Assembly: GCF_900105725.1 (NCBI RefSeq)
Contig: NZ_FNLM01000034.1
Location: forward strand, 806,001 to 870,000
From: Gordonia westfalica
GTDB taxonomy: Bacteria > Actinomycetota > Actinomycetes > Mycobacteriales > Mycobacteriaceae
Direction of reading: 5' to 3'
Length of the DNA: 64,000 nucleotides
Part shown: positions 1 to 64,000 of the stretch, piece by piece
Layout: each line of letters begins with the position of its first letter
Position numbering within the stretch: the stretch's first letter is position 1
Notes under the pieces: generated by a model
Told to the model about the DNA's origin: nothing
The model's input: the letters and a program-made list of their open reading frames with translations, nothing else
Databases searched by the model: none
Position numbers and translations under genes: made by a program

Positions 1-427
1 GGACCTCTTCGAGCTCCACCGGGTCGACGCCGCGGGTCACCACGAGGTAGTCCCGCATGACCACCGAATGCCGGTTCTCCTCGGCCGTCCACCGGCCGAC
101 CCACCATCCCCACGCGTCGTCGAGGCTGAAGTTGTCGGCGATGACCCGGTGATACGACGGCAGGTTGTCCTCGGTCAGCAGGTTGGTGATCATCGCCGCC
201 TTGGCGGTCTCGGACAGCTGCGACTGCGCCGGGTCCCAGTCGACGCCGCCCAGCATCGCGAAGTTGCGCCCCTCGTCCCACGGCACGTAGTCGTGGGGAT
301 GCCAGTCCTTCGTCATCCGCATGTGCCGCTCCACCTCGGTCTCGCAGACCGGCAGCAGTTCGCGGAGGAGGTCCGATCCGGTCATCCCGGTGTCGCTCAG
401 TTCGGGGGGTCCGATGAGGGTGGTCAC
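1..427 (-). CDS. Acyl-ACP desaturase (DesA-like), 3' part cut off by window edge
   Basis: N-terminal 142 codons of a soluble ferritin-like fatty acyl-ACP desaturase, which puts a double bond into acyl chains using a di-iron centre. The reverse strand from a GTG at 427 reads VTTLIGPPELSDTGMTGSDL and then a helical desaturase N-terminus ending near TAEENRHSVVMRDYL. The EENRH segment is the typical ExxH iron-binding motif. The start is the first in-frame GTG; no ATG lies upstream in frame. The gene diverges from the DevR-like regulator, leaving a 208-bp shared upstream region. The C-terminal iron ligands are outside the window. DesA1- or DesA2-like cannot be decided from the fragment. Confidence 0.85.
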   Translation of the reverse strand, partial: MTTLIGPPELSDTGMTGSDLLRELLPVCETEVERHMRMTKDWHPHDYVPWDEGRNFAMLGGVDWDPAQSQLSETAKAAMITNLLTEDNLPSYHRVIADNFSLDDAWGWWVGRWTAEENRHSVVMRDYLVVTRGVDPVELEEV

Positions 428-512
428 GTGCGCTCCTGGTCCGAAGGTCGGGTTGGACAGGCGGATCGAGAATCCGTCGACCACCACTCTGCTCGCCGGG
501 GCGGGTGTTGCT

Positions 513-532
513 CGTGGGGAGAAAGTCCCGCA
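513..532. promoter_or_regulatory. Possible DosR/DevR-type box between desaturase and devR-like gene
   Basis: The 20-mer cgtggggagaaagtcccgca has a well-matched right half (AGTCCCG) and a partial left half (GGG) compared with the known DosR consensus TTSGGGACTWWAGTCCCSAA. It lies 86 bases upstream of the desaturase GTG and just over 100 bases upstream of the response regulator, so it could serve either gene. The left half lacks the ACT core, so this is only a candidate, resting on position next to a DevR-like gene as much as on sequence. Confidence 0.3.
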
Positions 533-635
533 TCCATGGGGGCGGACGTCGCGAATCGAGCCGGAACACTGTCGCCGCCGACACAGCGGGCCGTTGTGAG
601 TTCTCGCAGCTGAGAAGGTCCGGTACGTTCAGACC

Positions 636-1301
636 ATGGCTGACGATTCGACCCCCGCCCCGGTCCGCGCCTACCTCGTCGACGACCACGAACTCGTCCG
701 ACGCGGACTCCGCGACCTCCTCGGCACCGCAGGCGACATCGAGGTCGTCGGCGAAGCCGCATCCGTCGGTGAGGCGCTCGTCGGCATCCTCGCGACCAAG
801 CCCGACGTGGCGGTGCTCGACGTCCGGCTGCCCGACGGCAACGGAGTCGAACTCTGCCGCGACGTCCGCGCCGCCGAACCGGACGTGAAGTGCCTGATGC
901 TGACCAGCTATGCCGACGACGACGCCCTGCTCGCCGCGGTCCTCGCCGGCGCGTCGGGCTTCGTGCTCAAGCAGATCCTCGGCCACAACCTGGTCGCCGC
1001 GGTCCGCACCGTGGGTCAGGGCGGTTCCCTGCTCGACGATCGGTCGACGGCCGCCCTGCTCGCGAAGCTGCGCAGCGGCAAAGAGTCCGAGAAGGACCCG
1101 CTCGCCGAGCTCACCCATCAGGAACGCGAGGTGTTCAACCTCATCGGCGAAGGGCTGACCAACCGGCAGATCGCCGAGCGGATGTTCCTGGCGGAGAAGA
1201 CGATCAAGAACTACGTGTCCCGCATCCTCGGCAAGCTGGACATGCAGCGCCGCACGCAGGTCGCGGTGATGGCGACCAAGCTGCGCGACACCAAGGACTA
1301 G
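636..1301 (+). CDS. devR: DevR/DosR-like NarL-family response regulator
   Basis: 221-residue response regulator that closely resembles mycobacterial DevR/DosR throughout. The receiver domain has acidic residues at 16-17 ([10 protein letters not shown]), the expected phospho-acceptor Asp62 in [10 protein letters not shown], and a conserved Thr-Ser in LMLTSY. A linker is followed by a LuxR-type helix-turn-helix near residues 145-210 with [20 protein letters not shown]. The family activates hypoxia, NO and dormancy genes when phosphorylated by GAF sensor kinases. Its likely partner is the DevS-like kinase ending at 11488 on the opposite strand, 10 kb away, whereas devR and devS are usually adjacent. 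The start is the ATG before ADDSTPAPV. Confidence 0.9.
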
Positions 1302-1888
1302 CTGTAGTGACCTGACACGTTGTTGTCAGGCGGCGAGTAATGAACCTGCGCCGCAGTCCCCGGGCCGTGTAGACACATCCACTCCGTCAGGAGGTCCTCC
1401 CCATCTCGAGCGGGCACGCCGTCAACAACCTCTCGGGTCATGACAACTAGCCACCGCCAGCGGACCCCTGCGGCCCGGGCGCGTACCCCAGCGAGGAGGG
1501 GCCGCGCTGCTCGACATCAACCAGCCGAGCCTGCGCAACTGAATCGAGAAAGACGCGCCGATCGTCACTACTCACTGCCCTGGGAAGGCAACGGTCGGCC
1601 AGCGGGGCCCGACCACAAAGCCGTCGGCGGACCCGCACTGTGGAATCATCCGTGCGCCCACGATATGGAATGGCAAGGAACTTCAGCGACTCCCTAGTAA
1701 TCCCGTCTCCACAGGAGGTAGAGTCAACCGTTACGTCGTCGCCATAGCCTCGCTGGCGTCGAATAGTACGCCGACTGTCGTTCCACCGGAGTTCGGCAGC
1801 GCGACCGACCCGATGTCACCGCGGTCCAGTCATTCCAGGGATCACTCCCGAGTTCGCGGCGGCTGGTCCGATGGAAGGGAATTGAGTC
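1302..1888. other. 587-bp gap between devR and the stress cassette
   Basis: I find no convincing gene here; the 85-codon frame at 1440-1697 is arginine/proline-rich and matches nothing I know. The gap holds the hairpin at 1311-1330, a short open tail ending NNLSGHDN-stop at about 1448 that could be a relic of a transposase C-terminus (not supportable), and presumably the promoter of the chaperone operon. I looked for HAIR (CTTGAGT-N7-ACTCAAG) and CIRCE operators and for a clean GGAAC...GTT stress-sigma promoter and saw none. The dnaK Shine-Dalgarno (gaaggga) is at 1873-1879. Confidence 0.6.
1311..1330 (+). terminator. 7-bp hairpin just after devR
   Basis: CCTGACA and TGTCAGG form a perfect inverted repeat around a six-base loop, starting 10 bases after the devR stop. 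There is no T-run, so it is either a weak, actinobacterial-style terminator for devR or the edge of the inserted segment. Confidence 0.35.
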
Positions 1889-3769
1889 ATGCCAACAGCT
1901 GTGGGAATTGACCTGGGTACCACGAATTCGGTGATCGCAAGCTGGCAAGGCGGTGAACCGGTGGTGATCTCCAACGTCGAGGGAGCGCGGACGACTCCGT
2001 CGGTGGTCGCCTTCACTGAGAGTGGCGAGCGCCTGGTAGGTCAGCTTGCACGACGGCAGGCGATCTTGAATCCGAAGGGCACGATCTACTCGGCGAAACG
2101 CTTCATCGGGCGTCACTACGATGAGATCTCCGAGGAAGCGCGAGCGGTCAGCTTCGACGTCGTGCCGGGCGACAACGGTGAGGCCCGAATCGACGTGCGG
2201 GGCAAGAAGTATGCGCCGGAGGAGATCAGCGCGCTCGTGCTGCGCAAGCTCGTCGACGACGCGAGCAAGTTCCTCGGAGAGAAGGTGAAGGAAGCGGTCA
2301 TCACCGTTCCGGCCTATTTCAATGACGCGCAGCGCAACGCCACCAAGGATGCCGGCCGCATCGCCGGCCTCGAAGTTCTGCGAATCATCAACGAACCGAC
2401 CGCCGCGGCACTGGCGTACGGCATGGACAAGCAGGTCCATGAAACCGTACTGGTCTTCGACCTCGGCGGCGGCACCTTCGATGTGAGTCTGCTCGACGTC
2501 GGTGAGGGCGTGGTCGAGGTTCGGTCCACGGCCGGGGACTCGCACCTCGGCGGAGACGACTTCGATCGGCGCCTGGTGGACTTCCTCGCCGACGAATTCC
2601 AGCGTGCCGAGAACATCGATCTGCGCGAGGATGCGCAGGCATTGCAACGACTGTTCGAGGCCGCGGAGAAGGCCAAGGTCGAGTTGTCATCGGTGACACA
2701 GGCGCAGGTCAACCTACCCTTCGTCACCGCCGACGCAAACGGACCCAAGCACCTCACCACCACGATCATGAGATCGAAGTTCGAGGATCTCACGGCGGAT
2801 CTGGTAGAACGCTGCCTCGATCCGGTGAAGCAGGCGATGAGTGACGCCAAGGTCACCGCCAACGAGATCGACGAGGTAATCCTGGTCGGGGGTTCGACAC
2901 GTATTCCGGCGGTGCAGGCGCTGGTTCGCCGGCTCACCGGCGGCAAGGACCCCCACATGGGCGTGAACCCGGACGAGGTCGTGGCACTAGGTGCCGCAGT
3001 CCAGGCGGGCGTGCTCAAGGGCGAGGTCTCCGATGTGCTGCTGCTGGATGTCACACCGCTGTCCCTCGGCGTCGAGACCCAGGGCGGCGTGATGACAAAA
3101 ATCATCGAGCGCAACACGACGATCCCGGCCCGGCGCAGCGAAGTGTTCTCCACAGCGGAAGACAACCAGTCCGCCGTGGACGTGGTGGTGTTGCAGGGCG
3201 AACGCGAGCGGGCCGCCGACAACCGGGTCCTCGGCCGGTTCCGCCTCGAAGACATCCGCCCTGCTCCGCGCGGTGAAGCCCAGGTGGAGGTCACCTTCGA
3301 CATCGACGCCAACGGCATCCTGAACGTCACCGCCCGCGACAAGGACACCGGAAAAGAACAGAGCATCACGATCAGCGAGCAGGGCAACCTCGACCAGAGC
3401 GAGGTCGAACGGATGCTCGCCGAGGCCGAACGGAACCGCGGCGAGGACGAGGCGCTGCGCAAGGCGGTCGACGCCCGAAACGCGCTCGATTCGGTTGCCT
3501 ACCAAGTGGAACGGCGACTCGCCGAACTCGGCGACAGCGCCCCACCGCATGACAGGGCACGCGCCGAGATGCTGATCACCGATGCCCGGAAAGCGGTGCA
3601 AGATGGTGCGTCCCCTGCGGAGGTAGAGCCATTGACCTCGGAGCTACAACAATTGCTCTACGGGCTTGCACCGGCGCCAACCGGTGACAGCGACGGGCAC
3701 CAGGTCGGCGACGCAACGGGCACGTCGTCAGATGACGACGTGATCGACGCCGAATTCGATCGGAGCTGA
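1889..3769 (+). CDS. dnaK: DnaK-type Hsp70 chaperone (stress-cassette copy)
   Basis: 626-residue Hsp70, full length for the family (about 625 in mycobacteria). The ATPase domain starts with [10 protein letters not shown] and has phosphate-2 and adenosine motifs ([30 protein letters not shown]). It is followed by the linker and substrate domain ([11 protein letters not shown]) and an acidic tail DDDVIDAEF. It folds and disaggregates proteins together with GrpE, DnaJ and ClpB. The lid region (residues about 500-590) is more diverged than usual. With the adjacent clpB, trx and reductase-like genes, this suggests an accessory stress-island copy rather than the only chromosomal dnaK. The ATG at 1889 has gaaggga ten bases upstream. 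First gene of the operon. Confidence 0.95.
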
Positions 3770-3777
3770 AGCCCACG

Positions 3778-4305
3778 ATGGACGGCTCTGGGGATCATTC
3801 AACGACCGAGCCGGCTCGCGACGGTGCTGACACCGACCAGTCCGGGACAGCGGCGCGAGATCACACCGACACAGGTGCCGAGTTGGCTCAACTCGAGGAC
3901 CGCTGGCGCAGGGCCTTGGCGGATCTGGACAACCTGCGCAAGCGCTATGCCAAGGATCTGGACCGGGAACGCGCCGCCGAAGTAGCACAGGTCTCCGCGG
4001 CATGGCTACCGGTACTGGACAACCTGGAGCTTGCTCTAGCGCATGCGGGTAGCGACCCGCAGACTGTCATCGACGGGGTGAAGGCGACTCGTGACCAGGC
4101 AGTGCAGGTGTTGGCACGCTACGGCTTCGAGCGCCACGACGAGGTCGGGGTGCCGTTCTCCCCGGAGCTCCACGAGGTGGTCAGCGTTGTGGCCCAACCG
4201 GACCTTCCCTCGGGGACCGTGATCGAGGTCGTCCGCCCGGGCTACGGGGAGGGCGCGCAGCAGTTGCGTCCAGCCGCGGTGGTCGTCAGCCGCCCCGAGG
4301 GGTGA
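3778..4305 (+). CDS. grpE: GrpE nucleotide exchange factor
   Basis: 175 residues. An acidic, disordered N-terminus of about 40 residues is followed by a coiled-coil dimerisation helix (ELAQLEDRWRRALADLDNLR) and the beta domain ending in the GrpE signature GYGEGAQQLRPAAVVV. It releases ADP from the DnaK encoded 8 bases upstream. The tight spacing shows cotranscription. The ATG at 3778 is the natural start; the C-terminal beta domain lacks a few of the usual VMV-type residues but the overall fold signature is clear. Confidence 0.93.
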   Translation: MDGSGDHSTTEPARDGADTDQSGTAARDHTDTGAELAQLEDRWRRALADLDNLRKRYAKDLDRERAAEVAQVSAAWLPVLDNLELALAHAGSDPQTVIDGVKATRDQAVQVLARYGFERHDEVGVPFSPELHEVVSVVAQPDLPSGTVIEVVRPGYGEGAQQLRPAAVVVSRPEG

Positions 4306-4311
4306 GCATCG

Positions 4312-5220
4312 ATGGCACGGGATTACTACGAAGCGCTCGGGGTCCCGCGGGACGCCGGCACCGAGGAGATCCAGCAGGCTTACCGGAAGCTGGCCCGCAA
4401 GTACCACCCCGACGTGAACAAGGACCCCACCGCAGAGGACTTGTTCAAAGAAGCCAACGAGGCCTACCAGGTGTTGTCCGACCCGGACACCCGGAAACGC
4501 TACGACCGGTTCGGCGCCGACTTCCGGCATGTCCCTGACGATTACGACGAACGGGTCCGCGCAAGCGCCGGCCGGTACGGCGGTGGCGGGGGCAGACGGG
4601 TGCACTTCAGGCACGGTGTCGGTGGCGAGGGCGGCGTCGACTTCGAGGACCTCTTCGGGCAGATGTTCGGCGGCGGTGGAGGGTACGGGCCGATTCCTGG
4701 CGCCGATCAGGAAGCGGAACTGGAACTGACCCTGGAAGAGGCGTATCGGGGCGGCAAACGCACTCTCAGACTGGACGGACGGCAGTACGACGTCGACATT
4801 CCGGCCGGTGTCCTGGACGGCCAGCGAATCCGGCTGGCCGGGCAAGGCGGCCGGAGCAACGGTGACGCGCCGCCCGGGGATCTGTACCTCGTGGTGCGGA
4901 TCAAGCCGCATTCGCGGTTCCGGGTACAGGGCCGGGACATTTACGTCGACCTGCCCGTATCGCCATGGGAGGCGGTACTCGGATCGACCGTCGTCGTTCC
5001 CACCCCGGGTGGCGAGGCGAAAGTCAAAGTGGTGCCGGGCTCGTCGACGGGACGGAAGCTGCGCCTACGCGGAGAGGGAATGCCAAATCCGCGGGGCGCC
5101 AACGGCAACCTCTACGCCGAAATCAAGGTCATGGTGCCGCCGAAACCGACAGCACGCGAGCGCGAGCTGTTCCAGCAGTTGGCCACCGAATCGAACTTCG
5201 ATCCGAGGAAAGAGACATGA
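4312..5220 (+). CDS. dnaJ: DnaJ-family co-chaperone, zinc-finger-less (class B/CbpA type)
   Basis: 302 residues. The J domain at 1-65 carries HPD at 32-34 (RKYHPDVNK). A Gly/Phe-rich linker follows (about 85-125, GGGGGYG), then the two C-terminal beta domains ([36 protein letters not shown]). The four CxxCxGxG zinc repeats of class A DnaJ are absent, as in CbpA and DnaJ2-like proteins. It delivers substrate and stimulates the DnaK ATPase. The stop overlaps the next start (ATGA), coupling it to the MerR-like modulator, an arrangement that recalls cbpA-cbpM. Confidence 0.93.
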
Positions 5221-5546
5221 GCACCCCGACCCCGGTCACCCAGTACGTATTGGTTCGCCGTGCCGCATTGTCGCCAGATGCCTTCGCCAAACGTACCGGG
5301 TTGCACCCTGACCTGGCACGAAAGCTTGTGGCTCTCGGCCTGCTCGACGCCCACCGCGCCGCCGACGGCGAGATGTCGTTCGAACCGTCCGAAGTGGCCC
5401 ACGCCGCCCGCATCCAACGGCTGCGGACCGGTCTGGGCCTGAACTACTCGGCAATCGGGCTCGTGCTCGATCTGCTGGATCGAATCGAGAAACTCGAAGC
5501 AGCTTCCCGCAGAAGGAGGACACCCCGATGGACACCGGCAGCCTGA
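5217..5546 (+). CDS. MerR/CbpM-like chaperone modulator (HspR-like)
   Basis: 109-residue protein beginning [20 protein letters not shown]. Residues 18-75 look like a MerR-type winged-helix unit ([20 protein letters not shown], then [20 protein letters not shown]). A short coiled coil ([14 protein letters not shown]) and a basic tail follow. The family includes CbpM, which inhibits CbpA-type J proteins, and HspR, which represses dnaK operons. The helix-turn-helix is not canonical for HspR, so direct J-protein control is at least as likely as DNA binding. The start overlaps the dnaJ stop (ATGA) and the end overlaps clpB by 19 bases, so all three are translationally linked. Confidence 0.75.
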
Positions 5547-8161
5547 CTGAAAAGTCACGAGAAGCCCTGCAGGAAGCCCAGAACGTAGCGACCAGAATGG
5601 GTCACACCGAGGTCGACGGAGAGCACCTGTTGCTCGCGTTGGTCGATCAGCCGGAAGGGTTGGTCCCCCGACTGCTCGAGCAGGCCGGCGCGAACGTCGA
5701 TGCCCTGCGATCCGACCTGGAACGTGAACTGTCGCGCAGGCCGAAAGTCAGCGGCCCCGGCGCGACGCCCGGTCAGGTGATGATCACCCAGCGGTTGGCC
5801 AAGCTGCTCGACGCCGCGGAGCGGGAGGCGAAGCGACTCAAGGATTCCTACGTATCGGTGGAGCATCTCGTGATGGCCCTCTCCGAGGAGGGATCGGCCA
5901 GTGCGGCAGGGCGGGTCCTCGCCAGTCATGGGGTCACACGAGAGGCCTTCCTCACGGCGCTGACGAAAGTGCGCGGCAATCAACGCGTCACCTCGGCGAC
6001 CCCGGAGGGGGCGTACGAGGCTCTGGAGAAGTACGGACGCGACCTCGTCTCCGAGGGGCGCGCAGGCAAACTCGATCCGGTCATCGGCCGGGATTCCGAG
6101 ATCCGCAGGGTGACGCAGATCCTCAGCCGGAAGACGAAGAACAATCCGGTGCTGATCGGCGACCCCGGCGTCGGTAAGACCGCGATCGTCGAGGGCCTCG
6201 CCCAGCGGATCGTCCGCGGCGACGTGCCCGAGGGCCTGCGCGACAAGACGATCTTCTCGCTCGACATGGGTTCCCTGGTGGCGGGCGCGAAGTACCGCGG
6301 CGAGTTCGAGGAGCGACTGCAGGCGGTGCTGTCCGAGGTGAAGTCGGCCGAGGGGCACATCCTGTTGTTCGTCGACGAGTTACACACAGTGGTCGGTGCG
6401 GGATCAGTCGGCGGCGAGGGATCTCTCGACGCGGGCAACATGCTCAAGCCGATGCTCGCCCGCGGCGAACTGCACATGATCGGTGCCACCACTCTCGACG
6501 AGTATCGCAAGCACATCGAATCCGATGCGGCACTGGAGCGTCGCTTCCAGACCGTTCTCGTCGACGAGCCCAGCGCCGAGGATGCGATCTCGATTCTGCG
6601 CGGACTTCGAGAACGCCTCGAGGTGTTTCACGGCGTGAAGATTCAGGACGGCGCACTGGTGGCCGCCGTGACCCTCTCGCACCGGTACATCACCGACCGC
6701 TTCCTTCCGGACAAGGCGATCGATCTGGTGGACGAGGCGTGTGCCCGGCTACGCACCGAAATCGATTCGATGCCCGCCGAACTCGACGAGCTCACCCGGA
6801 AGGTGACCCGGCTGGAGATCGAAGAGGCCGCGCTGTCCAAGGAAACGGACGCGGCCAGCAAGACGCGCCTCGAAGAACTGCGTAAGGAGCTGGCCGATCT
6901 ACGGGCCGAGGCCGACGCCCGGCACGCTCAGTGGGAGGCGGAGCGGCAGGCGATCCGGCGGGTTCAGGAGCTGCGGGGGGAGCTGGAACGATTGCGCCAC
7001 GAGGCCGAGGAGGCGGAGCGCAACTACGACCTCAATCGGGCCGCCGAGTTGCGATACGGCGAGATCACCGAACTCGAACGCAGACTCGAGGCGGCGGAGG
7101 AGCAACTGGCCACCAGGCAGGGCCGCAATCCATTGCTGCGCGAGGTGGTCACCGACGACGAGATCGCAGAGATCGTGGCCGCATGGACGGGTATCCCGGT
7201 CGCCCGGCTGCAGGAAGGTGAACGGGAGAAGCTGTTGAAGCTCGACGAGATTCTGCACGAGAGGGTCGTCGGTCAGGACGAGGCGGTGCAACTGGTCGCA
7301 GACGCGGTGATCCGGGCGAGGTCCGGTATCCGTGATCCGCGCCGGCCGATCGGTTCGTTCATCTTCCTGGGCCCGACGGGCGTGGGAAAGACCGAGCTCG
7401 CAAAGACGCTGGCCAGTGCCCTCTTCGACAGCGAAGACAACATGGTGCGCCTGGACATGAGCGAATACCAGGAGCGGCACACGGTGAGCAGGCTCATCGG
7501 TGCGCCCCCCGGGTACGTCGGCTACGACGAGGGCGGCCAGCTCACCGAGGCGGTACGCCGCAAGCCGTACTCCGTGGTGCTCTTCGACGAGATCGAGAAG
7601 GCCCACGCCGACGTCTTCAATACCCTGCTGCAGGTACTCGATGACGGCCGGATCACCGATTCGCAAGGGCGGCACGTCGATTTCCGGAACACCGTGATCA
7701 TCATGACCTCCAACATCGGATCCCAGCATCTCCTCGACGGAGTCACAACCGACGGCGAGATCAAACCGGACGCCCGGGAACGGGTGCTGGCGGAACTGCG
7801 CGGGCACTTCCGTCCCGAATTCCTCAACCGGGTCGACGACATCGTGTTGTTCACCCCGCTCACCCTGCCCCAGATCGAGCACATCGTGGAGCTGCAACTC
7901 ACCGACCTTCGGAACAGGCTGTCGGAGCGGCAGATACACCTGAATATCACGCCGGAAGCACGCCGGCTCATCGCCGAACACGGTTTCGACCCGGTCTACG
8001 GTGCGCGGCCGCTGCGACGGTACATCGCCCACGAGGTCGAGACCAAGATCGGCCGTGCGCTGTTGCGGGGCGAAATCGCACCGGGGGGCACCATCAGTGT
8101 CACGGTGGACGGCGACGAGCTCGCCGTCGCGTATGCGGAACCCGCTGTCGCGTCGGCCTGA
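5528..8161 (+). CDS. clpB: ClpB disaggregase
   Basis: 877-residue AAA+ disaggregase. Clp N repeats occupy about 1-150. The first AAA domain has Walker A GDPGVGKT at 211-218 and Walker [10 protein letters not shown]. The middle coiled coil, about 410-530, is rich in Glu/Arg/Leu heptads. The second AAA domain has GPTGVGKT near 614 and [11 protein letters not shown], plus the sensor region GARPLRRYI near the C-terminus. The long middle domain marks ClpB rather than ClpC or ClpA. It threads aggregated protein, cooperating with the DnaK/DnaJ/GrpE set encoded immediately upstream. The ATG at 5528 follows agaaggagg, a strong ribosome binding site. Full length for the family (about 850-880). Confidence 0.96.
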
Positions 8162-8175
8162 TCGGAGGTGAGGTC

Positions 8176-8628
8176 ATGGGACCCGAAAAGGTGAAGTGCC
8201 CGAACTGCGGCAAAGTCAACAATGTGCCGGCGGCCGGGGAAGGAAAACCCCGCTGCGGGAACTGCCACCAATCGCTTCCCTGGATCGCCGCGGCCGGGGA
8301 CGGTGACTTTCCGGAGGTTGCCGAGAAGTCCTCGGTGCCTGTACTCGTCGATCTCTGGGCGACGTGGTGCGCGCCGTGCCGCATGGTCAGCCCGGCGCTC
8401 GAGCAGCTCGCCACAGAACGTGCGGGTCAGATCAAGCTGGTCAAGGTCGACGTCGATGCTGCTCCCCAGATGGCCGAACGGTTCACCGTCCGCGCCGTAC
8501 CAACACTGCTGGTAATGAACCGGGGTGAAGTCCTTGCACGTCAAGCTGGCGCAGCCCCGGTTCGCCAGCTGCGCACGTGGCTGGATGAGACACTCCCGGA
8601 AGATGCAGACAAGAACGCTGAATCATGA
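8176..8628 (+). CDS. Thioredoxin with N-terminal zinc ribbon (Trx2/TrxC type)
   Basis: 150 residues. The N-terminal zinc ribbon uses Cys8/Cys11 (CPNC) and Cys27/Cys30 (CGNC) and precedes a thioredoxin fold with active site W64-C-A-P-C68. The usual WCGPC has Ala in place of Gly, which may shift the redox potential. The cis-proline strand (VRAVPTLLVMNRGE) is present. It reduces protein disulfides in the cytosol; Trx2-type proteins also hold zinc and respond to oxidants such as hypochlorite. It lies 14 bases after clpB and its stop overlaps the next start (ATGA), so it belongs to the same operon. Confidence 0.93.
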   Translation: MGPEKVKCPNCGKVNNVPAAGEGKPRCGNCHQSLPWIAAAGDGDFPEVAEKSSVPVLVDLWATWCAPCRMVSPALEQLATERAGQIKLVKVDVDAAPQMAERFTVRAVPTLLVMNRGEVLARQAGAAPVRQLRTWLDETLPEDADKNAES

Positions 8629-8894
8629 CCTTTGTTCATCAGGCGGACCCACACGTGACCGCCATCCGGGCCGTCATGCCCCGGACCCCGCAGGGTTGCG
8701 AGGAATGTCTTCGCCTCGGCACCCCGTGGGTGCATCTGCGCCTTTGCCTGACGTGCGGACACGTCGGTTGTTGCGACTCCTCGCCCGGCAAGCACGCAAG
8801 CGCACACGCTCGCGTCATCGGCCATCCGATCGTCCAGTCGCTGGAACCCGGTGAAGATTGGCGCTGGTGTTATGTCGACCAGAACTTCGTCTGA
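8625..8894 (+). CDS. UBP-type zinc-finger protein
   Basis: 89 residues, essentially a single ZnF-UBP domain. It has Cys25-x2-Cys28, Cys41-x2-Cys44 and Cys49/Cys50, then the His-rich segment GKHASAHARVIGHP. In eukaryotes this fold binds the C-terminal diglycine of ubiquitin. Bacterial stand-alone versions are common in actinobacteria, often next to thioredoxin-reductase-like genes, and their ligand is not established to my knowledge. It is translationally coupled to thioredoxin upstream (ATGA), and its 3' end overlaps the oxidoreductase gene by about 20 bases. I infer a zinc/thiol or C-terminus-binding accessory role in the redox part of this cassette. Confidence 0.85.
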   Translation: MTFVHQADPHVTAIRAVMPRTPQGCEECLRLGTPWVHLRLCLTCGHVGCCDSSPGKHASAHARVIGHPIVQSLEPGEDWRWCYVDQNFV

Positions 8895-10587
8895 GGACGC
8901 CACACCCGCCCGTGGGACTCTGGCGGTCGACGACGAGACACCGGACGATGCAGGAGCATTCCCACGCTTGACAGACGAACAAGTCGCAACGCTCGAGGTC
9001 GGTGGCACCCGCCGATCGGTGCACACCGGCGAGGTTCTGATCACAGAAGGCACGCCCAGCCGCGAATTCTTCGTCATCATCTCCGGAAGGGTCGCAGTCA
9101 TCGACGAAGGCGACAGTGACGGCGGACGCCGCGTATTGCGCGTGCATGGACCCGGCCGATTCCTGGGCGAACTCGGACTACTCGAAGGCCAGATGGCGTT
9201 CTTCACCGCCGAGGCCATCGAGGACGGCGAGGTGCTCGTCGTCCCGGCCGCACGCGTGCGCGAACTTGTGGCCCACGACCAAGTGCTCAGCGATCTCATC
9301 CTGCGGGCCTACCTTGTTCGCCGGCACCTACTCATCGGCCTCGGAGCCGGTTTCCGGATCATCGGCTCCTGCTATTCACCGGACACGTTGCGGCTTCGCG
9401 AGTTCGCAATGCGAAATCGATTACCGCACAGGTGGATCGATCTGGAGCAGGACCAGCGGGCCGAGCAGTTGCTGCGGAGCTTGCACGTCGCGCCCGAGGA
9501 CACTCCCGTCGTGATCTGGCATGGCGAGAGGGTGCTGCGCAATCCGACGAACGCGGAACTCGCCCGAATCGTCGGGCTTGCGGTCCCGGACGAGTCCCAG
9601 GACGTGTTCGACCTCGTCGTCGTGGGTGCCGGACCGGCCGGGCTGGCCGCGTCGGTATACGGCGCCTCAGACGGATTGAACACGGTGACACTGGAGTCGA
9701 TGGCCGCAGGCGGGCAGGCCAGTACCTCCTCTCGGATCGAGAACTACTTGGGCTTCCCGGCAGGGGTGTCCGGCTCAGAACTGGCTGAGCGGGCGGTGAT
9801 CCAGGCCGGCAAGTTCGGTGCCCGCGTCCTGGTGTCGGCGGAGGTGACCGGTTTCGAATCCGAGGGCGGGAATCATGTGCTTCGACTCGCGGACGGCGGC
9901 GCTGTTCGGGGACGAGCCGTCGTGCTGGCCACCGGGGCGCGGTACCGCAAGCTGACGGTTCCGGGGATCGAGGCACTGGAGGGGACCAGCGTGTACTACG
10001 CCGCGACCCACCAAGAAGCACAGATGTGCGCGACCGACCCGGTGGGAATCGTGGGTGGCGGGAACTCCGCCGGCCAAGCCACTGTGTTTCTCGCCGAGCA
10101 GGTCTCCCACGTCCACCTGCTCATCCGCGGGGACGATCTCGGGAAGAGCATGTCCCGATATCTGGTCGACCAGATCGAACAGCACCCGCGCGTCACCGTG
10201 CACCGAAACACCGAGGTGCGGGCGGTCCACGGCACCAAATACCTGGACGGGCTCGGCGTCGAAGACAATCGCACAGGCGCCCAAGACACGATCCAGGCGC
10301 GCGCACTGTTCGTCTTCATCGGGGCGACGCCGCAGACCGCGTGGCTGGCTGATGCGATCGCACTCGACGACCACGGCTTCGTCCTCACGGGCAAGGACGC
10401 GGTCCACATCCACAGAGACGGTCACCGGTCTACCAGCGCCGAGCCATCCAGGACGCTCGAGACCAGCCGCCCCGGATTGTTCGCGGCGGGCGACGTCCGC
10501 CGCAGCTCGGTGAAACGGGTCGCATCGGCAGTCGGCGAGGGAGCCATGGCGGTACGCCAGATCCACGAGTACTTCGCCGGACGCTGA
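8872..10587 (+). CDS. Fusion: cNMP-binding domain, thioredoxin-like domain, thioredoxin-reductase-like FAD domain without CxxC
   Basis: 571 residues from the ATG at 8872; a GTG at 8851 is an alternative. Residues about 35-150 form a cyclic-nucleotide-binding beta roll (GEVLITEGTPSREFFVIISG). Residues 160-237 resemble a thioredoxin/glutaredoxin fold (FRIIGSCYSPDTLRLREF) with one Cys. Residues 245-565 are thioredoxin-reductase-like, with FAD motif GAGPAG (252-257), NAD(P) motif GGGNSAG (395-401) and the C-terminal FAAGDVR. The catalytic CATC expected after SVYY is replaced by AATH (377-380), so it cannot reduce thioredoxin by the normal dithiol route. Known relatives are annotated as FAD-dependent oxidoreductases; the true electron acceptor is unknown. 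Last intact gene of the cassette. Confidence 0.88.
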   Translation: MSTRTSSEDATPARGTLAVDDETPDDAGAFPRLTDEQVATLEVGGTRRSVHTGEVLITEGTPSREFFVIISGRVAVIDEGDSDGGRRVLRVHGPGRFLGELGLLEGQMAFFTAEAIEDGEVLVVPAARVRELVAHDQVLSDLILRAYLVRRHLLIGLGAGFRIIGSCYSPDTLRLREFAMRNRLPHRWIDLEQDQRAEQLLRSLHVAPEDTPVVIWHGERVLRNPTNAELARIVGLAVPDESQDVFDLVVVGAGPAGLAASVYGASDGLNTVTLESMAAGGQASTSSRIENYLGFPAGVSGSELAERAVIQAGKFGARVLVSAEVTGFESEGGNHVLRLADGGAVRGRAVVLATGARYRKLTVPGIEALEGTSVYYAATHQEAQMCATDPVGIVGGGNSAGQATVFLAEQVSHVHLLIRGDDLGKSMSRYLVDQIEQHPRVTVHRNTEVRAVHGTKYLDGLGVEDNRTGAQDTIQARALFVFIGATPQTAWLADAIALDDHGFVLTGKDAVHIHRDGHRSTSAEPSRTLETSRPGLFAAGDVRRSSVKRVASAVGEGAMAVRQIHEYFAGR

Positions 10588-10636
10588 CCCGAGCGCTCGC
10601 GGAAATCCGCCGGCACGCGCTCGAGGTCATCTGCCA

Positions 10637-11396
10637 TCAACCGCTCGTACTCTTGCCTGACCGCCGACCGTCGGTGTCGTCCCGCTCGAACCGCTGACGT
10701 TGGCGGGCACCGTAGGTAGCTGCCCGCACTGCATCGTCGTCTCCATGCCCGAACCCAGCGCGCCGCCCAACGTGGCAACAGATGCCACCAACCACGCCAT
10801 GATCACCAACGACGAAAACCCCGCCGGGTGGCCGATCTGGTCGGCGAACACGTCCGGAGGTATCGTCCACCATGCCGTCAAAAGCAATGGGACAAACACG
10901 ACCACATAGAAGACCATGACCCCGATCGTCAGCGTGACGACGGTGGACATGTTGTAGAGCACAGCGTGCTCCCGCTCATCCGGCGACGCCGGCCGTTCCC
11001 ACAATTCGTGATCGACGATCAGCCAGGCGATCATCGCACCAAGCGCCGTGTCCGCCGTTCGACGTAGGTAGCCCCCATCCCCGGAATCGAGATCACCGCA
11101 AGGCGCTTCGAAAGAGCTATCTCGGCAATAAGCGGGATCGTCCCTGAGCGGCGGGGCAAATCGGTGAGGTAGAGGACGATGTCTTCGCTCACATTATCGG
11201 GATCGAGCGTGCCCACCACGTCGACAAAGTCGGTGTGCTCCTCGATCGGGTACGCCTGCCTTCGGGTGGACACCTCCCACCCGTCAGCACTCTCCCTGCC
11301 CGCCGCCAAGGCTTCAGACAGACGTTCACCGATCGTCTCCGTTGCACCTGGATCGGCTATCACGAGGACAGACTTTGACGACGGATTTGTATGCAC
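10637..11396 (-). pseudogene. Decayed universal-stress-type membrane protein gene
   Basis: Remnant of a roughly 350-residue actinobacterial family that I recall as an N-terminal LTDLPRR...ISLP domain followed by membrane helices. The N-terminal part (11396 to about 11035) reads IVLYLTDLPRRSGTIPLIAE and AVISIPGMGATY, then hits TGA at 11031. The next frame resumes at 11034 with MIAWLIVDHELWERPASPDE and two membrane segments. About 110 codons that should lie between are missing. Near 10740 the frame shifts again: the conserved tail DDAVRAATYGARQRQRFERD continues in another frame to 10637. Two frame changes plus an internal deletion indicate decay, although the ATGA at 11031-11034 could in principle couple two short products. 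Confidence 0.75.
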
Positions 11397-11487
11397 GAAC
11401 GTCGCCTACCCTTACGATCCATCCAACAAATCTCTCGATCGGACGTGTCCCCACCCATACCGTCTAGCCGAATCAGCGGCCCCGGCG

Positions 11488-13119
11488 TCAGCCGATCAGT
11501 GGTACCGACCAGGTGAGCGTCGTCCCGCCCTCGTCCCGGTTGCCGCGCGGGCGGGTCATCACGCTGAACGTGCCGTCGCAGTCTTCGGCGCGCCGGGTCA
11601 GGTTCTCCAGACCGCGGTAGGTGACGTCGGTGCCGATCCCGACGCCGTCGTCGGTGATCTCGACCGTCAGCACGTCGTCGGCACGCACCGACACCTCGAT
11701 GTGGTCGGCCTGCGCATGCCGCAGCGCGTTGCTGAGCCCTTCACGCAGCACCGCATCGATGTGCGGCCCCAGCGTGTCCGGCACCACGGTGTCGACGGGA
11801 CCGTCGAACTGGACGCTCGGCGAGATCGACGCGTGCCCGGACAGCTCGGAGACGATGTCGAGGACGCGACGACGCAGCGTCGAACCGTCGGCATTGGCCG
11901 TCACCGTCTGCAGATCGAAGATCGAGGTCCGGATCTGCGCGATCGTGCGGTCGAGATCGGTCATGATCTGCTCGAGACGCGCGGTGGCCGCGGCCGGATC
12001 GGTCGATCCGGCGAGCAGGGTCTGCACCGACATGCCGACGGCGAAGAGCCGCTGGATGACATGGTCGTGCAGGTCGCGGGCGATGCGGTGGCGGTCCTCG
12101 AGCACCTCCAGGTCGCGGGCGATCTGCTGCTGTTCGGCGTAGACGACCGCGAGGGACGCGATCTCGGCGACACCGGCCAGCCCGGCGATCTCCTCCTCGT
12201 CCCAGTACGGACGATTCCGGTGCGTGATGAGCATCCAGCCGAAGGCCCCCGACGCCCGCTGCAGCGGTTGCACCGACGTCCACCGGGCGCCGCGGCGCAC
12301 CAGCGACGGCGCGATCGAGCCCGAGCGGAGGACGGTCAGCGCGTTCGCCGGCGGTGCGGTGAAGGTGTCGATCTCGACCCGGTCACCGGTGTGGCCGCGC
12401 AATTCCACCTCACCGTCGAGTTCGGTGAGCAGGTACACATCGACCGCGCCGACCAGGTCGGCGACATCGGCACACATCCGGGACATGGTGTCCGACAAGG
12501 CGATACCGGCCAGCGGTTCCGAACCGCGTCGGGCCAGCACCTGCATCCAGCGATGCCGGGTACGCGCACGCTCGAAGAGTCCGGCGTTGTCGATGGCGAT
12601 GCCCGCCGCCACCGCGAGCACGGCGACGACCGTCTCGTCGACCTCGGAGAAGTCGTCCGCCGAGCGTTTCTCGGTGAGGTAGATGCTGCCGAACACCTCG
12701 CCGCGCACCAGGATCGGCGCACCGAGGAAGGTGTGCATGGGCGGGTGGTTCGGCGGGAACCCGACCGACGTCGGATGTGCGCCGAGGTCGTGGATGCGGT
12801 GCAGTCGCGGGTCGTCGATCAGCAGGCCCAGCACGCCCCGCCCCACCGGCAGGTGTCCCATCGTCGCCCGCTGCACCTCGGTGATCCCGATGTGCACGAA
12901 CTCGCTCAGGCCCCCGTCGGGACCGCGCACGCCCAGCGCACCGTACTGGGCGTCGACCAGACCGGCGGCCACTTCGACGATGCGTTGCAGCGCGCGGTCG
13001 AGTTCCACGCCCTGCCCGACGACGAGTACGGCTTCGAGCAGCTGGCGCAGCAGGTCGGGGTCGTCGGCGCCGTGGGTGGCCAGCGCGTCGAGGGTCTCAC
13101 GCAGTCTGCGCGCCGTCAT
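11488..13119 (-). CDS. devS: DevS/DosT-like GAF sensor histidine kinase
   Basis: 543 residues. GAF domain 1 (about 30-180) contains GFPPNHPPMHTFLGAPILVR; the His in NHPPM (about 125) aligns by motif with the region holding the haem ligand of mycobacterial DevS. A second, more diverged GAF domain follows (about 200-330). The HisKA_3 dimerisation box is RHRIARDLHDHVIQRLFAVG (phospho-His about 349), and the ATPase domain ends with DDGVGIG and the G box GLENLTRRAED. It presumably phosphorylates the DevR-like regulator at 636-1301 in response to gas or redox. The ATG at 13119 is chosen because upstream sequence belongs to cobB. Soluble; no membrane segment seen. Confidence 0.9.
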   Translation of the reverse strand: MTARRLRETLDALATHGADDPDLLRQLLEAVLVVGQGVELDRALQRIVEVAAGLVDAQYGALGVRGPDGGLSEFVHIGITEVQRATMGHLPVGRGVLGLLIDDPRLHRIHDLGAHPTSVGFPPNHPPMHTFLGAPILVRGEVFGSIYLTEKRSADDFSEVDETVVAVLAVAAGIAIDNAGLFERARTRHRWMQVLARRGSEPLAGIALSDTMSRMCADVADLVGAVDVYLLTELDGEVELRGHTGDRVEIDTFTAPPANALTVLRSGSIAPSLVRRGARWTSVQPLQRASGAFGWMLITHRNRPYWDEEEIAGLAGVAEIASLAVVYAEQQQIARDLEVLEDRHRIARDLHDHVIQRLFAVGMSVQTLLAGSTDPAAATARLEQIMTDLDRTIAQIRTSIFDLQTVTANADGSTLRRRVLDIVSELSGHASISPSVQFDGPVDTVVPDTLGPHIDAVLREGLSNALRHAQADHIEVSVRADDVLTVEITDDGVGIGTDVTYRGLENLTRRAEDCDGTFSVMTRPRGNRDEGGTTLTWSVPLIG

Positions 13120-13133
13120 GGGGGAACCTGCGT

Positions 13134-14569
13134 CTAGCAGTTTGTCGGCGTCGTGCACGTGGTGGAGCCTACTCGGGAGACGAAGCGGTACAGCGCCTCC
13201 GGGATCGCAACCGGATGTAGGTGCAGGTACGACGCGTGGACCGCCGCGGTGATGACGCCGTCGGTGGCCGGCCGACCCTCGGCGTCGCGCCAGGCCCAGG
13301 CCGGCGACGCGCCGGCTGTCTGCACGGTACTGCGATGGAACTCGTGCCCGGTGACTCGTTCCCCGGCGCGGAACAGCACCGAATCGCCGACGGCCACGGC
13401 GTCGCGGTAGCCGAGCGTCAGCCTCGGCCCGAAGCTGCCGGTGATGTCGAGGACACCGCTCATCGGGTGGCCGTCGAGATGGTCGGCGAGGTAGACCAGG
13501 CCCGCGCATTCGGCATGGATGGGCCGGCCCGCGGCCACGTGCGCGCGCAGGTCGGCACGCAGCTCGTGGTTGGCACCGAGTTCCTCGGCGTGTTCCTCGG
13601 GGAAGCCGCCGCCGATGACCACACCCGCGGTGTTCGGGGAAGGCGGTCCGACAGCGGGTCGAAGGCGACGACCTCGGCGCCGGCGGCACGCAGCATCTCG
13701 GCGTGTTCGGTGTAGCCGAAGGTGAAGGCCGCTCCCCCGGCGACCGCGACGACGGGGCGCGTGATCGGTACCGGGGTCCTCTCCACGGGTGCATAGGGCG
13801 CGAGCGCGTCGGCCGCCGACCAGGGTGCGGCGTCCGGAATCCGACGCTGCCGGGCTGCCGCCACGATCGCCGGGAGGTCGAGGGCGTGGCGCAAGTGATC
13901 GGTCATCGAGGCCACGGCGGCGACCGCGTCGGCGCTGCGTTCGGCCGCGGGGATGAGTCCGAGGTGCCGGGACGGCACGGTCAGCGACGGGTCGCGCCGC
14001 AGCACGCCGACGACCGGGACGCCGACTCGGGCGCACGCCTGGCGCAGCACCATCTCGTGCCGCGGCGAGCCGACGCGGTTGAGGATGACGCCGGCGATGT
14101 GCACCGAGGAGTCGTAGGACAGGAATCCGTGCAGCACCGCCGCCAGCGACTGGCTGTGTCCGCCGGCATCGACGACCAGCACAACGGGTGCACCGATGAT
14201 CGACGCGACGTGCGCGGTCGAGCCGACGCCGAGCGCGTCGGTGCCGGCGGCGCCGAGGTCATCGCCGGTGATCCGGCCGTCGAACAGACCCATCACCCCT
14301 TCGACGACGGCGATGTCGGCTCCGGCCGAGCCGTGGGCGAACAGCGGTGCGATCAGGTCCTCGCCGACCAAGTTCGGGTCCAGGTTGTGGCCCGCACGCC
14401 CGGCGGCGACGGCGTGATAACCGGGGTCGATGTAGTCGGGACCGACCTTGAACGGCGCCACCCGGTGACCGGCCGCGCGCAAGGCGCCGATGAGTCCGGT
14501 CGTCACCGTCGTCTTGCCGCTGCCCGAGGAGGGTGCGGCGATCACGACCGCCGGAGTCGTACCCGGCAT
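13134..14569 (-). CDS. cobB: Cobyrinic acid a,c-diamide synthase, apparent frameshift
   Basis: ATP-dependent amidase that amidates (hydrogeno)byrinate at positions a and c in cobalamin synthesis. The N-terminal half has the P-loop APSSGSGKTT and the metal/ATP signature GLFDGR. Frame breaks at the GGGG run 13636-13639: the first frame reads VVAFDPLSDRLP and then nonsense, while the next frame continues NTAGVVIGGGFPEEHAEELG with the GATase Cys in HAECAGL and the C-terminal GHEFHRS. Adding one base to the run restores LPPNTAGVVIGGGF. The two halves together are of normal length. The ATG at 14569 is preferred; a GTG at 14578 overlaps the cobO stop. The same error type occurs in cobQ and dxr. Confidence 0.88.
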
Positions 14570-14571
14570 GG

Positions 14572-15189
14572 TCACCACTCGATACCCTTCTGGCCCTTGC
14601 GGCCGGCATCCATCGGATGAGCGATCTTGCGCATCTCGGTGACGAGGTCCGATGCGTCGATGAGTTTCTGCGGCGCCCGGCGACCGGTGATGATCACGTG
14701 CTGGCGTCCGGGGCGTCGGGCGAGCGTCTCGACGACCTCGTCGGTGTCGATCCAGCCCCAGTCGAGCGGATAGGTGAACTCGTCGAGGACGTAGAAGTCG
14801 TGTTCACCGCCGTCGAGCCGGCGGGCGATCTCGGTCCAGCCGGCTCGTGCCGCTTCGGCGTGATCGTCGGCGTGCTCGGAGTTGGCCCGCAACCACGACC
14901 ACCCCTGGCCCATCTTGTGCCACTCCACCGGACCACCCACGCCGGTGTCGGCGTGGCACTGTCCGAGGGCCAGCAACGCCGACTCCTCCCCGACCTTCCA
15001 CTTGGCGCTCTTCACGAACTGGAAGACGGCGACCCGCATCCCGGCGTTCCAGGCGCGCATCGCCATCCCGAAGGCAGCCGTCGACTTCCCTTTGCCGTCA
15101 CCGGTGTGAACGGCGAGCACCGGTGAGTTGCGACGCTGACGCGTGGTCAAGCCGTCGTCGGGAACCGAGGCGGGAACCCCTTGGGGCAC
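14572..15189 (-). CDS. cobO: Cob(I)yrinic acid a,c-diamide adenosyltransferase
   Basis: 205 residues of the CobO/BtuR type, which transfers the 5'-deoxyadenosyl group of ATP to Co(I) corrinoids. The P-loop GDGKGKST lies at 30-37, followed by AFGMAMRAWNAGMRVAVFQF, the substrate segment GWSWLRANSEHADD and FYVLDEFTYPLDWGW. Family length is about 200. It starts 24 bases after the chelatase gene and its stop lies next to the cobB start, so chelatase-cobO-cobB form one transcription unit, in the order known for Rv2850c-Rv2849c-Rv2848c. Confidence 0.95.
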   Translation of the reverse strand: MPQGVPASVPDDGLTTRQRRNSPVLAVHTGDGKGKSTAAFGMAMRAWNAGMRVAVFQFVKSAKWKVGEESALLALGQCHADTGVGGPVEWHKMGQGWSWLRANSEHADDHAEAARAGWTEIARRLDGGEHDFYVLDEFTYPLDWGWIDTDEVVETLARRPGRQHVIITGRRAPQKLIDASDLVTEMRKIAHPMDAGRKGQKGIEW

Positions 15190-15213
15190 TGGATGTCTCC
15201 TTCTTCGCCGAAC

Positions 15214-17142
15214 TCAGGCCGCGCCGCGGGTCAACGCGATCGCGGACAGCTCGTCCATCGTCAGCAACTCGGCGCCGAGGTGTCCGGCGAGATCGGCGGC
15301 GAGGCCCAGCCGGACCACCCCCTGCTCGCAGTCGACGACCACCGACTCGATCCGCCGGCGCCGGATCGCCGATGCCGCGGTCCGCGCCCGCGCCGGGGCG
15401 TCCCGGCCGGCGGTCGCCCGACCGTCGGTGAGGACGACCAGGAGCGGCCTGCGGTTCGGTTCGGTGCGACGGCAACGTTCGACGACGTCGCCGGCCAGCG
15501 ACAGCCCCTCGGCCAGCGGCGTGCGGCCACCGGTGCGGATCTCGGCGAGGCGGCGCACCGCGATGTCCACCGACTTGGTGGGCGGCACGGCCAGCGTCGC
15601 GGAGCCGCCGCGGGCGACGACGACGGCGACCCGGTCGCGACGGGTGTAGGAATCCCGCAGCATCTCCACACACAGCTCCGCCACCGCGGCGAGCCGGCGT
15701 CGTGCGGTCATCGATCCGCTCAGATCCACCACGAAGACGACGAGATTCGATTCCTGCCCGATGCGTTCGGCACCGCGCAGGTCCGGCGCGGCGATCCGGA
15801 GCGGTGACGGCTGAGCACGGCCCGCCGCGGTGTGATCTGCGCGGCCCGCCGCGGTCAGCACGGTCGCGAAAAGGTGCACCGGGCGGCCGGCCTCGAAGTC
15901 GACGGCGTGGGTGGTGTGTCCGCGCCGGCTTCGCGCCTTCGACCGGCGTCCGGGGTCACCCTCGCCCACACCGGTCACGCGGAGCGCGCGGACGCGCCGC
16001 CCCGTCGGCATCGGGGCGGCACCGAAGGCAGGACCGGGCGCGGGCTGGGACCGGGACTGAGACGTGGACTCCGAATCCGATTGCGCATCAGGGGTTTCCG
16101 AGGGACCGGACACGTCCGACGGATCGGCGGGGTCGGGCGCTCCACCGTCCGGGCCGCCCTCGGGCGGGGTCGGGTCGTCGTCGGGTGACCCGGGCGAGTC
16201 CGGACCGGCGGCGTCCCGGCCGGCCGACATCGCATCGTCGAGCTGATCGGAGGACAGTCCCGATTCGTCGAACGGGTTGCGGCGCCGGCGGTGCGGCAGG
16301 GCGAGTTCGACGGCGGCCCGCACGTCCTCCTCGGCCACCGTCACGGCCCCTCGCCACGCCGCGTGCGCGGCCGCGGTACGCGCCACGACGATGTCGCCGC
16401 GGAGTCCGTCGACCTCGAGGTGCGCGCAGATGCCGGCGATCCGGCGCAGTTCACGTGTCGGGAGTTCGACCCCTCCCACGTCGTCGCGCGCCGCACGGAT
16501 GCGCTGAGCGAGTTCGTGTTCGGCCTCGAGGTGTGCAGCTGCGAACCCGGCCGGGTCGGCATCGAACGCCATCCGCCGCCGGATGACCTCGACGCGTTCG
16601 TCGAGGTCCTTGCCCGCGGCGACGTCCACCGCGAGCCCGAAGCGATCGAGCAACTGCGGGCGTAGCTCGCCCTCCTCCGGGTTCATGGTGCCGACGAGCA
16701 CGAAATCGGCTGCCTGCGTGTGGGATACGCCGTCGCGTTCGATGGTGACGCGTCCGCTGGCGGCAGCGTCGAGCAGGACGTCGACGAGATGGTCGGCGAG
16801 CAGGTTGACCTCGTCGATGTAGAGGACGCCGCGGTGGGCCCGGGCGAGGAGCCCCGGGGTGAACTCCGCGCGGCCGTCTCGCAGCACCGAGGTGAGGTCC
16901 AGCGAACCGACCACGCGGTCCTCGGTCGCGCCGATCGGGAGTTCGACGACGCGACCCGAGCGGTCGTCGCCGCCGATCAGCGGGCCCAGCCCGCGCACGA
17001 TCGTCGACTTGGCGCTCCCCTTCTCGCCGCGGATCAGCACGCCGCCGATTCCGGGCGAGATCGCCGACAGGATGAGCGCGAGCTTGAGTTGCTCCTGGCC
17101 CACCACCGCGCTGAACGGGTAGCGGATCGGTTCGTCGCTCAT
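15214..17142 (-). CDS. Magnesium/cobalt chelatase ChlI-ChlD fusion (AAA+ plus VWA)
   Basis: 642 residues. The N-terminal AAA+ module has GEKGSAKST (40-48) and GVLYIDEVNLL. A Pro/Asp/Ser-rich acidic linker spans about 310-420. The C-terminal von Willebrand A domain has MIDAS residues DLSGSM and the later threonine loop LTDGRAT. Proteins of this build resemble the ChlI/D subunits of magnesium chelatase. Next to cobO and cobB in actinobacteria they are taken to assist metal insertion into the corrin ring, working with CobN, which is not in this window. It overlaps the upstream GNAT gene by four bases. Confidence 0.9.
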   Translation of the reverse strand: MSDEPIRYPFSAVVGQEQLKLALILSAISPGIGGVLIRGEKGSAKSTIVRGLGPLIGGDDRSGRVVELPIGATEDRVVGSLDLTSVLRDGRAEFTPGLLARAHRGVLYIDEVNLLADHLVDVLLDAAASGRVTIERDGVSHTQAADFVLVGTMNPEEGELRPQLLDRFGLAVDVAAGKDLDERVEVIRRRMAFDADPAGFAAAHLEAEHELAQRIRAARDDVGGVELPTRELRRIAGICAHLEVDGLRGDIVVARTAAAHAAWRGAVTVAEEDVRAAVELALPHRRRRNPFDESGLSSDQLDDAMSAGRDAAGPDSPGSPDDDPTPPEGGPDGGAPDPADPSDVSGPSETPDAQSDSESTSQSRSQPAPGPAFGAAPMPTGRRVRALRVTGVGEGDPGRRSKARSRRGHTTHAVDFEAGRPVHLFATVLTAAGRADHTAAGRAQPSPLRIAAPDLRGAERIGQESNLVVFVVDLSGSMTARRRLAAVAELCVEMLRDSYTRRDRVAVVVARGGSATLAVPPTKSVDIAVRRLAEIRTGGRTPLAEGLSLAGDVVERCRRTEPNRRPLLVVLTDGRATAGRDAPARARTAASAIRRRRIESVVVDCEQGVVRLGLAADLAGHLGAELLTMDELSAIALTRGAA

Positions 17143-17636
17143 CGTGAGCCGGCGCGGAGCATCGACACGTGTGGGATCCCGTCCTCGAGGTATTCGTCGC
17201 CCTCGGCGACGAAACCGAACTTGCCGTACATCTCGGTGAGGTAGGCCTGCGCTTCGATCCGGCAGGGATGGTCTCCGACCTCGTCCAGCGCTTCCGTCAG
17301 GAGTCGGGCGACCAGACCGCGGCCACGATGGGTGCGGTCCGTGCAGGCGCGGCCGATCCGGTACACCGGCCCACCGTCGGGTCCCGGCGGCTCGTGGAGG
17401 AGCCGCAGGGTCGCCAGGACCGCGTCGTCCTCCGGGTCGTCGCTCTCCGTGATCCAGAACTGACGGGTCGTCGGCTCGAGGTCACGGCCGTCGAGTTCCG
17501 GGTACGGACAGGCCTGCTCCACGACGAAGACGTCGACCCGGAGCCGGAGGATGCGGTACAGCGTCGCCGCGTCGATCTCGGCTGCCGTACTGCGATGGAC
17601 CCGCGGTCGCCGGTGTTCCTGCGGTTCAGCGCTCAT
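17139..17636 (-). CDS. GNAT N-acetyltransferase (ElaA-like)
   Basis: 165 residues, a single GNAT fold of the ElaA type: LYRILRLRVDVFVVEQACPY at the N-terminus, a strand VYRIGRACTDRTHRGRGLVA containing the acetyl-CoA loop RxxRGRG, and MYGKFGFVAEGDEYLEDGIPH at the end. The substrate is unknown. It is the first gene of the chelatase-cobO-cobB unit, with a four-base overlap to the chelatase gene, and has the same place in M. tuberculosis (Rv2851c); no link to cobalamin is evident in the sequence itself. Confidence 0.88.
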   Translation of the reverse strand: MSAEPQEHRRPRVHRSTAAEIDAATLYRILRLRVDVFVVEQACPYPELDGRDLEPTTRQFWITESDDPEDDAVLATLRLLHEPPGPDGGPVYRIGRACTDRTHRGRGLVARLLTEALDEVGDHPCRIEAQAYLTEMYGKFGFVAEGDEYLEDGIPHVSMLRAGSR

Positions 17637-17668
17637 GTGTCGTGGTTAGCACAGATGGCCGCCCCACA

Positions 17669-19195
17669 TCACCCCGCGGTGGCTGGGGCGAGCGCGTCGG
17701 CCTCGACAGTGCTCGCGTCGCGGCCGGTCAGACGCAGCGACTTGTTGGTCCAGTCCCACACCTGGCGGTAGAGGTCGCGGTCGCCGTTCAGCTTCTTGCC
17801 GAACGACGGGATGATCTCGGTCAGCTTCGACGACCAGCCTGCGTACTCCGACGGGAAGCACTTCTCGAGCACGGACAGCATCGCCGGGACCGCGGTCGAG
17901 GCACCCGGGGATGCGCCGAGCAGGCCGGACATGGTGCCGTCCGCGGAGGTCACGACGGCGGTACCGAACTCGAGCTTGCCGCCGACACCCGTCTTGCGGA
18001 TGACCTGCACGCGCTGGCCGGCGGTGATGAGCTCCCAGTCCGCTCCGCGCGCACGGGGCACGAACTCCGACAGCGTGTTGACGCGATCGGCCTTGTTCGC
18101 GGCGAGCTCGCCGATGAGGTACTTGAGCAGGCCGAACTCCTGCGGCGCGATCGACACCATGGGCAGGAGGTTGCCGGGTTTGATCGATGCGGGCAGGTCG
18201 GTGATCTTGCCCGACTTGAGGAACTTCGGCGACCAGCCGGCGTACGGGCCGAACAGCAGACCCGGCTTGTGGTTGATCACGCGGGTGTCGAGGTGCGGCA
18301 CCGACATCGGCGGCGCGCCGACGGCGGCCTGGCCGTAGACCTTGGCCTGGTGTTCGCCGATGAGGTCGGGGTTGGTGCAGCGGAAGAACTCGCCCGACAC
18401 CGGGAAGCCGCCGAAGCCCTTGGCCTCTTTGATGCCCGACTTCTGCAGCAGGTGCAGTGCCCCGCCACCCGCGCCAACGAAGACGAACTTCGCGTGGACC
18501 TTCAGGACGTCGCCGGTGCGGCCGTTGCGGACCTTGACGATCCAGCTGCCGTCGGACTGCTTGGAGAGGTTGGTCACCGAGTGACCGAAGTAGATGTCGG
18601 CACCCTGCGCGACGTAGTTGAGCAGCTGCTGGGTGAGCGCACCGAAGTCGACGTCGGTGCCCTGGTCGAACCAGTTCAGCGCGACCGGGTCGGCGAAGTC
18701 GCGACCGTCCGACATCAGCGGGAGACGCTTGGTGAACTCGGCGGGATCGTCGATGAACTCCATCCCCTCGAACAGCGTCTGGCCGGCCAGGTTGTCGTAG
18801 CGCTTGCGCAGGTACTTCACGCCCTCGTCACCATGGGTGAAGGCGACGTGCGGGATCGGGTTGATGAACTCCGACGGGTCGCCGAGGATGCCGTTGTCGA
18901 CCGCGTGGGCCCAGAACTGGCGCGACACCTGGAACTGCTCGTTGATGTTGAGCGCCTTGGTGATGTCGACATCGCCGTCGGCCGTCTTGGGCGTGTAGTT
19001 GAGCTCACACAGCGCCGAGTGGCCCGTGCCCGCGTTGTTCCACGGGTCACTGCTCTCGCCGGCCGCCGCGTCGAGCCGTTCGAACAGACTGATCGACCAA
19101 TCGGGCTGCAGCTGACGGAGGAGCGCTCCCAGGGTGGCACTCATGATGCCCGCACCCACCAACGCCACGTCGGTCTTGATCACCGTTTTCGACAC
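17669..19195 (-). CDS. mqo: Malate:quinone oxidoreductase
   Basis: 508 residues. FAD-dependent peripheral membrane enzyme that oxidises malate to oxaloacetate and passes electrons to quinone, bypassing malate dehydrogenase. The Rossmann motif [10 protein letters not shown] starts near residue 14. Family motifs include [26 protein letters not shown]-like [12 protein letters not shown], and [19 protein letters not shown]. The normal family length is about 495-510. The start ATG ([14 protein letters not shown]) diverges from the hydrolase gene over a 165-bp region. Located as in the mycobacterial mqo-hydrolase-mtr order. Confidence 0.97.
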
Positions 19196-19360
19196 CTGGA
19201 CTCCACTTCAAGCTGATCGACGATCTCTTCATCGGCCATTGTCCAGCATGGCACGTTCGGTCAGAGAATCGACCTGCTCAACTGTGGTATCCGCGACACT
19301 GCGGCGGTACCCCCGGCGAGAAGGCGAGAGCCCCGCGGCCGGGTCACTAAGCTGGCTGCT

Positions 19361-20422
19361 GTGAGCGTATCCGCAGGCACCGGCTGGCAACCCGACCGCT
19401 TCCTGGACCACTACCAACTCCGCACGATCCCGCTCGGCGACGATCCCGACGGGGAATCACCGGTCACCGCGACCCTGATCCGTCGCGCCGAGGCGGCCGC
19501 ACGGATCGACGATCCCCGCCCGGTCGCCGGCGCGGTGCTCTACGTCCACGGCTTCACCGACTACTTCTTCCACGAGCCGCTGGCCGACTTCTTCACCGAC
19601 CGCGACTACGCCTTCTATGCGATCGACCTGCGTAAATGCGGGCGCTCGCGGGAACCGCACCACACGCCTCACTTCACCACCGACCTCGCGCAGTACGACG
19701 AGGAGCTCGGCCTGGCGCTCGAGATCATCGCCGAGGAGGTGGGTGCGGAAACCAGGATCATCGTCGCGGGTCATTCGACGGGTGGCCTGATCACCGCGCT
19801 GTGGCTGGACCGGTTGCGCCGGCGGGATCCGGCGCGCCACGCGCTCGTCGACGGGCTGCTGCTCAACTCTCCGTGGCTGGATCTGCAGGGCGATGCCGTG
19901 CTGCGGACCCTGCCGGTGACGATGCTGATCAAGGCGGTCGCCGCGGTGGCCCCCACTCGGGTGATCCCACAGGAGCTGTCGGCCGCCTACGGCGAGAGCC
20001 TCCACGAAAGTGCCCACGGCGAGTGGAGCTATGACCTCGAACTCAAACCGATGGGTGGGTTCCCGGTGACCTTCGGCTTCCTGAACGCGGTCCGCAACGG
20101 ACAGCGACGTCTGCACCGCGGCATCGACGTCGGCACACCGGCTCTCGTATTGCGTTCGGACAAGACACATTTCGCGAAGAGCTATTCGGCGTCCACCGAC
20201 CGCGCCGACGTCGTCCTCGACGTCCGGCAGATCGCGCGGTGGAGCGGATGTCTCGGCGGACGACTGACGGCCGTCCCCATCCCCGACGCCCGCCACGACG
20301 TATTCCTCTCCGTGGCGCACGCCCGGGAACAGGCCTACCGCGAGGTCGACGCATGGCTGACCCAGACCATCCGTCCCGGCACCCACAATTCGGACCCCAC
20401 CAGAAAAGAGAGCACCCTATGA
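19361..20422 (+). CDS. Alpha/beta hydrolase, lysophospholipase-like
   Basis: 353 residues from a GTG start. An alpha/beta hydrolase of the monoacylglycerol lipase/lysophospholipase class: [20 protein letters not shown] gives the oxyanion region, the nucleophile elbow is GHSTGG, and the catalytic His lies in [11 protein letters not shown]. No signal peptide is seen, so it is cytosolic. The stop overlaps the mtr start (ATGA), so both are cotranscribed. The same pairing exists in M. tuberculosis (Rv2854-mtr). The true ester substrate is unknown. Confidence 0.88.
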
Positions 20423-21816
20423 GCGCCACGCAGGTCGTCGACCTGGCCATCATCGGCTCCGGCAGCGGCAACTCCATCCCCGACGAGCGGTTCGCCGACA
20501 CGACGATCGCCATCTTCGAGGAGGGCGTGTACGGCGGCACCTGCCTCAACGTCGGCTGCATCCCCACCAAGATGTTCGTCTACGCCGCCGAGGTCGCCGA
20601 GATCGCCGAGCAGGGTGCGCGGCTCGGGGTGCACGCCAAGGTCGACTCGGTGGACTGGCCCGGCATCGTCGAGCGCGTGTTCGGGCGGATCGACCCGATC
20701 TCCGAGGGCGGCAAGGAATATCGCGTTGACCGTTGCGAGAACATCACCGTCTACAGCTCGCATGTGGAGTTCGACGGCCGCGACGAGGACGGGCTGTATC
20801 TCCTCGTCACCGCCGACGGCGCAACGGTTCTCGCCCGTGAGGTGGTGCTGGCCGCGGGTTCACGTGCGGTGATCCCCCCGGCGATCGCCGAATCCGGGGT
20901 CAAGTACTACACCAACAACGACGTGATGCGCCTCCCGGAACTGCCCGAGCGGCTCGTCATCGTCGGAAGTGGTTACATCGCAGCCGAATTCGCTCATGTC
21001 TTCGGCGCGCTCGGTTCCCGGGTCTCGATCATCGCCCGGGGCCCGGCCCTGCTGCGCAAGCAGGATGCCGACATCTCCAACCGGTTCACGCAGGTGGCCC
21101 GGGACAAGTGGGATGTGCACCTCGATACCGGGATCTCCGGCGCGGAGGACCTGCCCGACGGTGGAGTGCGCCTGCATCTGGCCGACGGATCGGATCTCGA
21201 GGCCGACGTCCTGCTCGTCGCCACCGGCCGGAAACCCAACGGCGACCGCCTCAATCTGTCGTCGGTCGGCATCGAACTCGACGAGGAGGGGCGGGTGCGT
21301 TGCGACGCCCACGGTCGCACCGCCGCGCGCGGGGTGTGGACTCTCGGTGACGTCAGTTCGCCGTACCAGCTCAAGCACGTCGCCAACCACGAGGAGCGCG
21401 TGGTGCAGGCCAACCTGCTGAAGGGTTGGGATGCAGACGATCTCGTCGAGTTCGACCACCGCTTCGTGCCCGCGGCCGTCTTCACCCATCCGCAGATCGC
21501 CTCGGTGGGGCTGACCGAGGACGAGGCCCGCGACGCCGGCCACGACATCACGGTCAAGGTCCAGGCCTACGGCGACGTCGCCTATGGCTGGGCGATGGAG
21601 GACACGACCGGTTTCTGCAAGGTGATCGCCGAACGCGGCACCGGCAAGATCCTCGGCACGCACATCATCGGTCCGCAGGCACCGACCGTGATCCAGCCGG
21701 TCATCCAGGCGATGTCGTTCGGGCAGACCGCACTCGAGGTCGCCAAGGGCCAGTACTGGATCCACCCGGCGATGCCCGAGGTCCTCGAGAACGCGCTGCT
21801 GGGTCTCGAGATCTAG
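20419..21816 (+). CDS. mtr: Mycothione reductase
   Basis: 465 residues of the pyridine nucleotide-disulfide oxidoreductase class. The start [20 protein letters not shown] carries the GSGSGN FAD motif typical of Mtr. The redox disulfide is Cys42/Cys47 in [14 protein letters not shown], the NADPH site is [15 protein letters not shown], and the C-terminal His-Glu dyad lies in [12 protein letters not shown]. It keeps mycothiol reduced using NADPH, restricted to actinobacteria that make mycothiol. The ATG at 20419 overlaps the upstream hydrolase stop; an earlier frame extension to 20239 is only antisense/overlap sequence. Confidence 0.96.
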
Positions 21817-21822
21817 GACCGG

Positions 21823-22647
21823 CTAGAAGACTGTCGACCGCAGGGCGATCTCGCTGGCGAGGGCCGCGGGAGCGTTCTGCGGGATCCAGTGGTCGACGCC
21901 CTCCAGTACGCAGAACCGGAAGTCGGAGTAGGCGTATCGACCGCTGCCCTCGGCCTGCTCGCGACCGAGCGCCGCATCGGCGTCGCTCCACACCAGGGTG
22001 GTCGGGATCTCGACGGGCGGGCACGCCATGGTGCCCTTGATGTCGCCGACGAAGTTGGCCCGGTACCAGTTCAGGGCAGCGTTCAGCGCGCCCGGTTCGC
22101 GCAGCGGGACCAGTTCGTCGGCGGTGACCCCGGCGGCCCGCAGCTTCGCGCCGTCGTCGGCGAGGAGCGTGTCCTCGGCGCCGTCGGCGACGAAATCCAG
22201 GATGTAGGACGATCGTTCGCGCTGATCGCTCGCCGCGAGCGCGTCCCGCATCGCCGACGGATGACCGGTGCTCGCAACCACGAGGCCGGTGAAACGGTCG
22301 GGGTACTTGGCGGCGAGGTGCCACGCCACGATCCCGCCCCAGTCGTGCCCGACGAGAATCGCGTAGCCGACCTTCAGTTCGTCGAGCACCGCGATGACGT
22401 CGGACACCAGGTGGCTGAGGTGATAGTCCTCGACGGCCTCGGGCCGTGCGCCCGGGCTGTAGCCGCGCTGGTCGAGGACCAGGGTGCGCAGGCCCGACTC
22501 GTGGAGCCGAGGGAGCACCGCGTCGTAGCAGGAACCGTTCACCGGGAATCCGTGAAGCAGCAGGACCCACGGGCCCCGGTCCGGTCCCCCGATCCGGACG
22601 TCGAAGGTGAGGCCGTTGACGGTCACCTGACGCTGATCTTCAGTCAT
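21823..22647 (-). CDS. Alpha/beta hydrolase, epoxide hydrolase/haloalkane dehalogenase-like
   Basis: 274 residues. The fold signature is LLLHGFPVNGSCYDAVLPRL, and the nucleophile elbow GHDWGG carries Asp rather than Ser, as in soluble epoxide hydrolases and dehalogenases. The HGFP oxyanion motif is present, the acid probably lies near TTLVWSDADAAL, and the catalytic His in LEGVDHWIPQ. The substrate cannot be predicted. It is convergent with mtr (6-base gap), and its start overlaps the cobQ stop by eight bases, so it may be transcribed as the distal gene after cobQ. Confidence 0.87.
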   Translation of the reverse strand: MTEDQRQVTVNGLTFDVRIGGPDRGPWVLLLHGFPVNGSCYDAVLPRLHESGLRTLVLDQRGYSPGARPEAVEDYHLSHLVSDVIAVLDELKVGYAILVGHDWGGIVAWHLAAKYPDRFTGLVVASTGHPSAMRDALAASDQRERSSYILDFVADGAEDTLLADDGAKLRAAGVTADELVPLREPGALNAALNWYRANFVGDIKGTMACPPVEIPTTLVWSDADAALGREQAEGSGRYAYSDFRFCVLEGVDHWIPQNAPAALASEIALRSTVF

Positions 22648-24219
22648 TGGGCAACGATAGCGAATCCGACTGGCGGGTGCGGTCGTCCAGGTGGTGACGG
22701 ATGACGGGCGCCGACGCGGGCGGCCCGTTCTCGATGAGGCGGAGCACCGCGTCGAGGTCGAGGTGCTCGCTCATCAGGTCCGCCATCGTGTCGACCTGAC
22801 GTCGGCGGATCGCCTCGACCTCGGTGTCCGGGGCCACCTGGAAGCCCACGACCCCGGCCTCGGCGGCCACCTCGGCGAGCAGGGTTCGCCGGAACGCGTC
22901 GTTGGCCAACAGTCCGTGCCAGTGCGTCCCGCGGATCGGACCCCGTAGGGCGCCCTCGGGGCCGCCGACGTCGTCGACGATCCAGGTGTCCTCCCCCGAC
23001 CCGACGACCCGGCCGTGGTGGATCTCATAGCCGGCGATGGCTTCTCCCCGCGCCCGGTGCCGGTGACCTGTCGCAGCGTCTTGTCGGCGGCGAAGCTGAT
23101 GTCGAGGTCGAACACGCCGAGTCCGTCGACGCGGCCGCGGCCGGACTCGATCGCGTCGTCGATCGTGCGCGCCAGCATCTGGAATCCACCGCAGACGGCG
23201 ATGATCGGCGCTCCCCGCGCGGCGCGGTTCGTCAGCGCATCACCGAGTCCGCGCTCACGCAGCCACCCGAGATCGGAAACGGTCGCACGGGTACCGGGGA
23301 TGACCACCAGGTCCGCGGCGGCGACGCTGCCCGGGTCGTCGACCCAGGTGACGTCGACGCCGGGTTCGCAGGCGAGCGCCTCGACGTCGGTGGAGTTGGA
23401 GATCCGCGGTAACCGGATCGCGGCCACGCGAAGCCGGGCACGTCCCGCCTCGGCGGGGTCGAGCGGCGGTCCGACCCGCCGCCCGACGGGCGCCGACAGC
23501 GAGTCCTCGGCGTCGAGCCAGAGGTCGTCGGCGAACGGCACGACGCCGAGTGTCCGACGACCGGTGATCGCCCGGACCTGCTCGAGGCCGGGTTCGAGGA
23601 TCGTCGGGTCGCCGCGGAACTTGTTGACGACGTAGCCCGCGATCAGCGCCTGATCTGCGGGATCGAGGATCGCGGTGGTGCCGAACAGCGAGGCGAGCGA
23701 GCCGCCGCGGTCGATGTCGGTGACGAGGAGGACCGGGAGTCGTGCGGCCTGCGCGAGTCCCATGTTGGCGATGTCGTTGGCACGGAGGTTGATCTCGGCG
23801 ACCGATCCCGCGCCCTCGCAGATGACGACGTCGAAGTCGCGGCGGAGCGCGGCGAGTTCCTCGGTGACGACCTCGCGCAGCCGCGACCGCCAGGACAGGT
23901 AGTCGCGGGCCCCGACGTCACCGGCCGGACGCCCGCGCAGCACGACGTGGGAACGCCGGTCGCTGCCGGGTTTCAGAAGTACCGGATTGAATCGCGTCGA
24001 GGGTTCGAGTCCGCAGGCGAAGGCCTGCAGGGCCTGGGCGCGTCCGATCTCCCCGCCGTCGGGCGTGACGACCGAGTTGTTCGACATGTTCTGCGCCTTG
24101 AACGGCGCGACCCGGACACCGTCGCGTGCCAGCGCACGGCACAGGCCTGCGACGACGAGACTCTTGCCGGCGTCACTGCTGGTCCCGCCCACGAGCAACG
24201 CACCACCGAGATCGGCCAC
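22640..24219 (-). CDS. cobQ: Adenosylcobyric acid synthase, apparent frameshift
   Basis: Amidates four side chains of adenosylcobyrinate diamide using glutamine. The N-terminal dethiobiotin-synthase-like domain has [12 protein letters not shown] and the AQNMSNNS signature; the GATase Cys is in AVCGGFQML. The frame is lost at the CCCC run 23046-23049 after [10 protein letters not shown]. The next frame carries the conserved [20 protein letters not shown] and the catalytic His segment [14 protein letters not shown] to the stop at 22640. One added base gives [16 protein letters not shown], so a single-base loss is the simplest explanation. With that base the product is about 526 residues, normal for CobQ/CbiP. 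Confidence 0.9.
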
Positions 24220-24322
24220 CAGGACATCCCCTCCTCGACTGTGAACCAGGTGTCAATCTTCCCTTGCCGGTCGGGGGAACTCGACTTCGAGGTCTTCTCC
24301 CGCGCTCGGCCGGACACCTTCG

Positions 24323-24343
24323 GCGCTCACTGGTGGTGAGCGC
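24323..24343 (-). terminator. 8-bp hairpin downstream of pyc
   Basis: GCGCTCAC and GTGAGCGC pair perfectly around a five-base loop, about 36 bases past the pyc stop in the direction of pyc transcription. There is no U-tract. It could end the prp-pyc operon before cobQ, which lies in the same orientation. Confidence 0.35.
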
Positions 24344-24378
24344 GCATGTGGTTCGCCACGCGTGAGCTCAGGAAGCCT

Positions 24379-27300
24379 TCAACCGATCTCGAGGAGCAGA
24401 TCGCCGGGGGCGACCTGGGTGACCGAATCGATCGCGAGCCGCGCGACCCGACCGCCCACGGGTGCGGTGATGGTCGCCTCCATCTTCATCGCCTCGATCG
24501 TGCCGATGGCCGCACCGGCAGCGACCTCGTCGCCGAGGCCGACACTCAGTGACACCACGCCGGCGAAGGGTGCGCCCACGTGACGCGGGTTGGACCGGTC
24601 GGCCTTCTCCGCGGCGGCGACTTCGGCGTCGACGGAGCGGTCACGCACCTGTACCGGCCGCAGTTGTCCGTTGAGGATGCACATCACGGTGCGCATACCC
24701 TTCTCATCGGGTTCGCTGATGGCTTCGAGCCCGATGAGCAGTTCCACACCCGGTTCGAGCTCCACGCGATGTTCCTCGCCGTATCGCAGGCCGTAGAAGA
24801 ACTGGTTCGCCGACAAACGTGAGGTGTCGCCGAAGGTGTCCTGGTGATCGTCGAAGTCTCGTGTGGGGCCGGGGAACAGCAGTCGGCTGAGGGTGTGCTG
24901 CCGCATAGGTCCGGGAATGTCCAGCGCTGCCGAGTCGTCGGCCGAGAGTTCCTCTGTCGCCGACGCATCGGCGCGGCCCTCGAGTGCCACCGTACGAAGC
25001 GGTTCGGGCCATCCGCCGGCGGGATCGCCGAGGTCGCCGCGCAGAAAGCCGATCACCGAATCCGGGATGTCGTAGGCGCTCGGATCGGCGGCGAATTCCT
25101 CGGCGGTGATCCCACCGCCCACCAGGGCCAATGCGAGATCGCCGACCACCTTCGACGACGGTGTCACCTTGATCAGTCGGCCCAACATACGGTCGGCGTC
25201 GGCATACGCCTGCTCGACCGCCTCGAAACGATTGCCGAGCCCGAGTGCGATGGCCTGCTGCCGGAGATTCGACAACTGACCACCGGGGATCTCGTGGGTG
25301 TAGACGCGGCCGGTCGGCGCGGGCAAACCGGATTCGAAGGGCGCGTACACCTTTCGCAGCGCTTCCCAGTACGGTTCGAGGTCGCACACCGCCTGCAGAT
25401 CGAGACCTGTGTCGCGGTCGGAGTGCGCGGCCGCGGCCACGATCGCCGACAGTGCGGGCTGACTCGTGGTCCCAGCCAGCGCGGCGCTGGCACCGTCGAC
25501 GGCCGATGCACCCGCCTGCCATGCCGCCAGATAGGTGGCCAGCTGACCGCCGGGGGTGTCGTGGGTGTGGACGTGGATCGGCAGGTCGAAGTTCTTGCGC
25601 AGCGCCGACACCAATGCGGCCGCGGCCGGCGCGCGCAACAGGCCGGCCATGTCCTTGATCGCCAGCACGTGCGCACCCGCGTCGACGATCTGTTCCGCGA
25701 GGCGCAGGTAGTAGTCGAGCGTGTAGAGATCTTCACCCGGGTTCGCCAGATCCCCGGTGTACGACATGGCCACCTCCGCCACCGCCGTGCCTGTCTCCTG
25801 GACGGCATCGATCGCCGGACGCATTGCGTCGATGTTGTTGAGGGCGTCGAAGATCCGGAAGATGTCGATGCCGGTCGCGGTCGCCTCGGCGACGAACGCC
25901 ATGGTCACCTTCTCCGGATAGGGGGTGTAGCCGACCGTGTTGGCACCGCGCAGCAGCATCTGCAGGCAGATGTTGGGCACCGCTTCACGCAGCTGCGCCA
26001 GCCGATCCCACGGGTCTTCCTTCAGAAAACGCAGCGCGACATCGTAAGTGGCGCCGCCCCAGCACTCCAGGGACAGCAACTGCGGGGTCATGGCCGCCAC
26101 ATACGGCGCCACGGCCATCAGCCCGGTCGTACGCACCCGGGTCGCGAGCAGCGACTGATGCGCATCACGGAAGGTGGTGTCGGTGACGCCCAACGCCTTC
26201 GAATCGCGCAGGTCGTCGGCGAATCCCTGCGGCCCCAACGCCAGCAGACGCTGCCGCGAGCCGTCCGGCGGCGATGCCAGACTCGTCCGGCCCAGGGTGG
26301 GCAGTTTGTCGCGCGGGTACACCGTCGTCGGACGCTCGCCGTGGGGTTTGTTGACGGTGACGTCGGCCAGGTAGGACAGGATCTTCGTGCCGCGGTCGGC
26401 CGAGGACCGCGAGGTCAGCAACCAGGGCCGTTCCTCGATGAACGACGTCGTGACCCGTCCCTCGCGGAAGTCGACGTCGTCGAGCACCGCCTGCAGGAAG
26501 GGGATGTTGGTGGCCACGCCACGGATGCGGAACTCGGCCACCGCACGTCGGGCACGGCGTACCGCAGTCCCGAAATCACGCCCCCGGCAGGTCAGTTTGA
26601 CCAGCATCGAGTCGAAATGCCCGCTGACCTCGCCGCCGAGTACCGCGCCGCCGTCCAGGCGAACCCCGGCACCCCCGGGACTGCGGTAGGCGGTGATGCG
26701 TCCGACGGCGGGCCGGAAGTCGTCGGCCGGATCCTCGGTGGTGATTCGGCACTGCATGGCCGCCCCGCGTATGTCGAGCCGGTCCTGACTCAGACCGAGT
26801 TCGTCCAGTGATTCACCCGAGGCGATGCGCAGTTGCGCGGCAACGAGATCCACGTCGGTGATCTCCTCGGTCACCGTGTGTTCGACCTGGATACGCGGGT
26901 TCATCTCGATGAACACATGCCTGCCGTTCTCATCGAGGAGGAACTCGACGGTACCGGCGCAGGTGTAGCCGATGTGACGAGCGAACGCGACGGCATCAGA
27001 ACAGATCTGTTCACGCAGCTCCGGCGAGAGATTCGGTGCCGGTGCCAGTTCGATGACCTTCTGATGGCGCCGTTGCACCGAGCAGTCACGCTCGAAGAGA
27101 TGGATCACATTGCCGTGAGTGTCGGCGAGGATCTGCACCTCGATGTGGCGCGGATCGACCACCGCCTGTTCGAGGAACACCGTCGGGTCGCCGAACGCCG
27201 CTTCGGCCTCACGAGAGGCCGCTGCGATCGCATCGGCCAGGTCGGCCATCCTTTCCACCCGACGCATACCGCGGCCACCGCCGCCGGCAACAGCCTTCAC

Positions 27301-27768
27301 GAACACCGGGAACACCATGTCGCGTGCAGCCCGAACCAACTCGTCCACATCGGCCGACGGCTCCGACGACGCCAGGACCGGCAGGCCCGCCGCCTTGGCC
27401 GCGGCGACCGCTGTCGCCTTGTTACCGGTCAACTCCAGCACGTCTGCCGACGGTCCGACGAAGGTGATTCCCGCGTCCTGGCATGCTCGGGCCAGCCCCT
27501 GATTCTCCGACAGGAATCCGTAGCCCGGGTAGATCGCGTCGGCGCCACAACGTTGCGCCGCCGCGATCACCTCATCGACCGACAGGTACGCGCGTACCGG
27601 GTGTCCCGGATGCCCGATCTGGTACGACTCGTCGGCTTTGGCTCGATGGACGGAGTTACGGTCCTCGTAGGGGAAGACCGCAACGGTGCGGGCACCGAGT
27701 TCGAAGGCCGCGCGAAAAGCGCGCACAGCTATCTCGCCGCGGTTGGCGACCAGGACTTTCTCGAACAC
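24379..27768 (-). CDS. pyc: Pyruvate carboxylase
   Basis: 1129 residues with all four modules. Biotin carboxylase spans about 1-450 (KAVAGGGGRGMRRV ATP loop, FIEMNPRIQVEHTVTEEI). The carboxyltransferase follows at about 530-830 (DTTFRDAHQSLLATR, VHTHDTPGG), then a tetramerisation domain. The C-terminal biotin carrier domain has EAMKM, with the biotinylated Lys about 34 residues from the end. It makes oxaloacetate from pyruvate and bicarbonate with ATP. It begins 33 bases after prpC on the same strand and is probably the last gene of the methylcitrate operon, where it would convert the pyruvate made by PrpB into the oxaloacetate used by PrpC. Confidence 0.97.
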   Translation of the reverse strand: MFEKVLVANRGEIAVRAFRAAFELGARTVAVFPYEDRNSVHRAKADESYQIGHPGHPVRAYLSVDEVIAAAQRCGADAIYPGYGFLSENQGLARACQDAGITFVGPSADVLELTGNKATAVAAAKAAGLPVLASSEPSADVDELVRAARDMVFPVFVKAVAGGGGRGMRRVERMADLADAIAAASREAEAAFGDPTVFLEQAVVDPRHIEVQILADTHGNVIHLFERDCSVQRRHQKVIELAPAPNLSPELREQICSDAVAFARHIGYTCAGTVEFLLDENGRHVFIEMNPRIQVEHTVTEEITDVDLVAAQLRIASGESLDELGLSQDRLDIRGAAMQCRITTEDPADDFRPAVGRITAYRSPGGAGVRLDGGAVLGGEVSGHFDSMLVKLTCRGRDFGTAVRRARRAVAEFRIRGVATNIPFLQAVLDDVDFREGRVTTSFIEERPWLLTSRSSADRGTKILSYLADVTVNKPHGERPTTVYPRDKLPTLGRTSLASPPDGSRQRLLALGPQGFADDLRDSKALGVTDTTFRDAHQSLLATRVRTTGLMAVAPYVAAMTPQLLSLECWGGATYDVALRFLKEDPWDRLAQLREAVPNICLQMLLRGANTVGYTPYPEKVTMAFVAEATATGIDIFRIFDALNNIDAMRPAIDAVQETGTAVAEVAMSYTGDLANPGEDLYTLDYYLRLAEQIVDAGAHVLAIKDMAGLLRAPAAAALVSALRKNFDLPIHVHTHDTPGGQLATYLAAWQAGASAVDGASAALAGTTSQPALSAIVAAAAHSDRDTGLDLQAVCDLEPYWEALRKVYAPFESGLPAPTGRVYTHEIPGGQLSNLRQQAIALGLGNRFEAVEQAYADADRMLGRLIKVTPSSKVVGDLALALVGGGITAEEFAADPSAYDIPDSVIGFLRGDLGDPAGGWPEPLRTVALEGRADASATEELSADDSAALDIPGPMRQHTLSRLLFPGPTRDFDDHQDTFGDTSRLSANQFFYGLRYGEEHRVELEPGVELLIGLEAISEPDEKGMRTVMCILNGQLRPVQVRDRSVDAEVAAAEKADRSNPRHVGAPFAGVVSLSVGLGDEVAAGAAIGTIEAMKMEATITAPVGGRVARLAIDSVTQVAPGDLLLEIG

Positions 27769-27801
27769 GTGTCTCTCTCTCGTCGGGCTGGGGGGTGGTC
27801 G

Positions 27802-28953
27802 CTATGCCGAGGTCAGTGACCGTTGCGGCAGACCCGAGTACTGGCTGAGCGGTCGGATCAAGGCGTTGGACGCGACCTGCTCCATGATGTGCGCGGTCCA
27901 CCCGGTGATCCGGCTCATCACGAAGATCGGCGTGAACGAGGCGATGTCGAAGCCCATGAGGTAGTACGCCGGGCCGGTGGGGAAATCGAGGTTGGGCTTG
28001 ATGCCGGTGCGTTCGTCCATGACCGCTTCGAGTTCGGCGTAGATCTGACACCACTTGGTCTCCCCGAGGTGATCCGCCACGTCGAGGAGGGCCTTCTTCA
28101 TGGTGGGTACGCGTGAGTCACCGTTCTTGTAGACGCGGTGACCGAAGCCCATCACCTTCTCTTTGGCATCGAGTTTCGCGGTCAGCCACGGCCTCGCCCG
28201 GTCGGGCCGGTCGATGTCGATCATGTCGTACATGACGGCCTCGTTCGCCCCGCCGTGCAGCGACCCCTTCAACGCTCCGATGGCAGCGGTGACCGCACTG
28301 TAGATGTCGGACCGGGTGCTGGTGACCACGCGCGCGGCGAAGGTCGATGCGTTGAAACTGTGTTCGGCGTAGAGCACCATCGACTTCTCGAAGGCCCGGA
28401 CGATCACCGGGTCGGGGACCTCGCCGAAGCACATGTTCAGGAAGTTCTCGGCGTAGCCCAGTCCGTGGTGGGGCGCGATCGGGTCCTGGCCGCGCCGGCG
28501 GCGCATGTCCGCGGCGACGATGGTCGGCAGCACGGCGAACATCCGCACCGCCTTGTCGTAGTTGGCCTCCGGAGTGCTGACTTCCTCGTCGGGATCCTCG
28601 GTGCCCAGAAAGCTGATCGCGGTACGGACGACGTCCATGGGATGGCAGTTCTCCGGAATCCGCTGCAGCACGGCCTGAGTCGAGCGGTCGAGTCGGCGGC
28701 TCGCGCGTTCACGCTGGGTGAACAGGGCCAGCTGCCCGTCGGTCGGCAGCTCGCCGTGCCAGAGCAGGTACGCGACCTGCTCGAACGAGCAGTGCTCGGC
28801 GAGATCCTGGACGGCGTAACCGCGATAGGTCAGCGAGTTGGTCTCCGGTACGACCTTGGAGATGGCCGTGGTGTCGACGACGACACCGGCGAGCCCTTTG
28901 TAGATGGTGGGGGTCTCGACCGCTCCCGCGGCGTCCGCTTCGGTTGTGGTCAT
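27802..28953 (-). CDS. prpC: 2-Methylcitrate synthase
   Basis: 383 residues of the citrate synthase family, short methylcitrate-synthase type. The catalytic His motifs are LKGSLHGGANEAVM and VMGFGHRVYKNGDSR, and the Asp is in NLDFPTGPAYYLMG. It condenses propionyl-CoA with oxaloacetate. The neighbours prpB and prpD identify it as the methylcitrate enzyme rather than the TCA-cycle citrate synthase. The ATG at 28953 shares its A with the prpB stop (TGATG); a GTG three bases earlier is possible. Shine-Dalgarno gaggga lies upstream inside prpB. Confidence 0.94.
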   Translation of the reverse strand: MTTTEADAAGAVETPTIYKGLAGVVVDTTAISKVVPETNSLTYRGYAVQDLAEHCSFEQVAYLLWHGELPTDGQLALFTQRERASRRLDRSTQAVLQRIPENCHPMDVVRTAISFLGTEDPDEEVSTPEANYDKAVRMFAVLPTIVAADMRRRRGQDPIAPHHGLGYAENFLNMCFGEVPDPVIVRAFEKSMVLYAEHSFNASTFAARVVTSTRSDIYSAVTAAIGALKGSLHGGANEAVMYDMIDIDRPDRARPWLTAKLDAKEKVMGFGHRVYKNGDSRVPTMKKALLDVADHLGETKWCQIYAELEAVMDERTGIKPNLDFPTGPAYYLMGFDIASFTPIFVMSRITGWTAHIMEQVASNALIRPLSQYSGLPQRSLTSA

Positions 28954-29903
28954 CACGGTGCTCCCTCGATGGTGAAGTTGAACAGATCGGAGTCGAAGTC
29001 GTTGTAGTCCTCGTAACGAAGCAGTTCGTACAGCCTGCTACGGTGCTGCATCTCGTCGAGAAGCCCTGATTGTGTTCCCTGCGTGACGATGTCACGCAAC
29101 CGTCGTTCCACCGCACCCATCGCGATACGCAACGTGGTCACCGGGTAGATGACCGCGTTGTAGCCGACACTCGTCAACTGTTCGGCGGTCAGCAGATCCG
29201 ACTTCCCGAATTCGGTCATGTTCGCCAGCAACGGCACGTCGACGGCCTTGCGGAACTGCTCGAACTCGCCGAGGTCGCGGAGCGCCTCGGTGAAGATGAG
29301 GTCGGCGCCGGCGTCGGCATAGGCCTTCGCCCGGTCGATGGCGGCATCGAGCCCCTCGATCGCGCGGGCGTCGGTGCGCGCGCAGATGACGAAGTCACTG
29401 TCACGGCGGGCGGCGACCGCCGCACCGAGCCGCTTGACCATGTCGCGGGCGGGAACGACGTCCTTGCCGTCGAGGTGACCGCAGCGTTTGGGATTCACCT
29501 GGTCCTCGAGGTGACAGCCCGCGAGTCCGGCGTCCTCCAGTGTTGCGACGGTGCGAGCGGCGCTCATCGGTTCGCCGAAGCCGGTGTCGGCGTCGATCAT
29601 GGTGGGGAGTTCGCTTGCGCGGGCTATGGATCCGCCCCGGGTCGCGACCTCGGTGAGCGTGGTGAGCCCGATGTCGGGCAGTCCCAGGTCGGCCGAGAGC
29701 ACCGCACCGGACACGTAGACACCCTCGAAGCCGACGTCCGCGATCAGCTTCGCCACGAGTGGTGAGAATGCTCCCGGCCAACGCTGGAGGGCCCCGGAGT
29801 CGAGACCCGCCCGCAGGGCCTGCCGCTTCGACGACGCGGAAGCGTTCGACGAGAACAGGCCCGAGACCGCGGAGGTGGTGGCTGCCTCAGTGGTGGCGGT
29901 CAT
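28953..29903 (-). CDS. prpB: 2-Methylisocitrate lyase
   Basis: 316 residues of the isocitrate lyase/PEP mutase superfamily. The signature lyase loop is [11 protein letters not shown], with the catalytic Cys in KRCGH. The substrate and magnesium region is [19 protein letters not shown] and CHLEDQ. It cleaves 2-methylisocitrate to pyruvate and succinate. Its length and the KRCGH (not KKCGH as in most Icl) fit PrpB. It overlaps prpD by four bases and prpC by about one base, so the operon is fully coupled. Confidence 0.95.
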
Positions 29904-31426
29904 CGGAAAATGCCCTTCCCGGTCTGCGGAGCCTTGTCCAGGACTGCCGGAAGGACAAGCGTGTTCAGCACCGACAGGCCACCGGCGGCGATCGTCTCCA
30001 GCTTCTCGACATCGCCGAGGAAGCGGTCCTGCTCATCGAAGTCGACGACGCCCTCGGCCATCGAACGGAACTTCGCGGTGTACTGGTCCCGGCCGAACGG
30101 ACGGGCGCCGAGCGGATGCGCGTCGGCGACGGCGAGTTCGTCGGTGATGACCTCACCGTTCCGCAGCGTGATGACTGCCTTCGCCCCGAATGCCTTCTCG
30201 TTCGGATCGGTCGAGTGGTACCGGCGGGTCCACTCGGGATCCTCGACGGTCGAGATCTTCTTCCACAGTGCGATGGTGTCGGGGCGGTTCGCACGCTCCG
30301 GGGCGTAGGACTTCTCGTGATCCCAGGTGCCGTCCTGCAGGGCGACGGCGAAGATGTACATCACCGAGTGGTCGAGGGTCTCGCGGCTGGCGGTCGGATC
30401 GAACTTCTGCGGATCCCCGGACCCGGTTCCGATGACGACATGTGTGTGATGACTCGTGTGCAGCACGATCGACTCGATGTCGTCGAAGTCGGCGATCTTC
30501 TCACGCATCCGGCGGGCGAGGTCGATCGGCGCCTGGCTCTGGTACTCCGCGGAGTGTTCCTTGGTGTAGGTGTCCAGGATTGCCCGCTTCGGCTCACCGG
30601 GCCCGGGGAGCGGGATCGTGTACTCGGCGTCGGCCCCGCTCAGCAGCCAGGCGATGACGCCGTCCTCGCCCTCCCAGATCGGGGCGGGGGCACCCTCTCC
30701 GCGCATGGCGCGGTCGACCGCCTCGACGGCGATCTTGCCGGCGTGGGCGGGCGCGTAGGCCTTCCAGCTGGAGATCAGCCCCTTGCGCGACTGGCGGGTC
30801 GCCGTGGTCAGATGCAGCGCCTGACCGATCGCCTGATAGATGGTCTCGGCGTCCAGGTTCAGCATCGTGCCCAGACCGGCGGCCACCGAGGGCCCCAGGT
30901 GGGCGACGTGGTCGATCTTGTGCTCGTGCAAGCACATTCCGCGGACGAGGTCGACCTGCACTTCGTAGGCGGTGGCCAGGCCACGGATCAGGTCATGGCC
31001 GCCGGCACCGACGTGCTGTCCGACCGCGACGAGTGCGGGGATGTTGTCGCCGGGATGGGAGTACTCCGCGGCGAGGAACGTGTCGTGGAAGTCGAGTTCG
31101 CGCACCGCCACGCCGTTGGCCCACGCGGCCCACTCCGGGGAGAAGGTGCCGTCGATCCCGAACACCGTGGCGCCCGGTGTGCCCGGATGAGCCTGCGCCT
31201 GTCGGCGCGCGGAGGTGACCGGACGGCGGATGACCGAGGCGGCACTCACCGCGGCGTTGTCGATGATGCGGTTGATGATCATGTCGCGGGTGTCGGCGGG
31301 TACCTCGACCGGGTCCACGGCGATGTCGGCGATCTTCTGAGCGAGATGCTCCGACTGCGGGAAGTCCTCGGAGCTGCGATGGGTCCGGACGTGATGATTG
31401 ATCATGTTCGCACCGTACGCATCCAT
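29900..31426 (-). CDS. prpD: 2-Methylcitrate dehydratase
   Basis: 508 residues of the MmgE/PrpD family, full length. It has the family N-terminus [20 protein letters not shown] and conserved segments such as [20 protein letters not shown] and [20 protein letters not shown]. It dehydrates 2-methylcitrate to 2-methylaconitate. The ATG at 31426 has a strong cgaggggaggg just upstream; the in-frame ATG at 31405 is an alternative. First gene of the prpD-prpB-prpC-pyc transcription unit and divergent from prpR, with a shared promoter region of about 97 bases. Confidence 0.95.
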
Positions 31427-31457
31427 CCCTCCCCTCGAAAAGACCTGGCAGATGCGT

Positions 31458-31490
31458 ATTCTTGCGGACGCGGTCGGAAGAATTTGCGAA
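31458..31490. promoter_or_regulatory. Candidate PrpR/RamB operator in the prpD-prpR gap
   Basis: The stretch contains attcttgcgga and, 11 bases later, aatttgcgaac. Known RamB and PrpR sites carry a TTTGCAAA-like core; atttgcgaa at 31482-31490 differs from it at one position. Its place between the divergent prpD and prpR starts suits autoregulation plus activation of prpD. Candidate only. Confidence 0.4.
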
Positions 31491-31523
31491 CGTTGTGGAT
31501 GCGGAGAGCGTTATGCTGCCGTC

Positions 31524-32987
31524 GTGAGGAAAGCAGGAGGCGGATCACCCGGCCGGCGCATGTTCGTTGGCGCGAGACTGCGTCGGCTACGCGACGAGCG
31601 AGGCCTGTCCCAGGCGGCGTTGGCCCGGCGGATCGACCTGTCGACCAGCTACGTCAACCAACTGGAAAACGATCAGCGGCCACTCACGGTGCCGGTGTTG
31701 CTGACGTTGTCGCGCGAATTCGACCTCGACGCAGACTATTTCGCCCCGGACGGTGACGCCAGGCTCGTTGCCGACCTCGCCGACGTCCTCGCCGCCCAAC
31801 CTGACGTCCCCGACGTCAGCCGCGCGGAGATCGCCGAACTCGTCGCACGCATGCCGGCGGTCGGTACGACACTGGTGAACCTGCACCGCCGCCTTACCGC
31901 CGCCGACAGCGAAGTGGACAACTACCGGGCGCAGGTGTCCGGCGACCCGTCCCGCCCGGCGTCGACCCCGATGCCGTTCGAAGAGGTCCGTGACTTCTTC
32001 TACGACCGGCGCAACCACATCGATGCACTCGACGTGGCAGCCGAGCGGATCTTCTCCGATCACCGACTGACCATCGGCGGCCTCGACCTCCAGTTGGCCG
32101 ACGTACTGGCCTCCGATCACGGCATCCGGGTGGCCATCACCCACCACCCGGACCCGGCCGCCCGGGCACACACGCCCAAACGACGATTCGACGCGACCGA
32201 CCGCACCGTGCATCTGGCGGGGCGACTGACCGCAGGACAGCGCGCGTTCCAGCTGGCGACCCAGTTGGCCATGGAAACCCAGTCCGAGGTCATCGACGAC
32301 ATCATCGCCGGCGCTGATGATCTCAGCGATGAAGCGGTCCCCGTTGCCCGAATCGGTCTGGCCAACTATTTCGCCGGCGCACTACTACTGCCGTACGAGA
32401 TCTTCCGACAGGCCGCCGACGCCGCACACTACGACATCGAGTTGCTCAGCCTCGGTTTCGAAGTCGGGTTCGAGACCATCTGCCACCGGCTGTCGACTCT
32501 GCAACGACCGGGCAGCCGCGGAATCCCGTTCATCTTCGTACGCGTCGACCGCGCCGGAAACATCTCGAAAAGACAGTCCGCCACCGCATTCCACTTCTCG
32601 CGAGTCGGCGGCAGCTGCCCGCTGTGGGTCGTGCACGACGCCTTCGCCACACCGGGGCGAGTCCTGACCCAGGTCTCGGCGATGCCCGACGGGCGCTCGT
32701 ACTTCTGGCTCGCCCGCACCACCGTCGAACCCGGCGGGTACCTCACCCCTCACAAGAGTTTCGCGATCGGACTCGGCTGCGATGTCGCCCACGCCGAGCG
32801 ACTCGTCTACTCCACCGGCGTCGACCTCACCGATCCCCGGACGGTGGTACCCATCGGGGCCGGATGCAAGGTGTGCGACCGCCCCGCCTGCCCGCAACGC
32901 GCTTTCCCCCAACTCGGGCGACCCATTCACGTCGACCCCGAGGTCAGCGACTCCGTGCCCTACCGTCCCCGGCCGGTACAGGATTGA
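31524..32987 (+). CDS. prpR: PrpR/RamB-type transcriptional regulator
   Basis: 487 residues from the GTG at 31524; an ATG at 31560 is possible. The Cro/C1-type helix-turn-helix occupies about 15-70 (LRRLRDERGLSQAALARRID, STSYVNQLENDQRPLT). The long C-terminal short-chain fatty-acyl regulator domain includes an IrrE-like segment (LAGRLTAGQRAFQLATQLAM, VARIGLANYFAGALLLPYEI). A Cys cluster GAGCKVCDRPACPQR near the end matches the segment that in M. tuberculosis PrpR binds an iron-sulfur cluster. The family senses acyl-CoA and activates the methylcitrate and glyoxylate genes. It is divergent from prpD. Confidence 0.92.
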   Translation: MRKAGGGSPGRRMFVGARLRRLRDERGLSQAALARRIDLSTSYVNQLENDQRPLTVPVLLTLSREFDLDADYFAPDGDARLVADLADVLAAQPDVPDVSRAEIAELVARMPAVGTTLVNLHRRLTAADSEVDNYRAQVSGDPSRPASTPMPFEEVRDFFYDRRNHIDALDVAAERIFSDHRLTIGGLDLQLADVLASDHGIRVAITHHPDPAARAHTPKRRFDATDRTVHLAGRLTAGQRAFQLATQLAMETQSEVIDDIIAGADDLSDEAVPVARIGLANYFAGALLLPYEIFRQAADAAHYDIELLSLGFEVGFETICHRLSTLQRPGSRGIPFIFVRVDRAGNISKRQSATAFHFSRVGGSCPLWVVHDAFATPGRVLTQVSAMPDGRSYFWLARTTVEPGGYLTPHKSFAIGLGCDVAHAERLVYSTGVDLTDPRTVVPIGAGCKVCDRPACPQRAFPQLGRPIHVDPEVSDSVPYRPRPVQD

Positions 32988-33039
32988 CCGGACGGTCCCG
33001 CACACCAGGCGGCGAGCCGGTCAAACCGGACAGGCACGG

Positions 33040-33180
33040 TGCCGCTAAGGTGACCGTGGCCGCTTTGCGGCGCCGATCGGTCGAGAGAATCCGGTGCAAA
33101 TCCGGAACTGACGCGCAACGGTGAGCATCCAGTCCGACAAACGACTGCATGCGAGTCCGATCGCTCCTCCGCTCGGCTCA
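33040..33180 (+). ncRNA. Cobalamin riboswitch
   Basis: The leader contains the strongly conserved core of the B12 aptamer: gagagaatccggtgcaaatccggaactg, compared with the usual GGGAA-CCGGTGNRAAUCCGGNRCUG; then gcgcaacggtgag for the usual CGCARCNGUGA, and gagtccgatc for the B12-box GAGYCMGAUACC. P3 and P5 arms are formed by gtgccgctaagg/ccgtggc-type pairs. The boundaries are approximate. It lies directly upstream of the BtuF-like lipoprotein gene and is expected to shut off its translation when adenosylcobalamin is bound. It also means that reading frames starting at 33121 or 33149 are not real starts. Confidence 0.88.
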
Positions 33181-33229
33181 GGTATTCCTGGGCTCCGCGA
33201 GTGGGCCCATGACCGGAAAGCTCTCACTC

Positions 33230-34273
33230 ATGCGCATCTCAGCGACCCGCTGCGCGATCACCCTTGCCGCGACCCTGGTCCTCGCCGGCTGCACCGGCTC
33301 GGACAGCGACACAGACGAAGCCGCCGCCACCGGCGACACCGTCACCATCGACAACTGCGGTCGGACCGTCAGTGTCGAGTCCCCGCCGCAGCGGGTGGTC
33401 TCACTCAACCAGGCCTCGACCGAGATCTTGCTGTCCCTGGGCCTCGCCGACCGCATGGTCGGCACGGCGACGTGGACCGACCCGGTCCGCGAGAATCTCG
33501 CCGACGCCAATGCCGCGGTCCCCCGGCTCGCCGACAACAAACCGTCGCTGGAGACCGTGCTCGAGGCGAACCCGGACTTCGTCACGGCATCGTTCGGCTC
33601 GTCCATCGGCGACGGTGGAGCCGAGGGCCGCGACCAGTACGAGAAGCTCGGCGTACCCACCTATCTCTCGCCCACCGACAACGGTTGCAACGGCGACGTG
33701 TCCTCGGCTTCCAACGCCGACGGCGCACGCACGACCCCATACACGATGGACAGCGTCTACCAGGAGATTCGCGAGCTCTCAGCGATTTTCGGTGTCGACG
33801 AGCGCGGCGAGGATCTCATCGACGAACTCAAGGGCCGCGTACGCGCGGCCTCGGAACCGGTGAACGCGACAGGGGTGACACTGGCGTACTGGTTCGCCGA
33901 CACCCAGACCCCGTACATGGCCGGATGCTGCGGCTCGTCGGGAGCCATCACCACCGCGGTCGGCGCCACCAACGTCTTCGCCGACACCACCGACGAATGG
34001 CCGCAGGTGCCCTGGGAGACAGTCGCCGACCGCAATCCCACCGCGCTGGTGCTGGCCGACCTGAGTCGACGCAGCGTCGACGGCGACGCACTCGACAGCA
34101 AGATCGCGTTCCTCGAGTCCGATCCGGTCACCGCCCAGATGCAGGCAGTACGCGACCGCCGCTACATCATCGTCAACGGCGCGGACATGAACCCGACGAT
34201 CCGCACCGTCGACGGCATCGAGAAGGTCGCGGCTGCACTGCAGAAGTGGAACCTCGCCACTCCGCAATCGTGA
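33230..34273 (+). CDS. btuF: BtuF-like corrinoid-binding lipoprotein
   Basis: 347 residues. The ATG at 33230 gives a clean lipoprotein signal (MRISATRCAITLAATLVLAG then Cys); ggaaag lies ten bases upstream. An ATG at 33209 is in frame but less fitting. The fold is a class III periplasmic binding protein: VVSLNQASTEILLSLGLADR, LEANPDFVTASFGSS, VPWETVADRNPTALVLADLS. It captures the substrate for the permease and ATPase that follow. The cobalamin riboswitch upstream makes vitamin B12 or another corrinoid the likely cargo. Members of this subfamily are sometimes labelled proposed F420-0 transporters, which the riboswitch argues against. It overlaps btuC by four bases (GTGA). Confidence 0.86.
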   Translation: MRISATRCAITLAATLVLAGCTGSDSDTDEAAATGDTVTIDNCGRTVSVESPPQRVVSLNQASTEILLSLGLADRMVGTATWTDPVRENLADANAAVPRLADNKPSLETVLEANPDFVTASFGSSIGDGGAEGRDQYEKLGVPTYLSPTDNGCNGDVSSASNADGARTTPYTMDSVYQEIRELSAIFGVDERGEDLIDELKGRVRAASEPVNATGVTLAYWFADTQTPYMAGCCGSSGAITTAVGATNVFADTTDEWPQVPWETVADRNPTALVLADLSRRSVDGDALDSKIAFLESDPVTAQMQAVRDRRYIIVNGADMNPTIRTVDGIEKVAAALQKWNLATPQS

Positions 34274-35358
34274 CGTCCGACGTGGCGACCGAAGAGACCT
34301 CGGTCGAGGCAATCGAAGCACCCCTGGCGACTCGACGATCCGACTCGACCGCCGTGTTCATCGGCGTGCTCGCCGGCGGAGTCGCCCTACTGATCATCTC
34401 GATCGCGGCGGCCGTCACTCTCGGCCCGGCAAGCCTGTCGGTACGGGACGTATACGCCGTCATCGGCGAGCACTGGGGAATCGGCTCGTCGGGCCTGACC
34501 GCGTTACAGGACGGCATCGTCTGGCAGCTCAGACTCCCCCGCACCCTCCTCGCCGCGGTCTGCGGCGCAGGACTCGCACTGTGCGGGGCGATCATGCAAT
34601 CGCTGCTGCGCAACCCCCTGGCCGACCCGTTCGTTCTTGGTATCTCCTCAGGTGCCTCGACCGGTGCGGTACTGGTGGCGATCCTCGGAATCGGGGGCGG
34701 GATCATCTCGCTGTCGACCGGTGCGTTCGCCGGCGCGGTGGTCGCATTCGCGACAGTCATCGCCCTGGCTGCGGGTGCGGGAGGAGGCACCGCGAAGGTC
34801 ATTCTCGCCGGAGTCGCAGGGACACAACTGTTCTCTGCGCTGACCTCGTTCATCGTCATGTCCTCGGCGAACGCCGAACAGACCCGCGGGGTGCTGTTCT
34901 GGCTACTGGGCTCGCTCAGTGGCGCCGACTGGTCGGACGTCATCGTCTGCGGCACGATCACCGGCTTCGGAATCGTCGTCTGCCTCACGGTGTCCTCATC
35001 GCTCGATGCGTTCACCTTCGGCAACAACGCAGCGGCGGCTCTGGGGGTGTCCGTCCGCAGGATCCGGATCCTGTTGCTCACCGTGACCGCGTTGATCACC
35101 GCATCACTGGTGAGCGCGGCGGGCGCGATCGGGTTCGTCGGTCTGGTGCTGCCACATGCGGCCCGATTCCTCGTCGGGCCGCGGCACGGACGGCTACTCC
35201 CCGCCGCCGCGGTGATCGGCGCGGTGTTCATGGTGTGGGTCGACGCCGCTGCACGAACCCTGTTCGCCCCCCAGGAGATCCCGGTGGGCGTCGTCACGGC
35301 CCTGGTCGGGGTTCCGGCCTTCGCACTCATACTGTTCCGCATGCGGGGCACCGCATGA
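34270..35358 (+). CDS. btuC: BtuC-like FecCD-family permease
   Basis: 362 residues from a GTG that overlaps the binding-protein stop. About ten hydrophobic helices, including VFIGVLAGGVALLIISIAAA. Signature segments are RLPRTLLAAVCGAGLALCGA, LRNPLADPFVLGISSGASTG and the conserved GFVGLVLPHAARFLVGPRHG near the C-terminus, which is the ATPase-coupling region. It forms the membrane channel of the corrinoid importer. The reading frame extends upstream through btuF and the riboswitch, but that part is not coding. Confidence 0.93.
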   Translation: MTSDVATEETSVEAIEAPLATRRSDSTAVFIGVLAGGVALLIISIAAAVTLGPASLSVRDVYAVIGEHWGIGSSGLTALQDGIVWQLRLPRTLLAAVCGAGLALCGAIMQSLLRNPLADPFVLGISSGASTGAVLVAILGIGGGIISLSTGAFAGAVVAFATVIALAAGAGGGTAKVILAGVAGTQLFSALTSFIVMSSANAEQTRGVLFWLLGSLSGADWSDVIVCGTITGFGIVVCLTVSSSLDAFTFGNNAAAALGVSVRRIRILLLTVTALITASLVSAAGAIGFVGLVLPHAARFLVGPRHGRLLPAAAVIGAVFMVWVDAAARTLFAPQEIPVGVVTALVGVPAFALILFRMRGTA

Positions 35359-35386
35359 ACCCATCCACGCAACGGACGGTGTGCTG

Positions 35387-36163
35387 ATGCCCCTGCACGC
35401 CAAAGACATCGGATGGAGCCGCGGCGGACACCTCGTCCTCGACGGCGTCACCGTCGAACCGGCCCCAGGAGAGACGATCGGACTCCTCGGACCCAACGGC
35501 TCCGGAAAATCGTCGCTCCTCGGTGTGCTGGCCGGAGTCCACAGACCGGACACGGGTCGTGTCCTGTTGGACAACACCGACATACGAACGCTTCGCCGGC
35601 GTCAGATCGCCCGGAGAGTCGCCGTCGTCGAGCAACACGCGGACACCGAGATCGACATCAACGTCGCCGACATCGTCAGGCTCGGACGGATCCCGCACAG
35701 CGGCACCTTCGGCGGCGACCAGGCAGCCGACGCCGCCGCGATCGACGAAGCGCTCACGCACACCGGGATGCTCCGGCATCGGCACCGGCGGTGGCATACG
35801 CTGTCCGGCGGCGAACGTCAACGCGTCCAGATCGCACGAGCCCTCGCCCAACAACCCGACGAGCTGCTCCTCGACGAGCCGACGAACCACCTGGACATCT
35901 CCCACCAGCTCGACATCCTCGCCTTGGTATCCGGCCTGCCGATCACCAGCTACATCGCGCTGCACGACCTGAATCTCGCAGCGGTGTTCTGCGACCGCGT
36001 CGTCGTCCTCGACCACGGCTCGATCGTCGCGGCCGGAACCCCGATCGAAGTCATCACCGAACAGCTGGTCGAGGATGTGTACTCGGTCCGGGCACGCGTC
36101 ACCGTCGAGGACGGCATCCCGCACGTCGACTGGAGCCGACACGTGGTCGGGCCATCCGTGTAG
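35387..36163 (+). CDS. btuD: BtuD-like ABC transporter ATPase
   Basis: 258 residues. Walker A GPNGSGKSS, Q loop VVEQHADTE, ABC signature LSGGERQRVQIARALAQQPD, Walker B ELLLDEPTNHLD, and H loop YIALHDLNLA are all present. Energises the importer formed with the two genes upstream. The ATG at 35387 follows ggacggtg; a GTG at 35381 is possible. The 28-base gap to the permease gene indicates one operon under the cobalamin riboswitch. Confidence 0.94.
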   Translation: MPLHAKDIGWSRGGHLVLDGVTVEPAPGETIGLLGPNGSGKSSLLGVLAGVHRPDTGRVLLDNTDIRTLRRRQIARRVAVVEQHADTEIDINVADIVRLGRIPHSGTFGGDQAADAAAIDEALTHTGMLRHRHRRWHTLSGGERQRVQIARALAQQPDELLLDEPTNHLDISHQLDILALVSGLPITSYIALHDLNLAAVFCDRVVVLDHGSIVAAGTPIEVITEQLVEDVYSVRARVTVEDGIPHVDWSRHVVGPSV

Positions 36164-36308
36164 GGGCATCCGTCTGGCGGCGACGTCGTTCAGCCGACGC
36201 ACCACTCGCCTCGCGAGCCGCTCCGGCTGGTTAGAGTGACGACAGCGCCCGCGGGGGCGCGGTCGGGAGAGCCTGTGCGAGCAGGTCGGAACAAGGGGGT
36301 CGTCGGGC

Positions 36309-38570
36309 GTGGAGATCGTGGAACCCGGATCGGTGTTCGCCGGGTATCGCGTGATCTCGCTGCTGGGTCGCGGCGGCATGGGCCAGGTCTGGCTCGTCGA
36401 ACATCCGACGCTGGGCCGTCGTGAGGCATTGAAGATCATCTCGCCGAATCCGGCGGATCCCAGCTTCGACGAGCGTTTCCGCAACGAGGCCCGGACCGCG
36501 GCGGCCCTCGATCACCCGGGCATCGTCACCGTCTACACCCACGGGGTGGAGAACGGCAGCCCGTGGTTCTCGATGACCTACCTCGACGGCCGGGACCTCA
36601 CCGCAGCCGGTCCGATGCCCGTGGACGAGGTCGTCACCGTCGTCGGCCGCGCCGCCGACGCACTCGACTACGCCCACGGTCAACGCGTGATCCACCGCGA
36701 CATCAAGCCCGCGAACATCGTCGTCGCCCGCGGGCCGGACGGGCGCATCAGCCGCGTGACGGTCCTCGACTTCGGCATCGCCCGCCTGGTCGACGGGAAC
36801 AAGATGACGGCGACGAACCTGTTCGTGGGCACCCTGGCCTACGCCGCGCCGGAACTGCTCACCGGAGAGGCCGCGATCCCCGCCTCGGATCAATACGCCC
36901 TGGCCTGCACCGCCTTCGAACTCCTCACCGGCCGTCAGCCGTTCCCGGGCACGACGCCGATGGCCCTCATCTCGGGTCATGTGAACTCCCCCGTGCCCCG
37001 GCTCTCGGACCGCGATCCGGCACTGGCACACCTCGACCCGGTGTTCGCCCGCGCGCTGGCCAAGCGACCCGGCGACCGGTTCGCGTCGTGCGCGGACTTC
37101 GCGACGGCCCTCGAGCGTGCGCGTCCCCTCGACCAGACAGGGGCCGCCGGCCCGCGGCGAGCCGCGACCACCACCCCGGCGCCCGCGTTCCCGCCGCAGG
37201 TCCAGCAACACCCACAGCCTCAGCAGCAACCACCGGCGCAGCTGTACCCGAACACCCGGCAACACCCCCGGCTCCAGCCACCCGGCTACAACCCGCACAC
37301 CCCGGTCCCGATATTCGGCGGCCAGAACCCGCCACCTCCCGGGCCGCAGTCCGGGCCGTCCGGGCCGTCCGGGCCACCCCGGCCGCCGAAGCGGACCGGG
37401 TTGTTCGTGGGCGTGGGCGTCGGTGTCTTCGTCCTGGTCCTGGCACTCGTCGTCACCGCGATCGTCCTGGTCGGTTCGGACGACGCCCCGGCGACCACGG
37501 CCTCGGGGTCCTCGAGTTCATCGGCGAGCGGATCGACCAGTGCCGCACCCGGTTCGAGCAGCGACTTCGAGTCCATCGCCTCGAGCGGCGACAGCACCTG
37601 CGCGGTGCGCGGCGGCGAGCTCTTCTGCTGGGGCGGCAACCAGTACGGCACGCTCGGTGACGGCTCGACGACGGACCGACCCCGCCCGGAGAAGGTCTCC
37701 GGCCTCGACGACGTGTCGGCGGTCAGCATGGGTGGCCTCGGCAAGGCGTGCGCGATCGCCTCGGGTGAGTTGTACTGCTGGGGTCATGGCGTCGGACAGT
37801 CCGGTCAGAAGGTGACGTTGCCGACCAAGGTCCGCGGCATGGGCGAGGTGAGCGCGGTGTCCGTCGGCCTCACCACCTGTGCGATCACCTCGGGCGACCT
37901 GTACTGCTGGGGAAACAACCTCAACGGTCAGGCCGGCGGGGGCAGCGATGCCACGGTCCCGGAGCCGACGCGGGTCCCGGGCCTGTCCGGCGTCACGGCG
38001 GTCTCGACCTCGCACACGACGACCTGCGCCATCGCGTCGGGAACCGCCTACTGCTGGGGCAACAACGCCGACGGGCAGGTCGGCGACGGGACCACCACCA
38101 ACCGGTCGGCACCGACCAGGGTGACCGGCCTCGATTCGCCCACCTCGATCAGCACGAGCCTCTACTCGACCTGCGCGGTCGCCAACGGTTCCGGTGGCGT
38201 CGCGGGAGCCGTCTTCTGCTGGGGCGAGAACGACTCCGGGCAGCTCGGTGACGGCACCGAGGTCAACCGGACGCGCCCGACCCCGATCGACGTACGCGGG
38301 GCGACGCAGGTGTCCACCGCAGGATACGGCGCCTGCGCCGCGGCGGGCGGTTCCGCCTACTGCTGGGGCTCGCGGAGCGGTCTTCCCGACCACAGCCCGG
38401 ACCGGGTCAACGGCCTGTCCGGGGTCACCGAGATCACCACCGGCTCGGCCAACGTGTGTGCGGTGGCGGGCTCCGAGATGTATTGCTGGGGACTCAACAG
38501 CAAGGGACAGCTGGGAAACGGGACCACCACGACGAGCAACGAGCCCCAGCCGGTGCGTTTCCCCGCCTGA
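36309..38570 (+). CDS. Membrane Ser/Thr protein kinase with extracellular RCC1 propeller
   Basis: 753 residues. The N-terminal kinase (about 10-275) has GRGGMG loop, Lys42, HRD at 129-131, DFG at 154-156 and APE at 180-182, so it should be active. A Pro/Gln/Gly-rich juxtamembrane stretch (280-360) leads to one transmembrane helix (about 364-388). A Ser-rich spacer is followed by seven RCC1-like repeats (about 420-753). Each repeat carries a Cys pair in the pattern CAxxxGxxxCWG, with repeat 5 having a longer loop, so seven blades each with a probable disulfide. Most actinobacterial kinases carry PASTA or PknD propellers here instead. The GTG start has aaggggg upstream. Confidence 0.92.
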   Translation: MEIVEPGSVFAGYRVISLLGRGGMGQVWLVEHPTLGRREALKIISPNPADPSFDERFRNEARTAAALDHPGIVTVYTHGVENGSPWFSMTYLDGRDLTAAGPMPVDEVVTVVGRAADALDYAHGQRVIHRDIKPANIVVARGPDGRISRVTVLDFGIARLVDGNKMTATNLFVGTLAYAAPELLTGEAAIPASDQYALACTAFELLTGRQPFPGTTPMALISGHVNSPVPRLSDRDPALAHLDPVFARALAKRPGDRFASCADFATALERARPLDQTGAAGPRRAATTTPAPAFPPQVQQHPQPQQQPPAQLYPNTRQHPRLQPPGYNPHTPVPIFGGQNPPPPGPQSGPSGPSGPPRPPKRTGLFVGVGVGVFVLVLALVVTAIVLVGSDDAPATTASGSSSSSASGSTSAAPGSSSDFESIASSGDSTCAVRGGELFCWGGNQYGTLGDGSTTDRPRPEKVSGLDDVSAVSMGGLGKACAIASGELYCWGHGVGQSGQKVTLPTKVRGMGEVSAVSVGLTTCAITSGDLYCWGNNLNGQAGGGSDATVPEPTRVPGLSGVTAVSTSHTTTCAIASGTAYCWGNNADGQVGDGTTTNRSAPTRVTGLDSPTSISTSLYSTCAVANGSGGVAGAVFCWGENDSGQLGDGTEVNRTRPTPIDVRGATQVSTAGYGACAAAGGSAYCWGSRSGLPDHSPDRVNGLSGVTEITTGSANVCAVAGSEMYCWGLNSKGQLGNGTTTTSNEPQPVRFPA

Positions 38571-38588
38571 GCACTCGTCCGGCCCCTG

Positions 38589-38622
38589 TCAGGCGTCTGG
38601 CACGGTCAGGCGTCTGGCACGG
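38589..38622. repeat. 17-bp tandem duplication at the mapB stop
   Basis: tcaggcgtctggcacgg occurs twice in direct tandem, followed by a partial third copy (tcagg). The right copy encodes the last residues TVPDA and the stop of mapB; the left copy lies just beyond. A recent slippage or duplication event in the 35-base gap between two convergent genes. Confidence 0.9.
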
Positions 38623-39469
38623 TCAGGATCTCCGCGCCGTCCTCGGTGACGACGAGGGTGTGCTCGAACTGAGCGGTCCACTTGCGGTCCGCGGTCACGA
38701 CCGTCCAGCCGTCGTCCCACATCTCCCAGGCCAGGCCGCCGAGATTGATCATCGGCTCGATGGTGAAGACCATGCCCGGCTCGAGGACGGTGTCGACGTC
38801 GGGTTCGTCGTAGTGCAGCACGACGAGGCCGTTGTGGAATGTCTCACCGATGCCGTGGCCGGTGAAGTCGCGGACGACGCTGTAGCCGAAGCGATTCGCG
38901 TACGACTCGATGACCCGTCCGACGACGTTGAGTTCGCGTCCCGGCTTGACCGCCTTGATCGCCCGCTGGGTGGCGATGCGGGTGCGCTCGACGAGATCGA
39001 CGACCTCCTGCTCGACGTCCCCGGCGAGGAAGGTCGCGTTGGTGTCGCCGTGGACGCCGTCGATGTAGGCGGTGACGTCGATGTTGACGATGTCGCCGTC
39101 GGCGATGACGGTCGAATCCGGGATGCCGTGACAGATCACCTCGTTGAGCGAGGTGCAGCAGGACTTCGGAAAGTCCTTGTAGCCCAGCGTCGACGGGTAG
39201 GCGCCGTGGTCGACCATGTACTCGTGGGCGATGCGGTCGAGTTCATCGGTGGTCACGCCGGGTGCGACGGCCTTGCCGGCCTCGGCGAGGGCGTTGGCGG
39301 CGATCTTCCCGGCGAGGCGCATCTTCTCGATGGTCTCGGGGGTCTGTACCCACGGTTCGTGCCCCTCGTCGACCGTCGGCTTCCACACGTACTCCGGTCG
39401 CTCGATGGAGTCGGGAACGGTCCGGATCGGCGTCGGGGTACCGGGCTTGAGGGCACTGCGAACTGGCAT
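38606..39469 (-). CDS. map: Methionine aminopeptidase type I
   Basis: 287 residues. Removes the N-terminal Met of new proteins using a di-metal centre. The metal ligands lie in [20 protein letters not shown] (two Asp), [11 protein letters not shown] (His) and [10 protein letters not shown] (Glu), plus [10 protein letters not shown] (Glu). The N-terminal extension (about 40 residues with [20 protein letters not shown]) is typical of the actinobacterial MapB form. The ATG precedes [16 protein letters not shown]. Convergent with the kinase gene. Confidence 0.96.
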
Positions 39470-39526
39470 GCGGCCACTTTATCTCCTCCGATCGGACCGG
39501 ACCGGCGCGCGGACGCGACGGTCCGC

Positions 39527-39545
39527 ATAAGTAAGCTCGTCCTAA
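39527..39545. promoter_or_regulatory. Candidate IdeR/DtxR iron box upstream of hmuT-like gene
   Basis: ataagtaagctcgtcctaa matches the DtxR/IdeR consensus TTAGGTTAGGCTAACCTAA at 11 of 19 positions exactly and at two more allowed ones; the right half CCTAA is intact. It lies 47 bases before the preferred start at 39592, where it would cover the promoter. It implies repression of the heme/iron importer in iron-replete cells. Confidence 0.55.
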
Positions 39546-39591
39546 GATGACCGCGACGGGACGCGCGGTCACCGATTCGAAGGTGGTCGCG

Positions 39592-40629
39592 GTGAGCTCG
39601 TCGAGCAGGTCGATGCGGACGTTGCTGGTCCTGCTCACCCTTGCCATCGTGTCGTTGACCGCTTCGGCCTGCTTCGTCACACCCATCGACCAGAAGCAGA
39701 AGTCCCCGACCACGCATCTGCGCAGCGGCCCGCAGACCGCCGAGTTCGAGAACACCGATGTCACCCCGGTGTCGGCGAATCCGACGCCGAGGCTGCCGGT
39801 CACGGTCGAGTCGGTGCGCTACGGCGAGGTGACCGTGACCGACGCGAGCCGGATCATCGCCGTCGACATCAGCGGCACGCTCGGCAGCATCGTCTATGCC
39901 CTCGGTCTCGGTTCCAAGGTCGTCGGCCGGGACACCTCGACGGCCTTTCCCTCCGCGGCCGGCCTGCCGGTGGTGACCAACCGCGGCCACAGTCTCAACG
40001 CGGAATCCGTTCTGGCCCTTGATCCGTCCGTCGTACTCGTCAGCGAGTCGACGGTGCCCGCGACTGCGGTCGACCAGATCCGCGATTCCGGTGTCGCGGT
40101 CGTGGTGTTCCCCGCGACCCGCGACCTCGCCTCCAACGACACCCTGATGCGGTCGGTGGCGAAGACCCTGGGTGTGCCCGAGTCCGGCGAGAAGCTCGTC
40201 GAGCGCACGGACGCCCAGCTCGAGTCGGCCCGCGACCTCGTCCCCGATCCGTCCGGCGACCCGACGATGGCGTTCCTCTACATCCGGGGCCGAAATCTCC
40301 TGCTGCTCGCCGGACCCGGTTCCGGCGCCGACGATCTGATCGCCGAACTCGGCGGCAAGGACGCCGGCGAGGCCGCCCGGCTCACGGGCGCCTTCACCGC
40401 GGTCACCGCCGAGTCGATGATCACCGCGGACCCCGACGTCGTCATCGTCATGACGCAGGGCGCCGACACCGTCGGCGGTCCCGAGGGCGTGTTGAGCCTT
40501 CCCGGCATCGCCGAGACCGAGGCCGGCCGCAACGGCCGCGTCGTGCAGATGGACGAGACCAAGATCCTCGCCTTCGGACCCGACGTGGGTCTCGTGCTGG
40601 CGTCATTGGCGAAGGCGATCTACGAGTGA
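39592..40629 (+). CDS. hmuT: HmuT-like heme/iron-binding lipoprotein
   Basis: 345 residues from the GTG at 39592, which follows gaaggtgg; an ATG at 39547 sits against the iron box and is less likely. The signal reads MRTLLVLLTLAIVSLTASAC with a lipobox Cys. The body is a class III binding protein (RIIAVDISGTLGSIVYALGL, LPVVTNRGHSLNAESVLALD, ETKILAFGPDVGLVLASLAK) of the hemin/siderophore group. It overlaps hmuU by four bases (GTGA). Heme is the favoured cargo by family resemblance to HmuT; a ferric siderophore cannot be excluded. Confidence 0.85.
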   Translation: MSSSSRSMRTLLVLLTLAIVSLTASACFVTPIDQKQKSPTTHLRSGPQTAEFENTDVTPVSANPTPRLPVTVESVRYGEVTVTDASRIIAVDISGTLGSIVYALGLGSKVVGRDTSTAFPSAAGLPVVTNRGHSLNAESVLALDPSVVLVSESTVPATAVDQIRDSGVAVVVFPATRDLASNDTLMRSVAKTLGVPESGEKLVERTDAQLESARDLVPDPSGDPTMAFLYIRGRNLLLLAGPGSGADDLIAELGGKDAGEAARLTGAFTAVTAESMITADPDVVIVMTQGADTVGGPEGVLSLPGIAETEAGRNGRVVQMDETKILAFGPDVGLVLASLAKAIYE

Positions 40630-41726
40630 GCGCGCCCACCACCACGGCGCAGACCCCTGCGCCCGTGGCGACCTCACACCGGGTCCGCAACACCGTCGTC
40701 GTGGTCGTGATGCTGATCGCGACCGCGCTGCTCGCGATCATCTCCGCGGGGATCGGCCAGGTACAGGTCCCGCCCCTGGAGGTGCTGGGCAGCATCGCGC
40801 ACCACTGGCATCTCGACATCGGGCCGTTGCCGTCGCACCCCAACGGCGAAGGCGCACTGTGGAACGTGCGCTTCCCCCGCATCGTGCTCGGGTTGTTCGT
40901 CGGCGCCGCGCTCGGCGCGGCCGGCTGCCTGCTGCAGGGTGTGCTCGCCAATCCGCTCGCCGAACCGAGCATCATCGGCGTCTCGTCGGGGTCCGCGATC
41001 GGCGCCTGCCTGGTGATCGTCGTCGCCGGCGGCGGCGCGGGAGTCGGCGGCGCCGCGGACAACTGGCTGCTCGCCGGTGCCGCGTTCGTCTTCGGCCTGG
41101 CCACTGCAGCGGCGGTGTACGTGCTGTCGCTGCGCGACGGCTCGTCGTCGGCCATCATGCTGGTGCTCACCGGTATCGCGGTGAACGCCTTCGCCGCCGG
41201 TGTCATCGCCTTCCTCACCTTCGTCGCCTCCACCGCCGCCCGCGAGCAGATCGTCTTCTGGCAGTTGGGTTCGCTGGCCGGCGGCACGTGGAGCGACATC
41301 TGGGTCGTCGCACCGCTGGTCGTGATCGGTGTCGCCGTCTGCGTGCTCCTCGTGCACAAGCTCGACCTGCTCGCGCTGGGCGAGATCCAGGCCGCGTCAC
41401 TGGGTGTCAATGTGGAAGCGGTTCGACGCCAGGCCATCGTGCTGACCGCGGTCCTGACCGCCGCCGCGGTGGCCTTCGCGGGCATCATCGCGTTCGTGGG
41501 TCTGGTGGTACCGCACGTGATGCGGCTGATCGTCGGCCCCAAGCACTCGATCCTGCTGCCCACCAGCGTCATCGGCGGTGCGCTGGTCATCACCGCCGCT
41601 GATCTCGCGGCCCGCACCATGCTCGGCGACGCAGATCTCCCGCTCGGCATGTTCACCGCTCTGATCGGCGGCCCGGTCTTCTTCATCCTGCTGCGCCGCA
41701 GCCGTCGAGCGGGGGCAGGCTGGTGA
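40626..41726 (+). CDS. hmuU: HmuU-like heme/iron permease
   Basis: 366 residues, FecCD family. Key segments: VRFPRIVLGLFVGAALGAAG, LANPLAEPSIIGVSSGSAIG, and the C-terminal IIAFVGLVVPHVMRLIVGPK. It has about ten membrane helices. It imports the ligand delivered by the lipoprotein encoded upstream. Start and stop overlap the neighbours by four bases each, so hmuT-hmuU-hmuV is a single translation-coupled unit under the iron box. Confidence 0.93.
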   Translation: MSAPTTTAQTPAPVATSHRVRNTVVVVVMLIATALLAIISAGIGQVQVPPLEVLGSIAHHWHLDIGPLPSHPNGEGALWNVRFPRIVLGLFVGAALGAAGCLLQGVLANPLAEPSIIGVSSGSAIGACLVIVVAGGGAGVGGAADNWLLAGAAFVFGLATAAAVYVLSLRDGSSSAIMLVLTGIAVNAFAAGVIAFLTFVASTAAREQIVFWQLGSLAGGTWSDIWVVAPLVVIGVAVCVLLVHKLDLLALGEIQAASLGVNVEAVRRQAIVLTAVLTAAAVAFAGIIAFVGLVVPHVMRLIVGPKHSILLPTSVIGGALVITAADLAARTMLGDADLPLGMFTALIGGPVFFILLRRSRRAGAGW

Positions 41727-42517
41727 CCGCCGAGACGATCGCGACGACACCGGGCATCGTCGCCGAGGACGTCCGGGTGGAACTCGGTGGGCGGGAGGTC
41801 GTCCGCGGGGTGTCGCTCGAGGTCCATCCCGGCGAGATCGTGACGCTGGTCGGCCCGAACGGCTGCGGCAAGTCGACGCTGCTGTCGGTGCTGTCGGGCA
41901 CGCGGAAGCCGCAGAGCGGCCGCGTGACGATCGACGGCCGCGACGTCGCGAGCACCTCGCTGCGCGAGCTCGCACGGCACCGCAGCGTGGTCACCCAGCA
42001 GAACCGGGTGGACACGCCGTTCACCGTCGCCGAGGTCGTCGCCATGGGCCGCTACCCGTGGCTACGCACCCCGAAGGCCGCCCAGTCCCCCGCCGTGATC
42101 GCCGACGCCGTCGACCTGTGCGAACTCGCCGACATCGTCGACCGGCCCTTCGCCCAGCTGTCCGGCGGCCAGCAGGCACGGGTCTCGCTGGCGCGCGCCC
42201 TGGCCCAGGACACGCCGGTCATGATGCTCGACGAGCCGACCGCCGCACTCGACATCCACCACCAGGAACAGGTCCTCGAGATCCTGCGCATCCATCGCGA
42301 CGCCGGAAATGCCGTGCTGCTCGTCGTACACGACCTGACCCTGGCCGCCGCGTACGCCGACCGCGTCGCGGTCATGAAACACGGTGAGCTGCTCGCGGTC
42401 GGCCCCACCGACGAGGTGATGACCGCCGAGCTGTTGAGCCGGACCTACGATCATCCGGTCGAGGTCGTCGACCACGGCGGGCGCCGGATCATCCTGCCCG
42501 AACGCTCATCCCGCTGA
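41723..42517 (+). CDS. hmuV: HmuV-like ABC ATPase
   Basis: 264 residues. Walker A GPNGCGKST, ABC signature LSGGQQARVSLARALAQDTP, Walker B VMMLDEPTAALDIHH and H loop LLVVHDLTLAAAYADR. Powers heme/iron uptake with HmuT and HmuU. It ends exactly against the convergent PBP gene (adjacent stop codons with no spacer). Confidence 0.94.
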   Translation: MTAETIATTPGIVAEDVRVELGGREVVRGVSLEVHPGEIVTLVGPNGCGKSTLLSVLSGTRKPQSGRVTIDGRDVASTSLRELARHRSVVTQQNRVDTPFTVAEVVAMGRYPWLRTPKAAQSPAVIADAVDLCELADIVDRPFAQLSGGQQARVSLARALAQDTPVMMLDEPTAALDIHHQEQVLEILRIHRDAGNAVLLVVHDLTLAAAYADRVAVMKHGELLAVGPTDEVMTAELLSRTYDHPVEVVDHGGRRIILPERSSR

Positions 42518-44350
42518 TCACCGCACCGCGTAACCCGGCCCGAGTCCGTCGAAGAAGTCGCGGGTGACGGCCACCGCATTGTTGGAGTCGCCGCCGCGGA
42601 CGACGAGGGTCGCGAAGGCGATGTCGCCGCGGTAACCGGCGAACCAGGCGTGCGATCCGCCGTCGAACTCGGCCTCACCGGTCTTGCCGAACACGGCTCC
42701 GCGGCCGTCGATCACCGATGCGGTACCGCTGGTGATGACGGCACGCATCATCGGCCGCAGTTGCTCGTAGACCTCGGGCGGCATCGTCGGGATGGGACCC
42801 TCGATCTCGGTGGGCTTGTCCAGGATGAGTTGCGGCACCGGGGCTTTGGAGCCGTTGGCGACGGTCGCCGCGACGAGCGCCAGGCCGAGGGGCGAGACGA
42901 GCACCTTGCCCTGGCCGAACCCGTCCTCACTGCGTGCGACCAGTTCGTTCTCGATCGGCACCGATCCGGACACGGCGTCGAGGCCGGCGATCGAATACCG
43001 CTGACCGATCCCCATCGCCGCGGCGGTGTGGGCGAGGTCCGAGGGTCCCATCTGGCTGGCGAGCTTGGCGAACGTGGTGTTGCACGAGGCGGCGAAGGCC
43101 TGCAGCATCGACACGGTACCCAGCGAGAAGCCGTTGTAGTTCGGGATCAGGCGCGGGCCGATCTGGATCTCACCCGGACAGCCGACGGTCGTGTCCGGGG
43201 AGGCCATCTTGCGGTTGATCGCAGCCGCGGCGGTGACCATCTTGAACGTCGAACCGGGCGGATACAGGCCGGTGGTCGCGATCGGCCCCTGCCGGTCCGC
43301 GGACGGATTCTGGGCGACGGCCAGGATGCGTCCGGTGGACGGCTGCACGACGACCATCGCCACCTGGAACCGGTTGGCGGCGTTGACCGCCCGCTGGGCC
43401 GAGTTCTGCACGGTCCGCGACAGGCTGAGCGACACCGCGGGCGACGGGTCGGGATCGTGGTCGGCGAGCACGTCGGCGTCCAGACCGTTCGGGTTGACCG
43501 AGACCACGCGCCAACCGGCCCGCCCGGCGACCTCGCCGTCGACGACCTTCTTGACCTCGGTCAGCAGCGCCGGCGCGAACTTCGGGTCCTTGGGGACCAG
43601 TTCGGCCTGCTCGTTGGTGACGACACCGGGGATCGCGAGCTGGTCGCGGAGCCGGTCGAACTGGGCGTTGGACAGGCGGGCCAGCGGATACTGCTGCCCG
43701 TTCGAGGTGACCCGCTCGGTGATCAGCTGCTCGTCGAGGTCCGGGTTGAACCGGCGCAGCACCGCCACCGCACTGGTGACCGAGGCCGCCACGGAGGCGC
43801 CCTGTTCGGTCGCCTTCTCCGGATCGAAGTTCACCCCGACGACGGTGCCGTTGACCATCACCTCAGAGCCGTCGGCCTCGTTCACCGTGGCCCGGGGCGC
43901 CTCGATGATCTGGAGCGAGAGTCGTTGGTCGGCACCGAGTTTCGGGTGGATCGCGGTCGACGCCCAGCGCACCGCCCAGCCGGTGTCGGATCGGCCCATG
44001 CGCAGGGTCGCGTCGTAGGACCAGTCCCGGCCGCGCGGGAGGGTCCAGGTGTAGTCGACCTGCACCTCCGCCGTGTCACCGGTGACGCGTACTCGACCGG
44101 CCTTCGCGTCGAGTTCTTCCGCGGCGAGCCCCGACCACGCCGACTTCATCGCCGACCCCGAGGTCTGCGGCACATCGGTGAGGGCGGCGGCTGCGTCGAG
44201 TTCCTGTTGCGAGTACGCCTCGAGGAATCGTTCGGCGGCGCGTCGCGGGCCGTCGTCCTCCGAGGTCGAACAGGCTGCGGTGGCCGCGATCACGACAGCA
44301 CTGACCGCGACGATCACCGCCGGGGTCCATCGAGTTCGCGTGTGCCACAT
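42518..44350 (-). CDS. Lipoprotein-type penicillin-binding protein (PBP2a/MecA-like domain order)
   Basis: 610 residues from the ATG at 44350 (MWHTRTRWTPAVIVAVSAVV), chosen because it gives a signal peptide ending in a TAAC lipobox. The order is an NTF2-like MecA N domain (about 30-150), a PBP dimerisation domain, and a transpeptidase with STFK (nucleophile Ser), SCN and KTGEAEF motifs. It crosslinks peptidoglycan outside the membrane. It corresponds in build and neighbourhood to M. tuberculosis Rv2864c. A frame extension to 44626 overlaps the upstream GNAT gene and is not used. Confidence 0.93.
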   Translation of the reverse strand: MWHTRTRWTPAVIVAVSAVVIAATAACSTSEDDGPRRAAERFLEAYSQQELDAAAALTDVPQTSGSAMKSAWSGLAAEELDAKAGRVRVTGDTAEVQVDYTWTLPRGRDWSYDATLRMGRSDTGWAVRWASTAIHPKLGADQRLSLQIIEAPRATVNEADGSEVMVNGTVVGVNFDPEKATEQGASVAASVTSAVAVLRRFNPDLDEQLITERVTSNGQQYPLARLSNAQFDRLRDQLAIPGVVTNEQAELVPKDPKFAPALLTEVKKVVDGEVAGRAGWRVVSVNPNGLDADVLADHDPDPSPAVSLSLSRTVQNSAQRAVNAANRFQVAMVVVQPSTGRILAVAQNPSADRQGPIATTGLYPPGSTFKMVTAAAAINRKMASPDTTVGCPGEIQIGPRLIPNYNGFSLGTVSMLQAFAASCNTTFAKLASQMGPSDLAHTAAAMGIGQRYSIAGLDAVSGSVPIENELVARSEDGFGQGKVLVSPLGLALVAATVANGSKAPVPQLILDKPTEIEGPIPTMPPEVYEQLRPMMRAVITSGTASVIDGRGAVFGKTGEAEFDGGSHAWFAGYRGDIAFATLVVRGGDSNNAVAVTRDFFDGLGPGYAVR

Positions 44351-44432
44351 CGCGGTCGAGTCTAGGGCTGCGACCCGCCGATCCCGGGTAGCCACGCGGG
44401 AGGTCGCACTGTGACCTCCGGACCGGTTCGGA

Positions 44433-45272
44433 TCAGTCGACGAGGACGGTGGCGAAGGTGCCGACCTCGGTGAACCCGATGCGGTCGTACACCGCGCGCG
44501 CGGTCTCGTTGAAGCTGTTGACGTAGAGGCTCGGGAGTCGCCCGTGAGCGGCGACCGCCTCGGCGACGGCGGCGGTGCCGCCCAGGCCCAGCCCTTCGCC
44601 GCGGCGTTCCGGCGACACCCACACACCTTGGATCTGACCGACCCGCCGCGACAGCGACCCGATCTCCGCCTTGAACACGACGTCGGGGCCGTCGAAGCGG
44701 GCGAAGACCCGCTGGGCCGAGATCAACGATGCGAGGCGCCTGCGGTAGGAGCGGCCGCCGTCACCGGCGGTGGGGTCGACGCCGACCTCGCCGATGAACA
44801 TGTCGATCGCGGCCGGCATGTAGGCGTCGAGGTCGTCGAGCGTGACGAGTCGCACGGCCGGATCCGATGGCACCGCCGGGCATCCGGTCAGGACCAGCAG
44901 CGGCTGGACCGGCCGCACCTCGCGCGCCGGGCCCCACACGGGTTCGATCTGCTGCCACATCGGCAGCACCAGGTCGGCCCGACCGACGATCGACGAACAG
45001 GCACGCGGGGCGGCCACCGCACGGTCGGAGAAGTAGTCGAGATCGTCGGCGGCCCCGAGCAGCGGGATCAGGTTGGCGCCGGAGAAACACAGCGACGTCG
45101 ACGGATCCTGCGCGGTCCAGAGCTCACCGCCGAGGAGACGCGGGTTGATGCCGTGGGTCTCGAACCTCGCGGCGACCATGCACATCGCCACCGGGTCGGA
45201 CATGAGCACGCGTTCGACAGCGGCCGCATCACGCGCGCCGAGCGGTTTGTCGCCCAGTAGCTTCAGCACCAC
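44433..45272 (-). CDS. GNAT acetyltransferase with DUF4081 domain
   Basis: 279 residues. The N-terminal half (DAAAVERVLMSDPVAMCMVA, GGELWTAQ, CFSGANLIPL) is the DUF4081 module. The C-terminal half is a GNAT fold with acetyl-CoA motif GVWVSPERRGEGLGLGGTAA and the end LYVNSFNETARAVYDRIGFT. The same gene sits between the PBP and ispG in mycobacteria (Rv2867c). The substrate is unknown. GTG start behind gaggag; the second codon is also GTG. Confidence 0.88.
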   Translation of the reverse strand: MVLKLLGDKPLGARDAAAVERVLMSDPVAMCMVAARFETHGINPRLLGGELWTAQDPSTSLCFSGANLIPLLGAADDLDYFSDRAVAAPRACSSIVGRADLVLPMWQQIEPVWGPAREVRPVQPLLVLTGCPAVPSDPAVRLVTLDDLDAYMPAAIDMFIGEVGVDPTAGDGGRSYRRRLASLISAQRVFARFDGPDVVFKAEIGSLSRRVGQIQGVWVSPERRGEGLGLGGTAAVAEAVAAHGRLPSLYVNSFNETARAVYDRIGFTEVGTFATVLVD

Positions 45273-45331
45273 CGCTCCTCACTTTCCTGAAAGGATCTCG
45301 CGACAGCGCCCGCGCCCTGGAACCCCATCGT

Positions 45332-46519
45332 CTAGGAGACGGTCACCACCGGCGGGCCGACGTGCGTGCCGTCTCCAGTTTCTCCTGTTTCCTCGGCAAT
45401 CCGCAGCGCTTCCTCGATCAATGTCTCCACGATCTGCGCCTCCGGGACGGTCTTGATGACCTCGCCCTTGACGAAGATCTGTCCCTTGCCGTTTCCGGAG
45501 GCGACACCGAGGTCGGCCTCGCGGGCCTCACCGGGTCCGTTGACCACGCAACCCATGACCGCCACGCGCAGCGGGACATCCATGCCCTCGAGTCCCGCGG
45601 TCACCTCGTCGGCGAGTTTGTAGACGTCGACCTGGGCGCGTCCGCACGACGGGCAGGACACGATCTCGAGCTTGCGCGGCCGCAGGTTGAGCGACTGGAG
45701 GATCTGGTCACCGACCTTGATCTCCTCGGCGGGCGGTGCCGACAGCGAGACGCGGATGGTGTCGCCGATGCCCTCGCTCAGCAGCGCACCGAACGCGACC
45801 GCGGACTTGATGGTGCCCTGGAACGCCGGACCCGCCTCGGTGACGCCGAGGTGCAGCGGGTAGTCGCACTGCGCGGCCAGCTGGCGGTAGGCCTCGACCA
45901 TGATGACCGGGTCGTTGTGCTTCACCGAGATCTTGATGTCGCCGAAGCCGTGCTCCTCGAACAGTCCCGCCTCCCACAGCGCCGACTCGACGAGCGCCTC
46001 GGGCGTCGCCTTGCCGTACTTCTGCAGGATGCGCTTGTCGAGTGAACCCGCGTTGACGCCGATGCGGATGGGGATGCCGGCCTCACCGGCAGCCTTGGCG
46101 ACCTCTTTGACCCGGCCGTCGAATTCCTTGATGTTGCCCGGGTTCACGCGCACCGCGGCACAACCGGCGTCGATCGCGGCGAAGATGTACTTCGGCTGGA
46201 AGTGGATGTCGGCGATGACCGGGATCTTCGACTTCTTGGCGATGATCGGCAGCGCCTCGGCGTCTTCGGGACGCGGGCATGCGACACGGACGATGTCGCA
46301 ACCCGACGCGGTCAGCTCCGCGATCTGCTGCAGGGTCGCGTTGATGTCGTGGGTCTTGGTGGTCGTCATCGACTGCACCGAGATCGGGTGGTCGCTGCCG
46401 ACGCCGACCGAGCCGACGAACAGCTGCCGGGTCTTGCGGCGCGGGGCCAGCACCGGCGGGGGTCCGGCCGGCATGCCGAGTCCGATCGGCACGGCGTTGG
46501 CAGGAGTCGGGGCGTTCAT
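45332..46519 (-). CDS. ispG: 4-Hydroxy-3-methylbut-2-enyl-diphosphate synthase
   Basis: 395 residues. Fe-S enzyme of the MEP isoprenoid pathway, converting MEcPP to HMBPP. The TIM barrel begins [20 protein letters not shown]. The 4Fe-4S ligands are in [14 protein letters not shown] (two Cys) and [13 protein letters not shown] (third Cys), with the catalytic Glu following. Family length about 360-400. The ATG at 46519 has agaggtg upstream. It is 67 bases after rip1, and two genes after dxr of the same pathway. Confidence 0.97.
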
Positions 46520-46586
46520 CTGTTCACCTCTGTGAGTCGGACGTGTTGGGGCTGATGGATGTCTGGTGGGAATTCGTCGCCGGAAC

Positions 46587-47813
46587 TCACCACGGATTGA
46601 TCGGGTTGACGATGTCGGCGGTCAGGGTGAGCACCATGAAGCCGGCCATCACCACCACCGCGGCGTAGGTGATCGGGAGCAGCTTGTAGTAGTCGACGGC
46701 GGCACCGGGTGCCCGGCCGAACCAGCGACGGACGGTGTCGCGGCCCTTCTCGTAGCCCACGATCGCCATGTGCCCGCCGTCGAGCGGCAGCAGCGGGACC
46801 AGGTTGAACAGGCCGAGGAAGAAGTTGATGCTGATCAGCAGCATCCAGAACATGTCCCACAGTCCGCGTTCGACGGCCTGACCGCCGAGCACGGAGGCGC
46901 CGTAGACGCTGACCGGGGTGTCGAGGGCGCGCTCTCCGCCGGTCACCGCGGTCCAGAGCGCACCGATCTTGCTGGGCAGCGACAGCAGCGCGTTCCAGGT
47001 CTCCTTGATCAGGTCGCCGGTGAAGACGACGGCGCCCGGGATCACGTCGAAGCCGCTGAAGTCCTTGATCGCCGGCGGGGCGTCGTAGGCGATGCCGACC
47101 ATGTTGTAGCTGACGGTCTCGGTGGTGCCGTCGGAACGCGTCGCGGACACGGTGACGGGTTCGGGCGTCATCGTCAGCTCGAGGCGTTCGCCGGCACGGT
47201 CGACGGAGAGGACCACCGGACCGGTCGACTCCCGGATGACCGGGGTCAGGTCGGCGGCCTTGCCGACCGGTTGGCCGTTGATGGCGACGATCTCATCGCC
47301 CGGACGCAGCCCGGCGGCCGCTGCGGGACCACCGCCGGTGCACGGCGAGTTGGTCTGTTTGCCGTCGGCGATGGTGATCGTCGACGAGACGCACTGGGTC
47401 TCGGCGACCTTCGCGGGGGTGGGCGGCGGGCTGAGGTCGGGCAGACCGAAGCTGAGGCCGACGATGATGATCAGGACGAAGCCGAGGATGAAGTTCTGCG
47501 CGGGACCGGCGAACAGCACGACGAGGCGCTTCCACGCCTTCTGCTTGTACATCGCCCGGTCCTGCTCGTCGGCGGTGAGCTCCTCGTGCGGGGTCATGCC
47601 CGCGATGTCGCAGAAGCCGCCGAGCGGGATCGCCTTGAGTCCGTATTCGGTCTCGCCGCGGCGCGTCGACCAGATCGTCGGTCCGAAGCCCACGAAGTAG
47701 CGACGCACCTTCATGCCGGTCGCTTGCGCAGCCCACATGTGACCGCACTCATGCCAGGCGACCGACAGCAACAGCGCCAACGCGAAGAGCGTGACACCGA
47801 TCGCGAAACTCAC
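46587..47813 (-). CDS. rip1: Site-2 (Rip1-type) intramembrane metalloprotease
   Basis: 408 residues from the GTG at 47813, which follows ggatggag. The zinc site HECGH lies in the first helix ([20 protein letters not shown]), with the third ligand in [15 protein letters not shown] domain ([20 protein letters not shown]) lies between helices. The [13 protein letters not shown] signature is shared with M. tuberculosis Rip1 (Rv2869c). It cleaves anti-sigma factors and other membrane proteins in regulated proteolysis. It sits between dxr and ispG, as in mycobacteria. Longer frames to 47924 overlap dxr. Confidence 0.95.
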
Positions 47814-47830
47814 GTACTCACTCCATCCAG

Positions 47831-49002
47831 CTACACGGCGGCCGCGACCAGCTGAGCTGCGCGTTCCCGGGCCCACCGATCGGCGGCGAAGACCTCCTCC
47901 ACAGTACCTGGCGCGACACGCCACTGATCCGCCTCGCCGAGCACCTCGCCGACGATCCCGACGATGCGCGGGAACCGGATCGCACCTGCGAAGAAGCCCT
48001 CGGCGGCCGCCTCGTTGGCCGCGTTGTACACCGCCGTGAGACTCCCCCGCCCCGTCCGGCCGCCCGGGCGAGCTCGATCGCCGGGAACACCTTGTCGTCG
48101 ACCGGCTCGAACGTCCACGCCGAGGCGGTGGAGAAGTCGCAGGCGGTCGACGATCCGGGAACGCGATCCGGCCAGCCCATCGCCAGCGCGATGGGCAGTT
48201 TCATCGACGGCGGCGAGGCCTTGGCGACGGTCGCGCCGTCGACGAAGGTCACCATCGAGTGCACGATCGACTGCGGATGGACGGTGACGTCGATGTGGTC
48301 GTAGTCGACGTCGAAGAGCAGGTGCGCCTCGATGACCTCGAGCGCCTTGTTGACCAGGGTCGCCGAGTTCAGGGTGATCATCGGCCCCATCGACCAGGTG
48401 GGATGGCGGCCGGCCTGTTCGGGGGTGACGTCCTCGAGTTGCTCTGCGGTCCAGCCGCGGAACGGCCCGCCCGACGCGGTGAGGACGAGGCGATCGACCT
48501 CGGCGGCCGTTCCGGCGCGCAGGCACTGGGCGATCGCCGAATGCTCCGAGTCCACCGGGACGATCTGTCCGGGGGCCGCCGCGTCGAGGACCAGTGACCC
48601 GCCGGCGACGAGCGATTCCTTGTTCGCGAGGGCGAGTCGCGCGCCGGTCCGCAGGGCGGCGAGCGAGGGCGCCAGGCCGATCGAGCCGACCACGGCGTTG
48701 AGCACGACGTCGACACCGGCCTCGGCGGCGACCGCGTCGACGAGGTCACACATGGCGTCGGCACCGCCGAGGACGGTCGCCCCGAGTCGTTCGGACAGTT
48801 CGGCGGCGCGGGCGACATCGGCGACGGCCAGCCTCGACGCCGGTACACCGAAGGCGGCGGCCTGCTGCACGAGCCGGTCGAGGTTGCCGCCGCCCGCGCC
48901 GAGGCCGGCGACCTCGAAGCGATCGGGATGCTCGGCGATCACTTCGAGCGCCTGAACGCCGATGGAACCGGTCGAGCCGAGGATCAAGACACGTGTGGGC
49001 AC
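47831..49002 (-). CDS. dxr: 1-Deoxy-D-xylulose-5-phosphate reductoisomerase, apparent frameshift
   Basis: Second step of the MEP pathway. NADPH motif [17 protein letters not shown] at the N-terminus, substrate loop [16 protein letters not shown], metal ligands in [12 protein letters not shown] and the flexible loop [10 protein letters not shown]. After ELARAAGR the frame breaks at the CCCCC run 48044-48048 (GGGGG on the coding strand). The next frame carries [20 protein letters not shown] to the stop at 47831. One added G restores [17 protein letters not shown], the family pattern. Since the enzyme is normally essential in these bacteria, an assembly error is likely. Restored length is about 390 residues. 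Confidence 0.93.
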
Positions 49003-49014
49003 GTATCCATTGTG

Positions 49015-50001
49015 TCAGCCGGCCGGGTGCACCTTCCGCCAGTGTTCGGCGATCTCGATGCGGCGGGTGATCCACACATCGTCGTGGGACTGGACGTGGT
49101 CGAGGAACCGCTCGAGGGCGGCCAATCGCGCGGGCCGCCCGACGAGCCGGCAGTGGAGACCCACCGAGAGCATCTTCGGCGACCCGTCGACGCCCTCGCG
49201 GTAGAGCACGTCGAAGGCGTCGCGCAGATGCGCGAAGAACTGCTCCCCCGACGGGAATCCGCCAGGCGAGGAGAACCGCATGTCGTTGGTGTCCAGCGTG
49301 TACGGCACGACGAGGTGATCGACGAGCTCGTCGCCGCGCAGGACCTTCACCCAATAGGGCAGATCGTCGGCGTAACTGTCTGAGTCGTAGGTGAATCCAC
49401 CCTGTTCGACGACGAGCCGGCGCGTGTTGGGCGAGTCGCGTCCGGTGTACCAGCCCCGTGGCCGCTCACCGGTGATCTCGGTGAGCAGCTCGATACCGGC
49501 CCGCATGTGCTCCCGCTCGACCTCGGGGTCGATCAGCTGGTAGTTGAGCCACCGGTATCCGTGGCAGGCGATCTCGTGGCCGCGTTCGACGAAGGCCGCC
49601 GCGACCTCGGGGTTGCGGGCCATGGCCTGGGAGACGGCGAAGACCGTCAGCGGCAGCCCACGGCGCTCGAACGCCCGCAGGACTCGCCAGACGCCCGCCC
49701 GCGAGCCGTACTCGTACATGCTCTCCATGCTCATGTGCCGGTTCGGGAATGATTGCGCGCCGACCATTTCCGACAGGAAGGTCTCGCTGCCGCGGTCGTT
49801 CTCGAGGACGTTGTTCTCGCCGCCCTCCTCGTAGTTGAGCACGAACTGGACGGCGACCTTCGCACCGCCGGGCCACTGCGGATCCGGTGGCGTGGCACCG
49901 TAACCGACCATGTCGCGGGGATAGGCCTCGGCCCGGTAATCGGCGAGGGAACGGCCCGCACCCGGGCCTGGGCGGAACTCCGACGAAGACATGAGCCGCA
50001 T
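49015..50001 (-). CDS. Polysaccharide deacetylase family protein, PuuE (allantoinase)-like
   Basis: 328 residues. A NodB-like barrel of the PuuE group: RDMVGYGATPPDPQWPGGAK, VLNYEEGGE, EIACHGYRWLNYQ, and the PuuE-type end LHCRLVGRPARLAALERFL. PuuE proteins hydrolyse allantoin without metal, lacking the full His-His-Asp set of chitin deacetylases. No other ureide genes are near, so allantoinase activity is only inferred from the family. It ends 12 bases from the dxr start. ATG at 50001, or 49992. Confidence 0.85.
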   Translation of the reverse strand: MRLMSSSEFRPGPGAGRSLADYRAEAYPRDMVGYGATPPDPQWPGGAKVAVQFVLNYEEGGENNVLENDRGSETFLSEMVGAQSFPNRHMSMESMYEYGSRAGVWRVLRAFERRGLPLTVFAVSQAMARNPEVAAAFVERGHEIACHGYRWLNYQLIDPEVEREHMRAGIELLTEITGERPRGWYTGRDSPNTRRLVVEQGGFTYDSDSYADDLPYWVKVLRGDELVDHLVVPYTLDTNDMRFSSPGGFPSGEQFFAHLRDAFDVLYREGVDGSPKMLSVGLHCRLVGRPARLAALERFLDHVQSHDDVWITRRIEIAEHWRKVHPAG

Positions 50002-50115
50002 TCTGTCACCGAATCACCCACCGGGCTCGGTCGGCGAGATCGCTGTGCCGCTATGCTGATCGAGAACTACTACCGTTCGTCAGACATCTGACGACCCGCG
50101 CTGTGAGGAGTGGCT

Positions 50116-50397
50116 GTGGCAAGCACCGATGTGGAGCACACTGGCGGACACGCCGAGGTCATCGACACCGGCTGGCGCCGTGAGCCCGCCGATGCACCGT
50201 CGGCCCGTTTCGGCTGGCACGGGGTGGCGACGAAGACGTTCTACGGCGCCGCTGTGTTCTTCGCCGCTTTCCTGCTGCTCATGATGATCGGTAACCACAC
50301 CGGCCACGTCGAGGACATCTGGCTCGTCGCCTTCGCCGTCGGCGTGTTGGTCATCGCCGCGCGCGGCTGGTGGATGAGCCGCGGCAAGTGGTCCTGA
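50116..50397 (+). CDS. DUF2631 small membrane protein
   Basis: 93 residues from the GTG at 50116, which has gaggag five bases upstream; a GTG at 50110 is also in frame. Two hydrophobic helices (AAVFFAAFLLLMMIG and IWLVAFAVGVLVIAARGWWM) follow a hydrophilic N-terminus. It matches the DUF2631 family of Mycobacteriales, found at the same locus as M. tuberculosis Rv2876. Function unknown. It ends just before a strong bidirectional terminator. Confidence 0.85.
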   Translation: MASTDVEHTGGHAEVIDTGWRREPADAPSARFGWHGVATKTFYGAAVFFAAFLLLMMIGNHTGHVEDIWLVAFAVGVLVIAARGWWMSRGKWS

Positions 50398-50422
50398 CCG
50401 ACCACTGAACCCCAATACGAAG

Positions 50423-50456
50423 AAACGCTGAGCGGCCCCGGCCGCTCAGCGTTTTT
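50423..50456. terminator. Strong bidirectional terminator between DUF2631 gene and rlmN
   Basis: A perfect 15-bp stem (AAACGCTGAGCGGCC with GGCCGCTCAGCGTTT) around a two-base CC loop, followed by TTTTT on the plus strand and by a T-rich tract on the minus strand. Fits termination of both convergent genes. Confidence 0.92.
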
Positions 50457-50476
50457 CTTCGTTGTCGGTCGGCGCG

Positions 50477-51583
50477 TCAGCGCTCTTCGGCGGCCAGCTG
50501 TCCGCAGGCCGCGGCGATCTCCTGGCCGCGGGTGTCGCGCACGGTGCAGGACACGCCCTGCTCCCGGACGCGGCGCACGAATTCGCGTTCCACCGGCTTG
50601 GGGCTGGCGTCCCACTCCGAGCCGGGTGTCGGGTTGAGCGGGATGAGGTTGACGTGCACGAGGGACCCGAGGGCCTTGTGCAGCTTCTGCCCGAGCAGAT
50701 CGGCCCGCCACGGCTGGTCGTTGACGTCGCGGATCAGCGCGTACTCGATCGAGACGCGGCGTCCGGTGGTGTCGGCGTAGTACCGCGCGGCCTCGAGGAC
50801 CTCGGCCACCGACCAGCGGTTGTTCACCGGGACCAGGGTGTCGCGCAGCTCGTCGTCGGGCGTGTGCAGCGACACCGCGAGCGTGACCGACAGCCCCTCG
50901 TCGGCGAGCCGCCGGATCGCCGGTGCGAGACCGACGGTCGAGACGGTCACCGACCGCGCCGAGATGCCCAGTCCGTCGGGTGCGGGTGAGGTGATCTGCC
51001 GGACCGCGCTCACCACGCGCTTGTAGTTGGCGAGCGGCTCCCCCATACCCATGAACACGACGTTCGACAGGCGACCCGGCTCGCCGAGCTCACCGTCGCG
51101 CAGGGCACGCGCCGCGGCCCGCACCTGATCGACGATCTCCGCGGTCGACAGGTTGCGGTCGAGGCCGCCCTGTCCGGTCGCACAGAACGGGCAGGCCATG
51201 CCGCAGCCGGCCTGGCTGGAGATGCACAACGTGTTGCGCTCGGTGTAGCGCATCAGCACGCTCTCGAGGAGTGTGCCGTCGTGGAGGCGCCACAGCGTCT
51301 TGCGGGTGGAGTCGTCGTCGCACGAGATATGCCGGACCGGCGCCAGCAGCTGCGGGAACAGCTTTTCCCGCACGGCCTCGCGGGAGGCCGCGGGCAGGTC
51401 GGTCATCTCGTCGACGTCGCCGTTGAGTCGGGCGTAGTACTGACGGGCCAACTGGTCGGCACGGAACTTCGGGAGCCCCAACTCAGCCAGCGCCGCGACG
51501 CGACCGGCGGCGTCGAGGTCGGCGAAGTGTGTCGGCGGCAGCCCGCGTTTGGGCGCGTCGAACACCAGCGGTAATGAGGTCAT
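50477..51583 (-). CDS. rlmN: Dual-specificity 23S rRNA/tRNA adenine-C2 methyltransferase
   Basis: 368 residues, radical SAM. The 4Fe-4S Cys triad is CGMACPFC in [19 protein letters not shown]. Further markers: [35 protein letters not shown] and the catalytic C-terminal Cys in [16 protein letters not shown]. It methylates A2503 of 23S rRNA and A37 of some tRNAs. The ATG at 51583 lies only 30 bases from the divergent ATG of the LapA-like gene, so at least one of the transcripts must have a very short or no leader. Confidence 0.96.
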
Positions 51584-51613
51584 TCAGCCATTGTCGCATG
51601 TCATGATGAACCC

Positions 51614-52036
51614 ATGACCACACCCGATCGCCGACGAAGCGGAAATCCGGTCCCGCAGTGGGGTTCGCAGGGCGAGCCCGGCCCGGCGCCCGAGGCAGTA
51701 CCGGAGCCCGGGGCTCCGGTGCCTCCGGGCGACGATCAGGACACCGTGGTGGCCGAGCGAGACCGGCTGCGACAGACGGTGGCCGACGTCGAGCACACCC
51801 GCACGCGGGCGACCTGGTTCGGGGTCATCATCGGGGCGATCATCCTGGTCCTGCTGCTGGTGTTCATCGTCCAGAACCTGGAGAGTCAGCGGATCGAGCT
51901 GATCTTCTGGGAGGTCAATCTCCCGCTGGGCGTGAGCCTGCTGATCGCCGCCATCGCGGGTGCGCTGATCGTCGCGCTCGTCGGCGGCCTGCGCATGCTG
52001 CAGTTGCGACGAGCCCTCAACAAGGCCACGAAATAG
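51614..52036 (+). CDS. LapA-domain membrane protein
   Basis: 140 residues. A Pro/Gly-rich hydrophilic N-terminus (about 60 residues, EPGAPVPPGDDQ) is followed by two membrane helices (WFGVIIGAIILVLLLVFIVQ and LGVSLLIAAIAGALIVALVG) joined by the LapA/DUF1049 motif NLESQRIELIFWEVNLPLGV. In E. coli, LapA-family proteins act with LapB in envelope lipid control, but actinobacteria lack LPS, so the role here is unknown. Convergent with cdsA. Confidence 0.82.
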   Translation: MTTPDRRRSGNPVPQWGSQGEPGPAPEAVPEPGAPVPPGDDQDTVVAERDRLRQTVADVEHTRTRATWFGVIIGAIILVLLLVFIVQNLESQRIELIFWEVNLPLGVSLLIAAIAGALIVALVGGLRMLQLRRALNKATK

Positions 52037-52064
52037 TCGGACCGTCCTGGTCCGAGCAGGGCGG

Positions 52065-52949
52065 TCAGAGCAGGGCGGTCAGCACCGCCCAGACGACGAA
52101 CGCCGAGGGCAGCAGGCTGTCGAGGCGGTCCATGATGCCGCCGTGACCCGGTAGCAGCGTGCCCATGTCCTTGATGCCGAGGTCACGCTTGACCTGCGAC
52201 TCCACCAGATCGCCGAGCGTCGCGCAGACGACCAGCACCGGTCCCAGGATCAGGCCGATCCACCAGTGGCTCCCGATCAGGAACGTGATGCAGCCGACCG
52301 CGCCGATGGTGCCGACGAGCAGCGAACCGACGAGACCTTCCCACGACTTCTTGGGGCTGATGGCCGGCGCCATCGGATGTTTGCCGAAGAGGACCCCGGC
52401 GGCGTACCCGCCCACGTCGGAGCAGACGACGACCACCATGAGGGTCGCGACCCGGGCCGCGCCGTCCTCCTGCGTCACGAGCATCACACCGAAGGACGCG
52501 AGCAGCGGGAGCCAGGCCAGCACGAACACCGTGAGAGCCAGGTCCTTGAGGTAGTTCTCGGGAGCGCTGGAGATGCCCTGCGCGAGCAGCTTCCACACCA
52601 TCGAGACCAGGACGGTCGCCACGAAGGCGACGAGCACCCCGGTGGGCCCGTACGGCCAGCTCAGCCAGATGATGGCCTGTCCGCCGATGAGCAGCGGCCA
52701 GAGCGCGACGTTGTATCCCGCGGTGTGCAGACGCTTGGTGACCTCCCAGGTGGCGATCGCGAACGCGGCCGCCACGAGGCCGTACCAGAGCATCGGCGCG
52801 AACAGCAGGATCAGGATGATGCTGACGCCGAGCGTGCCGCCCACCGCGATGGCGGCCGGCAGGTCACGACCTGCCCGTGACTTCTTGGCCGGTCCAGAAT
52901 CCTTCTCGGGGCCAGAATCCTTCTCGGGGTCGGATGTCTTCTCGCTCAC
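52065..52949 (-). CDS. cdsA: Phosphatidate cytidylyltransferase
   Basis: 294 residues. Makes CDP-diacylglycerol from phosphatidate and CTP. It has seven to eight helices and the C-terminal CDS signature [28 protein letters not shown]. The N-terminal 25 residues are hydrophilic and contain a duplicated 18-base unit (52894-52929) giving two copies of DSGPEK. GTG start overlapping the frr stop (GTGA). Part of the pyrH-frr-cdsA order conserved in bacteria. Confidence 0.96.
52894..52929. repeat. 18-bp tandem repeat inside cdsA
   Basis: ccagaatccttctcgggg occurs twice in tandem and encodes a repeated DSGPEK-type hexapeptide in the disordered N-terminus of CdsA. In-frame, so probably neutral. Confidence 0.9.
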
Positions 52950-53503
52950 ACCTCGAGCAATTCGTCTTCTTTGTGCTTCACCAGTTCGTCGATCTGATGC
53001 ACGTAGGTGGCCGTGGTCTTGTCGAGTTCCTTCTCGGCACGGGTGACCTCGTCCTCGCCCGCCTCGCCGTCCTTCTGGATGCGCTTGAGCTCGTCGGCGG
53101 CCTTGCGGCGCACGTTGCGGATGGCGACCTTCGCGTCCTCGCCCTTACCCTTGGCCTGCTTGACCAGGTCGCGACGACGCTCCTCGGTGAGCTGCGGGAT
53201 GGCGACACGGATGATCGTGCCGTCGTTGGTGGGGTTCACACCCAGGTCGGAGTTGCGGATCGCGGTCTCGATGTCGCGGAGGGTCGACGCCTCGTACGGC
53301 TTGATGACGACGAGGCGCGGCTCGGGCGTGTTGATCGACGAGACCTGCGTCACCGGGGTGAGCGCGCCGTAGTACTCGATGTTGATCTTGTTGAACATGG
53401 CCGGGTTCGCACGTCCGGTGCGGATGGAGCCCATGTCCTCCTTGGCGACGTTGACCGCCTTCTCCATCTTCTCCTCGGCGTCGAGCAACGCGTCGTCGAT
53501 CAT
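52946..53503 (-). CDS. frr: Ribosome recycling factor
   Basis: 185 residues, exactly the family length. It splits post-termination ribosomes with EF-G. Signature stretches: [40 protein letters not shown], and the helix [20 protein letters not shown]. The ATG at 53503 has aaggacg upstream. A 78-base gap separates it from pyrH, and it overlaps cdsA by four bases. Confidence 0.98.
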
Positions 53504-53581
53504 CTTCGTCCTTGTTCCGTTCGGTCGGGCTTCCTGGGGAGGAGGCCGGTTCTCGTGTGCGTGCGTGTCCGGTGCGTGCGG

Positions 53582-54337
53582 TTAGGTGCCGACCAGCGTG
53601 CCGATCCGCTCCCCGGCCACCGCCCTGGCGATGTTGCCCTGTTGGAGCAAATTGAACACCAAGATCGGCATCTTGTTGTCCATACACAGACTGAAGGCGG
53701 TCGCGTCGGCGACCTTGAGCTCCTTGTCGAGGACCTCACGGTGGGTGATCTCGGTGAACAGCTTGGCGTCGGGATCGGTACGCGGGTCGGCGTCGTAGAC
53801 ACCGTCGACGGCCTTGGCCATGAGGACCACCTCCGCCTTGATCTCCAACGCGCGCTGGGCGGCGGTGGTGTCGGTGGAGAAGTACGGCATGCCCATGCCG
53901 GCGCCGAAGATGACCACGCGCCCCTTCTCCAGGTGACGCTGGGCGCGCAGCGGCAGGTACGGCTCGGCGACCTGCCCCATGGTGATGGCGGTCTGCACTC
54001 GCGTGCTGATGCCGCGCTTCTCCAGGAAGTCCTGCAGCGCAAGGCAGTTCATCACGGTGCCGAGCATGCCCATGTAGTCCGAGCGACTGCGGTCGAGGCC
54101 GCGCTGCTGCAGCTCGGCGCCGCGGAAGAAGTTGCCGCCACCGATCACGACGGCCACCTGGACGCCGGAGTTGACGACGTCGGCGATCTGATCGGCCACG
54201 GTCGCGACGACGTCCGGGTCCAGACCGACCTCTCCCCCGCCGAACATCTCACCGCCCAGCTTCAGCAGGACTCGTTGGAATCCGGAACGCTCGGACTTGT
54301 TGAGATCGGATGGGGTGGGATCGGGCGCTTCGCTCAT
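53582..54337 (-). CDS. pyrH: UMP kinase
   Basis: 251 residues from the ATG at 54337, with gaggaag upstream; longer frames are not needed. Hexameric amino-acid-kinase fold: [48 protein letters not shown] and [20 protein letters not shown]. Phosphorylates UMP for pyrimidine nucleotide synthesis. Same strand as frr and cdsA. Confidence 0.97.
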
Positions 54338-54410
54338 TCGCTTCCTCACTCGTCGGTTCGGTGAACTATCGTACGTCCTCACCGAATGCGACTCGCGACG
54401 CGTGTGCGTG

Positions 54411-55442
54411 TCAGCGTGCTAGCACCGCACGGAACTGGGGCCAGGCCCGATGCAGTTCGTCCTGCCAGTACGGCCACGAGTGGGTACCACCCTCGTACAG
54501 GTGGAAGGTCGCGGGGACCCCGACCTCCCGCATCCGGCGCTGGAGGTTGCGGGTGCACTCGGCGGTCGCGGTCTCGATCACCGCGCCGACGGCGAGCTGA
54601 TCGAAGAGTTTCTGGCCGTTGCCGTCGATGCCCGGGCCGTCGATCGTGTCGTAACGCCCCGGCGCGCCGGTACCGTTCGACACGTAGATCGATTTGCCGC
54701 GGAACGACGCCGCGTGCACGTAGGGATCGTTGGCCCGCCACGCCGGATCGGTCGGGGGACCCCACATGTTGAGCGTGTTTCCGTGGCCGCGTCCTTCGAC
54801 GACCATCCGCACCACCGCCTGGCCCAACGGGTCGCTGGTCTGCGCGCAGCCGCTGAAGGAGCCGAGCGCCTGATACAGCTCCGGGGCGTGCAGCGAGAGC
54901 TGGAACACCGAGGTGCCGGCCATCGAGATCCCCGCGACCGCGTTGCGACCGTTCGTGTCGAGACGCCGGTCGATCACCGCGGGAAGTTCCGAGGTGAGAA
55001 AGGTGGCCCATTTTTGCACCCCGAGGACGGGATCCGGATGCTGCCAGTCGGTGAAATAGCTGGCGGCACCACCCATGGGCACGACCACGTTGACGTTCTG
55101 ATCGGCGAAGTACGTCCGGATGTCCGTGCGGTCGAACCAGCTGCTGCCACCGTCGCCGCCGGCCGCCCCGTTCAGGAGATACAACGTGGGAGCCGGTCGA
55201 TCCCCTTTGGCCGGAAGCACTTTCACGGTCATGTTCCGCCGCATGGCCGTTGACCGCACCGCCAGGTCGAGCTCACCGGCAGGCTGCACGGACTCGGCGA
55301 CGATCGACGCCGGATTCGGATTCGGCTCCGCCGCAGCATGACCCGGAAGACCGATGACCATGGCCATCACCGACAGCGCGACGAGACCCACCACACCGAA
55401 CATCCGGCGACCGTCGACGCCGGCGTGAGCCTCTTCGTTCAT
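54411..55442 (-). CDS. Secreted esterase of the antigen 85/mycolyltransferase family
   Basis: 343 residues from the ATG at 55442 (ggag upstream). Cleavable signal peptide with helix [19 protein letters not shown] and AxA-type end HAAAEP. Markers of Ag85-type proteins: [33 protein letters not shown], nucleophile GISMAGTS and the catalytic His in [11 protein letters not shown]. The family transfers mycolic acids to trehalose or arabinogalactan outside the cell. It diverges from the PapA-like gene, which suggests that both act on cell-envelope lipids. Exact acceptor not predictable. Confidence 0.88.
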
Positions 55443-55748
55443 CCACTCCGCTTTCCTGCCAGAGACGCAACCCATACGATCCGCATCACAGTGACGCGGA
55501 GGCAGTCTGCCGGACAAACGCAACGATGTCCACCACGGCCCAACTGACATCGAATGTGGTCAATTGTCCAGGAACTCCGGCACTTTCGCCCAAAACGGAC
55601 GCGTTCGCCGGAACCGCTCGTCGCCGTAATAAAACTCATGTAGCGTCCGTGCGATCGTCGAGGTCTGTCAGTCAACCGAATGACAACAGGTGTAGTCACA
55701 TCGGCTCGCCCGGAAGCACATCCCCTTCAGCAGAGAGGTGGTTACACC
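55443..55748. other. 306-bp divergent promoter region (mycolyltransferase / papA)
   Basis: No coding sequence is supported. The region is clearly more A/T-rich than its neighbours (for example cgtaataaaactcatgtagc near 55628) and must hold the promoters of both divergent genes. The papA Shine-Dalgarno gagaggtgg lies at its right end. I could not identify an operator. Confidence 0.6.
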
Positions 55749-57170
55749 ATGATCCAGTTCGGTCTGATCGAGGAATGGAACCCCCGCCCAGGTCACCTGA
55801 CGAGTTGGGTCGCATCGGTCGACTCGGCGACCGCCGCCGGCCGGGCTCCCGTCCATCCCGTCCCCGCCTCGCACCAGCAGGAGGAATACCTGAAGGTCGC
55901 GTGGCGCAACGAGTCCGCCGGTTTCCGGTTCGCCCGTCTGTGTCTCATGGCGTTCGACGTGACGGCCCCGCTCGACGTGGCCGCGATGACCACGGCCGTC
56001 AACCAGTTCGTCCGGCGCCACGACAGCTTCCGCTCGTGGTTCTCGCTGGAGGACGACGGTTCGGTCCTGCGCCATCTCGTTCCGGAAGAGGACATCGAGA
56101 TGGTGTCGGTCGATCACGGCGATCTCGACGCCGAGGGCCTGTGCACTCTCGTGCAGGAGGAGACGTCCGGACCGTTCAACTGGGACTGCTTCACCTTCGG
56201 CGCGATCGAATGGGACGGCGGTTTCACGATCTACGCGGCCGTCGACCACCTCAACACGGACGGCATCTCCCAGGCGTCGACCTGCCTGGAGCTCATGACG
56301 CTGTACATGAACGCCGCCTTCGGCGCCGGCGCCGAACTCCCGCCGGTCGGAAGCTACATCGACTACTGCGCACGGGAACGCGCCATCTCCCGGCAGCTGA
56401 CCCGCCGCTCGCCCCACGTGGAACGGTGGATCGAGCTCGTCCAGGCGAACGAGGGCCGGTTGCCGAGCTTCCCGCTCCCCCTCGGCACCGACGCCGAGGG
56501 CTACACGCGAAGCGCACTTCTGAACGCGACGGTGTTCGACGAGGCCGCCGCCCAGCGTTTCGAGGACGTCTGCCGCGAGCTGGGTTCCAACGTGATCTCC
56601 GGGATCATGGCCACCGCCGCACTCGTGTACGCCGAGTTCACCGGGAAGAAAGACTATTTCGGCATGACGCCGAAGAGCACCCGATCCGGCGCCGAGGAGA
56701 TGAACTCGGTGGGCTGGTTCACCAGCCTCATCCCGGTTCCGCTGAGAGTCGACGACACGACCACTTTCCGCAGCCTCGCACCACAGGCCGCAAGCAGCTA
56801 CGCAGCCGGCAAGGAACTGACCGACATCTCGTTCCACCGGGTGCTGGAACTGGCCGAACCCGCGGACGGGATCACCGTCCAACCCGGCTGGTCGGTCCCG
56901 ATGATCTCCTACGTCGACGTTCGCAAACTCCCGGGAGTGGAGATCTTCGAGGCCGGCAACGGATGTCTGTTCGGCAACCGCGGCAGCAGCGAAGAGGTCT
57001 ACATGTGGGTGAACCGGTTCCCCGACACCACGTCGATCACCTTCCTGTACCCGAACACCGACATCGCGCAGGAATCGGTGCAACGCTACGTCGAGCGGTT
57101 CGTCGAGGTCATCGGCTCGGTGGCCGACCAGGGTGACTATCGACCGTCGTTGCCCGCACTCACATCGTGA
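55749..57170 (+). CDS. PapA-like condensation-domain acyltransferase
   Basis: 473 residues from the ATG at 55749, preceded by gagaggtgg. One condensation-type domain as in polyketide-associated PapA proteins: catalytic His and Asp in VDHLNTDG (HxxxDG; the first His of the usual HHxxxDG is Asp), upstream LCLMAFDVTAPLDVAAMTTA, and the later structural segment VGWFTSLIPVPLRV. PapA enzymes move an acyl chain from a carrier or CoA onto trehalose or a lipid diol. It ends overlapping the MFS exporter (GTGA), so synthesis and export look coupled. No polyketide synthase is in the window, so the acyl donor is unknown. Confidence 0.85.
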   Translation: MIQFGLIEEWNPRPGHLTSWVASVDSATAAGRAPVHPVPASHQQEEYLKVAWRNESAGFRFARLCLMAFDVTAPLDVAAMTTAVNQFVRRHDSFRSWFSLEDDGSVLRHLVPEEDIEMVSVDHGDLDAEGLCTLVQEETSGPFNWDCFTFGAIEWDGGFTIYAAVDHLNTDGISQASTCLELMTLYMNAAFGAGAELPPVGSYIDYCARERAISRQLTRRSPHVERWIELVQANEGRLPSFPLPLGTDAEGYTRSALLNATVFDEAAAQRFEDVCRELGSNVISGIMATAALVYAEFTGKKDYFGMTPKSTRSGAEEMNSVGWFTSLIPVPLRVDDTTTFRSLAPQAASSYAAGKELTDISFHRVLELAEPADGITVQPGWSVPMISYVDVRKLPGVEIFEAGNGCLFGNRGSSEEVYMWVNRFPDTTSITFLYPNTDIAQESVQRYVERFVEVIGSVADQGDYRPSLPALTS

Positions 57171-58894
57171 CCAGAGGCCCGGCGTGGCTGGCCCTCGCCG
57201 GGTGCCTCCTGGGTGTGTTCATGCAGATGCTGGACACGACCATCGTCAACATCGCGCTCCCCGACCTTACGGTCGACCTCGGCGCGTCCACCTCGCAACA
57301 GCTGCTCGTGCTGACGGTCTACACGTTGTCGTTCGCATGCACGCTGCTCACCGCCGCCACGCTCGGCGGCCGATACGGGCGCCGGCGCCTGTTCGTGATC
57401 GCGATGATCGCCTTCACCGTCACCTCGATGCTGTGCGGTCTGGCGACGGATCCGGTGATGCTCATCGTGTTCCGCGGGGCGCAGGGCATCAGCGCCGCGC
57501 TGATGTCCGCCCAGACACTGGCCCTGATCGCCGCACTGTTCACCAGGGAACGCCACGGACTGGTCTTCGGGATCTACGGCGCCGTGGCGGGTATGGCCGC
57601 GATCCTGGGTCCCGTCGTCGGCGGACTGCTGGTGCACGCCGACGTCGCCGGATGGGGTTGGCGCACAATCTTCTTCGTCAACCTCCCGCTCGGCATCCTC
57701 GCCTGTGCGCTCGCCTGGCGCCGGCTCCCCGCCGCCCTCGACCCCGATCCGGACCGGCCGGACATCGCCGGGATGGTGCTGTCGGCCTCCGCACTCTTCC
57801 TGCTCCTGTATCCACTGGCCGTGGGTCGCGAACAGCAGTGGCCGCCGAGACTGTGGGTCATGCTCGGGGCCGCGGTGATCCTGTCGCTCGCCTTCGTGCG
57901 GCAGCAGAACCGGCTCGCCGCGCGCGGCGGGACACCCCTGCTCCGCCTGGATCTCTTCGCGTCCCGCCGATTCGCGGTCGGGCTCACGATGTCGCTGATG
58001 TTCTTCAGCGTCTTCGCGGGCTTCTTCTTCACCGTGTCGATCTCGGCGCAGTTCGGCCTCGGCTACTCGGCACTCCGCACCGGTCTGCTCGCGCTGCCGT
58101 TCGCCTGCGGTGCCGCCGTGGGATCGGTCGTGTCACCGTGGGCGGTCGCCCGCGCGACGGCGCCTCGGGTCCTGCTCGGCGGCGTCCTGACGGTCGGGGC
58201 GGCGTTCGCCTGGATCGCACTGCTCCTCGACCCGTCGTCGGAAACCCTTCCGGTGGTGGCGATCCTGGCTCCCCTGGTGGTCGGCGGGATCGGTACAGGA
58301 CTGTTCGTCGCGCCTCTGCAGGCGGTCGTCCTCTCCGACACGTCGGTGGAGACGGTGGGGTCGGCCAGCGGCACGATCCCGACGGCGCAGCAGATCGGGG
58401 CGTCGATCGGTCTGGCGCTCGTGACGATGTTCTTCTTCGGACAGGTGGCCGGGCAGACCGACACCAGCGTGCCCGCGGTACACGCCGAACTGTCCGTCGC
58501 ACTGGAGGATTCGCCGGTCAACCCGATGTTCCGGCCGGCCGTCGCCGACCGGTTCGCCTGGTGCGCAACCGAACAGCTCACCTCACCGCACCCGGAACGT
58601 CCCGCCGCCGGGTGCGCCGGGGCCCCGACCGGCAGCGCGGTCGCCGCGATCGCCGCCGAGGCGCAGCCCTGGACGCAGAGCGCGGCACGGGCCGTCACCG
58701 CGCGTACCTTCCTGTGTGCGTTCCGCACGACGCTGTGGGTGCTCGCCGGCCTCGCCGTCGGCATCGGGATGCTGACGATGCTGCTGCACCGAAACGACAA
58801 CCGCCCCGCCTCCACGATGGGAGACGGGGCGGTCGAGATGTCGTCCGGGGAGACCCCGGGAACGATCAGGCCTGGCCGACCTCGAAGCGGGTGA
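57167..58894 (+). CDS. MFS exporter, DHA2 (EmrB/QacA) family
   Basis: 575 residues, GTG start overlapping papA. A 14-helix DHA2-type antiporter: the conserved N-terminal [16 protein letters not shown], motif [12 protein letters not shown], and motif C in [21 protein letters not shown] long extracytoplasmic loop with Cys residues (about 455-500) lies before the last helix. Proton-driven export of drugs or, given the operon, of the PapA product. Its last codons run through the tsf terminator hairpin and overlap tsf by 29 bases on the other strand. Confidence 0.9.
58801..58834 (-). terminator. Terminator hairpin for the rpsB-tsf operon, inside the MFS 3' end
   Basis: On the minus strand CCGCCCCGTCTCC pairs with GGAGGCGGGGCGG (13 bp, one G-U) around a short loop, followed by ttgtcgttt. 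It starts 32 bases beyond the tsf stop. On the plus strand it is coding sequence of the MFS gene. Confidence 0.65.
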
Positions 58895-59690
58895 AGCCCT
58901 TGACGGTCACACCGGCCTCGTCGAGAAGAGCCTTGACGGTCTTCTTCGAGTCCTGGACCGACGCCTGGTCGAGCAGCACGACGTCCTTGTAGAAGCCGTT
59001 GACGCGACCCTCCACGATCTTGGGCAGAGCCTGCTCCGGCTTGCCCTCCTCCTTGGCGGTCTGCTCGGCGATACGACGCTCGTTCTCGACGACGTCCGCG
59101 GGGACCTCGTCGCGAGTGGCGTACTTGGCCTTGAGAGCTGCGACCTGCATGGCGGCGCCGCGAGCGGCCTCCTCGGCAGCGTCGCCTGCACCCTCGTAGG
59201 ACACCAGCACGCCGACGGCGGGCGGGAGGTCCGAAGCACGCTTGTGCAGGTACACGGCGACCGGGCCGTCGTAGTAGACGACGCGGCGGAGCTCGAGCTT
59301 CTCGCCGATCTTGGCCGAGAGAGCCGCGATCGCCTCGTCGACGGTGCCACTGCCGAGAGGAGCCTTCTTCAGCTCCTCGACATCGTTGGTCTTGGCCTCG
59401 GCGGCCGCGGTCACGATGTCATCGGCGAGCGTCTGGAATTCGTCGTTCTTGGCGACGAAGTCGGTCTCGGAGTTGATCTCGATCAGGGCGCCGCCCTTGG
59501 CGGCGACCAGGCCCTCGGCCGTGGAGCGCTCAGCGCGCTTGCCCACGTCCTTGGCACCCTTGATGCGCAGCTCCTCGACGGCCTTGTCGAAATCACCGTC
59601 GTTGTTGGCCAGCGCGTTCTTGCAGTCCAGCATTCCAGAGCCGGTGAGTTCGCGAAGTCGCTTCACATCGGCTGCGGTGTAGTTCGCCAT
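58866..59690 (-). CDS. tsf: Elongation factor Ts
   Basis: 274 residues from the ATG at 59690, with aaggagg upstream. Exchanges GDP for GTP on EF-Tu. N-terminal signature [20 protein letters not shown] and the motif [16 protein letters not shown]. Normal length for actinobacteria (about 270-280). It follows rpsB with a 55-base gap in the classical rpsB-tsf order. Confidence 0.98.
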
Positions 59691-59745
59691 CGTCGGCGAG
59701 CCTCCTTCGAAAGAGTGTGGTGGGACCGAATTGCTGCGGCAGGTG

Positions 59746-60567
59746 TTACTGCGCGGCCGGGGCGTCGGTGGCTGCTTCGCCACCGGCCGGAGCTGCGGCC
59801 TGGGTCAGCAGCTCCTGCTCCCACTCGGCGAGAGGCTCGCCTGCGGCTGCCTCCGGCTTGGCGTCGCCACCGGCAGCGCCGGCGCGGGCCTGCAGGCCCT
59901 CGGCGACGGCCGAGGCCACGACGCGGGTCAGCAGAGCAGCGCTGCGGATGGCGTCGTCGTTGCCCGGGATCGGGTAGTCGACGAGGTCGGGGTCGCAGTT
60001 GGTGTCCAGGATCGCGATGACCGGGATGTTCAGCTTGCGAGCCTCACCGACGGCGATGTGCTCCTTGTTGGTGTCGACGACCCACACGGCCGAGGGAACC
60101 TTGGCCATGTCGCGGATACCGCCGAGCGTGCGCTCGAGCTTGTTCTTCTCGCGGGTCAGCATCAAGATCTCCTTCTTGGTGCGACCCTCGAAGCCACCGG
60201 TCTGCTCCATGGTCTCCAGCTCCTTCATGCGCTGGAGACGCTTGTGCACGGTGTTGAAGTTGGTGAGCATGCCGCCCAGCCAGCGCTGGTTCACGTAGGG
60301 CATCCCGACGCGGGTGGCCTCGGCGGCGATGGACTCCTGAGCCTGCTTCTTGGTGCCGACGAACAGGATGGTGCCGCCGTGGGCGACGGTCTCCTTGACG
60401 AACTCGTAGGCCTTGTCGATGTAGGTCAGCGTCTGCTGCAGATCGATGATGTAGATGCCGTTGCGGTCGGTGAAGATGAATCGCTTCATCTTCGGGTTCC
60501 AACGGCGGGTCTGGTGCCCGAAGTGTGCGCCGCTGTCAAGCAGCTGCTTCATGGTCACGACAGCCAT
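59746..60567 (-). CDS. rpsB: 30S ribosomal protein S2
   Basis: 273 residues from the ATG at 60567. Signature [20 protein letters not shown], the motif [16 protein letters not shown], and [20 protein letters not shown]. An Ala/Pro-rich tail of about 40 residues follows, as is common in actinobacteria. Binds 16S rRNA and S1. The 224 bases upstream hold the operon promoter and leader shared with the divergent M23 gene. Confidence 0.98.
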
Positions 60568-60791
60568 GATTTTTCCTTTTGTCGCAGTTATCCGTCGGTA
60601 CCGGGTTGGTGCCGACCCTGGCGCCTGCAGCCGGTGACCCCTGAATCGGTCCGTGGACCGTGGCCGGGACTGCTCACTCGACGTGTTCTCGCAGGCGCGC
60701 GAAGTCACCCCATCAACAACCGATGAGATGCGGACGAAAGTTTACGCGCGTCGACCAGCGAAAACCAAAACGCTCCGGCCCGTGACCGCCG

Positions 60792-61355
60792 ATGACGGAT
60801 CCGGATCGGCCCCCGGTGCGTCTTATGGGAGTGCCGAACCCGGGTTCCCGCCTTGCGCTCACCGTGTCTGTGTGGCTGGTCGTCATGTGCTCGACCCCGC
60901 CGGCCGGTGACGCCGCGTCGCGCCCCTATTCTGCCCCGTTGTCGCCGCGTCCGACGGTCGTGACCGGCTTCGATGCGCCGGAGAAGCGGTGGCAGCCGGG
61001 TCACCGCGGCGTCGACTTCGCGGCCGTACCCGGTGTGACGGTCTCGGCGGCGGGCGCCGGGCGCGTGCGGTTCGCGGGCCGGGTCGCCGGTCGCCCGGTG
61101 GTCTCGGTCCAGCACCCGGACGGGGTGATCACGACCTACGAACCCGTCGAGGCCACCGTCGACGAGGGTGATCACGTGTCTCGGGGCGAGCCGATCGGCA
61201 CGCTCGACGCCGGGCATCCGGGATGTCCGGTGCTCGCGTGCCTGCACTGGGGCGCACGACGCGGGGTGGGTCGCGATGCCGAGTATCTGAATCCCCTGGG
61301 CCTGCTCGGAGCGGTGCGGGTCCGGCTCAAACCGCTCGAGAAGGACCCACCGTGA
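60792..61355 (+). CDS. Secreted M23-family peptidase (LytM-like)
   Basis: 187 residues. A signal peptide (ALTVSVWLVVMCSTPPAGDA) precedes an M23/LytM domain with the first zinc-ligand motif in GHRGVDFAA (HxxxD) and the second in LHWGARRG (HxG). Both are needed for glycyl endopeptidase activity, so the protein may be active on peptidoglycan. The start is uncertain: ATG at 60792 or 60825, neither with a good ribosome site. The locus matches Rv2891 next to rpsB in mycobacteria. Convergent with xerC (15-base gap). Confidence 0.87.
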   Translation: MTDPDRPPVRLMGVPNPGSRLALTVSVWLVVMCSTPPAGDAASRPYSAPLSPRPTVVTGFDAPEKRWQPGHRGVDFAAVPGVTVSAAGAGRVRFAGRVAGRPVVSVQHPDGVITTYEPVEATVDEGDHVSRGEPIGTLDAGHPGCPVLACLHWGARRGVGRDAEYLNPLGLLGAVRVRLKPLEKDPP

Positions 61356-61370
61356 GCCGGCGCGACGCGA

Positions 61371-62255
61371 TCAGGCTCGCGGGTGTGCCTGGCGGTGCAC
61401 CGCGCGCAGGCGTTCGACGCTCACGTGGGTGTAGATCTGCGTCGTCGCCAGCGAGGAGTGCCCGAGCAGTTCCTGTACGACGCGCAGGTCGGCGCCGCCT
61501 TCGAGCAGGTGCGTCGCGGCGCTGTGCCGGAGGCCGTGCGGTCCCATGGCCGGGCCGCCGGCGGCCTGGACCGCGCCGGCGACGACCGACCGTGCCATCC
61601 GCTGGTCGAGGCGACCCCCGCGTGCTCCGAGAAGCAGCGCGGGTCCCGACGCGTCGGTCGCCAGCTCCGGGCGGCCGCGTCGCAGCCATTCGTCGATCGC
61701 CTTGGCCGCGGGTTCGCCGTAGGGCACGGACCGTTCCTTGTCCCCCTTGCCGATCACGCGCAGGATTCGCCGCCCGGTGTCGATGTCGTCGACGTCGAGG
61801 CCGCACAGTTCTCCTACGCGAACACCACTGGCGTACAACAACTCCAGGATCAGGCGGTCGCGGAGGGCGATCGGGTCGCCGGGATCGCGATCCTGCGCGG
61901 TTGCCACGATCGCGGCGTCGGCCTGCCCGGGCGCGAGCACCGCCGGCAGCGTCCGATGCGCTTTGGGCGCCTTGAGTCGCTGCGACGGATCGGTGGCCAT
62001 GATGCCCTCGCGAACCGCCCACGAGCAGAACGTCTTCGCCGCCGACACCTGGCGCGCGACGGTCGTGCGGGCGGCGCCGCGTCGCGTCAGCTCCGCGAGC
62101 CAGGCGCGCAGGAGCGCGAGGTCGATGTCCGCCGCGGCCACTCCGCGCGCACCCGCGAACGACAGCAGCGCCCGCGCACCACCCAGGTATGCGCGGATGG
62201 TGTGCTCACTGCGACCTTTCTCCAGGCGCAGGTGATCGGCGAAGTCGTCGAGCAT
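61371..62255 (-). CDS. xerC: Tyrosine recombinase XerC
   Basis: 294 residues. Works with XerD to resolve chromosome dimers at dif. N-terminal SAM-like domain ([16 protein letters not shown]), then the catalytic residues Arg in [11 protein letters not shown], Lys in GKGDKER, HxxR in [15 protein letters not shown], His in [11 protein letters not shown] and Tyr in IYTHV. ATG at 62255 chosen; a GTG at 62267 is possible. The position next to the rpsB/M23 block equals that of mycobacterial xerC (Rv2894c), which supports XerC rather than a phage integrase. Confidence 0.94.
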
Positions 62256-62335
62256 GCCCGACAGCACAGCGTGCGGCGCGAGCGGGTGCAACCCCACACG
62301 CGGTGCCGTGGCCGGATCGATGCCTACTCGGCCGC

Positions 62336-63202
62336 CTACCGGCCGGCCGGTGCGCCCTCTTCGGCGGCGCGGAGTTCGGCCTTCCAGGTCCGGAAGCCCT
62401 CTTCGGTGCGACCGCGGCGCCAGTACCCGGAGATCGAGGCGTTGGCGGCGCCGACCTTGCGCTCCTTGCGGATGTAGCCGCGCAGGTTGTGCATGACGGC
62501 CTGCGCCTCTCCGTGGATGAATACGTGGGGTTCGCCGTCGAGCCACTGCGCCTCGCGGACCGCGGCGATGAGGGGCGCGTTGTCGCCGGCGACCGAGTCG
62601 TCGACCTCGCCGGCGGGTCCACCGCGATGGACCCAGACGATCTCGGCACCCGGGGGTGCGATGAGGTCGAGCTCGTCCTCCGGCCCGGCGACCTCGATGA
62701 AGACCTTGGCAACGGCGTCGGCGGGCAGCGCCTCGAGGGCGGCGGCCACGGCGGGCAGTCCGGCCTCGTCAGCGGCGAGGAGGTGCCACGGAGCGTCGGA
62801 CTTCGGTCGGTATCCACTGCCCGGGCCGATGAACCGAACGGTCTCACCCGGCTCCACCGAGGCGGCCCACGGGCCGGCAATGCCCTCGTCGCCGTGGACG
62901 ACGAAGTCGACGAGGATCTCGCGGGCCTGCCGATCGACGCGGCGAACCGTGTACGTGCGGAGGACCGGCTGCTGTTCGGGAGGCAGCGTCGTGCGGAGTT
63001 CCTGGAGGTCGAACGGCTCGGGGTAGGTCACCCCTTCCGGCGCGAAGATGAACTTCACGTACATGTCCGTGTCTGCCTCCCCCGACGGCCCGACCGCCGC
63101 CAGGAAGTCGTCGAAGCCCTCGCCGCCGAGATACAGGCGGACGAAGTGGGGGCTGATCTGTTCACGACGGACCACCGTCATCGTGTTCACACGCTTGGCC
63201 AT
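62336..63202 (-). CDS. Siderophore-interacting protein (ViuB-like flavoprotein)
   Basis: 288 residues, ferredoxin-NADP reductase-like. FAD-binding motif RTYTVRRVD (RxYxxR), NADPH region [20 protein letters not shown], and a family end [14 protein letters not shown]. Such proteins reduce ferric siderophores to release iron in the cytosol. The ATG at 63202 has a perfect aaggagg. An iron-box palindrome 36 bases upstream points to IdeR control. M. tuberculosis has viuB (Rv2895c) at the same place. Confidence 0.92.
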
Positions 63203-63237
63203 GAAACCTCCTTGTCGCGACCACCCTACGCCTCCTA

Positions 63238-63253
63238 CTTAGGTTTACCTAAG
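63238..63253. promoter_or_regulatory. Iron-box-like palindrome upstream of the siderophore-interacting protein
   Basis: CTTAGGTTTACCTAAG is an inverted repeat of CTTAGGT/ACCTAAG with a two-base centre. Its half-sites TTAGGT and ACCTAA are those of DtxR/IdeR boxes, though the usual spacing between half-sites is seven, not two. It lies between the divergent starts of the siderophore protein and the TetR regulator. Confidence 0.6.
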
Positions 63254-63383
63254 AGCCGGTTTCGGTCATTTCGGCGAATCCGCGGTGCGTCCTTGTAAGG
63301 TTTTCTCACGATCAAGCGATGTGATCCGAGAGTTTGCAATTCTTGAGATCAGACGTCGCGAGACCCCGACCAGAGGCGATTCC

Positions 63384-63977
63384 ATGCCGGACCGACCAGT
63401 GGAACCCCAGCCAGCCCAGGAGACTGTTCCCGCTCGCGGACCGCGTCTCGGCGCCGACGACTGGCTCGACGCGGCGGTGGAGGTCCTCCTCGAAGACGGC
63501 ATCGGCGGACTGAAGATCTCACGGCTCAGCTCCCGGCTCGGGGTCACCAAGGGCAGCTTCTACTGGCATTTCACCGACATCGCGACGATGAAGTCAGAAC
63601 TCGCGGCCCACTGCCGAAAGGTCCAGACCGCGGCGGCGGCACAGATCGCCGCCCTCGAGAACCTGCCACCGGCGGAGCGGATCGAGGGGATGGCACGGCT
63701 CGTGTCCGACCCCCGGCGCTGGCGGATGGAGGGCGCGATGCGCCGCTGGGCCGAGACCGACGGGTCGATCGCGGACTCGGTCTCCGAGCTCGACGGCCAG
63801 ATCTTCCAGATCGCCGATCAGGCGATGCGCGAGCTCGGCTTCGACGAGGCCGAGGCCCACGCCCGAGCGACCACACTGCTGTACGCGGGCATCGGCTTCG
63901 TCCACGCCCACGGCCGCCTCGGCGAGGCGACGCCCGACGATCTGCGGATCTTTCTCGACATCCTGACGCGCAAGTGA
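63384..63977 (+). CDS. TetR-family transcriptional regulator
   Basis: 197 residues from the ATG at 63384 (agagg upstream). N-terminal TetR helix-turn-helix at about 30-75 (GIGGLKISRLSSRLGVTKGS, FYWHF). The C-terminal helical domain is ligand-binding and diverged, so no inducer can be inferred. Divergent from the siderophore-interacting protein over a 181-bp region that holds the iron-box palindrome; it may control itself or that gene. The final 23 bases of the window carry no visible feature. Confidence 0.88.
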   Translation: MPDRPVEPQPAQETVPARGPRLGADDWLDAAVEVLLEDGIGGLKISRLSSRLGVTKGSFYWHFTDIATMKSELAAHCRKVQTAAAAQIAALENLPPAERIEGMARLVSDPRRWRMEGAMRRWAETDGSIADSVSELDGQIFQIADQAMRELGFDEAEAHARATTLLYAGIGFVHAHGRLGEATPDDLRIFLDILTRK

Positions 63978-64000
63978 ATCACCCGCCGGCCAGGCGCCAC

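Follow-up and report, generated by a model that had tools for sequence, protein, structure and literature searches.

Our preferred reading, held at a probability of about 0.8, is that a stress-tolerance island travelling on plasmids among soil bacteria was inserted between the oxygen-sensing genes devR and devS of the Gordonia westfalica chromosome, beside an IS481-family element, supplying a second, self-contained bichaperone disaggregase with a redox tail. Within the window, the whole 64-kb stretch of DNA analysed, an insert of approximately 10.16 kb separates devR from devS and contains an eight-gene cassette at 1889-10587.

Gene content of the insert

The features of the locus are as follows.

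636..1301, + strand: devR-like response regulator, left chromosomal flank (PF00072 and PF00196; best PDB match 3c3w, DevR, 4.6e-80); in relatives, convergent with and adjacent to devS
1297..1302, no strand: ACTAGC, left copy of the insertion target; it shares bases with the stop codon of devR
1303..1445, no strand: internally deleted IS481-family element, both ends kept, no transposase
1446..1451, no strand: second ACTAGC copy
1452..1859, no strand: left arm
1860..1888, + strand: start of homology to mobile cassettes (last bases of a lost YflT general-stress gene, and spacer)
1889..3769, + strand: dnaK2 (TIGR02350, 943 bits; top PDB match 9dvi, DnaK)
3778..4305, + strand: grpE2 (PF01025, 3e-33)
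4312..5220, + strand: cbpA-like J-protein without zinc domain (DnaJ and DnaJ_C only; top PDB match 6psi/9dvi, DnaJ 2)
5217..5546, + strand: cbpM/dafA-like chaperone modulator (MerR_2; 3ucs CbpM, 4e-5; 9dvi DafA, 0.037)
5528..8161, + strand: clpB2 (TIGR03346, 1334.6 bits, cut-off 1232; top PDB match 1qvr)
8176..8628, + strand: TrxC-like thioredoxin with zinc ribbon and WCAPC (PF00085, 2e-25; sequence)
8625..8894, + strand: UBP-type zinc finger protein (PF02148, 4e-13; 2ida, 6e-32)
8872..10587, + strand: CNBD / thioredoxin-fold / TrxR-like flavoprotein without CxxC (PF00027 and PF07992)
10627..11034, - strand: small ORF, no Pfam match; in several loci of Nocardia, Gordonia and Rhodococcus, relatives lie about 0.5-1.5 kb 3' of the reductase
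11031..11396, - strand: small ORF, no Pfam match; relatives in the same kinds of loci, slightly further 3' of the reductase
11463..11468, no strand: TCTAGC, right junction; the native devR-devS spacer comes next
11488..13794, - strand: devS-like GAF sensor kinase, right chromosomal flank (GAF, HisKA_3, HATPase_c; 2vzw and 2y8h, DevS; also matches DosT domains)

The eight tightly coupled genes described in an earlier note on this DNA are all present as intact ORFs on one strand, in the order dnaK2-grpE2-cbpA-cbpM-clpB2-trx-UBP-CNBD/TrxR-like. Overlaps between neighbouring genes reach at most 23 nt and gaps at most 14 nt, with starts at 5217 (cbpM) and 8872 (reductase) assumed in ORFs that open at 4965 and 8851. 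The devS ORF probably extends too far in the 5' direction. The domains named in that note were recovered (HSP70, GrpE, DnaJ without zinc domain, MerR_2/CbpM, ClpB, zinc-ribbon thioredoxin, zf-UBP, and cNMP-binding plus TrxR-like), and the placement between a DevR-like regulator and a DevS-like kinase agrees with the 3c3w match of the former and the DevS/DosT domain matches of the latter. The two small genes at 10627-11396, the IS481 relic and the exact insertion boundaries were absent from it.

Chaperone genes and their modulator

By profile matches, the bichaperone set is complete in genes, with ClpB and its cognate DnaK, GrpE and J-protein. ClpB2 is full-length, the TIGR03346 equivalog covering residues 6-867 of 877 and 1qvr residues 6-873. 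The same chaperone classes are encoded elsewhere in the genome by the housekeeping dnaK operon and clpB, at 56-58% identity (second dnaK, 56%; second clpB, 58%). The housekeeping DnaK and ClpB have 6w6e and 6dju as top PDB matches, presumably mycobacterial entries, whereas DnaK2, the J-protein and ClpB2 have 9dvi, 6psi and 1qvr, which we take to be T. thermophilus entries; the cassette chaperones look Thermus-type in these matches. Entry 9dvi also contains DnaJ 2 and DafA.

The modulator had been described as CbpM/HspR-like, and the CbpM half of that description stands. It is a MerR_2 family protein adjoining a CbpA-type J gene, which places it with CbpM/DafA, and in its sequence features it is not HspR-like. 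NCBIfam scores it alike as CbpM (30.7 bits) and HspR (28.5 bits), both below cut-off, and its match to Thermus DafA is weak (E 0.037). The housekeeping HspR-like protein has the QTLRTYDRLGL motif and a GGGRRYS wing, both absent from the modulator. A role as an HspR repressor was rejected, since the protein lacks the MerR-type recognition helix and wing and no HAIR operator lies upstream of its own operon within 4 mismatches.

The Thermus operon has the order dnaK-grpE-dnaJ-dafA-clpB, and in the cassette the DafA-like modulator gene likewise comes after the J gene. Unlike the Thermus operon, the cassette is mobile, actinobacterial and joined to a redox tail, and its modulator scores better to CbpM than to DafA; the likeness is one of sequence matches. 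The T. thermophilus J-protein is described as zinc-less, like that of the cassette (PMC3727329).

Redox tail

The reductase-like protein had been singled out as lacking CxxC, and alignment confirmed this: YAAT replaces the motif in all 39 aligned sequences, 38 of which have a single Cys. It shares the FAD and NAD(P) domains of low-molecular-weight thioredoxin reductase (TIGR01292 213 bits, cut-off 343) but differs in the missing CxxC, the one conserved Cys, and the extra CNBD and thioredoxin-fold domains. Assignment as a standard thioredoxin reductase was rejected because the redox-active CxxC is missing, although annotation of this family sometimes says thioredoxin-disulfide reductase despite the missing catalytic cysteines. 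A structure model (mean pLDDT 65) served solely to show how strands and helices follow one another.

Insertion site

A devS match is present in 58 of 59 Gordonia genomes. Among 24 loci fetched from the 57 other Gordonia genomes with such a match, devR and devS are convergent and at most about 105 bp apart in 22, which defines the empty site; the two genes do lie closer together in these relatives, a point raised by the earlier note. In seven aligned loci, homology to the relatives' DNA ends at 1288-1302 and restarts at 11480-11492. In a check for a composite transposon, CTAG was found at both ends of the insert and the IS481 relic only at the left, and inspection by eye revealed no long terminal inverted repeat of the whole 10 kb insert.

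The relic matches an IS481 element annotated on M. chubuense pMYCCH.01 at both termini of that element (36-40 bp at 94-95%, 82 bp at 89%) and retains a 28-nt terminal inverted repeat (79%); the transposase of that element has no match anywhere in the 64-kb window. IS481 elements prefer CTAG targets, and we infer that the element was the agent of insertion. The left arm (1452-1859) matched a plasmid collection only over 59 bp (1508-1566, 83%), on Gordonia pSMJS1.1, and its segment 1504-1568 has a 75% match elsewhere in the same genome. In all 13 loci compared, homology to other cassettes begins at 1860, with L135 having a second segment from 1857.

The G+C counts of the earlier note are exact (36/60 at 2101-2160, 47/60 at 14221-14280), but the contrast is smaller over longer stretches (65.1% over 1303-11462, 68.4% over 11463-64000). 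Being real but small, it was set aside as proof of transfer.

Distribution and plasmid copies

A reductase ortholog occurs in 5 of 59 Gordonia genomes, G. westfalica included, so the block is sporadic. In the four other Gordonia genomes with the cassette (G001, G008, G020 and G054) it is not at devS: G008 has it 2.5 Mb away, while G001, G020 and G054 have it on a different contig. The block is known from Rhodococcus, Nocardia, Gordonia and Williamsia, and 35 plasmid records match it, 14 of them over at least 80% (13 Rhodococcus, 1 Nocardia). CbpM identity is at least 83% in 17 of the 21 matching plasmid records. MOB-suite typed the 35 records as non-mobilizable (23), mobilizable (11) and conjugative (1).

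Plasmid copies in Rhodococcus and Nocardia usually carry YflT and DUF1931 genes, both lost here; a search of the window for the YflT gene gave no match, and the upstream region of those copies, with whatever promoter is used there, has disappeared along with DUF1931. What G. westfalica carries is a shortened form of a larger island. Both pDK2 and pLPS8 have an Hsp20 gene, located some 4 kb beyond DUF1931 in the downstream direction.

Mosaic divergence

At fourfold sites, ClpB2 shares 93% identity with R. opacus pLPS8 and 91% with R. wratislaviensis, compared with 50% between ClpB1 and its R. wratislaviensis counterpart. For dnaK2 and dnaK1 the corresponding values to R. wratislaviensis are 71% and 67%, an order reversed for G. 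sputi and Williamsia. Relative to R. opacus pLPS8, dS is 0.02 for cbpM, 0.08 for clpB2 and 0.15 for cbpA, rising to 0.21 for ubp, 0.33 for trxC, 0.40 for trxR (361 codons), 0.43 for dnaK2 and 0.50 for grpE2; the last two values (0.43-0.50) are not clearly below the housekeeping level. As judged from these sites, the cassette is a mosaic, recently Rhodococcus-like from cbpA to clpB2 and more divergent in dnaK2/grpE2 and trxR. A single event bringing the entire cassette from Rhodococcus is too simple for this profile.

In the tree of housekeeping dnaK1 and clpB1, G. westfalica groups with Gordonia. A Gordonia clade was rejected in the concatenated tree (p 0.0004) and in an 11-taxon cassette tree (p 0.001), but because the dS profile is mosaic these trees mix two histories, and split trees were preferred. 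In these, the clade was rejected for cbpA-cbpM-clpB2 (p 2e-10) and not for dnaK2+grpE2 (p 0.87). The comparison with housekeeping trees suggested in the earlier note supports between-genus exchange for cbpA-cbpM-clpB2, on which the tree evidence rests, but not for dnaK2-grpE2. The later arrival that the note proposed is borne out by the empty site, the sporadic distribution, the plasmid copies and the greater closeness of ClpB2 than ClpB1 to Rhodococcus; this is neither the only dnaK/clpB set in the genome nor a block conserved in all close relatives.

Values of dN/dS are 0.04-0.23 in seven of the eight genes, consistent with purifying selection over a span that includes time before insertion; cbpM, with few changes, has 0.5-0.8.

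Regulation and expression

HAIR-like boxes lie upstream of housekeeping dnaK1 and clpB1 (best, 1 and 2 mismatches), and none was found upstream of the cassette within 4 mismatches. The two HAIR matches in window positions 1-12000 are inside grpE2 and clpB2, and the CIRCE scan gave a single match, with 5 mismatches, inside grpE2. Control by HspR or HrcA was rejected, as matches fall only inside genes and none upstream; the cassette appears to lie outside HspR control. No SigH-type GGAA(T/C)-N16-20-GTT was found in 1302-1890, and no sigma-70-like promoter or terminator-like site in the left arm. Expression would depend on read-through from devR or on an unrecognised promoter in 1452-1859.

Alternative explanations and proposed function

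Since the YflT gene, DUF1931 and the upstream promoter region are lost, the copy could be silent, and it might be regarded as a decaying passenger. The reduction of YflT to its last bases, the disappearance of DUF1931, the failure to find a promoter-like site and the existence of decayed copies elsewhere (L030, L034, L035) fit this idea; against it stand the eight intact frames and the purifying selection in seven genes, although the latter includes pre-insertion time, and we consider it unlikely. A coupling of the chaperones to DevR/DevS, giving a hypoxia- or NO-induced disaggregase, would suit a cassette on the same strand directly 3' of devR, both flanking frames being open and 1250-1950 free of terminator-like sites. 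However, the best DosR-box score in 1200-1900 is 12/20 against a shuffle mean of 12.5, which is chance level, and DevR control was rejected accordingly. An orthologous devR was found in 0 of 24 cassette loci, with only 29% and 34% matches (L023, L033), in flanks of up to 10 kb, several ending at contig ends, 5 of the 24 being without the chaperone block beside the reductase in this order. A functional link to DevR/DevS is not supported by these sequence comparisons, and such coupling seems quite improbable.

An old, vertically inherited Gordonia cluster, lost in most species and resembling Rhodococcus plasmids through slow evolution, would accommodate the unrejected dnaK2+grpE2 clade. It conflicts with the clean empty site, the different locations in other cassette-bearing Gordonia, the plasmid copies, the synonymous sites of ClpB2, far closer to Rhodococcus than those of ClpB1, and the rejected clade for cbpA-cbpM-clpB2; we regard it as very improbable and disfavour it.

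Under the preferred reading of a plasmid-travelling island, the island would have entered a CTAG site at the devR stop codon, beside the IS481-family element. ClpB2 would thread aggregated proteins, with DnaK2, GrpE2 and the zinc-less J-protein serving in their targeting and refolding, and the CbpM/DafA-like protein may restrain the J-protein/DnaK pair as long as no substrate is present. The TrxC-like thioredoxin would repair oxidised thiols, and the UBP zinc finger and cyclic-nucleotide-binding TrxR-like flavoprotein could form a redox-sensing or electron-transfer pair. The cell would probably gain a second machine rescuing heat-damaged proteins.

A broader proposal is possible but tentative: a complete disaggregase operon of Thermus type (DnaK, GrpE, zinc-less J-protein, DafA/CbpM clamp, ClpB) may circulate on plasmids between actinobacterial genera as a transmissible, HspR-independent heat/oxidant-tolerance locus. 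Its tail would encode a redox relay of a new kind: the partner of the UBP zinc finger and the thioredoxin would be, in place of a thioredoxin reductase, a flavoprotein gated by cyclic nucleotides that has a single cysteine and an inactive thioredoxin domain.

Comparison with mobile stress-tolerance loci

Mobile stress-tolerance loci have been described for Proteobacteria (ClpK/ClpG-based tLST), and the cassette looks like their counterpart in actinobacteria, combining a full Hsp70-Hsp100 set with an uncharacterised redox pair. Like tLST/LHR, it is a mobile island in which stress genes accompany a Clp disaggregase and a thioredoxin, and it moves across genera. It differs in having the full DnaK-GrpE-J-CbpM-ClpB set where tLST has ClpK/ClpG; ClpB2 is not of that type (ClpK 808 and ClpG 807 bits, cut-offs 1900). 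A Pfam scan of the ten predicted insert proteins found no sHsp20, YfdX/Psc, HdeD, KefB or FtsH, the UBP and CNBD-TrxR-like proteins being present instead. Our best reading of these matches is that the island may work like a proteobacterial tLST, yet is not a tLST member. A literature search aimed at such an island found no description. With its empty site and close relatives, this clean natural insertion suits fitness tests by gene removal.

Gene content of the cassette

Eight genes were identified on a single strand at 1889-10587 by ORF listing and profile scans, confirming the eight tightly coupled genes between a DevR-like regulator and a DevS-like kinase that had been described in the earlier note. 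With the starts of cbpM and the reductase gene assumed at 5217 and 8872, neighbouring genes either share as many as 23 nt or are separated by gaps of at most 14 nt.

Genes of the cassette and its flanks (cassette genes in order, from profile scans)
636-1301, + strand: left flank, DevR-like regulator (devR)
1889-10587, + strand: the cassette, comprising
dnaK2, first gene
grpE2, second gene
cbpA, J-protein with J and C-terminal domains, without the zinc domain
cbpM, MerR_2 protein of the CbpM kind (assumed start 5217)
clpB2, 1334.6 bits against a cut-off of 1232
thioredoxin gene, TrxC-like, with a zinc ribbon
UBP zinc finger protein gene, seventh
reductase gene, eighth (8872-10587), cyclic-nucleotide-binding domain fused to a TrxR-like flavoprotein
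11488-13794, - strand: right flank, DevS-like GAF histidine kinase (devS), opposite to the cassette

Insertion between devR and devS

The cassette DNA is an insertion between devR and devS. A devS match was present in 58 of the 59 genomes of the genus, and the 25 best-scoring loci were fetched, 24 of them from other genomes, including four (G001, G008, G020 and G054) that carry the cassette at another place. In 22 of these 24 loci, devR is convergent with devS and lies within about 105 bp of it, the closer spacing that the earlier note had proposed to look for in relatives without the block. DNA homology to the window ends at 1299-1302 and restarts at 11482-11492 in the four closest loci (L061-L064), and ends at 1288-1302 and restarts at 11480-11490 in three further aligned loci. 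The native spacer is recognisable by eye from about 11464, which gives an insert length of about 10.16 kb. In two other Gordonia loci (L073, L083), foreign stretches of 0.9-1.2 kb that contain long open frames lie between devR and devS, which indicates that this convergent spacer can accommodate other genes; no match to an IS481 transposase was found in these stretches.

At the left junction, the devR stop codon lies inside ACTAGC (1297-1302). The following 143 bp (1303-1445) correspond to the two termini of an IS481-family element carried by a plasmid of Mycolicibacterium chubuense, with identities of 94-95% over 36-40 bp and 89% over 82 bp, and a second ACTAGC (1446-1451) directly follows this relic. 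The insert terminates on the right in TCTAGC (11463-11468), after which the native spacer begins. IS481 elements prefer CTAG targets. Entry assisted by IS481 is the simplest reading, though not a proven one, the relic being present at one end only. A Pfam scan that covered the insert's ten predicted proteins and an additional ORF detected no transposase or integrase. Elsewhere in the same genome, C34:4098985-4099234 gave short matches to the relic (35 bp at 94%, 41 bp at 88%) and is possibly another copy of the same IS481-type element.

No promoter-like or terminator-like site was found in 1250-1950, and the DNA upstream of dnaK2 yielded neither a SigH-like site nor a DosR box that scored better than chance. 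Read-through from the devR promoter into the cassette could occur.

Sporadic distribution and mosaic history

The earlier note had named a sole dnaK/clpB set, together with vertical conservation of the block in all close relatives, as the finding that would refute its view. The genome carries another dnaK (56%) and clpB (58%) on another contig, and the reductase was detected at 83% or above in only 5 of the 59 genomes of the genus, own included; it does not adjoin devS in the other four. A further 18 genomes of the genus contain only 39-46% relatives (E 1e-60 or better). In the order-wide sample, 28 of 298 genomes had a reductase match at E 1e-120 or better, only three of them (own included) at 83% or above; the rest are 45-66% relatives, counted by protein match.

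Fourfold-degenerate identity to R. wratislaviensis was 91% for clpB2 and 50% for the housekeeping clpB1, against 71% for dnaK2 and 67% for dnaK1; in the comparisons with G. sputi and with Williamsia, the dnaK2 value falls a little short of that for dnaK1. Relative to the Rhodococcus opacus plasmid pLPS8, dS was low in the core (cbpM 0.022, clpB2 0.081, cbpA 0.151) and higher in the outer genes (dnaK2 0.43, grpE2 0.50, trxR 0.40 over 361 codons). The cbpA-cbpM-clpB2 tree joins the window to pLPS8 and rejects a Gordonia clade (p 2e-10), whereas such a clade was not rejected for dnaK2 and grpE2 (p 0.87); the housekeeping dnaK1 and clpB1 place the window with Gordonia. These dS values, identities and split trees indicate that the core was recently exchanged with a Rhodococcus-type copy, while the outer genes derive from an older or unsampled lineage. 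The later arrival proposed earlier is supported by the empty site, the sporadic distribution, the plasmid copies and the clpB2 core, which departs from Gordonia in the suggested comparison with housekeeping trees; dnaK2 and grpE2 are compatible with a Gordonia clade. The dN/dS ratio was 0.04-0.23 in seven cassette genes and 0.5-0.8, on few changes, in cbpM.

Plasmid copies and cassette variants

The cassette travels on plasmids. A near-match search of 72,556 plasmid records with the block returned 35, typed by MOB-suite as 23 non-mobilizable, 11 mobilizable and 1 conjugative; many of the weaker matches look like other dnaK/clpB genes, and in 14 records (13 Rhodococcus, 1 Nocardia farcinica) the match spans 80% of the block or more. 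With CbpM as a more specific query, 21 records matched, 17 of them at 83% or above (15 Rhodococcus, 1 Nocardia, 1 Gordonia). In the Gordonia plasmid, IS3 transposases replace the redox tail (thioredoxin, UBP and reductase genes) after the chaperone part. Rhodococcus sp. DK17 carries copies on two plasmids (NZ_CP118329.1 and NZ_CP118330.1); on pDK2 the upstream DNA also includes a second YflT gene, and the beginning of dnaK is repeated there.

All eight genes occur in the same order in 15 of 24 reductase loci (Rhodococcus, Nocardia, Gordonia, Williamsia), and one further locus is cut inside dnaK by a contig end. Most same-order loci have a YflT general-stress gene directly before dnaK and a DUF1931 gene directly after the reductase, some of them partial or broken. 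Since both are absent from the window's copy, and homology to all 13 compared loci starts at about 1860, just 5' of dnaK2, this copy is a trimmed derivative.

The redox tail has been lost repeatedly: deletions run from the thioredoxin region into the reductase in Rhodococcus KRD197 (L030) and Gordonia otitidis (L034), and the Nocardia fusca locus (L035) shows no more than the end of the reductase gene, along with a broken DUF1931. Most of this part is also absent from pLP1 of R. qingshengii. In Mycolicibacterium hodleri (L029) the three redox genes are present, the reductase split over two frames, with no chaperone genes within 10 kb on either side; the triplet can therefore occur as a separate module. 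A distant cassette on the N. farcinica HB204 plasmid (L140) carries M48 and trypsin-like proteases in place of the redox tail, with two Hsp20 genes nearby and an upstream box resembling HAIR, the HspR operator, with 2 mismatches. The five chaperone genes of G. jacobaea and G. aichiensis are identical (dS 0), which suggests very recent transfer or near-identical strains.

Chaperone genes and the CbpM-like protein

The five chaperone genes probably encode a complete ClpB-DnaK disaggregase. DnaK2 scored 739 bits to DnaK of 9dvi and 651 to 6w6e, the reverse of DnaK1 (677 and 1091). ClpB2 matched 1qvr best by a narrow margin (1020 bits against 1000 to 6dju), and ClpB1 gave 968 and 1518; the top PDB match of the J-protein was DnaJ 2 of 6psi/9dvi. 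The PDB entries 9dvi, 6psi and 1qvr are from T. thermophilus, and 6w6e and 6dju are mycobacterial.

The earlier note had proposed a CbpM/HspR-like modulator. The MerR_2 protein matched CbpM at 4e-5, its match to DafA being weaker (0.037); the NCBIfam scores for CbpM and HspR were nearly equal (30.7 and 28.5 bits), both under the cut-off. The residues that form the recognition helix and wing in the genome's own HspR-like protein, encoded near dnaK1, are absent from the MerR_2 protein, and no HAIR box was found upstream of the cassette, although the housekeeping dnaK and clpB have them. The CbpM part of the proposal is thus retained and the HspR part is not, and a protein clamp seems more likely than a repressor. 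Of 14 control genomes, 4 (Thermus, Deinobacterium, E. coli, Corynebacterium) also gave a match to this Pfam family. PMC3727329 describes a T. thermophilus J-protein that is, like the cassette's, without the zinc domain, and a 3:3:3 complex in which DafA holds DnaK and DnaJ until it is expelled by substrate.

Comparison with tLST

The closest working analogue is the proteobacterial tLST, described in PMC8407380 as a mobile island conferring heat and chlorine resistance. The cassette is not a tLST member, because it has neither ClpK/ClpG nor the sHsp/YfdX/HdeD/KefB core. No description of the cassette island was found in the literature searched, which covered few subscription papers. The distinct actinobacterial version of tolerance islands suggested earlier fits this gene content, with a predicted heat/oxidant function.

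Redox tail

The alignment brought together the window, 10 loci from the set of 24 reductase loci, 27 of the order-wide loci and one Streptomyces plasmid, in all 39 reductase-like sequences, with the frame-broken L029 left out. The absence of CxxC reported earlier held throughout, YAAT occupying the position of the thioredoxin reductase CxxC region in 39 of 39, with a single Cys nine residues later in 38. In the middle domain, which shows a thioredoxin-fold strand-helix order in the AlphaFold model (mean pLDDT 65), a Cys lies near the expected active-site position in only 20 and an Arg in 17. A standard thioredoxin reductase is therefore ruled out; the protein may instead pass electrons to a different acceptor or act as a redox or cyclic-nucleotide sensor. 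The UBP protein closely resembles 2ida, a protein of solved structure (6e-32), and is only distantly similar to the fingers of USP16 (5e-4) and HDAC6 (0.008). Some records call relatives of 8872-10587 "cyclic nucleotide-binding domain-containing thioredoxin-disulfide reductase", though CxxC is absent.
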